From Chloroflexota bacterium (GTDB lineage: Bacteria; Chloroflexota; Dehalococcoidia; Lucifugimonadales; Lucifugimonadaceae): a DNA stretch of 36,505 nt. The position numbers and the translations under genes are program-made. This document shows, piece after piece, positions 1-36,505 of this stretch. Within the stretch, counting starts at the first letter, position 1; every line of letters starts with the position of its first letter. The notes beneath the pieces are model-generated. The model saw only the letters and a program-made list of their open reading frames with translations. It did no database searches and was not told the DNA's origin. The stretch spans positions 1 through 36,505 of the forward strand of contig JABMNN010000020.1 in the NCBI GenBank assembly GCA_013204545.1, read 5' to 3'.

Positions 1-2
1 GA

Positions 3-974
3 GGTGTCACGTCTTGGCTCTCGTGGGAATGGGCATTCTGGTTGAATATTCCACTCACAGTTATTGCTGTGATCTGGATTATGGGAAACCCGCCCGGCAA
101 ACGCAACAACATTAAGATCGATATTCCAACCGCAACCATATTCGCTGCCGCCCTAACGACTCTCACAATCGGTCTTGTCCGAGTTGGCGATCCAGATGCT
201 CTAATGGTGATTTCGCTTGTTGTTACAGCCGTACTATCGATCTTGTTGGTTGTGATGAACAATCGTTCACAAGACCCTCTGTTCCCACCAACGTTATTCA
301 GGATCCCATCGTTCAATTTCTCTAACACGACACACTTTCTCGTTGGCGCCGTATTAATCATCGGAATGATCACGGTTCCGTTGATGGCTGCATCAGTGTT
401 CGGAAAATCTTCTCTTGAAGGCGGATTACAATTGCTTCGAATGACGTTTGCCATTGGTATAGGTGCAATTGCCGGAGGTTTCATCACGCAACGTTTAGGT
501 ACTCGAATTCCCGCGATAACCGGCCTGATAATCACGACCACCGGTTTCTTACTCTTATCGAGTTGGACTATAGACATAGCCGAGCCCTCCCTCACTATTC
601 ATCTGACGATCACCGGACTCGGGCTCGGATTGCTTATATCGCCTATAGCCGAAACAGCTCTCAGGGGTATCCAAACCGATCAGAGAGGAGCAGCTTCGGC
701 ATTGCTCAGCGTATCCCGCATGATAGGCATGACAGCTGGTCTTGCTGTGATGACTGCCCTTGGCACCGTGCAATTTCACGATCTGGTGGCAGATGTTCCT
801 GCTTTCTCACTTGATCCCGACATGCAACAGCAAATCGTAGATAGCGCCACCAACGCAGGAGTCGAAGTGTTTACACGGTTCTACCTATACGGTGCAATTC
901 TCGCAGCTTTTGCCCTTGTACCGGCATGGATGATGACTAGAACTAAGTCAGCTGCAGGCAATAACGGGGCCTAA
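3..974 (+). CDS. DHA2-family MFS drug/solute exporter, C-terminal part (5' end outside window)
   Basis: This is the C-terminal ~323 residues of a 14-helix major facilitator exporter of the DHA2 (EmrB/QacA) type, an inner-membrane proton-coupled exporter. The frame is open to the window edge; its first visible residues contain SWEWAFWLNIP, matching the family's typical W-R-W-x-F-x-I-N-x-P motif before transmembrane segment 7, so the start lies upstream of the window. About seven hydrophobic segments follow, with a Gly-rich segment (GLGLGLLISPIAETAL) and an RGAASALLSVSRMIG stretch, both typical of the family. The substrate cannot be told from sequence. The TAA stop (972-974) overlaps the stop of the convergent minus-strand gene by three bases, so the two genes meet end to end with no room for a terminator. 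Confidence 0.85.
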   Translation, partial: GVTSWLSWEWAFWLNIPLTVIAVIWIMGNPPGKRNNIKIDIPTATIFAAALTTLTIGLVRVGDPDALMVISLVVTAVLSILLVVMNNRSQDPLFPPTLFRIPSFNFSNTTHFLVGAVLIIGMITVPLMAASVFGKSSLEGGLQLLRMTFAIGIGAIAGGFITQRLGTRIPAITGLIITTTGFLLLSSWTIDIAEPSLTIHLTITGLGLGLLISPIAETALRGIQTDQRGAASALLSVSRMIGMTAGLAVMTALGTVQFHDLVADVPAFSLDPDMQQQIVDSATNAGVEVFTRFYLYGAILAAFALVPAWMMTRTKSAAGNNGA

Positions 975-2656
975 GCGCCAGAGGTTCCTCGGCGTATTTC
1001 CGCACTTCGCTCTGCTTCAAGCCGTTCGAGACCATAGGACCCATGATCCACATATGACATAGCCTCAGCGATGGCTTTGTGTCCTGCTTTGTCCCGAATC
1101 AACTTGTGCATCATCTGACACACACGACGGTAGTCAGGGTGCCCCTGCTGTGAAGTTCGTAGCTCCAGCATGTGGAAGGCTTCTCTGGCGTTGAACTGCA
1201 TCGAATATCGCAACTTGAACCCGAATGGAACGACGTACTGAGAAACGTCAGAACCATGCTCGTCGAGTACACGTTGGTGGAATTCGCTCATACGCCCCAT
1301 CGCATCGTTCCAGCGCTGCGTCCAACCGATCTCTTCAATTACGGGTGGCGTTGAATAGCCGTGCTTCACACCAAGACGCTGCCAGTCTATTGTCAGCATA
1401 CGATGCCGTTGCAAATCCCTGAAGCTGCCGAAATCTGACAACACGTCGAAGCGGTAGAACGATCGCTCCATCCCCCTGCCCGGTTTGTGTCGTCGGTTCT
1501 CACGATCACCCGCGTAAGTACGAATGACTTCAGCTTTGTCGGCATCGCTCATTTTATTGACGATAGATTGAAGCTGGGCATCGGGAATATTAGTATGGGA
1601 ATACAACGCCGCTGCTGCGATTTTGTTTTCTGCATCGTGATCCCACTCGACTAGCGTTACCTCGTCGACTTCGCTGGGTTCAGCCTCGATATTCGAAGCA
1701 ATACGCTCCATCGCCTCGTGGTTTTCCTGGAAATAATCCGACCACGCTCCGCCGCGATCAGGCAAATCTACTCGCTTCAAGAACGACGGAATTACTTTAC
1801 GAAGTTCTTCCAGCATCATTCCAGCGTAATCACGCACCTCTTTGAGCGGGTGGCTATTCATGCGAATCAGCATTGATTCGTACGCCTGTCCCGTTCCGAA
1901 AATACCTACGTTGGAAGTGGTAGCAGCAGGAAGCAACCCGCGCGCCGAATCGCAGGACTTGGCGCGAATCGACGCCTTGTAAATGAAGTTCGAGTCTGAC
2001 TCTTGCCTCGGAAACTGATTCTCGAAATATGGCACACATATATGCACCAGTTCTGAGTACTCGTCGAACAACCAGTCCATGGTCTTCGCATACTCTCCGG
2101 TAAGCGGGCCGGTTTCGATTTCAGGTGGTGCGGTGTACCGATATCTGTCGCCTAGCTTCTGATCGTAGAAGATATATCGTGTCGATTGCTCCAGATAGGC
2201 GGCAAGTCGGCCCCATTCGATCACTTTTGTCAGAATGTTCGAAGCTTGCTCACAAGCTATGTGCGCCCCACCAAGCTGAGCCACTGAGTCGTCGCCAAAC
2301 TGTGAGAAAACACGGTCATACAGACCTTCAGCACGATTTAGCGAAACCAGTGCTTGATTATCGGAATCTTTAGCAAGTTCTTCGACGGGCACTTCCGGCT
2401 GATCGTAGAACTCATCTAGAAACAGGCGACGAAGCGATTTCGGGGAACGGCTGTACCGGGCGAATAATGCTCCCTTTACAACCTCGGGAAGATTGATCAG
2501 AGCGAAAACGGGACCATCGATATTGGTGAAGAACCGACCTAGAACCGATCGTTCTTCCGTGCTGAATGTTTCCCGGACGTACATCGTCTTTGAGCCTATC
2601 GACTGCCCCACTGGCAAAGTGGGGATTTTGATGTTCGTTGTACCGTGATCATCCAA
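971..2656 (-). CDS. Duplicated ThyX-like (FAD-dependent thymidylate synthase family) protein with split signature
   Basis: A 561-residue protein related to flavin-dependent thymidylate synthase ThyX, which methylates dUMP to dTMP using methylenetetrahydrofolate and FAD. It is about twice the usual ThyX length and seems to hold two ThyX-like halves. The first half has a GDDSVAQLGGAH segment (compare G-H-x-S-x-x-E-H) and EQSTRY at 156-161, matching the end of the RHR-x7-S-x-R-Y signature, but the RHR place (148-150) reads WGR. The second half has RHR at 417-419, but the residue seven further on is R427, not Ser. Neither half carries a full signature, so thymidylate synthase activity is uncertain. 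The frame starts at a TTG; M25 is a possible alternative start. It is the last gene of the minus-strand PDH-rsgA run. Confidence 0.7.
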   Translation of the reverse strand: MDDHGTTNIKIPTLPVGQSIGSKTMYVRETFSTEERSVLGRFFTNIDGPVFALINLPEVVKGALFARYSRSPKSLRRLFLDEFYDQPEVPVEELAKDSDNQALVSLNRAEGLYDRVFSQFGDDSVAQLGGAHIACEQASNILTKVIEWGRLAAYLEQSTRYIFYDQKLGDRYRYTAPPEIETGPLTGEYAKTMDWLFDEYSELVHICVPYFENQFPRQESDSNFIYKASIRAKSCDSARGLLPAATTSNVGIFGTGQAYESMLIRMNSHPLKEVRDYAGMMLEELRKVIPSFLKRVDLPDRGGAWSDYFQENHEAMERIASNIEAEPSEVDEVTLVEWDHDAENKIAAAALYSHTNIPDAQLQSIVNKMSDADKAEVIRTYAGDRENRRHKPGRGMERSFYRFDVLSDFGSFRDLQRHRMLTIDWQRLGVKHGYSTPPVIEEIGWTQRWNDAMGRMSEFHQRVLDEHGSDVSQYVVPFGFKLRYSMQFNAREAFHMLELRTSQQGHPDYRRVCQMMHKLIRDKAGHKAIAEAMSYVDHGSYGLERLEAERSAEIRRGTSGA

Positions 2657-2697
2657 CTAGCGGTGATCACGGATTTATCACAAATTCGAACTCCCAT

Positions 2698-3948
2698 CTA
2701 GATCATCAAACGAGCAGGATTCTCAAGGTTTTTTTGGAATTCACCCATGAAGATTGCTGCCTCTGCACCATCACCTACTCGGTGATCCGCCGATATCGTG
2801 GCGTTCATCATCTTGCCAACGACAATCTCTCTGTCCTTGACGATCGGCTTTTCTTTGACGGCTCCAACAGCAATGATCCCGGCATTTGGTGGAACGATAA
2901 TCGCAGCGAAAGTGTCGGTTCCGAACATTCCGAGGTTCGAGGTACCGAATGTTCCCTGCGTCATCTCAGCTTGAGTTAGGGTGCCACCTTCGCCCCGAGC
3001 ACGTTTGCTCATATCCCGGACGGCCCGTGAAATCTCTATTAGCGACATGTTCTGGATATGCATCACCGCTGGAACAATCAGTCCACCTTCCAGTGCGATT
3101 GCTACACCGAGGTTGATATCTGAATGACCAATCAGCCTGTCGCCGTCAAACGACGAGTTCCACTTCGGATACTTCAGCAAGGCAGTCGCAACAGCTTTCA
3201 GCACCATGTCATTAACTGAGACTCGGTCGCCAGCATCAACAATAGCCTCGTTGAGTTGAGCCCTGAATGTCATTGCAGGGCCCATGTTCACTTCGTGGGT
3301 CACATAGTAGTGAGGTGACTCTGTTTTCGACTTGACCGTAACTCGCGCAATTGCCTGTCGCATAGTAGACAACGGCGTGTCTGAACCATCCACCATCACC
3401 GTAGCCCGTGCACTTGAAGCGGCGAATGCTGGTGATGGAGTGAAATTCTCCACGTCTGATTTGGTGATTCGTCCGCCGGGTCCAGTTCCCGGAATTGTAG
3501 CGATATCGATGCCTTTCTCTTCGGCAATCTTCCGAGCTATCGGGGACGCCTTCACTCTTCCACCGGGCACAGATGCAATGGTTGATTGAGCGGGCGCAGG
3601 TGTCGCCTGTTGAACAAGTGTGTGCGCTGGAGTTGGTGTGGCAGCAATTGCCACCTCTTTTGGAGCTTCGGTGGTAGGAGCGTTCGTGGCAATTTCAGGA
3701 ACCACATCACTAGCAGATCCGATGAACGCAATAACCGTACCAACCTGTACGAGCGTACCTTCGACGATGACTATTTTACGAAGAATACCTTCGGCATAAG
3801 CTTCCATTTCTACGACTGTCTTGTCGGTCTCAATTTCGGCAAGTTTGTCCCCGCGCTTAACTGAATCGCCCTCAGCCATAAGCCATTTGGCGATGGTGCC
3901 CTCGGTCATGTCGGCACCCATTGAGGGCATTGTCACTTCGCTGATCAA
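2698..3948 (-). CDS. pdhC: Dihydrolipoamide acyltransferase (E2) of a 2-oxoacid dehydrogenase complex
   Basis: E2 core subunit of pyruvate (or branched-chain 2-oxoacid) dehydrogenase, which moves the acyl group from the lipoyl arm to CoA in the cytoplasm. Domains in order: one lipoyl domain (about 1-78) with the lipoylated lysine K43 in ETDKTV; an Ala/Pro/Thr-rich linker (about 80-128); a peripheral subunit-binding domain (about 132-168, ASPIARKIA, GTGPGGRITKSDV); and the catalytic domain (about 190-416) ending in SADHRVGDG, where H389 and D393 are the chloramphenicol-acetyltransferase-type catalytic residues. The 416-residue length is usual for a one-lipoyl E2. E1 alpha and E1 beta lie upstream on the same strand, with rsgA between. 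No E3 (lpd) gene is in the window. Substrate (pyruvate or other 2-oxoacid) is inferred only. Confidence 0.92.
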   Translation of the reverse strand: MISEVTMPSMGADMTEGTIAKWLMAEGDSVKRGDKLAEIETDKTVVEMEAYAEGILRKIVIVEGTLVQVGTVIAFIGSASDVVPEIATNAPTTEAPKEVAIAATPTPAHTLVQQATPAPAQSTIASVPGGRVKASPIARKIAEEKGIDIATIPGTGPGGRITKSDVENFTPSPAFAASSARATVMVDGSDTPLSTMRQAIARVTVKSKTESPHYYVTHEVNMGPAMTFRAQLNEAIVDAGDRVSVNDMVLKAVATALLKYPKWNSSFDGDRLIGHSDINLGVAIALEGGLIVPAVMHIQNMSLIEISRAVRDMSKRARGEGGTLTQAEMTQGTFGTSNLGMFGTDTFAAIIVPPNAGIIAVGAVKEKPIVKDREIVVGKMMNATISADHRVGDGAEAAIFMGEFQKNLENPARLMI

Positions 3949-4104
3949 ATTCGGACTCCTGCGGGAACGATTGGCTCGTAAAAACCGTTAGTTTGGCGCA
4001 TCGCCAGTCGGGTCTCACAAGACCCGTTGATAGAGGTTACACAAGATTCCGGCAAAGGTGAGCAACATTGCCGATCATTCAACCGCCTCTCTCTGCATTT
4101 GATG

Positions 4105-5394
4105 TCAAGAATTCTTTCGTTTTTCCATGCGGTTTTTTTGTCTAAAAGTCTTCGCAATGACTTTCATTTTTCTCTGATGTTCAGTTTTAGCACCAGGGTC
4201 ATGTTTCGACTCGTCGTGTTGCAATTCTCTACCCATCCGATTGTAAGAATCGAAACGAGTCTGAGAAAGTCGCCCGTCAGCAATCGCTTCAGCAATCGCA
4301 CAATCCGGCTCGCCATTATGACCACAATCACTGAATCGACAAGCGTCTAGAAATTCGTCTAGTTCAGAAAACGTTTTTGCTAACGCGTCTTCGCTACCAG
4401 AAACCAATCCAATTGTTCGAATCCCAGGCGTATCTATCAACACTCCACCATTGGGTAGTCTAAGCAATTGTCGAGTCACTGTTGTATGGCGACCGCGAGT
4501 ATCCGATTCTCTGATCTCACCGGTGTCCATCGCCTCATGACCCATTAGTTGATTCACAAGGGTAGATTTCCCAACCCCTGATGCACCGATAAGCACTACG
4601 GTCATGCCTGATTCGGTGTAGTTACGAAGTGGTTCCGTGCCGTCGCCGGTGATTCCGCTAGCGGCGAATATCTCGACACCAGGAGCAAACTCTTCGACTT
4701 GAGTAATTACATCTGCGGGGTCAACTCCCTTCAGCAGGTCAGTCTTAGTAAGGACAACGACCGGTACTGCTCCGCTTCCCCACACAAGCGCTATTTCCCG
4801 TTCGAGTCGCCCTGAATTGAAATATGTTGCACTTTGAACAACGAAAACAGTATTGATGTTCGAGGCGAGTATCTGTTCATCGCCCTGTTCTTTGCCTCGC
4901 ATCACCCGTTTTCTGGTTAGGAGCGAAGTACGAGGCAGAACCAGTTCGATTTCATCAGGATCTTGGTCTCGTCCAGGTCGAATCAGCACCCAATCACCAA
5001 CCGTGGGTTGAGCCGGTTCGATTTCAAGTTCGTCGGTATGAGCAATACGTGCCAAAGTGCTTACAGCTCTGTAGTCGATCGATGCTGTTTGAACGAAGGT
5101 CGTGATGCCATCAACCCTCGTAACCCTTCCGGGTACAAGCTCAGAGTCTTTAGCGATGACCGAAGTGAACTGTAGCTTTGCAGTCTCAGTCAACCCGAAC
5201 GGCAAGAGGTCTGCAAGATCGCCATTTATATTCGCTGTGGGATTTGAAGTAGGGTAGGGAATTGCTAGATTTTCTTCTTGAGAGATAGGATTCAGTGTGA
5301 GCACCCCACAAAACTCTTGGGGGGATCTGTCGCACGTATCACTACAGATACCTAGATGGGACACACGATCGACTGGCCTGAATTGGCTTTGCAC
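4105..5394 (-). CDS. rsgA: Ribosome small-subunit-dependent GTPase RsgA
   Basis: Circularly permuted GTPase that checks and matures the 30S ribosomal subunit. In order: an OB-fold region (about 84-160); the G4 motif TKTD at 216-219 before G1, as expected of the permutation; G5-like AASG; G1/P-loop GASGVGKST (270-278); G3 DTPG (321-324); and a C-terminal zinc site from C352, C357, H359 and C365. The tail is very basic (KMKVIAKTFRQKNRMEKRK), as in RsgA. The ATG start gives 429 residues; family-like sequence starts near residue 60, so a shorter form from the GTG at V31 is possible. It sits between pdhB and the E2 gene on the same strand, an unusual place. About 200 bases before it (5395-5598) hold no gene that I can support. 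Confidence 0.93.
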   Translation of the reverse strand: MQSQFRPVDRVSHLGICSDTCDRSPQEFCGVLTLNPISQEENLAIPYPTSNPTANINGDLADLLPFGLTETAKLQFTSVIAKDSELVPGRVTRVDGITTFVQTASIDYRAVSTLARIAHTDELEIEPAQPTVGDWVLIRPGRDQDPDEIELVLPRTSLLTRKRVMRGKEQGDEQILASNINTVFVVQSATYFNSGRLEREIALVWGSGAVPVVVLTKTDLLKGVDPADVITQVEEFAPGVEIFAASGITGDGTEPLRNYTESGMTVVLIGASGVGKSTLVNQLMGHEAMDTGEIRESDTRGRHTTVTRQLLRLPNGGVLIDTPGIRTIGLVSGSEDALAKTFSELDEFLDACRFSDCGHNGEPDCAIAEAIADGRLSQTRFDSYNRMGRELQHDESKHDPGAKTEHQRKMKVIAKTFRQKNRMEKRKNS

Positions 5395-5598
5395 TCTGGG
5401 CTGGACACGTTTATGCGGAATTTAAGTCATTCATTGAATTGATCATCCGTGCGCTCAACCGCTACATTGCCAAAACTAACCTAGTCGTAGGAACAATCAC
5501 TCTAACTGAACAGATGTTACAACGTTTCGGAAAATTGTTCAGATCCACTCACAAGAAAAGGTGACTCCGGTAAACCTCTGACGGAGACATTGGGAACC

Positions 5599-6576
5599 CT
5601 AAAGTCCGTAACCTTCAGCAACTGCCGCCAGCACGTCGGCGGCATCGGTGAGGACTTCACGTTCGAGCCCTCGGTTGTAGGGCCATGGCACGTCGACTGA
5701 GCCAACACGCATGATCGGACCGTCGAGCCACTCTGAAGCTCGTTGCTGCAAATCAGCAGTGACCTCGGCCATGATCCCGCCCCTACGGCGAGCTGTGTCG
5801 ACGACCACTACTCGGTTGGTTTTTTTTACCGACGCAATAACCGCATCCATATCGATCGGGCTCAGCGAACGAAGGTCGATTACTTCGACCGACAAACCGC
5901 GTCCAGCAAGAGTATCGGCAGCTTCGTTCACTGGGCGCATTCCGTATCCGTACGAAATAAGTGTGATATCTGTACCCGTTCGAGTCACATCGGCTTTGCC
6001 AATTTCGATCTCATAGTATTCGTCAGGAACTTCGCCCTTAGCTCCGTAAAGAAGCGCAGGTTCGGCAACTAGTACAGGGTTGTCGTCTTTTATCGCAGAA
6101 CGCATCAGACCAAGGGCGTCATAAGGGTTCGACGGGCATACAACCTTCATCCCAGGCACCTCAGCAAGCCAGGTTTCAAAGCTCTGAGAATGTGTTGCTC
6201 CTAACTGAACTCCAGCACCTGTTGGCGCCCGAATGACCATAGGAATACTGATTTGACCACCCGACATGTAACGCAAATTGGCGGCCATGTTGACGATCTG
6301 GTCGAATGCCACAAGTGCGAAAGACATGGACATTAACTCCACGATCGGTCGAAGTCCGGCCGCTGCCGCACCGATTCCAGCGCCAATGAAAGCTTGCTCC
6401 GAAATTGGAGTGTCCTTAATTCGCTCAGGACCAAACTTCTTCAAGAATCCGTCGGTCACGGCGTAAGCGCCACCATACTCACCGATGTCTTCACCCATCA
6501 TGAATACACGAGGGTCATTATCGAGAGCTTCCTCGAGTCCCCGTTTAAGTGCTTCTCTAAGGACAATTTGTGGCAT
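5599..6576 (-). CDS. pdhB: Pyruvate/2-oxoacid dehydrogenase E1 component, beta subunit
   Basis: Beta subunit of the thiamine-diphosphate-dependent E1 heterotetramer, which with the alpha subunit decarboxylates the 2-oxoacid and acylates the E2 lipoyl arm. The 325 residues match the family length. Typical features: an N-terminal EALKRGLEEALDNDPRVFMMGEDIGEYGG-type segment with the TPP-activating glutamates (written here in part), PIVELMSMSF, GATHSQSFETWLAEVPG, and the C-terminal transketolase domain with GYGMRPVNEAADTL and a conserved ARRRGG segment. The ATG lies five bases after the pdhA stop, so the pair is surely cotranscribed and probably translationally coupled. The E2 gene follows after rsgA. 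Confidence 0.93.
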   Translation of the reverse strand: MPQIVLREALKRGLEEALDNDPRVFMMGEDIGEYGGAYAVTDGFLKKFGPERIKDTPISEQAFIGAGIGAAAAGLRPIVELMSMSFALVAFDQIVNMAANLRYMSGGQISIPMVIRAPTGAGVQLGATHSQSFETWLAEVPGMKVVCPSNPYDALGLMRSAIKDDNPVLVAEPALLYGAKGEVPDEYYEIEIGKADVTRTGTDITLISYGYGMRPVNEAADTLAGRGLSVEVIDLRSLSPIDMDAVIASVKKTNRVVVVDTARRRGGIMAEVTADLQQRASEWLDGPIMRVGSVDVPWPYNRGLEREVLTDAADVLAAVAEGYGL

Positions 6577-6581
6577 GTGAT

Positions 6582-7640
6582 TCAGGCGAGCACGTCGGTG
6601 TGGATTTCAGATAAATCGGGATCAGGGCTTTCTTCAGCGAATTTGACCGAGTTTTCAACCGCTAGATCAACACCAGCTTTGATTTCAGCGATCTGATCGG
6701 ATGTTGCGAGTCCCATCGCAATCAGTTTTGTAGGGAAAGTGATAATTGGGTCACGTTCTTCCCACTCTTTAACCTCTTCCTGTCCGCGGTACTTTTGACC
6801 ATCAGCAAGCGAGTGCCCCACAAATCGAAACGTCTTAGCTTCGATGAATTGAGGCCCTTCCCCATTTCGAATGCGAGCAACTGCAAGTTCGGTGGTTTCT
6901 TTGACCGCTAACACGTCCATACCGTCGACCTCCGCAGCCGGTATTCCGTAGGTCGCCATTCCGGGGTAGAAATCGATCCCGCCAGCGCGAACTCTCTCGA
7001 TGGACGAGCCCATGCCATACATGTTGTTTTCGAGGAAAAACAATATCGGCAATTTCCATACTGCAGCCAGATTAAGGGTCTCGTGATAGACACCTTGATT
7101 CGTAGAGCCATCACCAAAGAAACATATAGTGAGGTCATCGGTCTTGTTGTATTGCTGAGCAAGCGCAAGCCCGGCTGCGAGAGGCAGTTGACCAGCAACG
7201 ATAGCGTGCCCACCCATGAATCGCTTGGCGACATCAAATAGATGCATCGACCCACCTTTGCCTTTCGACGTTCCGGTAGACCGACCAAACAATTCAGCCA
7301 TAGAGCGATTTATGTCTAATCCACGAGCGAGTGCATGACCATGATCACGATAGTGGCTAACGATATAGTCATCTTCGCGAAGTGTTGAGATAGCTCCTAC
7401 ACCGGTGGCTTCTTGTCCGATATAGAGGTGTAGGAATCCGCGAATTGATCCCTTCGAATAGTTCTCACCACAAGCTATCTCGAACTGGCGAATGAGGTAC
7501 ATCTGCCGAAACAGATCGAGATAATCGGTCTCCGCTCCTATGCCACTTTTGTCCAAGTCTGCAGCACTGTTTTTGCCGTTTTTAGGCGACTTCGCTGTTT
7601 CCCGCGAGGTTGTTGAACTGGATTTTGTGGAACTGGCCAT
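6582..7640 (-). CDS. pdhA: Pyruvate/2-oxoacid dehydrogenase E1 component, alpha subunit
   Basis: Alpha subunit of the E1 2-oxoacid decarboxylase. The thiamine-diphosphate motif runs from GDG (176-178) to NN (205-206), with the magnesium-binding residues in between. Other family marks are the RGFLHLYIGQEA segment near 67-78, SHYRDHGHALARG (95-107) and GKGGSMHLFD (127-136), which holds the phosphate-binding loop area. The 352 residues include about 35 Ser/Lys/Thr-rich N-terminal residues that look disordered and are not conserved in the family. It is the first gene of the minus-strand run pdhA-pdhB-rsgA-E2. The 118 bases upstream (7641-7758) hold a short inverted repeat, acggt-6-accgt at about 7720-7735, with TAGAAT within it on the minus strand, a possible but unproven promoter. 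Confidence 0.93.
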   Translation of the reverse strand: MASSTKSSSTTSRETAKSPKNGKNSAADLDKSGIGAETDYLDLFRQMYLIRQFEIACGENYSKGSIRGFLHLYIGQEATGVGAISTLREDDYIVSHYRDHGHALARGLDINRSMAELFGRSTGTSKGKGGSMHLFDVAKRFMGGHAIVAGQLPLAAGLALAQQYNKTDDLTICFFGDGSTNQGVYHETLNLAAVWKLPILFFLENNMYGMGSSIERVRAGGIDFYPGMATYGIPAAEVDGMDVLAVKETTELAVARIRNGEGPQFIEAKTFRFVGHSLADGQKYRGQEEVKEWEERDPIITFPTKLIAMGLATSDQIAEIKAGVDLAVENSVKFAEESPDPDLSEIHTDVLA

Positions 7641-7758
7641 TAATTATCAGATACTGACAAACAAACTATCGACGCCGAAAAACTGCACTGATCCAGACTT
7701 TGGTATGCCCGACGAAACGGTCATTCTACCGTAATTTGCTGAAAGCTCGAATGTGAGT

Positions 7759-8646
7759 TCAGTTTGAAGTTGCCAGATTTGCTGCCAGCAATACATTGAC
7801 CAACAACATCGAAATTGTCATCGGTCCGACGCCACCCGGGACAGGGGTAATCGCCGAAGCGACTTCAGACACCTCCTGAAAGTCGACATCCCCAGTCAAT
7901 CGGTAACCCCGTTTACGAGTCGAATCCTCAACCCGTGATACACCGACGTCGATAACGACCGCTCCCGGTTTAACCATGTCGGATGTCACGGTTCCGGGGA
8001 AACCGGCTGCTGCGATCAATACATCCGCTCGTCGAGTTTCAGCAGCCATATCTTTCGTTCCGGTGTGACAGACAGTCACGGTCGAATTCGCACCAATCCC
8101 CTTCTGGAGTAGCAATGCCATGAGTGGCATACCAACGAGCTTGCTACGACCTACAATAACGACCTTTGCACCGTTCATATCAACATTTTCCTCAACAAGC
8201 ATGCGCTGTACTCCGAGTGGTGTGGCGGGTGCGAATCTAGGTTTACCGAGTATCAACAAACCAGCATTTTCTGGATGAAGACCATCTACGTCTTTCATCG
8301 GATCGATCGCGTGAATAACAACATCTTCATTTAGGTGATTAGGTAGCGGGAGTTGAACAAGAATTCCGTTCACCCTTGGGTCATTGTTAAGTCCGTCTAC
8401 GATTTCTAACAACTCTTCTTGAGTGATCGAGGCCTCTCGCCGAATCGTCTCGGTTGCGATACCAACTTTTTCGCAAGCGAGCTCTTTACCTTTGACGTAA
8501 GAGTGTGAAGCTGGATCATCGCCAATCAACACGACGGTCAAGCCTGGAACTGTTCCGTGTTTTACCTTGTACTCGGCGACACCAACTGCGACTTCCGCGT
8601 GGACTCTTGAGGCTACGACTTTGCCGTCAATAATTCGTGCTGTCAC
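7759..8646 (-). CDS. folD: Bifunctional methylenetetrahydrofolate dehydrogenase/cyclohydrolase FolD
   Basis: Makes 10-formyl-tetrahydrofolate from 5,10-methylene-tetrahydrofolate in two steps, feeding purine and formyl-Met synthesis. The 295 residues match the family. Visible marks: SYVKGKELACEKVGI with the catalytic lysine K54 (K56 in E. coli numbering); GILVQLPLP; the PMKDVDGLHPENAG folate-site segment; the nucleotide-binding GRSKLVGMP; and the C-terminal PGGVGPMTISMLL. The gene diverges from acpS, and the 149 bases between them must hold both promoters. It sits alone on its strand, between pdhA and the cofactor block. Confidence 0.96.
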   Translation of the reverse strand: MTARIIDGKVVASRVHAEVAVGVAEYKVKHGTVPGLTVVLIGDDPASHSYVKGKELACEKVGIATETIRREASITQEELLEIVDGLNNDPRVNGILVQLPLPNHLNEDVVIHAIDPMKDVDGLHPENAGLLILGKPRFAPATPLGVQRMLVEENVDMNGAKVVIVGRSKLVGMPLMALLLQKGIGANSTVTVCHTGTKDMAAETRRADVLIAAAGFPGTVTSDMVKPGAVVIDVGVSRVEDSTRKRGYRLTGDVDFQEVSEVASAITPVPGGVGPMTISMLLVNVLLAANLATSN

Positions 8647-8795
8647 TGTTGTACCTCCCAGACTGAACTGGAATGATGAAGGTGTCGAATTTCGTAATCA
8701 TTCCGATAAATCCTAACCGAGAATTATCAAAACAAGTATTATTTCACGCATCATTTGAACCTCACTCAACGATTTCCACTGGAGGCGGCGTCGGC

Positions 8796-9179
8796 ATGAT
8801 CTACACAGGAATCGATCTAATCGAAATTCCACGAGTCGCTGGAGTACTGGAACGCTACCCTGAGCGCTTCCTCTCCAAAGTATTTACCGAAGGCGAGCAG
8901 CATTACTCACGGGGACGAGCATCCCAACTGGCAAGTAGATTTGCTGCCAAAGAAGCCGTAATGAAATTACTTGGTACCGGAGTACGTGGCGTACCATGGA
9001 AATCTATTGAGGTAACCCGTAAGCGAGGTGGTCCTCCTGAAATCCTGTTGCATGGGCATGCAAAAATTCGAGCCGGAAAAATGGGCATTACCCGTATAGC
9101 AATCAGCCTATCTCACTCTCGTGAACTGGCCACGGCATCTGCAGTTGGAGAAGCTTCAGATGACGCGTGGAAGCCATGA
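8796..9179 (+). CDS. acpS: Holo-[acyl-carrier-protein] synthase
   Basis: Transfers the 4'-phosphopantetheine group of CoA to acyl carrier protein. I chose the ATG at 8796 over an upstream in-frame ATG at 8673 because GGAGG at 8781-8785 lies ten bases ahead and because the protein then begins MIYTGIDLIEIPRV, the classic AcpS N-terminus with the catalytic Asp, giving the usual length (127 residues). The second signature, SRFAAKEAVMKLLG, carries the metal-binding Glu; a late ISLSHSRELA segment matches the family's C-terminal SHs motif. The stop overlaps the start of nnr as ATGA, so the two are translationally coupled. It uses CoA, whose synthesis genes coaX and coaBC follow downstream. Confidence 0.94.
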   Translation: MIYTGIDLIEIPRVAGVLERYPERFLSKVFTEGEQHYSRGRASQLASRFAAKEAVMKLLGTGVRGVPWKSIEVTRKRGGPPEILLHGHAKIRAGKMGITRIAISLSHSRELATASAVGEASDDAWKP

Positions 9180-10762
9180 AACTCGTTACAGCGAGCCAAA
9201 TGCAGGCCATCGAGCAATCGTGCATCGACGCAGGTGTTTCACTGGATAAGTTGATGGAAAATGCAGGGTTAGCCGTCGCAGAGGCGGTACGGGCGGAATA
9301 CGGCGAACACAGTCAACTTTTCGGAAAACGTATCGCGATTCTGGTCGGGTCTGGCAATAACGGTGCAGACGGTTTCGTGGCGGGTAGGCATCTGGCCGAA
9401 TGGGGAGCGAAAGTAACTGCAGTTCTGTGTGCTGCACGAAAGTCTTCAGACCCCAAACGCGATGCAGCCATATGCGCTGGCGTAACAGTTATGGATGGGC
9501 TTAGTGACTCCGGCCTCGATTCTCTTCGTCAGATTCTCGGAACTGCCGATGCGCTAATTGATGCAATTTTGGGAACTGGTCTGACTCGGCCCATAACCGA
9601 ACCATTGTCTTCGTTGGTCTTTGCTGTAATGGAATCCGCCGTCCCGATTTTCGCACTCGACTTGCCGACGGGGCTGAACTCAGACACTGGTGAGTTTGAT
9701 ATTGCCGGTTTGCCGGCCGATCACACATTAATGCTCGGATATCCTAAGTTGGGCCCGGCCATTTCAGGGGACCCAACGGTTACCGGTGAAATATCAGTGC
9801 TCAACATCGGAATCCCTCAAGGCCTAGATTCACAGGTTACGTCCAAGTTAATCACCGAAAATATGGCAGCCGCGTTGATGCCAGAACGGCCGTTCACAGG
9901 GCACAAAGGCACATTCGGCTCGACGCTTATCGTGGGCGGATCGAAGGACTACCTCGGCGCCGTAACAATGGCGACAGATGCGGCGACCCGATCAGGCGTT
10001 GGGCTAACGTTTGTCGCTACATCCGAGCGAGCCTACAGACAGATAGCCGGTAATGTACCGGAGGCAATGTACAGATCACTTCCGACGGATGAAAACGGAA
10101 TTCTCACCCCGACTGAAGCCGCACGATCAGTTTTAGAAATGTCTCAAAAATCTAGTACCCTCGTGATCGGGCCAGGGCTTGGTCACGACCCATCCACTCG
10201 CGAGTTTCTCTCGATTGTTCTGTCACAAGTTGACCCAGCGATACCTCTCGTTCTCGACGCCGACGCACTAAACATCCTCTCCAGTTCTCACTTTTGGTGG
10301 GAACGACTCGATAATCCGACTGTCCTAACCCCTCATCCGGGTGAAATGGGTCGGCTTATGGGTATAACCACTTCAGAGGTCCTGAGAAATCGTGTCGCTG
10401 TCGTGCGGGGAGCTGCCGAAAAGTTCAGAGCAACCGTCGTGCTCAAAGGCTCCGCAACGCTGATCGCAGCTCCAGATGGCCAATTAACAGTATCTCCATG
10501 GGTCAACACTGGACTCGCAAAAGGCGGAAGCGGCGATGTTCTTGCAGGGCTGCTCGGAGGACTGCTCGCACAACAGCCCGATGAACCGTTCGAAATGGCA
10601 TCACTTGCGGTATTTATCCATGGATACGCAGCAAATGCAGCAAAACGAGAGCTCGGGGAAACCGGCATGCGGGCCACTGATGTCATTCAACGTCTCGGGC
10701 TGTTCTACAGGGATTTCAATCAGTACGAAACCCACAGAGCATGTTCAAAAATAGAATGCTAA
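9176..10762 (+). CDS. nnr: Bifunctional NAD(P)HX epimerase / ADP-dependent NAD(P)HX dehydratase
   Basis: Repairs hydrated NADH and NADPH: the N-terminal YjeF_N domain epimerises R- and S-NADHX, and the C-terminal YjeF_C (ribokinase-like) domain dehydrates the S form. I place the start at the ATG at 9176, overlapping the acpS stop (ATGA), rather than the GTG nine bases before; this gives 528 residues. N-terminal marks: SGNNGADGFVAGRHL near residues 59-73 and DAILGTGLTRP. C-terminal marks: HKGTFGSTLIVGGS, VIGPGLG, LDADALNIL, LTPHPGEMGRL and the ADP/Mg site NTGLAKGGSGDVLAGLLGG. The pairing acpS-nnr is a common bacterial arrangement. Confidence 0.95.
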   Translation: MKLVTASQMQAIEQSCIDAGVSLDKLMENAGLAVAEAVRAEYGEHSQLFGKRIAILVGSGNNGADGFVAGRHLAEWGAKVTAVLCAARKSSDPKRDAAICAGVTVMDGLSDSGLDSLRQILGTADALIDAILGTGLTRPITEPLSSLVFAVMESAVPIFALDLPTGLNSDTGEFDIAGLPADHTLMLGYPKLGPAISGDPTVTGEISVLNIGIPQGLDSQVTSKLITENMAAALMPERPFTGHKGTFGSTLIVGGSKDYLGAVTMATDAATRSGVGLTFVATSERAYRQIAGNVPEAMYRSLPTDENGILTPTEAARSVLEMSQKSSTLVIGPGLGHDPSTREFLSIVLSQVDPAIPLVLDADALNILSSSHFWWERLDNPTVLTPHPGEMGRLMGITTSEVLRNRVAVVRGAAEKFRATVVLKGSATLIAAPDGQLTVSPWVNTGLAKGGSGDVLAGLLGGLLAQQPDEPFEMASLAVFIHGYAANAAKRELGETGMRATDVIQRLGLFYRDFNQYETHRACSKIEC

Positions 10763-10825
10763 TCAAACGAGATATCCGATAAAAACACATGCATTTTGAT
10801 GCCACGCTCTTATAATTGGGAAATA

Positions 10826-11611
10826 GTGACCTCCTTACTCGCAGTCGATATCGGCAACACAAATATCACAATTGGCGCCTTTGAGGGTCAAGAACTGGTC
10901 GCCACTTGGCGACTGGCTACACGCGAGACTCGCACCATCGATGAGCACGCATGGGCCATTGACGGTGTTTTGCGCTCCAAAGATGTGGAACCGAGCTCGT
11001 TCGATTCAGTAGTAATCTGTTCCGTCGTTCCGCCTCTGACCGACAAATACGTATCAGCCCTTTCTTCTCTGATTGATGTGTCCCCTCTAGTAATCGGACC
11101 TGGAGTTCGAACTGGCATCCGGATTCACTACGATCGAACTCAGGATGTCGGCGCCGATCGGATCGTCGATGCTGTTGCTGCCCATCACTTGTATGGTGGT
11201 CCGATCGTGGTCGTTGATATCGGCACCGCGACAGTATTCGATGCCATCACGGCAGATGCCGACTACATAGGTGGCGCAATTTCACCTGGATTGGAGATCG
11301 CAGCCGATGCCATGTTTCGCAACACATCACAGCTAAGGCGGGTCGAACTCATAGCGCCTGACCAAGTAATTGGCCGAAGTACCGTTGCTTCGATGCAATC
11401 GGGATTCGTATTCGGGTTCGCAGAGCTTATCAAAGGCATGCTAGCTCGATTCAAGAATGAACTGAATCCAGATGCGCCAGATGACGTGACGGTAGTTGCT
11501 ACTGGTGGATTAGCAAATCTAATGGCTGACCACGTCGAAACATTTGACTACGTAAACCCTGAACTGACCCTTATAGGTCTGAGAATTGTTCATGAAATGA
11601 ACAACTCCTAG
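10826..11611 (+). CDS. coaX: Type III pantothenate kinase
   Basis: First step of CoA synthesis: phosphorylates pantothenate, using the ASKHA fold and a monovalent cation. I chose the GTG at 10826, giving 261 residues and the family N-terminus MTSLLAVDIGNTNITIGAF; an upstream TTG at 10796 would add ten unconserved residues. Motifs in order: DIGNTN (phosphate 1), GPGVRTG with the pantothenate contact area, GADRIVDAVAAH with the catalytic Asp, VVDIGTATVFD (phosphate 2), GGAISPGLE, and GFVFGFAELIKGM. A GGGA at 10818-10821 may be the ribosome site. coaBC starts about 20 bases after the stop, so the two CoA-synthesis genes are probably cotranscribed. Confidence 0.94.
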   Translation: MTSLLAVDIGNTNITIGAFEGQELVATWRLATRETRTIDEHAWAIDGVLRSKDVEPSSFDSVVICSVVPPLTDKYVSALSSLIDVSPLVIGPGVRTGIRIHYDRTQDVGADRIVDAVAAHHLYGGPIVVVDIGTATVFDAITADADYIGGAISPGLEIAADAMFRNTSQLRRVELIAPDQVIGRSTVASMQSGFVFGFAELIKGMLARFKNELNPDAPDDVTVVATGGLANLMADHVETFDYVNPELTLIGLRIVHEMNNS

Positions 11612-11631
11612 ACTGGCATCTGGTGCCACCC

Positions 11632-12873
11632 ATGTCGCCTGATATTCACTCAACTAATCAGATCGCTCGCCCACCACTTGAAGGCAAGTCAGTAGTGCTC
11701 GGAGTCACAGGATCGATAGCGGCGTACAAAGCTGCCGATATCGCAAGTAAATTGGTTCAGTCTGGCGCTAACGTCGACGTGATCATGACGAGCGCCGCAA
11801 TGCAGTTCGTCGGCACATCGACGTTTGCAGCACTAACCCACCGTCCAGTAACGACGGGCCTGTGGGAAGCGCATTCAGAACTCAGCATCGATCATGTCGC
11901 TCTTGCGCTTCGTGCCGACTGTGTACTTATAGCCCCGGCTACAGCGAATACCATCGCAAAACTAGCACTCGGAATAGCTGATGACCCGCTCACAGCGATG
12001 GTACTTGCCACGGAAGCACCAGTCATCGTCGCCCCCGCCATGGACGCCGATATGTTTGCCAGTTCATCGACTCAACGAAATGTGAAGACACTTAAGGAAG
12101 ATGGCGTGATGATAGCGGGACCTGCTGTAGGCCGACTTGCTTCGGGACTCGACGGGGAAGGCCGATTGGTCGACACCGACACACTCATTGGACTGGTCAG
12201 GCAGGCGATCGGTCGCTTTGGTGACTATGCAGGTCGCCACGTGATTGTGTCCGCAGGGGGTACAAAACAGCCCATCGACCCAGTCCGATTCATATCCAAT
12301 AGATCCACCGGCAAAATGGGCTACGCAATTGCCGAAGCTGCACGAGATCGCGGTGCGAAGGTTACTTTGGTCTCGGCCTCCGATCTCCCCGAACCAGCGG
12401 GAATCACCTTTATAAAAGCCGTCACCGCCGACAATATGCGTGATGCAATTCTGCCGATATCTACCGATGCTGACTTGCTCGTAATGGCCGCTGCGATCTC
12501 TGACTTCACCCCGACTCAGGTTAATGACCGGAAGATCAAGAAACAAGGTTCGGGAAATGTGTCTCTTGAACTCGCCGAGGTTGAAGATTTCATGCCGCTC
12601 GCTCGTGGTAAAAACTTAGTGAAAGTTGCATTCGCTGCAGAAACCAACGATCTCGAAGCTAATGCCCATGCCAAAGCAGCGCCCAAAGGGGCAGCCTTCG
12701 TAGTTGCAAACAATGTCAGCGAACCGGGGAGTGGATTTGGCACAGACACGAACAAAGTCACCTTCGTCGATACTGATGGAATCGCCGAACCACTGCCACT
12801 AATGTCCAAGCTCGATGTTGGGCATGCGATCCTCGACCGAGCACTCACATTGCTGGCGAAACGTCTGAACTAG
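11632..12873 (+). CDS. coaBC: Bifunctional phosphopantothenoylcysteine decarboxylase / phosphopantothenate-cysteine ligase
   Basis: Catalyses two CoA-synthesis steps: CoaB joins phosphopantothenate and cysteine (CTP-dependent), and CoaC decarboxylates the product with FMN. Numbered from the ATG at 11632 (a GTG at 11623 is an alternative start): CoaC domain with GVTGSIAAYKAAD, the active-site histidine H88, and the APATANT FMN motif. The PxMNxxMW substrate motif reads PAMDADMF, with Asp138 where E. coli has the important Asn. CoaB domain: VSAGGTKQPIDPVRFISNRS, STGKMGYAIAEAA, the ISDFTP segment, and KKQGSG near the CTP/Lys site. The 413-residue length is normal. It follows coaX closely on the same strand. 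Confidence 0.94.
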   Translation: MSPDIHSTNQIARPPLEGKSVVLGVTGSIAAYKAADIASKLVQSGANVDVIMTSAAMQFVGTSTFAALTHRPVTTGLWEAHSELSIDHVALALRADCVLIAPATANTIAKLALGIADDPLTAMVLATEAPVIVAPAMDADMFASSSTQRNVKTLKEDGVMIAGPAVGRLASGLDGEGRLVDTDTLIGLVRQAIGRFGDYAGRHVIVSAGGTKQPIDPVRFISNRSTGKMGYAIAEAARDRGAKVTLVSASDLPEPAGITFIKAVTADNMRDAILPISTDADLLVMAAAISDFTPTQVNDRKIKKQGSGNVSLELAEVEDFMPLARGKNLVKVAFAAETNDLEANAHAKAAPKGAAFVVANNVSEPGSGFGTDTNKVTFVDTDGIAEPLPLMSKLDVGHAILDRALTLLAKRLN

Positions 12874-13015
12874 CGTTACGCGACCGCTTCATTTGGAACC
12901 TTGTTTATCGATTCACCACACGTTCGGCGTGTCCAGATCATAGCGGTTGCCCTTAGAATGTCCGTGAGAAATATCATCTATTAAGCTCCGAGCAATCGTT
13001 AATCGAGGTGTCCAA

Positions 13016-13288
13016 ATGAGGCTGTACTGGAAACAGAAGAAAAAAGGCATTGACCTGATCGTCGAGAACGATGAAGGTGATACTTTTTCGGTTGGCGGAG
13101 TTCGAGATACAAAGCGCGGTATCGAAGCTCTCGCGAAAACCACGGGTTACGACCCCGGCCGAGCGATCAAAGGTATCGGATCGATCGAAGAAGGGCGATT
13201 GTTTGTTGAACAGTTCGAGCCTTGGCGCGAGTTCTTCCCTGGTGACATTCTTTCGGTCGAGCCTGACATTCTTCCGCTCGATCAATAA
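13016..13288 (+). CDS. Small protein of unknown function (90 aa)
   Basis: I do not recognise this protein. It is 90 residues long, soluble, with no signal peptide or membrane segment, a basic start (MRLYWKQKKKG) and an acidic second half. It has no cysteines and no clear nucleotide-binding or metal motif. A GAGGTG (13003-13008) lies seven bases before the ATG, a good ribosome site that supports real coding. It lies between coaBC and the RraA-like gene on the same strand, with 27 bases to the next start, so cotranscription with the latter is likely. Function unknown. Confidence 0.65.
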   Translation: MRLYWKQKKKGIDLIVENDEGDTFSVGGVRDTKRGIEALAKTTGYDPGRAIKGIGSIEEGRLFVEQFEPWREFFPGDILSVEPDILPLDQ

Positions 13289-13315
13289 CCAATTTCAGAG
13301 TTAATATTTTGTCCC

Positions 13316-14002
13316 ATGAAAACCGTTAACCAGTCAATCCTCGACACCCTTGCCGAATATGATTCAGCCACAGTCCAGAACGCCGGAATTCTTGTTAGAG
13401 GCTACATTCATGCCGACGACGATTACACCGATCCAAGCATCTGTGAATACATCTCGCCCGGGGCAAAACCAGCGGTAGGGTACGCCTTTACGTCTACTTG
13501 GACACCTTTGTCAGGGCCAGCAAGTGACGGATATCTGCGAACAGATTACTTTGACTCAATCGCCAGAGCTAACGTTCCAGTAATCGTCGTTCAGCAGGAT
13601 GTAGATAAACCTGCCCGCCGAGGTGCGATCATCGGTGATGGCATGGCATACCAAATGTCAGCACTCGGTGCAGTCGGTGCATTGGTCGATGGTAATGCGC
13701 GTGACGTTCCTGGAATAAAACAAGCTGGACTGCCCTTATGGGCGACCGGGCGAGTGCCAGGACACGGCCCGTTCAACATGCTCGCACACGAGATTGCGGT
13801 TACGGTGGCCAGCCTGAATATCAACCCCGGAGACATTCTCGTTTGCGATGCAGACGGAGCAACTCGTGTGGCTGTGGACGAAGCAGCCGATGTCGCAAAA
13901 ATGTGTGCCGAGGTTCGCACCAAAGAAGGCGCACTTCACCGCTTCTTCTCAGTTCCAGATTTCGCTCTGGACCAGTGGGAAGAGTGGAAGGCGAGGAGCT
14001 AG
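13316..14002 (+). CDS. RraA-like / HMG-CHA aldolase family protein
   Basis: A 228-residue member of the RraA family, which includes class II 4-hydroxy-4-methyl-2-oxoglutarate aldolases, the RNase E inhibitor RraA, and proteins formerly named as dimethylmenaquinone methyltransferases. The core GDGMAYQMSALGAVGALVDG-type stretch (about 103-122) and the following ARDVPGIKQ carry the conserved G-x-x-x-R-D metal/substrate motif, and NPGDILVCDADG matches the family's second motif. In marine Chloroflexota such genes are usually read as aldolases or decarboxylases of small oxoacids; RNase E regulation is unlikely outside proteobacteria. The substrate cannot be told. It converges with valS; the 92 bases between (14003-14094) show no strong terminator. 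Confidence 0.85.
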   Translation: MKTVNQSILDTLAEYDSATVQNAGILVRGYIHADDDYTDPSICEYISPGAKPAVGYAFTSTWTPLSGPASDGYLRTDYFDSIARANVPVIVVQQDVDKPARRGAIIGDGMAYQMSALGAVGALVDGNARDVPGIKQAGLPLWATGRVPGHGPFNMLAHEIAVTVASLNINPGDILVCDADGATRVAVDEAADVAKMCAEVRTKEGALHRFFSVPDFALDQWEEWKARS

Positions 14003-14094
14003 GGCCACAACCTCAGTTCCCTACATTACGCGCCGCATTGATCAGACCAACGATTTTCCGCTGATTTGAATCTGTTTTACCGCGCCATCTCTGA

Positions 14095-16749
14095 CTATTT
14101 CTTCTCGGGTGCTTCGGCTGGCTCGATTTGGGCCGTGTACCGCCAATCAGCAGTCGGCGAACCTAGTGCGAAACTGATCGAGTCTGTACCACCTGCTGCG
14201 GCAACGTCGTCAAGAACAAGCCGCAAATCTGCTTCACCTGCTTCATCAGCTTCAATTACGAGGCTCAACAGCTCACGATTCAAGCTGACACCACGTTCGC
14301 TCTTTGCTTTGCGAATCGCCGAAATGGCATCACATGCAGCTTGGAACGAACCGGCAATATCAGGCGGAGCGATTGAATCTAGTTCCTCCACAGTTGGCCA
14401 TGGAGCCTTGTGGATCGACGGGTAGTCTGTCTCTTCAGCGAATACCCAGCTCCAAATCTCGTCGGTGATAGTCGGAACAATTGGTGCGAACAATCGAAGT
14501 ACGACTTTCAATCCGAGCCGCAAGGTAGCGACCGCTGATGCCCTTCCTTTTGGATCATCTTCTGAACGTGAACGCCGTTTTAGTAGCTCGATGTAATTAT
14601 CAGTAAATGCTCCCCAGAAGAATTTTTCGGTCTCCTGTAGCGCAACTGAGAATTCGAACTTCTCGAACGCCTGTCCTGCCGTGCGTACAACTTTCTTTAG
14701 CTCAGCCATGAACGCACGGTCTAGTTCATTGGTTATCGGACCATCTTCCGCTGATTGACTCAGTACGAACTTACCGGCGTTGTATAGCTTGGTGACAAGC
14801 TTGCCACCGATCTTGAAAATCGCTTCGTCGTGGGTAGCGTCAACACCGAGTTTGAATGACGCGGACCAGTATCGAACGGCGTCAGCGCCAAACCTGTCGA
14901 GGGTATCGACCGGCGTTACGGCGTTGCCCTTGGATTTCGACATCTTCTTACGATCGGGATCAAGTACCCAACCCGAAAGATTGATGTTGTGCCACGGAAC
15001 CGATTCCTGATGCAGCATCGCCTTGGCGATCGTGTAGAACGCCCAAGTTCGGATGATGTCGTGACCCTGTGGGCGAACGTCCATCGGGAACAACGTGTCC
15101 ATCTGATCGTCTTCATCTCCCCAGCGAGCAACCGTTTGGGGGCTGAGCGATGAAGTGAACCAAGTGTCGAAAATATCCGGTTCACCAGCGAATCCGCCTG
15201 CAACTCCCCGCTGACTCTCGTCGTAGCCAGGAGCCGCGACCGATTCTGGGTCGACCGGCAGCATGTCGGGCGTCGCAATGATCGCCTGGTCGTACTGTGG
15301 CTCGCCTTGATCGTCGAGCGGGTACCAAACTGGAATCGGAACCCCGAAGTAACGCTGACGTGAAATGCACCAGTCGACGTTCAGATTTTCGGTCCAATTT
15401 TCGAAACGCTTGCGCATGAACTCGGGGTGCCAAGTGATCTTGCGCCCCATTTCGATCATCTGATCGGTTTTATCGAGCAGTCGTACAAACCACTGTCGGG
15501 TCGTCAAGTACTCAAGAGGGCTGTCGCCCTTCTCGTAGTAACGGACAGGGTGCTGAATCTGTTTAGGTTCATTCTGCAATGGCGCGCCGTTTCCGATCGC
15601 GGAGTTTGCAGGATCGCGCATGAGATCAACAACCACCGATTTAGCAGAAGGCGAGCGCTTACCAACGATAGTTTGGTAGTTCTCGTTCGCCTTATCAGGA
15701 TTAGTGCTTGCCCAGCCGTCATCACCACCGAACTTGTGATCGAGAATCCGACCGTTTCGACCCAGTATTTGTCGAAGTTCGAGACCCTCTTCACGCCACC
15801 ATGCAACGTCAGTCTGGTCACCGAAAGTACATACCATCAAAATTCCGGTTCCCTTTTCGGGATCGGCTTCGGTGCTAGGGAAGATCGGTACTTTGGCGAA
15901 GAATCCGGGTGTGATCGCGTGCTTACCAAACAGACCCTTGAACCGTTCGTCGTCAGGGTGAGCCGTGATACCAACACACGCGGCCAGCAGTTCAGGACGA
16001 GTAGTTGAAATCACGAAACTTTTTACCTGAGCGTCTTCTTCGAACACTCCAAACTCGATGTCGTGATACGCCCCGCCCTTTTCTCGATCTTCAACCTCAG
16101 CTTGTGCGACGGCAGTCTGGAAATCGACGTCCCACATCGTGGGAGACTCCAACTGGTAAACATGATTTTTCTCATATAGATCGAGGAAACTACGTTGTGC
16201 GATACGGCGGCTTTTATCGTCGATAGTGGCGTACTCATCGCTCCAATCGATTGAATAGCCCATTCGATTGAACATGTCCTTGAAGACTAGCTCGTCCATC
16301 TCCGTTACGACCCGACAAAGTTCAATGAAATTCTGACGGTTGATTACAAGTTGCTGGTCCTTTACGAGACCGAGTTCCGCACGCTTGATCTCAACATCGA
16401 GATTTTCGATGTAGGGAACGTTTCGCTCAGCTCGAACCTTGAAGTAGTTCTGAACACGGCGCTCGGTGGGGAGTCCATTGTCATCCCAACCCATTGGGTA
16501 CGCGACGTTCCACCCTGACATTCGCTTGTAACGTGCCAGAAGGTCTTGATGCGTGTAGGAGAAGATGTGGCCGATGTGGAGTGAGCCGCTAACGGTCGGG
16601 GGCGGAGAATCGATCACGAACGACTTCTCGCGCGTGGCGTTCGGGTCACGTTTTTCTACTCCCAGTTCGCTCCAGCGTTTACGCCAATGCAGTTCGCGCT
16701 CATTGATATCAAAGCGCTGTGGAAGATCGCCAAACTCAATAGACTTCAC
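14095..16749 (-). CDS. valS: Valyl-tRNA synthetase
   Basis: Class I synthetase that charges tRNA-Val and edits misactivated threonine. The ATP-binding HIGH motif is at 58-61 (SGSLHIGHIFSY) and KMSKS at 602-606 (KKMSKSKGNAVTP). The connective editing domain lies between, with TTRPELLAACVGI. The C-terminal anticodon-binding domain follows; no long coiled-coil arm is evident at the end. The 884 residues and the GWDDNGLPTERRVQNYF segment match the ValRS type found in Actinobacteria and Chloroflexota. The T-box leader just upstream has a candidate GUC (valine) specifier, which independently supports the amino-acid assignment. It is transcribed alone, convergent with the RraA-like gene. Confidence 0.95.
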   Translation of the reverse strand: MKSIEFGDLPQRFDINERELHWRKRWSELGVEKRDPNATREKSFVIDSPPPTVSGSLHIGHIFSYTHQDLLARYKRMSGWNVAYPMGWDDNGLPTERRVQNYFKVRAERNVPYIENLDVEIKRAELGLVKDQQLVINRQNFIELCRVVTEMDELVFKDMFNRMGYSIDWSDEYATIDDKSRRIAQRSFLDLYEKNHVYQLESPTMWDVDFQTAVAQAEVEDREKGGAYHDIEFGVFEEDAQVKSFVISTTRPELLAACVGITAHPDDERFKGLFGKHAITPGFFAKVPIFPSTEADPEKGTGILMVCTFGDQTDVAWWREEGLELRQILGRNGRILDHKFGGDDGWASTNPDKANENYQTIVGKRSPSAKSVVVDLMRDPANSAIGNGAPLQNEPKQIQHPVRYYEKGDSPLEYLTTRQWFVRLLDKTDQMIEMGRKITWHPEFMRKRFENWTENLNVDWCISRQRYFGVPIPVWYPLDDQGEPQYDQAIIATPDMLPVDPESVAAPGYDESQRGVAGGFAGEPDIFDTWFTSSLSPQTVARWGDEDDQMDTLFPMDVRPQGHDIIRTWAFYTIAKAMLHQESVPWHNINLSGWVLDPDRKKMSKSKGNAVTPVDTLDRFGADAVRYWSASFKLGVDATHDEAIFKIGGKLVTKLYNAGKFVLSQSAEDGPITNELDRAFMAELKKVVRTAGQAFEKFEFSVALQETEKFFWGAFTDNYIELLKRRSRSEDDPKGRASAVATLRLGLKVVLRLFAPIVPTITDEIWSWVFAEETDYPSIHKAPWPTVEELDSIAPPDIAGSFQAACDAISAIRKAKSERGVSLNRELLSLVIEADEAGEADLRLVLDDVAAAGGTDSISFALGSPTADWRYTAQIEPAEAPEKK

Positions 16750-16839
16750 GTTGTTTGTTCCTGTTTGATCTACTCGACCAATGTTTACAGTTAGTCCACT
16801 TACGGCACTAGTATCTCAATAATCACCGGAATTTCAGGC

Positions 16840-17135
16840 AATAAAAAAACCCATCCACTTCTGAAGCAATAATGCTTGATCAAAGGACGGGTTGACCGCG
16901 GTACCACCTTCGTTGCTCACAATCATCAGACATTCTTAAGGACAATTGTGAACCACTCAATTAGCTGTAACGGAGCTATCGGGCAAACTTACTAATTCGT
17001 GCTCTGCAAAAATTTTCAGTTCGCCAACTCGGAGACGACTTCACGACGACGAGGATTCCGGTTCACACCAACCACCGGATCTCTTTAATCCTGCAAACTC
17101 GCTACTACTTCTCGTCGAAGCTGATTCGATATCAC
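16840..17135 (-). promoter_or_regulatory. T-box leader (tRNA-sensing riboswitch) of valS
   Basis: On the minus strand the leader holds the near-universal T-box GGTGGTACCGCGG (plus-strand 16896-16908), whose bulge pairs with the acceptor end of uncharged tRNA. It is followed directly by an intrinsic terminator. Upstream is Stem I, with the AGAGA and CCGG-GGTTGGTGTGAA-CCGG distal hairpin (about 17060-17082) and an AGTA-type specifier-loop side (about 17108-17116). GAA followed by GTC at 17039-17037 is the likely specifier, a valine codon. When uncharged tRNA-Val is abundant, the antiterminator should form and let valS be read. The leader ends about 90 bases before the valS ATG. It also fills the only gene-free stretch over 300 bases in the window (16750-17181). 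Confidence 0.92.
16843..16893 (-). terminator. Regulated intrinsic terminator of the valS T-box
   Basis: Read on the minus strand, AACCCGTCC pairs with GGATGGGTT (nine pairs, one G-U), with an inner AAGCA/TGCTT hairpin, followed at once by seven Ts. The 5' arm lies just downstream of the T-box motif, so it can be taken up by the competing antiterminator. Confidence 0.9.
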
Positions 17136-17181
17136 TTTTAGGCTAGCCGCAACTCACTTCGATTGCAATGGCAAATATTAT

Positions 17182-17985
17182 CTAAGCTTTTGCCGAATTT
17201 TTTCGTTGTCCGCGAATTTTGCGAAGAATGTTGTCCGATTGAATGAGAATCTTGCGGCGCACGTCGTTCTGCCTCATGCGTTCGAGTTTCGACAGCCCCT
17301 TTCGTGTATCGCTGGCAACTTTTGCCGGATCAGAACGTTCCATTCGAAGCTTGAAAAGCCAGTATGTGAACGCGTCCTCTGAACCCAGAGAATGTTCATC
17401 TCGATGTCGCCAGCCCTCACGCGCCGAGCCCACGATAACTTCGAGCTTGAACACTTCCCACAGTTGGTCCCGTGTGTTGCCATAGAGAGTCTCATATGCG
17501 ACTTCCAACGACTGATCACTCATCTGGCGACCGGCAGTCACGCGCCTATGAGTTATCTCTTCTTCAACGGCTGCCATCAACGATTGCTCGACGGTGACAC
17601 CATAGAAATAGGAAAGGTGCGATCTGAATTTGTCGACGCCAACGGCGCGCATAAATTCAGCCTCTTCAAACCCAGCGAACAGAACCGGGTCTGAAAGCCA
17701 CTCCCACCAAGTCTCACTTTCAACTCCATCACAACATTCACCAAGCAAACGGTTTGCAAGAAGCCGCCAATCGAATGCTTCCCCGCCGATCAGATAATCG
17801 AGTTGAACGCCACCTACATTCTCGGTCGCCAGCGGCCATTTAGCGATCGTTTCAAGAACTACAAACTTCCATGATTCGCCGACGAATGTGGCAGCAACAA
17901 GATCTGACTTCAGGCGTGAAATCACTACATTCGCCTCTCTTACCAAAGAGTCGATTGAGGTGCTTGATTCTTGACTACTAACCAC
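17182..17985 (-). CDS. Uncharacterised protein overlapping the PolX-like gene (267 aa)
   Basis: I do not recognise this protein. It is 267 residues, soluble, tryptophan-rich in the middle (ETWWEWLSD), mixed helical in look, with no signal peptide. The C-terminal ~60 residues are very basic (KGLSKLERMRQNDVRRK, IRGQRKN), which would suit nucleic-acid binding, but this is only an inference. Its start overlaps the end of the PolX-like gene by eight bases, which points to translational coupling and perhaps a shared role. No catalytic motif can be named. Confidence 0.7.
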   Translation of the reverse strand: MVSSQESSTSIDSLVREANVVISRLKSDLVAATFVGESWKFVVLETIAKWPLATENVGGVQLDYLIGGEAFDWRLLANRLLGECCDGVESETWWEWLSDPVLFAGFEEAEFMRAVGVDKFRSHLSYFYGVTVEQSLMAAVEEEITHRRVTAGRQMSDQSLEVAYETLYGNTRDQLWEVFKLEVIVGSAREGWRHRDEHSLGSEDAFTYWLFKLRMERSDPAKVASDTRKGLSKLERMRQNDVRRKILIQSDNILRKIRGQRKNSAKA

Positions 17986-19777
17986 GAGATTTGCTGAATG
18001 CGTAGCGCTCAGACTTCGGGAGCGAAAGAAATGCCATGAGTTCCGCGTACTGAAGGGTATTGATCACACGATCATACTCGACCCAGCCACGGATTGCGGT
18101 GTCAACGCCAAATCGCATATTGTCGAATTGCCACGTCCGATGTGCGTCGGTGTTAATTGAAAAGACTACACCCAAGTCGACCGCTCGCCGTACGTGATCA
18201 GCCTTCAAATCTAGTCGATCTGGCGACGCATTTATTTCCATAACCGTACCGGTGCGAACCGCAGCTTCAAGAACAGCATTGATGTCGATCTCGACCGGAG
18301 AGCGTTTGCCGAGAAGCCTCGCAGTAAGGTGACAGATCACGTCTACATGTTGACTCTCCATTGCGTCGATAACGCGCCGCGTCATGGTCTCAACATCTTG
18401 ATCCATTCCCGAGTGAATCGAAGCAATGACGATATCTAACTCTGCGAGCAAATCATCACTGTAGTCGAGCGAGCCGTCGAGCTTGATGTCCATCTCAGTA
18501 CCGGTCAAGAGCCTCATACCTGAGGATTCAGCAAGTTCTCGTACGGCACTGTTGTGTGCGAGAAGCATCTCAGGACTCAACCCATTTGCGACTCTAGCAC
18601 TCGGTGAGTGATCGGTTACGGCTATGTACTCGAGCCCCCGCTCTTGAGCAGAGGCGACCATATCTTCCATTGAGTAGCGACCGTCTGACCATGTGGTATG
18701 AGAATGAAGATCACCCCGAATATCGCCGAGAGTGATGATGTTCGCAAATCCCTGTCCGGCCGCTCGCTCGATCTCCCCTGAGTCTTCTCTGATGTGTGGC
18801 GGGATGGAACTGAGACCCAGTCGCTTGTAGATATCCTGTTCGTTTGGTAGGTTTTCAGGCGTTCCAGTTTTTGAACTAATTAGTCCGTCGGAAGTGAACG
18901 CTATGTTGCGATCTCTCGCCAATTTTTCCAGACGAATGTTATGCGCAACAGAACCTGTGGCAAAAAGCAGAGCTCCTGGGAACGCCTCAGGTGAAACGAC
19001 TTTGATCGAATATTTGAACCCGAAACGGTCGATGAATTCAGCCGTTGTGTAATCATGGTTCAGAACGTTATGGACGCTGGACAGAGTCGTAAATGCATCA
19101 ATTACGTCTGCCACCTCGTTGATCGAGGCAGCGCAAACGATATTGATATTGCCAACTAGCTCCACTGAGCGCCTCACGCTCCCAGCTACAGCGATTTTTA
19201 CACTTTCAGAGCAGCGGTTTCGCAATTCGGCGATCAGATCATTGGCTGCTTGAGAGGCTGGGCCAATTCCAATACGGTCACCTTGATCTATCCGCATCTT
19301 CGTGTGTCGAAGTATCTGAGCAGCACCCTTCTTGCTGATCCGTGGGAGCGAAAGGAATTCGCCCGACTCGATAGATATAGCGAGTTGATCGTAGGTGCAT
19401 ATTCCTAGAACGCCAGCCGCCATAACTGCCGTTTTCGGACCGATACCGGGAATCTGAACAAGCTCGAGAATTCCATTGGGAAGTTCTTCGAGCAACTCTT
19501 CGAGTAAGCCGAGCCGACCGGTACGAACCAACTCCTGAGTTTTCTCAATGATCGCCTCGCCGAACCCCGAAATTTTGCCTAGTTTTTCGGTGTCTTCAAT
19601 GATGTCAGAGATCGGAAACGGTAAGCTTTTTATCGCATCCGAAGCTTTCGCATGAGCACGAATTTTAAATACGTTCTCACTCTTCGCTTGCATCAACACA
19701 GAGACATCTGCGAACACTTGAGAAATCGAATTGTTGTCCATAGACGACAGGTTACCGTTTACCCCCAGACCGGACAC
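17978..19777 (-). CDS. polX: PolX-family protein with dead polymerase site and intact PHP nuclease domain
   Basis: Bacterial PolX proteins join a Pol beta-like polymerase to a PHP-type 3'-5' exonuclease/AP endonuclease for DNA repair. In order: a helix-hairpin-helix N-terminal part (about 14-130, IPGIGPKTA), a Pol beta-like palm (about 190-320) and a PHP domain (about 350-599). The palm keeps GSVRR (199-203), but the metal-binding Asp-x-Asp reads N210-I-N212 and the third Asp place reads S257 (in FKYSIKVV), so polymerisation should be lost. The nine PHP metal ligands are all there: H358, H360, D365, H390, E428, H455, H483, D544 and H546. The GTG start directly follows the secA stop (TAG-GTG); M13 is an alternative. 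Confidence 0.9.
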   Translation of the reverse strand: MSGLGVNGNLSSMDNNSISQVFADVSVLMQAKSENVFKIRAHAKASDAIKSLPFPISDIIEDTEKLGKISGFGEAIIEKTQELVRTGRLGLLEELLEELPNGILELVQIPGIGPKTAVMAAGVLGICTYDQLAISIESGEFLSLPRISKKGAAQILRHTKMRIDQGDRIGIGPASQAANDLIAELRNRCSESVKIAVAGSVRRSVELVGNINIVCAASINEVADVIDAFTTLSSVHNVLNHDYTTAEFIDRFGFKYSIKVVSPEAFPGALLFATGSVAHNIRLEKLARDRNIAFTSDGLISSKTGTPENLPNEQDIYKRLGLSSIPPHIREDSGEIERAAGQGFANIITLGDIRGDLHSHTTWSDGRYSMEDMVASAQERGLEYIAVTDHSPSARVANGLSPEMLLAHNSAVRELAESSGMRLLTGTEMDIKLDGSLDYSDDLLAELDIVIASIHSGMDQDVETMTRRVIDAMESQHVDVICHLTARLLGKRSPVEIDINAVLEAAVRTGTVMEINASPDRLDLKADHVRRAVDLGVVFSINTDAHRTWQFDNMRFGVDTAIRGWVEYDRVINTLQYAELMAFLSLPKSERYAFSKSRG

Positions 19778-22540
19778 CTATTCGTTGTCTACATTCGTCT
19801 GCTTACGCTGAAGACGTTCGATTTTCCGGCGCTCGGCTCTGCTCATTTTTCGACCGTCAGACGTGTGCGTGGGCACCTGAGCAAGACCGCTTCCAGCGTA
19901 TTGACTGTTTCCGTGTCCTGAATTTACGTTTGCCATTACAGAGTGCTGGTTGGCAAGTGCGTTCGCTCTCCGTGTCGATACATCAACGTCGGGCTTCACA
20001 GCACTAACCTCAGGAGCCTGCGACCGGGGTGGCTGTTGAGTGAGTGCAACCCTGAATATTGTACGTGCCACAGTCGATTTGATCGTGGTGTCAAATGCAG
20101 TGAACATTTGGAACGCTTGTTGCTTGTATGCAACTAGCGGGTCGCGTTGACCTGCAGCTACAAGGCCAATGCCCTGCCGCATGTTGTCCATCGAGGTAAG
20201 ATGTTCGACCCAGTGCTCATCGATCGTTCGCAGCATGATGGTACGTTCAAGCTTATGCAGAAGTTCGGTTCCGAATTCTTCTGTTCGCTTGTTGTAGATC
20301 GTTTCGATTAGGTTAAGGAATGTCGCTTGGGCTTCCTCTGGGCGCATACCGTAAATTTCATCTTTTTGCGAGAAACCATCGAGTGTAGGAAAAATCATTA
20401 GTAGGTCACGGAACAGACCATCTACATCGTAGTTTTCAGCACCACCGTTGATTCGCCCAGTAACAATAAGACTCACTTCTTCTTTAAGGTACGCAGTTAT
20501 CGTTGGACGAAGATCATCACCATCAATAATCCTGTCTCGCAGCTTGTAAACTACGTCTCGTTGTGTGTTTACCACATCGTCGTAGTCGACCAGATACTTC
20601 CGTATCTCGAAATTCTGCGCCTCGACTTTAGTCTGCGCTGTTTCGACAGACTTCGAAACCATCCTGTTTTCTATGGGGACATCAGCCTCCCATCGGAACA
20701 GGTTCATAGCCCCGCGGATTCGATCTCCACCGAATCGTCGGACAATGTCGTCTTCCGTAGAAAGGTAGAACTGAGTTTCACCGGGATCACCCTGTCGACC
20801 ACATCGACCCCGCAGTTGGTTGTCTATCCGACGCGACTCGTGTCGCTCGGTTCCCAGAACGAACAGGCCACCCTTTTGTACAATGGTGTCGTGATCAGCT
20901 TCCCAACCAGCTTCAGTGGGAGTTGTTACATCAGGGTTTCCACCGAGAATGATGTCCGTGCCTCGTCCAGCCATGTTCGTGGCGACAGTGACTGCCCCAG
21001 CTTTACCAGCCTCAGCGACAACGTTCGCTTCTCGCTCATGCTGCTTGGCGTTGAGAACATTGTGTGGAATGTGTTTTTTCTTCAACAGATCGGATAACAG
21101 CTCCGATTTATCGATGCTGGTTGTTCCAACGAGCACTGGTCGGCCATCGTTGTGAAGCTCGGAAATACGCTTAGCAATAGCGTTCCACTTGGCTTCTTCA
21201 GTCATGAAGATGTAGTCGCCGAGATCGATCCGCTGACTAGGTTTATTGGTCGGTATTTCGACCACTTCCAGCTTGTAAATCTTGTGTAACTCTTCAGCTT
21301 CGGTAGTCGCTGTACCTGTCATACCGGCCAACTTGTCATACATACGAAAGTAGTTTTGAAGTGTGATCGTTGCATACGTGTTCGATTCACGCTGAACCTT
21401 GACACCCTCTTTTGCTTCGAGTGCCTGATGCAGACCATCAGAGAATCGACGACCGGTCATCAATCGACCGGTAAATTCATCAACTAGAATGATCTCTTGC
21501 CCTTGAACGACGTACTCACGATCTCTGGCGTAGACGAACTCGGCACGAATTGCGTTTTCGGTGAAGTGTGAAAGAACGTCGTTCTCAACACCGTAGAGGT
21601 TGTCGACACCTAACTCTCTTTCAACCGCAGCGATACCCTCTTCGGTCAGGACAATAGTCTTGCGTTTGTCCTCGATTTCAAAGTGAACATCCACACTAAG
21701 TCTCTTAGCAAGAACAGAGAACTTTCGGTACTCCTGACCCTGTTCTTGTGCGGGTCCCGAGATAATCAGCGGGGTTCGCGCTTCATCGATTAGAATGCTG
21801 TCGACTTCATCGACGATTGCGTATGTACGTCCCCTCTGGACACGCCGGTCGCCTTCTTCAACCATGTTGTCGCGTAGGTAGTCGAATCCGAACTCGTTGT
21901 TTGTTCCGTAAGTAATATCGCAGGCGTATGCCTGCTGTTTGGTGGCAGCGTGAAAATTATGTTCTGGTAGCCGCACAGGAGGAGCTGCATCTACCTCCTC
22001 TCCGGTGCGCTCTGAATCAGCTTGAATTGCGATTGGTGCATCAGGATTGAATACCCACGAACCATCGTTCTGCAAACACCCGACGGTTACCCCTAAAGCG
22101 TGATGGACATTTCCCATCCAACCAGCATGCAGCTTAGCAAGATAATCGTTGACGGTAATGACATGTGCACCGTTGCCAGTGATTGCATTCAGATACGCCG
22201 GCATGGTCGCAACTAAGGTCTTTCCTTCACCGGTACGCATTTCAGCGACCTTACCCTGATGAAGCACAATTCCACCGATCATTTGCACATCAAATGGTCG
22301 CATGCCAACGGTACGTCTCGATGCTTCTCGGACGGCCGCAAACGCTTCAGGGAGAAGGTCATCAAGGCTCTCGCCCCCGCTGTAGCGCGACCGTAGATCA
22401 CCAGTCACGCCCCTGAGATCATCATCACTGAGTTTCTCAAAATCAGACTCGAGATCATTGATCTCGTCGACAATCGGCCGAATGTCGTTGAGCGCTTTTT
22501 GGTTGGAATCGCCCACGAGTTTGTTAAAGAACTTAAACAT
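19778..22540 (-). CDS. secA: Preprotein translocase ATPase SecA
   Basis: Motor ATPase that drives unfolded preproteins through SecYEG. Walker A is MRTGEGKTLVATMP (101-114) and Walker B lies in VDEVDSILIDEARTPLIISG. The second nucleotide-binding half holds TNMAGRGTDIILGGNP and QLRGRCGRQGDPG. The protein has 920 residues. An extra ~40-residue segment lies at about 158-200 in NBD1, between VGCLQ and AYACDITYGTNNEFG; its acidic and proline-rich make-up suggests a surface loop. The C-terminus is basic (RRKIERLQRKQ) and lacks the cysteine-rich zinc-binding SecB/ribosome tail. Prs lies upstream on the same strand (55-base gap), and the PolX-like gene directly downstream. Confidence 0.96.
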   Translation of the reverse strand: MFKFFNKLVGDSNQKALNDIRPIVDEINDLESDFEKLSDDDLRGVTGDLRSRYSGGESLDDLLPEAFAAVREASRRTVGMRPFDVQMIGGIVLHQGKVAEMRTGEGKTLVATMPAYLNAITGNGAHVITVNDYLAKLHAGWMGNVHHALGVTVGCLQNDGSWVFNPDAPIAIQADSERTGEEVDAAPPVRLPEHNFHAATKQQAYACDITYGTNNEFGFDYLRDNMVEEGDRRVQRGRTYAIVDEVDSILIDEARTPLIISGPAQEQGQEYRKFSVLAKRLSVDVHFEIEDKRKTIVLTEEGIAAVERELGVDNLYGVENDVLSHFTENAIRAEFVYARDREYVVQGQEIILVDEFTGRLMTGRRFSDGLHQALEAKEGVKVQRESNTYATITLQNYFRMYDKLAGMTGTATTEAEELHKIYKLEVVEIPTNKPSQRIDLGDYIFMTEEAKWNAIAKRISELHNDGRPVLVGTTSIDKSELLSDLLKKKHIPHNVLNAKQHEREANVVAEAGKAGAVTVATNMAGRGTDIILGGNPDVTTPTEAGWEADHDTIVQKGGLFVLGTERHESRRIDNQLRGRCGRQGDPGETQFYLSTEDDIVRRFGGDRIRGAMNLFRWEADVPIENRMVSKSVETAQTKVEAQNFEIRKYLVDYDDVVNTQRDVVYKLRDRIIDGDDLRPTITAYLKEEVSLIVTGRINGGAENYDVDGLFRDLLMIFPTLDGFSQKDEIYGMRPEEAQATFLNLIETIYNKRTEEFGTELLHKLERTIMLRTIDEHWVEHLTSMDNMRQGIGLVAAGQRDPLVAYKQQAFQMFTAFDTTIKSTVARTIFRVALTQQPPRSQAPEVSAVKPDVDVSTRRANALANQHSVMANVNSGHGNSQYAGSGLAQVPTHTSDGRKMSRAERRKIERLQRKQTNVDNE

Positions 22541-22594
22541 ATACGTCTGTTAGCCCACCAGAATGTGTCGCTCAGGTTCAGAAACGATCACCGA

Positions 22595-23554
22595 TTATTT
22601 GATCGTGAACAGTTCTCCAACCGATCGACCTTCATGGATTCGCCTTATTGCTTCCCCAAGAAGCGGGGCAATTGAAATTACTTTGATCTTTGAGTTTACT
22701 TTGTATGAAGGCAGAGGCACCGTGTCGGTTATTACCAATTCTTTGATATGTGGGATTCTGGTAATTCTGTCCGATGCTTCTCCTGGCAAAACACCATGTG
22801 TAGCAGCTAAATAAACATCAGTTGCTCCCTTTTTAGTAATGGCCTCCACCGCGGATATCACGGTTCCACCAGTACTGATCTCGTCATCAAAGAGGATGAC
22901 GGGCCGATCCCCCACTTCACCTATTACGTTCAAACTTTCGACTCGGTCTTCATTCCCGAGACGGCGTTTTTCCACAATCGCTAACGGGGCATTGATAGCG
23001 TCGGCAAAGTCGCGCGCCTTTTTAGAGATTCCGATGTCAGTTGCTACGACCACTGGGTCGGTTAGATTTAAGTTCTGGAAATATTCGACCAGCCTCGGCA
23101 TCGCCGTTAGCTCATCCACAGGCACTTGGAAGAACCCCTGAACCTGACCTGCATGCAGATCCACCATCACGACTCGTTCCGCACCAGCAGTCTCAAGCAG
23201 ATCAGCGATTAAACGACCTGTAATGGGCACTCGTGGTTGGTCTTTTTTGTCGGTGCGGGCATAACTATAGAACGGAATAACCGCTGTTATTCGGCCTGCC
23301 GAAGCACGTTTTGCAGCATCGATCATGATCAACATTTCCATGATGTGATCATTCACGGGCTCGACCGTTGATTGCAGAATGAAAACGTCTTTCTGCCGAA
23401 CATTCTCAAGTATCCGCACGAAAGTATTATCGTTACTGAACTTGAACACTTCGATTTTGCCGATATCCTGCTGGAGGTAATCGCAAATCTTCTGCACCAA
23501 TTCAGGGTGTGAGTTCCCCGCGAAAATTACCGGATTTCCATTAACCCCGAACAT
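22595..23554 (-). CDS. prs: Ribose-phosphate pyrophosphokinase (PRPP synthetase)
   Basis: Makes PRPP from ribose 5-phosphate and ATP for nucleotide, His and Trp synthesis. The 319 residues match class I PRPP synthetases. Marks: PYYSYAR-type PFYSYARTDKKD (94-105), VDLHAGQVQGFF (131-142) with the metal-binding HAGQ area, the catalytic KRR (196-198), and the ribose-phosphate loop FDDEISTGGT (222-231), where the usual Asp before TGG is Ser. The ATG overlaps the stop of the enoyl-CoA hydratase gene as TAATG, so the two are coupled. Confidence 0.96.
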   Translation of the reverse strand: MFGVNGNPVIFAGNSHPELVQKICDYLQQDIGKIEVFKFSNDNTFVRILENVRQKDVFILQSTVEPVNDHIMEMLIMIDAAKRASAGRITAVIPFYSYARTDKKDQPRVPITGRLIADLLETAGAERVVMVDLHAGQVQGFFQVPVDELTAMPRLVEYFQNLNLTDPVVVATDIGISKKARDFADAINAPLAIVEKRRLGNEDRVESLNVIGEVGDRPVILFDDEISTGGTVISAVEAITKKGATDVYLAATHGVLPGEASDRITRIPHIKELVITDTVPLPSYKVNSKIKVISIAPLLGEAIRRIHEGRSVGELFTIK

Positions 23555-24369
23555 TAAAGCCCCTTGAACTCTGGTCGTCTTTTTTGGCGAAGTGCGGCCA
23601 TGCCTTCAACATGATCCTCCGAGGATAGCGTTATTGCCTCCGCTGCGGCAGACATTTCGAGGGAAGTTTCGAGGTCCATTGACATTCCTCTCCGCATCAT
23701 AGTCTTAGCAAGTCGAATAGCGATAGGAGGACCTGATGCGATACGACGCGCCATTTCTTCGGCAGCATTGATTAGCTCACAATCGGCAAAAATACTATTT
23801 ACGAAGCCGAGCGATTTAGCCTCATCAGCTTCCATAAAATTCCCTGTGTACATTAATTCAGCCGCTTTGGTTGATCCGAAGAGACGAGGGTAAAGCCATG
23901 TGCCTCCGTAGCCAGGAAAAAGACCTACATGTACGTAAGCAGCCATGAATCGAGCCGATTCTGATGCAATACGTATGTCGCAAACGCAAGCCAGGTCGAA
24001 GCCCGCTCCGACCGCTGCACCATTAATTGCTGCAATAACCGGCTTCTCCATCTTATATATGGAAAGAATTACCCGTTGAGCAAGCTTGAATCCCCGACGT
24101 AATTCCTCTGCACCGCCAGATCCCGGTTTATGTGGGCCCTTGTCCGCGCCCCCTGCCATTTCGTTGGTATCCGCCCCTGAGCAGAACGCTCGACCTGCAC
24201 CAGTGATAATCACGGCGCGGACGGAATCATCGGCCGCTAATTCGTCAAGGTGTCCAGCAAGTGCTTCAAGTAGCTCATTACTGAGCGAGTTGAGGTAATC
24301 GGGGCGATTTAGCGTGAGAATAGCGAATCTGGATTCGCTGTTTACGTCTCGTATCACGCTTGAGTTCAT
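23554..24369 (-). CDS. Enoyl-CoA hydratase/isomerase (crotonase) family protein
   Basis: Crotonase-fold enzyme acting on acyl-CoA thioesters, 271 residues. The first oxyanion-hole segment is AFCSGADTNEM (about 61-71) and the second is AAINGAAVGAGFDLACVCDI (about 113-132), followed by VGLFPGYGGTWLYPRL. The glutamates of classical enoyl-CoA hydratases are not both evident in the GLFPGYGG stretch, so the exact reaction (hydratase, isomerase, or another crotonase reaction) is open. It overlaps prs by one base. A strong inverted repeat and an extended -10-like site lie just upstream (24410-24459). Confidence 0.88.
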   Translation of the reverse strand: MNSSVIRDVNSESRFAILTLNRPDYLNSLSNELLEALAGHLDELAADDSVRAVIITGAGRAFCSGADTNEMAGGADKGPHKPGSGGAEELRRGFKLAQRVILSIYKMEKPVIAAINGAAVGAGFDLACVCDIRIASESARFMAAYVHVGLFPGYGGTWLYPRLFGSTKAAELMYTGNFMEADEAKSLGFVNSIFADCELINAAEEMARRIASGPPIAIRLAKTMMRRGMSMDLETSLEMSAAAEAITLSSEDHVEGMAALRQKRRPEFKGL

Positions 24370-24420
24370 TGGAGCCTCGACACACTGAGATTATCTGAAA
24401 TACGTCGGAATTCTAGCACC

Positions 24421-24459
24421 GGTGAAAAGCCACAACTGCACAATTGTTCGCTTTTCACC
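24421..24459. repeat. Perfect 10-bp inverted repeat upstream of the enoyl-CoA hydratase gene
   Basis: ggtgaaaagc (24421-24430) and gcttttcacc (24450-24459) are exact reverse complements around a 19-base centre that is itself partly self-complementary (acaa...ttgt). There is no T-run on either side, so it is not a standard terminator. On the minus strand it lies directly before TGCTAGAAT (extended -10 form, 24418-24410), so an operator or a transcript-end structure are both possible. Confidence 0.6.
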
Positions 24460-24566
24460 GTCTGATTCGAGATTACAAAGACTCGAGGAAACTAGATGAC
24501 GCTGCGAGCGCACCTTCTCAGTCACGTGACTCAGACGCATTATTGAGAGCGAGGAGATAAAACTCG

Positions 24567-24773
24567 CTAAGCTGCCTGTTGACCAGGTAGTGCGACAGGC
24601 GCACTCGGCACAGACGAAGGGGTACGGAATAGACGGGCCGCCATTTCCGGTGAAAGATCCTTCGAGAATCCACATTGCAGGCATTTAAGGAAAGTACCAT
24701 GCATGTCGCTGTCAGCGTGAACATCGCCAGTACATCGTGGGCAAGACTTCAGATAAAGCAAATTAGACCTCAT
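24567..24773 (-). CDS. Small zinc-ribbon protein (68 aa)
   Basis: A 68-residue protein with an N-terminal Cys4 zinc-ribbon: CPRC (11-14) and CLQC (31-34), separated by 16 residues (TGDVHADSDMHGTFLK). The spacing and the DMHGTFLKCLQCGF pattern resemble small zinc-ribbon proteins widespread in bacteria, often of unknown role. The C-terminal half is Pro/Ala-rich and probably disordered. It lies between the ArsC-like selenoprotein gene and the enoyl-CoA hydratase gene on the same strand. Shadow frames overlap this place, but this is the only one with a recognisable motif. Confidence 0.7.
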   Translation of the reverse strand: MRSNLLYLKSCPRCTGDVHADSDMHGTFLKCLQCGFSKDLSPEMAARLFRTPSSVPSAPVALPGQQAA

Positions 24774-24935
24774 TCATATTGCTCAGGATTAACTGAGAAG
24801 TGCGAAAAGACTATCCGAAGACCAATTCGATTCAGACGGTCCACACCCTCACAAGGTATGTGTGTCAGCACACAACTCTTCGAGCCTTTGGTTTCTTGCC
24901 ACCAAACATTAGTTGGACTAAAGCCGTGAAGATCG

Positions 24936-25283
24936 TTATATGAATTGGTCGTATGAACCCTGCTTGAACCCAAAAATTACCTGAGTGCCGTCAGTGAGAA
25001 TAGGTCGTCTGATCAATCGGGGCTCATTGAACATCAGATCAATCAACTCGATCTCAGTCGCTTTACCGCGAAGTTCTCGATACGGTTTAGAGCTCGGACT
25101 CTTCCAAGCAAACATTTCATCGAGAGTCGTAAGCTTACTCAGGTTTTCAATCTCGTCAGTCGTGAATCGATCTTTAAAGAAATCTCGAAATTCATGTTCA
25201 ATATTTGAATCATTGAGAGCCCAACGGGCTGTCTGGCACGTACTTCAACGAGACCAGCAATAAAATTTAAGTTCAGAAGACAT
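24936..25283 (-). CDS. Selenocysteine-containing ArsC/Spx-family protein (TGA read as Sec)
   Basis: A 115-residue thioredoxin-fold protein of the ArsC/Spx/YffB family, visible only if the in-frame TGA at 25247-25245 is read as selenocysteine. The start is FYCWSRUSTCQTARWAL (7-23), matching the family's R-C-S-T-C-R-K-A motif with Sec13 in the catalytic Cys place and C16 forming a UxxC redox pair. The rest matches too: FKDRFTTDEIENL (36-48), KPYRELRG (66-73), LIDLMFNEPRLIRRPIL (80-96) and the end VIFGFKQGSYDQF. Length is typical of the family. An AAGAG lies a few bases before the ATG. It diverges from an MFS transporter gene. It could reduce arsenate or act as a general thiol/selenol oxidoreductase; only two to three family arginines are visible, so arsenate as the substrate is not certain. 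Confidence 0.85.
25215..25233 (-). promoter_or_regulatory. Candidate bacterial SECIS stem-loop inside the ArsC-like gene
   Basis: In the mRNA, AGCCC-GUU-GGGCU forms a five-pair stem with a three-base loop starting with G; beyond one C-C mismatch, two more pairs extend it. The loop begins 20 bases after the UGA (19 bases between), inside the 16-37 range used for bacterial SECIS elements. It would recruit SelB with Sec-tRNA. A fold-energy check was not run. Confidence 0.65.
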
Positions 25284-25396
25284 TCGTGACTCTTTATAGT
25301 TATTAGATTGAGGGCATGCACATGAGGTGTCGCAACACTCTTTTCACGTTCGCAACAATGTTGAGGTACGCCACGCAGTGATGACAACGATGCTAG

Positions 25397-26818
25397 ATGA
25401 GTAATCAATTAAATAACAATCCGTTCGACGTTAAAGCGCGATCATTGAGATCACTTGTATCTGGTGCGTTCAGCAAATCTCGAACGGGTTCGCAAAATTT
25501 CACCAATCTCAGCCTGTACGCATTTGGACTATCCGGCATATGGACCGGTGTAGGTGCGGGTATCCTGCCTTTTAAGATCCTCGAAGCTTTAGAAAGCGGA
25601 GGCGTGGCAATTTTTGGATATGCACTCGACAAAAACGGTGCACTAGGATTAATTTCTCTTCTGGGTCTAGTAGTCGCCTCAGTGGTTCAACTCGGCGCAG
25701 GATCACTGAGCGACCGAGACGATCGACCCGGCAAGAGACTGCCATATATTCTTGTTGGAGCCCTCGGACTCGCAGTGACAACTGTGATCTTTGGATTGAC
25801 CGGCTCGTTCGTCACACTACTTCTGGTGATTATGGCAATGCAGTTCTTTGGCAATTCAGCGCAGGGACCTGCCAACGCGCTGATTATCGACCATGTACCA
25901 CCGGCTCAACGCGGCGAGGCAGCTGGTATTTTGAATCTCTGGCGATTGCTTGGTGGAGGGATAATAACGGTCGGTGTACTCCAGTTCATGGCGAGATATG
26001 ACAAAGACGAATCTCCCGAGTGGATCTGGTATTCGATTGCCCTAATGGTAGTTTTGTTGCTATTCAGCGTCTTTTGGTCTGTGATTTCGACTCGTCCAAA
26101 GGACGGACTTTTTATCCCGACTCTTCGACGATCAAAATTGTCGAATTCCAATCCAGTCGTCAAGAAATCAAGACCGTCAAGCCCTCGTATCAGCCGAAGT
26201 TACTTAGCCTTTCTTGTGGCTCTCGCATTCGCAATCGCAGCAATGTCTTCGATGCAGATATACGCTCTATTCTTTCTACAAGACGTGGTCGGATTAGAAA
26301 ATCCCGCCGACGGAGCTGATCTTCTGGTTGTGATCATTGTGATCGCCGCTGGATTGACTGTAGTACCTGCCGGTTACCTTTCAGATCGCTTAGGTCGCTC
26401 CAAGCTATTTATGATTGCGGGAGCAACCGGTGTAGCAGCATCTTTACTTCTACTTCTTGTCACTTCGATAGGTCAGGTTCTAATAATTGGGGTTGTTGTC
26501 GGTATTTCAGTCGGTCTATTTTTGACCCTCACATGGGCGGTTGCGAACGATCTTGTGAGCAGATCTTCCGCGGCGAAGGAACTCGGCTACACAAGCATTG
26601 CGACGCTTGCTGGTGCTGCAGGTGCACGGTTCGCCGGGATTGGGATCGATGAGCTGAACCATATTTCAGATAATCTCGGATACAAGATGATATTGGTTTC
26701 AGTCTCAGTTTCCTTCGCTCTGTCTGCGTTGATTCTCGCTAGAGTGTCAAGAGACTCGGCTTTTAGCGAAAGCATGACATCATCCAAGGCAGCAACTACA
26801 GCATCGGCTCCTGAGTAA
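25397..26818 (+). CDS. MFS transporter (GPH/SLC45-like, 473 aa)
   Basis: A 12-helix major facilitator permease, 473 residues. The N-terminal ~35 residues are cytoplasmic, then hydrophobic helices from about residue 40. The loop between helices 2 and 3 reads GSLSDRDDRPGKRLPYI, the MFS motif A form seen in GPH/SLC45-type sugar transporters (D-R-x-R-P-G-K-R-x-P). The second half repeats it as GYLSDRLGRSKLF. A basic central loop (about 230-260) splits the halves. The substrate is unknown; the neighbouring ArsC-like gene might suggest arsenical or thiol stress, but nothing in the protein supports that. No clear ribosome site precedes the ATG. Confidence 0.9.
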   Translation: MSNQLNNNPFDVKARSLRSLVSGAFSKSRTGSQNFTNLSLYAFGLSGIWTGVGAGILPFKILEALESGGVAIFGYALDKNGALGLISLLGLVVASVVQLGAGSLSDRDDRPGKRLPYILVGALGLAVTTVIFGLTGSFVTLLLVIMAMQFFGNSAQGPANALIIDHVPPAQRGEAAGILNLWRLLGGGIITVGVLQFMARYDKDESPEWIWYSIALMVVLLLFSVFWSVISTRPKDGLFIPTLRRSKLSNSNPVVKKSRPSSPRISRSYLAFLVALAFAIAAMSSMQIYALFFLQDVVGLENPADGADLLVVIIVIAAGLTVVPAGYLSDRLGRSKLFMIAGATGVAASLLLLLVTSIGQVLIIGVVVGISVGLFLTLTWAVANDLVSRSSAAKELGYTSIATLAGAAGARFAGIGIDELNHISDNLGYKMILVSVSVSFALSALILARVSRDSAFSESMTSSKAATTASAPE

Positions 26819-26939
26819 ATCGAATAACTAATTGCGCGTCGATATACTTGGTGTATCCGTTTTTATTTGGAAATTTCGTATTCGTCTCGTCATCCGATCC
26901 ACTCCGAAGATATCTACTTTCGAACAGGACGCTCAGTAA

Positions 26940-27902
26940 ATGAACGTATTTCTTGCCAGCCCTCGAGGCTTCTGTGCCGGAGTCGATCTAGCAGTCGATA
27001 TCGTCGATCTCGCAATTCAACAATACGGAACGCCGGTTTACGTAAAACACCAGATCGTACACAATCCAAAAGTTGTCGCTGATGTCGAAGCTAAGGGAGC
27101 AATCACGGTAGAGGACGTTGAGGAAGTTCCAGAAGGTGCAGTTGTGGTGTTCTCGGCGCATGGTTCGCCACCCTCGGACTATGCCAAGGCAAAAGTACGA
27201 CATCTAATCGTTCTAGATGCCACCTGCCCGCTCGTCACTCGTGTTCACAACGAGGCGAAGAAATACACCAAAGAAGGAAAGAAGATAGTTCTTGTCGGGC
27301 ATATTGGACATCAAGAAGTGATCGGAACAACGGGTCAAGCTGAGATGACATTGATTGACGAGCGGCAAGACTGGGAATTGCCACACTGGGACAAAGATAC
27401 CGAGGTTGCCGTTTTGACTCAAACTACCCTTTCGATCCATGACACGGCACTTGCGGTTTCGAAAATCAAAAAAAACCATCCCAATGCCATTGTTCGAGAT
27501 GACATCTGCTACGCCACAACAAATCGTCAAGAAGCTGCTTCCGAACTTGCTGATTTGACTGAACTGGTGCTCGTAATCGGAGCCCAGAACAGTTCGAACT
27601 GCAATCGGCTGAAAGATGTAGCGATCAAGAAGGGTGTCGCAGCATATTTGATCAACGGACCCGAAGAGCTCGATCGATCATGGCTCGTAGGTGTCGAAAA
27701 GGTCGGCATCACTTCAGGTGCTTCAACACCAGAAAAACAGGTTAAGGCTGTTATCGAAGCGATCTCACCAGAAAATGTATTCCGCGTTGGTCCTGGGGAG
27801 GAAAGTACGACATTTGCGATTCCGCGAAATCTACGATCACTCGTTGGCGACGGAACACGAAGCAGCCACAAGGAAGAACTAATCCCCGATGAAGATAACT
27901 AG
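26940..27902 (+). CDS. ispH: 4-hydroxy-3-methylbut-2-enyl diphosphate reductase
   Basis: Last step of the MEP isoprenoid pathway: makes IPP and DMAPP from HMBPP with a [4Fe-4S] cluster. The three cluster cysteines are C12 (SPRGFCAGV), C96 (DATCPLV) and C197 (DDICYATTNRQ). Other marks: VFSAHGSPP with the substrate histidine, LVGHIGHQEVIGT, and the proton-relay TTNRQ. GAQNSSNCNRL and GITSGASTP complete the active site. The 320 residues match the family. The next gene's ATG lies 14 bases inside the ispH end, so they are cotranscribed. Confidence 0.96.
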   Translation: MNVFLASPRGFCAGVDLAVDIVDLAIQQYGTPVYVKHQIVHNPKVVADVEAKGAITVEDVEEVPEGAVVVFSAHGSPPSDYAKAKVRHLIVLDATCPLVTRVHNEAKKYTKEGKKIVLVGHIGHQEVIGTTGQAEMTLIDERQDWELPHWDKDTEVAVLTQTTLSIHDTALAVSKIKKNHPNAIVRDDICYATTNRQEAASELADLTELVLVIGAQNSSNCNRLKDVAIKKGVAAYLINGPEELDRSWLVGVEKVGITSGASTPEKQVKAVIEAISPENVFRVGPGEESTTFAIPRNLRSLVGDGTRSSHKEELIPDEDN

Positions 27903-28910
27903 CGTCGAATGCTTGGTACTTGATGAAGAGTACCCGTACGTAATCCTTCATACAGATCAAGGCATTACAGGTTTCGGCGAGTGTTTTCGGCGCGCCCCTT
28001 ACGCTTCGAAGACCGCGATCGAAACGGTGTTCGCTCCGCTCGTAATTGGCAAATCCCCATTCGACTCTGAAGAGGGGACAACATGTTTAAAGCGGGTGCG
28101 GTCGCAGGGCCTCAAGGAGCCCTACTCACTACTGCTTCTGGCATAGATCTAGCTTTGTGGGATATCAAGGGTAAAGCCCTCGGTATTCCTATCTACAATC
28201 TGATTGGTGGTAAACGACGAGATAAGATCAAGGTCTACGTCAGTTCGCTTGCCCGCGATCTCGCTCCTAAAGACGAAGCCAAACGCGTCGCTCGCTTTAG
28301 GGATCAAGGTTACTCGGGCTACAAAATGCACTCCGCCGTCCCCGGTAAAATCGACGATCCAGATGACACCACGATCAAAACTGTAAAAGCAATTCGTGAA
28401 GAAGTCGGATACGAAGTTGACGTGATGGTCGACGTAAACAGTGCCTACTCAGTGCATCATGCCATCGAGATCGGGCATCAGTTGGAGGACTTCGGCGTGT
28501 TCCATTTCGAAGAACCTGTACACATCAGAAACTACGTCGGCATGGCTGAAGTTACCGATGCTCTAGACATTCCGATCGCATCTGGCGAAAACTCATTCAC
28601 TCGCTGGGAGCACCTCACGCTCATTCGTGATGGTCGACCCGATATTGTCCAAGCTGATGTTGTGAAAGTCGGCGGAATCACCGAATTTCTGCGTATCGAA
28701 GCAGTGCTAACTGCTCACGGTGCGACTATGACCACTCATAATACCCAGCCGTATGGCTCGGCCGCTGCCCACGCTCACTTACTCGCACCCAGCAACAACT
28801 TCCCTTACGCTCAGGAATACAACATCGAGACGGTCGGAATTCGAGACAATGACTCAATTCTCGATACACCGTACGAAGTTGAAGACGGCTTTATCCGAAT
28901 CCCGGACTGA
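27889..28910 (+). pseudogene. Enolase-superfamily (mandelate racemase/MLE-like) enzyme, frameshifted
   Basis: Two overlapping frames together make one ~340-residue protein of the mandelate racemase/muconate lactonising subgroup. The first frame (from ATG 27889) gives the N-terminal capping domain up to VIGKSPFDSEE; the barrel domain goes on in the -1 frame from about 28074. The shift lies at a run of four Gs (28074-28077), and one more G would restore a single frame. The barrel keeps DVNS, HFEEP, SGENS and THNTQP, the family's Asp, Glu, Glu and His places. The second-strand Lys pair reads K-M-H, not K-x-K. The substrate, probably a sugar acid or other carboxylate, is unknown. It may be a broken gene, a sequencing error, or a slippage site. 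Confidence 0.8.
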
Positions 28911-29017
28911 CCCGGACTGGGACTCGATTACAACTTAGAAAAAATGCGCAGCCGCAGCAGCCAACGACCGTCAAAAATATCTGACGTATGGGGTCACATG
29001 CAGTAGCGACCGCCTCG

Positions 29018-30292
29018 CTATTCCCCACGCTCCGTAGCCGAAAATCCAGTGACCAATTTAGGCCACTTCAGTACCGACAGCACCACGGCTATCAGACCGC
29101 CAATGGCGTAACCGGTGATAGTCGCAGGCACACCATATTGCTCGATAAGCCACCCGCCAATTACCAGCCCCATCGGCAAGCCGTATACGGCAAGCATTCG
29201 GATGCCCATAACTCGGCCGCGCATCTCAAATTTCGTGAAAGTCATAAGCACTACTGACATCGAGACCATGCAGAAACTAATCGACGCTCCGATTAGCGCA
29301 AGCAATGGCAAACCAATAGCGTCGGAATCCGTCTGAGCGAACAATATAAGCAGTAAGTACCAGATGACCATCGTGACCATCATGAATCGTTCTGGCCGAC
29401 GTGAATTCACAACCGCTGCCATGGTTAGTGAGCCGACCAAAGCGCCAATTGCGAATACTGCGACCATTTTGGCGAGTCCGTTTTCGTCATGCCCGTAAAC
29501 ATCACGCGCTACCACGGGTAGTAGACCATTCGTGAGCGGGAATGCCGTCGCGTTTACTAAAAATGCAAGAAACATGATCGGCTGAATCACTGAAGACTCA
29601 ACCATGTATCTCAGACCCTGTTTCATCTCAGTGAGAGGGTTGGCGCGCTTGGTAATAACGCTTGATCGAATAGCGTTGATTCCAAGTACAAACAGCACGC
29701 TAAATGCATAGAACATTGTGACCCCGACATATGCCCATCCCAGACCAAGTCGCGACAGCAACGTCGCTCCTAAGAGCGCACCAATGATTCTTGCGGTGTC
29801 CTGGGTTGTCCTCGCAAGCCCAGACGCGTTCATAAGCAGATTTCGAGGCACCGTGTCGGCGATAAGGGACTGCCTTAGAACGTTGTCGGCAGGTCGCAAC
29901 ATTCCACTAACACTGGCGATCACGAATACATGCCATGGCTGAATCAAATCTGTTGCAGCAAGGATCAACAGCGCGAGTGCCGATACACCGGAACCGGCAC
30001 GCAGCACGATCAACATCACCTTGCGACTCATCCGATCGGCAATCACACCAACGATCGGTGCGGTCAGTGTTCCTGAGAAGCGAAGTGCACCCAACAAACC
30101 GACTAAGAACGGTGAATCTGTAGCGACGAGAATGTACCAGCCGAGAATCAGAGTTTCCATCTCCGATCCCCAGGTGGTCATAGCGTCAGCTGACCATTGG
30201 AATCGAAAACTCCGAATACCGAATGCAGCGAACGGACTCACCTTGGTTGTGGACTCTTGAGTAGCAACTGTTGGGTGTTGTTCAGATCTCAT
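29018..30292 (-). CDS. MFS exporter (EntS/MFS_3-like, 424 aa)
   Basis: A 424-residue 12-helix permease of the MFS_3 group, whose known members export siderophores or drugs. After a short cytoplasmic start it shows SFRFQWSADAMTTWGSEMETL, close to the R-x-x-W-x-x-x-x-x-S-x-x-G start of this group. The loop between helices 2 and 3 is VGVIADRMSRKVML, and FLVNATAFPLTNGLLPV begins the second half. The substrate is unknown. It diverges from the DUF192 gene across 83 bases and converges with the enolase-superfamily gene; the 107 bases between those (28911-29017) show no strong terminator hairpin. Confidence 0.88.
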   Translation of the reverse strand: MRSEQHPTVATQESTTKVSPFAAFGIRSFRFQWSADAMTTWGSEMETLILGWYILVATDSPFLVGLLGALRFSGTLTAPIVGVIADRMSRKVMLIVLRAGSGVSALALLILAATDLIQPWHVFVIASVSGMLRPADNVLRQSLIADTVPRNLLMNASGLARTTQDTARIIGALLGATLLSRLGLGWAYVGVTMFYAFSVLFVLGINAIRSSVITKRANPLTEMKQGLRYMVESSVIQPIMFLAFLVNATAFPLTNGLLPVVARDVYGHDENGLAKMVAVFAIGALVGSLTMAAVVNSRRPERFMMVTMVIWYLLLILFAQTDSDAIGLPLLALIGASISFCMVSMSVVLMTFTKFEMRGRVMGIRMLAVYGLPMGLVIGGWLIEQYGVPATITGYAIGGLIAVVLSVLKWPKLVTGFSATERGE

Positions 30293-30375
30293 AGTTGAGT
30301 CGCAGTCGATTTCCGATCAACATAGCAATTGGAATGTTCGCTTGAACCACCTGATCCGTCAGATACCATCGAGTC

Positions 30376-30996
30376 GTGAAAATTCCTAATCTCAAACTGA
30401 ACACAACATTTCTTATCTTCGTGACGGTGGCAAGTATCGCGCTCATCACTGCACGATCAACCGACGAACCCGAGCCTTTTGTTCCTGAAACGATTACCCC
30501 ACCTTGGCTAGGAGCATTTATCGAATCGGACGATTGCGTTGATCTGCAATACGGGCACCTCGGCTTGGCTGAAGTAACCATTTCGCTCGGTGATCTCGAC
30601 ATTACTGTCTTCCCCGAGGTCGCAGACGAACCAAACGAGCGGATGCAGGGACTCATGTGTCGCGAATCTATTCCTGCAGGATCAGGAATGTTTTTCTATT
30701 ATCCAGCGCCACGTAACAGTGGTTTTTGGATGTACAACACCTACGTATCGATCGACATTCTTCACATCAACCGTTCTCACCAAGTCGTCGATAAAATCAC
30801 TATGACTCCCTGCCTACGGGACGGTTTAAGTGATGACGATTGGCAAGTCAAGTGTGAGACTGAGGCAGTTGACTATTTACCATCCGGTGAATGGATATGG
30901 GCACTCGAACTGCCAGCTGGTTGGCTAGATTCTCAAGGGATTAGTAACGCAGATATTGGAGATTTAAAGATCGCTTGGGTCGCTGTCGCTGACTAG
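30376..30996 (+). CDS. DUF192-family exported protein
   Basis: A 206-residue protein with an N-terminal membrane helix or signal peptide (about 11-27, TTFLIFVTVASIALI) and a DUF192 domain (about 70-205). Domain marks: VADEPNERMQGLMCRESIPAGSGM-type stretch (about 80-103), FWMYNTYVSIDILHI (about 116-130) and MTPC; these match the family's A-x-x-x-x-R-x-x-G-L-M and F-W-M-x-N-T motifs. The family's function is unknown; it occurs in many bacteria and archaea, often exported. Three to four cysteines (C54, C93, C140, C155 approximately) could form disulfides. The start is a GTG. The iPGM-like gene begins 45 bases after the stop. Confidence 0.88.
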   Translation: MKIPNLKLNTTFLIFVTVASIALITARSTDEPEPFVPETITPPWLGAFIESDDCVDLQYGHLGLAEVTISLGDLDITVFPEVADEPNERMQGLMCRESIPAGSGMFFYYPAPRNSGFWMYNTYVSIDILHINRSHQVVDKITMTPCLRDGLSDDDWQVKCETEAVDYLPSGEWIWALELPAGWLDSQGISNADIGDLKIAWVAVAD

Positions 30997-31041
30997 TTCT
31001 GAATCATTAATTGAACGAAAAGAAAAGGAAACGTAGGAGTT

Positions 31042-33021
31042 TTGGCGAATACTAAGCAGAAAGCAGTTCTGGCCGTAGCTGACGGACTCGGATTCAACCG
31101 AAGTCGCTCGAAGGACGTGATCGAAGCCGCTTGGGCACAGCTCGATCAAACCGATCGAGCGCGGATCGAATCGGCTGCTAAACACCGCGGGCACGACTCC
31201 GTCTGGGCAAAAAATCTTTTGTATCCGGTGCGTGTTGAGTCGCTCGAATCCGATACACCTACCAGCGAAGCCATTGCGTGGGTTCACGATCTACAGACCT
31301 GCCGTGATTTCCTGAATGCCGAACTGATCGAGCGTATCGACACACACGTCGAAATTATGGCCGATCAAAAGCGCTACGTTCCTTGGGCTTCAGGGGCGCG
31401 CAATCTCTGGGATTTACGGAACAAAAATCTGTCCATACCAACGAGTGCGGCGGGGATCTGGGCAGGATTTGAAGACCTTAAACCACCAGTGCAAGGCAAC
31501 TCAGAAACTGGACACCAGCAGATCGGCAATATGCAGCTCGCTCCTCAACTTCCTCTTGAAATCACAAACGCTATCAAAACTGGCGATTTTTTTGAGAATT
31601 GTGCCCTCAATTCGACAATCGCCAAAGCGAAGGAACGAGCCGCCACGATCAATTTCTGCTTTTTGCTCTCAGGAGTAGGTGGCAACGATGGACGAGTCCA
31701 TAGCGCTTGGAACCACCTCGAAGCATTTCTGGAACTGATATTTGAACGACACCACGTCTCTCCCGACAAAGTCCAAATGCAGGCGATTCTTGATGGACGT
31801 GATTCGGCGGCTCACAGTTCAATCATCGCTCAGTACGGCTCCGGTGACTTCGTTGGCAAACTTCAAGCACTGCTTGGCAGTTACAACGCCGAATCGTCGC
31901 TGGCGTGGGTCGTTGGGCGCTCGACAGCTATGGATCGGGACTACCGCGAAGCGGCCGCTAAAGCCGATTTCGATCTACTCACAGGCAAAATCGGTAAACA
32001 GGCGACGACATACAATGATGTACGGTCAATCATTGCGGCTTCCCACACGTCTGGCAAAACCGACCAAGATGCGCCTTCGATTGCGATTCTACGCGCCGAC
32101 GGAACCGTGCCAGTCATTTCTGTGGGAGACGCGTTTATTGATCTGAATTTCAGATCAGACCGGCAGCGCTCAAAAATCGGTTCGCTCGCGGGAGCGCGCG
32201 AATTCCTCGAATCCGAAGGTGAATCCCGAGGACGTAAATGGGACGGTGCATGGATCGACCATAAGCTTGATCTCGACATCTGCGCTATCGCGGAATACCA
32301 CCCAATATTCGAATCCAAGTACGGAGTGAGTGTGGCTTTCCACACCAAACCACATGCTACAAATTTTCTTGCAAAATGGCCCGATACGATCGGTGCGGAC
32401 GAATACACTCTTATTGCCGAGAGTGTGAAATCGTCACACATGGGCTATTTCTTTCGAGGACGGCGAGAAGAATCGGTCGACGATGCCAATGAAGCGCGGT
32501 TCATAACCCCTTCTCACAGCGAAGAAGACGGTGTGAAGTCCGACACTGATTTCTATCTTCACCCCGGCATGAGAGCGAAAGAAGTGACAGCGAACGTGCG
32601 AAATGCGATTTCATCAAACACGTCGCGTCTCATATGTTGCAATATAGCGGCGACCGATATGATCGGACATCTACTCCCAACCCGCTATGAAGAAGCCAAA
32701 GTTGCCTACCGAGCTGCTGCCGATGCACTGGTAGAAATGTCGAGTGCTGCGAAAGATTATGGTAGATATATGGTCATAACATCCGATCATGGCAATATCG
32801 AAGACGACACTTCCGCACACTCCATCAACGACGTGCTCACAACGATCATCCGCCCTGATGGAGTAGAGGCGACAGTTGGCATACCTGTTTTCCAAGCAAG
32901 GCTGTTCGACATCGCACCCACATTGCTCGAACTTTTGGGGGTGTCACAGAGACCAAGTGATGGCAGCCTGTCGGCTGACACTGATCAATTCGTGGGCAGA
33001 CCGTTGGTTGCACACGCGTAA
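31042..33021 (+). CDS. gpmI: Cofactor-independent phosphoglycerate mutase-like enzyme, extended
   Basis: Alkaline-phosphatase-superfamily enzyme related to BPG-independent phosphoglycerate mutase, which interconverts 3- and 2-phosphoglycerate with two Mn ions. Conserved places: D14 (VADG), the phosphorylated serine S154 in GNSETGH, the H220-S turn, LDGRDS (250-255), GRSTAMDRD (292-300), NFRSDRQ, and late NIAATDMIGH and TSDHGNIED metal ligands. At 659 residues it is about 150 longer than usual; most of the excess lies between D14 and S154 (140 residues here, about 50 in known enzymes). The TTG start has AGGAG only two bases ahead and AAGGAA further upstream, so the exact start is uncertain. 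Either a true glycolytic mutase or a relative acting on another phosphate. Confidence 0.85.
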   Translation: MANTKQKAVLAVADGLGFNRSRSKDVIEAAWAQLDQTDRARIESAAKHRGHDSVWAKNLLYPVRVESLESDTPTSEAIAWVHDLQTCRDFLNAELIERIDTHVEIMADQKRYVPWASGARNLWDLRNKNLSIPTSAAGIWAGFEDLKPPVQGNSETGHQQIGNMQLAPQLPLEITNAIKTGDFFENCALNSTIAKAKERAATINFCFLLSGVGGNDGRVHSAWNHLEAFLELIFERHHVSPDKVQMQAILDGRDSAAHSSIIAQYGSGDFVGKLQALLGSYNAESSLAWVVGRSTAMDRDYREAAAKADFDLLTGKIGKQATTYNDVRSIIAASHTSGKTDQDAPSIAILRADGTVPVISVGDAFIDLNFRSDRQRSKIGSLAGAREFLESEGESRGRKWDGAWIDHKLDLDICAIAEYHPIFESKYGVSVAFHTKPHATNFLAKWPDTIGADEYTLIAESVKSSHMGYFFRGRREESVDDANEARFITPSHSEEDGVKSDTDFYLHPGMRAKEVTANVRNAISSNTSRLICCNIAATDMIGHLLPTRYEEAKVAYRAAADALVEMSSAAKDYGRYMVITSDHGNIEDDTSAHSINDVLTTIIRPDGVEATVGIPVFQARLFDIAPTLLELLGVSQRPSDGSLSADTDQFVGRPLVAHA

Positions 33022-33228
33022 GGTGTCCGGGGCTCAATTCTGTACAAACCTAGGTCAAGTTTGGGTGTGGGCTCACAAGATGTGTGCTATCCCCCAGTTG
33101 ACTGGGTGTCGAGTCATGGTAACTTCTGGTGTATCGGTCTTCCGAAAGACCTATGCACGAAGGACGGTGAATCACCAGCATGTCGCTGATATTTCACCTA
33201 CACCCGACCGGCCCGAGTTGTATATCGA
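33022..33228 (+). promoter_or_regulatory. Leader with several hairpins before the GntR-REC gene
   Basis: Between the phosphomutase stop and the GntR-REC ATG, hairpins nest: cccag-ttga-ctggg (33093-33106); ggtctt-ccga-aagacc (33136-33151); and ctggtg (33126-33131) pairing with caccag (33173-33178) around the second one. A ggtgaatcacc piece lies inside the outer arm. It may be a structured RNA, or operator palindromes for the GntR-type protein downstream. No known riboswitch class is called. Confidence 0.45.
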
Positions 33229-33855
33229 ATGGTTTCACGCATAGAAACGAATAGCCCCGGACTGCGATACGTATCTATCGCAGATGATCTGCAACGACAG
33301 ATCGAATCTGGTGATGTCCGTGCTGGTGACCGACTACCAAGCCAGCACCATATGGCCAAGCAATACGGCGTTTCTCTTACAACTCTACGTTCAGCAATCG
33401 ATCTATTAGAACAGCGTGGTTTGGTTCGATCTGCTCACGGTCTGGGAACTTTCGCTAACTCACCCAAATCGAGTGATGACAACCCCCAAGTATTGCTGGT
33501 TGATGACGATCCACAGGTGGTTAATCTCCTAACCGCAATACTCGAAGGCGAAGATATAACCGTAGCAAGTGCATCTTCGGCAGCCGAAGGAATTGCAAAA
33601 CTTGAGTCTTCTTCCTTCCAAGCAATATTCCTCGACCTCCTCATGCCCGGCGGTTCCGGCGTGGATCTACTCAAGGCGGTTGAACTTCTAGATCGAAAAA
33701 TACCAGTAGTACTCGTAACCGGAGCTGGTGACACTAATCTGATCAATGAAGCGATGAACCATGGCCCGATCACTCTTATTCGCAAGCCGGTTCGCGTGAA
33801 ACAAGTGCGGCAGGTGCTCGAAGTTCTCGGCGTTCAAAAGCAGACGAAGGGCTAG
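33229..33855 (+). CDS. GntR winged-helix DNA-binding domain fused to a response-regulator receiver domain
   Basis: A 208-residue two-domain protein. Residues about 12-76 are a GntR winged helix (IADDLQRQIESGDVRAGDRL, PSQHHMAKQYGVSLTTLRSA, LEQRGLVRSAHGLGTFA). Residues about 87-205 are a full receiver domain: acidic pair D92/D93/D94, phospho-acceptor D136 (LDLLMPGGSG), T164 and K186 (RKPV). GntR proteins normally have a ligand-binding domain at the C-terminus; a receiver there is unusual and would make DNA binding respond to phosphorylation. No transmitter kinase with an intact ATP site is next to it: the downstream gene is a degenerate kinase. The ATG start fits the domain boundary. Confidence 0.88.
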   Translation: MVSRIETNSPGLRYVSIADDLQRQIESGDVRAGDRLPSQHHMAKQYGVSLTTLRSAIDLLEQRGLVRSAHGLGTFANSPKSSDDNPQVLLVDDDPQVVNLLTAILEGEDITVASASSAAEGIAKLESSSFQAIFLDLLMPGGSGVDLLKAVELLDRKIPVVLVTGAGDTNLINEAMNHGPITLIRKPVRVKQVRQVLEVLGVQKQTKG

Positions 33856-33866
33856 GTATTAGAGCA

Positions 33867-34607
33867 TTGAGTTCAGAGAACAGACAAGCAGTACTTTCCT
33901 CAGCAGCAGCCCATAAGTTCGAACTTATAGGTCGCATTTCTTCCGGATTAGCACATGAACTCAACGGTCCAATCGGTATTGCAATGGGTTTTGCTGAACT
34001 GGCCAAAGAAGTCATCGACTCAGATGACACACCAGAACTGAGTCAGGCCAACACAAGCAAGGTCCGCGGTTATCTCGAGATGATTGAATCGGCAAGCTTA
34101 CGAGCACGTGACCTCTCTCGAGGCATCTGGAGCTTCGCAAAAGCAGAACCTGGTACTACCGAAAATATAAACATCGTCGATGTGCTGAAAACTGTTCAGC
34201 ACCTCACTGCTCCTGCGGTGAAAGTTGCACAGATCGACGTAGCCCGACGAGAAGATCCTTTAGGACTCAGCGAAGCAATATCTCATACAGATTCAGTTCT
34301 TTGCCAGCAAATTTTTGTAGAGCTTATCCTGTCCTCGCCCAAGTCAATTTCAGGCGGGGGGCTCGTCGTGTGGCAGGTTTCTATTACCGATAACGGTTCA
34401 GTAGCAATAGAACTGACTACCGAGCCGTGGAACGAAGTGCCCACGAGTCAATGGGAAATTCCCAAATTCGTTCGGGGCTCATTCAAAGGGATGGGTGGCA
34501 GCATTGCTGATGCCACTCCAACTCCAGTCATATCTCAGACTGGTGGATCAAACGAACTCACGGGATGGAGGGTCGTCGCGACTTTGCCGCCGGCGAGTTC
34601 CGGTTAA
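33867..34607 (+). CDS. Histidine-kinase-like protein with DHp domain and degenerate ATP-binding domain
   Basis: A 246-residue protein starting at TTG 33867, eleven bases after the GntR-REC stop. The DHp (HisKA) half is clear: the H-box is ISSGLAHELNGPIGIAMGF, with phospho-acceptor H30 followed by E and N/G-P. The second half looks like a HATPase domain that has lost its site: where the N-box should give N-x-x-x-N it reads FVELILSSPKSIS, the D-x-G-x-G box is missing (VAIELTTEPW), and only a remnant GMGG remains at 208-211. There is no sensor domain or membrane segment. It may take phosphate from another protein rather than from ATP, like ChpT or Spo0B. The start is uncertain. Confidence 0.8.
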   Translation: MSSENRQAVLSSAAAHKFELIGRISSGLAHELNGPIGIAMGFAELAKEVIDSDDTPELSQANTSKVRGYLEMIESASLRARDLSRGIWSFAKAEPGTTENINIVDVLKTVQHLTAPAVKVAQIDVARREDPLGLSEAISHTDSVLCQQIFVELILSSPKSISGGGLVVWQVSITDNGSVAIELTTEPWNEVPTSQWEIPKFVRGSFKGMGGSIADATPTPVISQTGGSNELTGWRVVATLPPASSG

Positions 34608-34669
34608 TTTTTTGAGAGAAAACTGATTGATAGCGATTATTCGCAAACTTAGTGCCTGAGGAGGCCGCT

Positions 34670-35419
34670 GTGACTACGGATTCTGTAGCAAAGAAGAACA
34701 TCAAAGTCTTGATGGTTGATGATCACGAGATTATGCGTCAGGCATACGGTATGTTGCTAAACACTGACCCTGATATCGAAATTGTCGGGTTCGCCGGTGA
34801 TGGTCAGGAAGCGCTGGTGCTCGCTGACACGCTTGGCCCGAACGTGGTAATCATGGACGGTCGAATGCCACGCTTGAACGGTGTGGACGCAGCCCGAATA
34901 ATACGGGAAAAGCATCCTGATATGGCGATCGTTCTGCTTTCGGCGTTCGACGACGACGAATTCGTTAGAGAATTCCTGAAAGGCAACGTTCGCGGCAAGG
35001 CATACTTGCTCAAGCAATCGCTCCAAAGCCTGTCTGACCTTGTTCAGGCAGTGAAGGATGTCGCTGAAGGCAAGACTTACCTCGCAAGCGAGATAGTAGC
35101 GAAACTCGCAGGCACTCAAAACAGCCGAGAAAGCCAGTTCCTCTCAGAACTGACAGAGCGAGAACGTGAAGTTCTTGATTGTATGGCTCGAGGCCTATCT
35201 AACGCAGCGATTGCTGAAGAACTGTTCATCCAGCCCCGAACAGTTGAACGACACATAGGTTCGATCTTCTCGAAGATGCGCCTACAACCCCAACCAAAAG
35301 CCCATGCGCGAGTTCAGGCGGTACTTGCTTATCTCTCTGACACAGGGCGACTAAAAGAGGGTTCGAAAGCCGGTGAAGGCGACGGTTCAATGATTGGCGC
35401 TATCGGAATGATGCGGTAG
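34670..35419 (+). CDS. NarL/FixJ-type response regulator (REC-LuxR)
   Basis: A 249-residue transcription regulator. I chose the GTG at 34670 because TGAGGAGG (34657-34664) lies five bases ahead; an upstream GTG at 34652 gives six more residues and no better site. The receiver (about 10-130) has the acidic residues of MVDDHE, phospho-acceptor D63 (VIMDGRMP), S91 in place of the usual Thr, and K115 (LLKQS). The C-terminal LuxR helix-turn-helix runs about 158-206 (LTEREREVLDCMARGLSN, AAIAEELFIQPRTVERHI). The tail is Gly/Ser-rich. It follows the degenerate kinase, with a 62-base gap, and probably completes the cassette. The terminator at 35484 closes this transcription unit. Confidence 0.93.
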   Translation: MTTDSVAKKNIKVLMVDDHEIMRQAYGMLLNTDPDIEIVGFAGDGQEALVLADTLGPNVVIMDGRMPRLNGVDAARIIREKHPDMAIVLLSAFDDDEFVREFLKGNVRGKAYLLKQSLQSLSDLVQAVKDVAEGKTYLASEIVAKLAGTQNSRESQFLSELTEREREVLDCMARGLSNAAIAEELFIQPRTVERHIGSIFSKMRLQPQPKAHARVQAVLAYLSDTGRLKEGSKAGEGDGSMIGAIGMMR

Positions 35420-35483
35420 GCATCTCCCCTGTCTTATCAAGGACTAGTTCTAGCTACAGTCGAAATAGACCTCTCAAACACGC

Positions 35484-35514
35484 AAAAGCCTCCTGTCCAC
35501 TCCAGGAGGCTTTT
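35484..35514. terminator. Bidirectional intrinsic terminator
   Basis: aaaagcctcctg (35484-35495) and caggaggctttt (35503-35514) are perfect 12-base arms around a 7-base loop, with a T-run at the end on both strands. It lies between the convergent NarL-type gene and the minus-strand SDR region, and would end both transcripts. Confidence 0.9.
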
Positions 35515-35540
35515 GTGATTAAAAGTCGAGCATGCAGTGC

Positions 35541-35690
35541 CTAGTTAATTCGTACACTGGTTTCTTTTGCGTGCAGTAATTCCGTCACAATTTCCGGGCT
35601 CTCAGTCAAATTCAGCATGATCTTGGCAGCAAGATGTAAATTGAATCCGCAAGTTCAACCGACAGCCACGGAACTGGCCTCACAGAGCAC
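35541..35690 (-). other. Tiny UGA-containing frame after the SDR gene; possible small selenoprotein or gene remnant
   Basis: Directly after the SDR stop (TGA-GTG) a 49-codon frame runs to TAG, interrupted by one TGA at 35657-35655. Around the TGA it reads AVGUTCGFN, then LHLAAKIMLNLTESPEIV, which looks like real protein. A stem AUCUUG-CUGC-CAAGAU begins 19 bases after the TGA, near SECIS spacing, though its loop does not start with G unless the top pair is open. Equally it may be a decayed gene end. The ATG inside gives only 25 residues. I do not assign a function. Confidence 0.3.
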
Positions 35691-36461
35691 TCACCAAGCG
35701 ATTTCACCGCCGTCGATCACCAATTCTGCTCCGGTTACCCATGCTGCTTCGTCTGACGCTAAGTAGAGAATTCCGTAGGCAATATCGATTGGCAGACCGA
35801 GTCTGCTCATAGGCGTCATCGCCAAACGGGCATCACGAATCTCCTTCTGGGAATGAATATCGAGAGTCATAGGTGTATCTGTAAATCCGGGGTGAACAGA
35901 GTTAACTCGAATATTGTCAGAAGCGTACTGAACAGCAGCTGCCTTACTAAACGTACGCACAGCACCTTTTGAAGCGTGATACGCGGCGCCTGCGGGCGAG
36001 CCCACAATTCCGAATATCGACGAAACGTTCACGACCGATCCGCCACCGTTTTTCCTCATGGCGGGAATTGCTGTCTTAGTGCCAAGCATGACCGCTGTCG
36101 AGTTCACTGCGAAAACCGTGTTCCAGTTCTCCACGATCGTGTCCTCGACCATCGCCCTACCCATTGCGCCCGACATTCCAGCATTGTTCACCACAATGTC
36201 GAGTCGGCCCCACTTGGTCATCATCTCATCGACAACCTCGATCCATCGACTCTCCTGAGTGACATCGAAGTTGTGAAAGCGCGCTACCTCTCCGTTCTGG
36301 TTCAGTTCAGCTTCTAGTGTGTTGCCTATATTGTCATCGATATCGGCGATAACGACCCTTGCACCTTCTTGTATGAACAAACGTGAAGTGGCCTCACCAA
36401 TGCCCGACGCTCCGCCCGTTACTATTGCGGTTTTTCCTTCAAGACGCTTGCCTGATGGCAT
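35691..36461 (-). CDS. Short-chain dehydrogenase/reductase (classical SDR)
   Basis: A 256-residue NAD(P)-dependent oxidoreductase of the classical SDR family. The cofactor motif is TGGASGIGEATS (15-26), preceded by KTAIV. An Asp at the end of strand 2 (VIADIDD) suggests preference for NAD over NADP. NNAGMSG (about 91-97) stabilises the fold, and the catalytic Ser-Tyr-Lys is in NVSSIFG and YHASKGA. The end IDGGEIAW is the usual SDR C-terminus. The substrate, a secondary alcohol or ketone, is unknown. It is followed on the same strand by the tiny UGA frame and the terminator. Confidence 0.93.
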   Translation of the reverse strand: MPSGKRLEGKTAIVTGGASGIGEATSRLFIQEGARVVIADIDDNIGNTLEAELNQNGEVARFHNFDVTQESRWIEVVDEMMTKWGRLDIVVNNAGMSGAMGRAMVEDTIVENWNTVFAVNSTAVMLGTKTAIPAMRKNGGGSVVNVSSIFGIVGSPAGAAYHASKGAVRTFSKAAAVQYASDNIRVNSVHPGFTDTPMTLDIHSQKEIRDARLAMTPMSRLGLPIDIAYGILYLASDEAAWVTGAELVIDGGEIAW

Positions 36462-36505
36462 TTTGATTTCCTTATTAATCCGGTTGAACGATAGCTAATC
36501 GATCA

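Follow-up and report, generated by a model that had tools for sequence, protein, structure and literature searches.

The gene at 24936-25283 on the minus strand of the window, by which we mean the whole 36,505-nt stretch of Chloroflexota DNA that was analyzed, is almost certainly a true selenoprotein gene, judging from its sequence and those of its relatives. Overall, the evidence is best explained by a selenocysteine (Sec) oxidoreductase of the Spx/YffB branch, very probably decoded by means of SelB, tRNA-Sec, and a hairpin. A gene of this type would be split or overlooked by standard gene callers. The codon counts given below show that Sec, as read from TGA, and not Cys, would be the usual state in the sampled Chloroflexota carrying the gene, the window's group included.

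An in-frame TGA in a conserved ArsC-type gene

The frame runs over 115 codons from an ATG at 25283 to a TAA ending at 24936, and its only in-frame stop is the TGA at codon 13 (25247-25245), which lies in the motif U-S-T-C; the start, the lone TGA, and the terminal TAA are all placed as in the original prediction, and the coordinates of the features are collected in Table 1. By direct reading, a purine run, AAAGAG, is found 6 nt 5′ of the ATG. With the TGA translated as Cys, residues 8 to 114 matched the Pfam ArsC model (PF03960) at 47.1 bits (cut-off, 24), which bears out the proposed family membership.

The surrounding gene order, LytB, MFS, the divergent Sec gene, zinc ribbon, enoyl-CoA hydratase, and PRPP synthase, is conserved. 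Among 45 distinct loci of the window's family, some of them short and cut, an MFS gene was found on the divergent side in 38 and either MFS or LytB in 44, and a hydratase or PRPP synthase gene was found downstream in 42. By tblastn, the zinc-ribbon gene was present at 35 of 54 loci, or at 26 of 45 when 9 repeated genomes (L056 to L064) were set aside. Both of the neighbors that had been predicted, an MFS gene and a zinc-ribbon gene, are thus there, the latter as a frame with a TTG start. A mechanically called ORF at 24391-24684 was rejected as the zinc-ribbon gene, having no Pfam match at E 0.1. Elsewhere in the window, a class I aminoacyl-tRNA synthetase gene (14095-16749) is preceded by a T-box leader (RF00230, 123 bits) at 16880-17127 on the minus strand.

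Table 1. Positions of the Sec gene, its elements, and its conserved neighbors in the window
Feature	Position	Strand	Description
Sec-ArsC/Spx-like gene	24936..25283	-	115 codons, ATG to TAA; TGA at codon 13 in the Sec reading
Sec codon TGA (U13)	25245..25247	-	TGA in 111 and a Cys codon in 15 loci, together 126/128
C16 codon, presumed resolving Cys of UxxC	25236..25238	-	Cys in 63/63 A2 rows
SECIS-like hairpin	25215..25233	-	Apical stem of 5 bp with 2 further outer pairs; triloop GUU (25225-25223)
Zinc-ribbon small protein	24567..24761	-	TTG start, 64 aa; conserved downstream neighbor
Enoyl-CoA hydratase family gene	23554..24369	-	PF00378, 195.5 bits; conserved neighbor
Ribose-phosphate pyrophosphokinase	22595..23554	-	PF13793, 167.4 bits; conserved neighbor
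MFS transporter	25397..26818	+	PF07690, 86.7 bits; divergent, conserved neighbor
LytB/IspH gene	26940..27902	+	PF02401, 295.2 bits; conserved neighbor

The TGA is shared across the phylum

Across all 128 homologous loci examined, the codon at the Sec place was TGA in 111, a Cys codon in 15, and unreadable in 2, and neither TAA nor TAG occurred there in any of the 128. Within the window's family, 45 of 76 genomes gave a homolog match; 37 of these loci had TGA, 7 had a Cys codon, all in genus g2, and 1 was cut off at a contig end before the codon. The argument of the original prediction, that a chance nonsense mutation would hardly strike this very codon, is strengthened by these family counts. 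All seven loci of the sister genus g2 had TGT or TGC, and the TGA accordingly takes the place of the first Cys in the CxxC motif of the family, as had been proposed; the g2 genes are considered orthologs because they occupy the same locus position. Searches with a profile built from 43 rows matched 85 of 393 genomes at the class level (E 0.001) and 47 of 400 at the phylum level (E 1e-9), and they contributed 83 additional loci with TGA in 74, Cys in 8, and a broken frame in 1. The census omits 24 weak, partial class-level matches (35.8 bits or lower, profile positions 1 to 54), one of them with TGA. Among the 15 Cys rows, L173 and L174 are distant and long-branched (44 bits each) and may be non-orthologs, i.e., other ArsC proteins. 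Nine relatives were present in a named genome collection, under titles of Chloroflexi or Dehalococcoidia except for the complete genome of Candidatus Lucifugimonas marina JH1073, which we take to be placed in SAR202.

It is conceivable that the gene is decaying, the TGA being a real stop of a pseudogene, or that the TGA is a sequencing error, as the sequence comes from a MAG and isolated oddities occur among the relatives. In L102 (G437), a TAG occurs in addition to the TGA, on the N-terminal side of the Sec codon, and L161 is frame-broken, its other piece carrying the TGA; decay or an assembly fault is possible in both. However, the TGA is shared by 111 of the 128 loci, the protein is conserved on both sides of the codon, the Sec machinery is present, and the other two stops are absent at this position. 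A sequencing error is very unlikely because the TGA repeats across many genomes, including G041, a single contig of 3.1 Mb. Pseudogene and error are therefore ruled out by the codon census, and we regard this explanation as extremely improbable. The selenoprotein reading is supported, with the refinement that the gene is spread through the phylum and is not peculiar to the source genome.

Sec machinery in the source genome and the window's family

The source assembly (2.95 Mb, 134 contigs, 92% complete) contains tRNA-Sec, selA, selB, and selD, the genes by which the prediction was to be checked, each scoring above its curated cut-off. The tRNA-Sec, with a TCA anticodon, reached 65.1 bits against a gathering score of 47 and was also named by ARAGORN. 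SelA scored 517.7 bits (cut-off, 267.9), SelB, with the bits of its frame added together, scored 338.3 (cut-off, 242.25), and SelD scored 374.2 bits (cut-off, 125). The tRNA-Sec RNA model scored in all 14 control genomes, above the cut-off in 5 of them, and therefore the ARAGORN call and the presence of SelA, SelB, and SelD matter for this identification. The selD frame of the source genome (L021, G000:C91:10344-11270) itself contains a single in-frame TGA. In the family, selD was found in 56 of 76 genomes, and 55 of 57 selD places have an in-frame TGA; both exceptions are partial matches, which begin at positions 35 and 39 of the model.

The Sec machinery and this gene co-occur in part. Every one of the 37 family genomes with the TGA form has selA or selD at E 1e-40 (selA in 35, selD in 34), and genera g4 (10 genomes) and g5 (4 genomes) have neither the gene nor selA nor selD. 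The gene is also absent from genera g10 (9 genomes) and g11 (4 genomes), yet selA and selD are each present in 7/9 genomes of the former and in 3/4 and 4/4 genomes, respectively, of the latter. In the Cys genus g2, selA persists in 5/7 genomes and selD in 7/7, so loss of the machinery is ruled out as the cause of its Cys form. Because the machinery was kept, the g2 form represents a swap at one gene and not a by-product of machinery loss, and because g2 uses Cys despite its selA and selD, Sec appears to be dispensable for this protein.

A SECIS-like hairpin that shifts register between genera

The window hairpin lies with a spacing of 19 nt from the UGA to the loop and has a folding energy of -8.7 kcal/mol. 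According to the bSECIS model, the loop is 3 to 9 nt long with G in its first two positions, the stem is 4 to 16 bp, the spacing is 16 to 37 nt, and the MFE is -7.5 or lower (PMC13188914). The window hairpin falls within these constraints with its GUU loop, 5-bp stem, 19-nt spacing, and energy of -8.7, as do hairpins in 104 of 108 Sec genes versus 4 of 15 Cys genes; these gene sets exclude genes with N, cut-off genes, and those without a codon call. Two of the four failing Sec genes belong to the window's genus (L028 and L033). These constraints are permissive, as synonymous shuffles passed in 60% of cases for Sec genes and 43% for Cys genes. The best hairpin energy in Sec genes averaged -13.4, versus -7.6 in synonymous shuffles.

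Folding of the window's hairpin region by itself was indecisive. The SECIS region gave a z of -1.83, with 11 of 200 shuffles as stable, and a second test gave a z of -0.59; similarly, 128 of 2000 synonymous shuffles reproduced all 7 pairs of the hairpin, which is not significant for a single gene. For this reason, we used a comparative test. Relative to synonymous shuffles, the mean folding z was -1.00 in the 108 Sec genes and +0.45 in the 15 Cys genes, and a control stretch further down the same genes gave +0.06 and +0.72, respectively. Gene by gene, just 21% of the 108 Sec genes had a folding p of <0.05.

Stem positions were compared with the T of the TGA as 0. In the window's genus, positions 14-15 and 17-21 pair with 25-29 and 31-32, the loop starting from 22, and the pair 17-29 is A-U in 10, G-U in 5, and G-C in 3 of 18 genes. 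In this genus, g1 (18 genes), 125 of 126 stem cells were paired (mean of 2000 synonymous shuffles, 87.2; maximum, 102), and the codons over the stem are frozen: GCC in 18/18, CGT in 17/18, and CGG in 16/16 of those keeping Arg. MFE folding of the sister genera gave a 7- or 8-bp stem formed by positions 18-25 with 29-36, with the loop from about 26, in 17 of 19 other Sec loci of the family (L044, L046 to L048, L051, L054, L065 to L067, L069, L071 to L074, L076, L078, and L079); L053 and L070, of genus g6, have a stem that differs from this form. The corresponding figure for 18 further Sec genes from the family was 132 of 144 paired cells (shuffle mean, 73.1; maximum, 91; 2000 synonymous shuffles). 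The hairpin thus changed register within the same codons, its loop lying 4 nt further downstream in the sister genera, which offers a chance to watch a coding-region RNA signal move inside a gene. In g2, the Sec-to-Cys swap studied in detail, the hairpin is gone: 23 of 49 and 19 of 56 cells were paired in its 7 Cys genes, counts that were equalled or exceeded by 225 and 409 of 2000 shuffles. All of these shuffle statistics ignore the shared descent of the genes compared.

Fold and proposed function

An AlphaFold2 model with Cys in place of Sec (pLDDT, 89.4; pTM, 0.78) predicts an ArsC/Spx-type thioredoxin fold, and the nearest solved folds were the ArsC-related 3gkx, Spx, and YffB. By query length, the TM scores were 0.89 for Spx (1z3e), 0.84 for YffB (1rw1), and 0.70 or lower for E. 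coli ArsC. In the 63 rows of A2, U/C13, C16, L23, and R93 are invariant and Pro94 is nearly so; L071, which lies outside A2, is a Sec form with UQTS, in which Ser replaces the resolving Cys. The best NCBIfam model was TIGR01617 (Spx/MgsR) at 67.4 bits, under its cut-off of 75.05, and TIGR00014 (arsC) gave 32.7 bits, under its cut-off of 106.05. Because both models match all 63 rows at E 0.001, their names do not separate functions. The ArsC/Spx identity that had been predicted is thus supported but needs refining, as the protein resembles the Spx/YffB branch more closely than it does true arsenate reductases.

The protein might be a selenium-containing counterpart of the transcription factor Spx, in which Sec13 and C16 form a redox switch governing its binding to the alpha subunit of RNA polymerase. 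Its best NCBIfam model, its best profile matches among solved chains, and some of its best folds are indeed those of Spx, its UxxC stands at the Spx CxxC place, and R93 and K61 (R or K in 54/63 rows) align with Spx R92 and R60. However, the TIGR01617 score stays below the cut-off, every row matches the arsC model as well, and a residue expected at the polymerase contact is changed: Spx G52, which is required for the alpha-CTD contact (PMC2801614), aligns with T53, in a column with Gly in 7/63 rows. Spx K62 aligns with P63 (Pro in 44/63 rows, Lys in 4/63). A role as an Spx-like switch is therefore rather unlikely.

A selenium-dependent arsenate reductase for arsenic detoxification would agree with the Pfam ArsC match at 47.1 bits, with the name “arsenate reductases” given to Sec proteins in marine surveys (PMC2398784, PMC1088965), and with the fit of the model to 3f0i and 3rdw, structures titled as arsenate reductases (TM, 0.84 to 0.87). 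Against this stand the TIGR00014 score of less than a third of its cut-off and the poorer fit of E. coli ArsC. ArsC needs an arginine triad, R60/R94/R107 (PMC3169414); here, R93 is invariant and the K61 column holds R or K in 54/63 rows, but the third Arg was not located, the E. coli ArsC profile matches ending at residue 100 or before. The flanking genes scanned with Pfam included no ars genes, and Acr3, the one efflux gene searched for, was not found in the source genome, so an arsenate-resistance operon is ruled out. We consider arsenate reduction a very unlikely function.

A UxxC thiol-disulfide oxidoreductase, rather than a regulator or an arsenate reductase, is the probable function suggested by the motif and fold. 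We favor it because of the sub-cut-off model scores, the lost Spx G52, the missing Acr3, and the fold, and we would rank an Spx-like switch second and arsenate reduction third. In the mechanism that we propose, UGA codon 13 would be decoded as Sec by SelB and tRNA-Sec, as the machinery and hairpin found by sequence suggest, and the hairpin, with its loop beginning 19 nt after the UGA, would direct this decoding. Sec13, placed directly before helix 1, would be the attacking residue; from the UxxC motif and fold, it may reduce a disulfide or an oxidized substrate and form a selenenylsulfide with C16, at a site presumably flanked by Arg93, which is invariant, and Pro94, which nearly is. Thioredoxin or a small thiol might then regenerate the enzyme. 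Within the Spx/YffB branch, it would work as a general thiol-disulfide oxidoreductase of the cytoplasm and not as an arsenate-resistance enzyme.

Evolution of the Sec and Cys forms

A tree of 122 proteins (107 Sec and 15 Cys; 117 columns), from which L045, L079, L102, L129, L161, and L169 were excluded, was rooted at the midpoint and has long branches and many unresolved forks. It requires at least 7 changes between Sec and Cys, 5 of them forced by well-supported branches, compared with an average of 14.3 for shuffled labels. The window's family is recovered as a single clade (support, 100/97), within which the g2 Cys genes form a clade of their own (100/97). The simplest reading suggests that Sec is the older state within Chloroflexota and that it was repeatedly swapped to Cys, the direction of change depending on the midpoint root. 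Such a natural Sec/Cys series lends itself to the question of what is gained by having selenium at a single catalytic position. A broader scenario is an ancestral, phylum-wide, selenium-based Spx-like redox switch in Chloroflexota, in which a Sec/Cys sensor tuned transcription or a core redox pathway, was repeatedly swapped to Cys, and had its SECIS re-sited (loop at +22 in the window's genus and at +26 in most Sec genes of the sister genera, with the T of the TGA as 0); we consider this scenario unlikely.

Comparison with known selenoproteins and ArsC-type proteins

We take the model cd03032 to be a Spx-like ArsC model. In Table 2 of the GOS survey, it is assigned to Arsenate reductase 2, a UxxC group of 42 sequences whose last-column value of 238 we take to be the number of Cys homologs (PMC2398784). 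By motif and description, this group shares with the window protein the ArsC superfamily, the UxxC, and a bacterial, marine origin; it differs in consisting of metagenome reads, and the main text of that survey does not contain Chloroflexi, SAR202, or Dehalococcoid- (PMC2398784). The set may well include SAR202 reads.

UxxS proteins are the other known form, with 14 sequences of a Sec “arsenate reductase” from the Sargasso Sea (PMC1088965) and 77 of ArsC 1 in GOS (PMC2398784). Like the window protein, they have Sec at the ArsC catalytic place, but the window protein has UxxC; one UxxS case, L071, occurs among its relatives. Both forms appear in recent reviews (PMC9312934, PMC13188914). The statement in the original prediction that Sec-containing ArsC-like proteins had been reported from marine surveys was thus correct, and, because of these reports, the kind is already known. 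The family NF041106 (ArsC_rel_Se_1) is likewise an ArsC-related UxxC Sec family (PMC13188914), and 58 of the 63 A2 rows match its model at E 0.001. However, the window protein scored 26.7 bits against the cut-off of 85, which rules out its membership, and none of the 76 family genomes reached the cut-off.

With Spx/MgsR (TIGR01617), the window protein shares the fold, the place of the CxxC/UxxC motif, and the R92 equivalent; it differs in its sub-cut-off score, the loss of G52, and the replacement of Cys by Sec. With the YffB thiol reductases (1rw1 and 2kok), it shares the fold and a single conserved arginine from the ArsC triad, R96 of Bm-YffB corresponding by alignment to R93 (PMC3169414). 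Bm-YffB has a single Cys, whereas the window protein has UxxC, and a thiol-disulfide oxidoreductase role with glutathione has been proposed for YffB (PMC3169414).

The titles and abstract openings of the open-access papers that our searches listed, supplements aside, gave no report of a Sec-ArsC/Spx protein in SAR202 or Chloroflexota, and a search of PMC12013277 for these terms gave no mention. Phylum-wide Sec use in Chloroflexota is thus a wider distribution than the open-access literature that we found states. The window gene adds a member to a known kind of Sec-ArsC protein.
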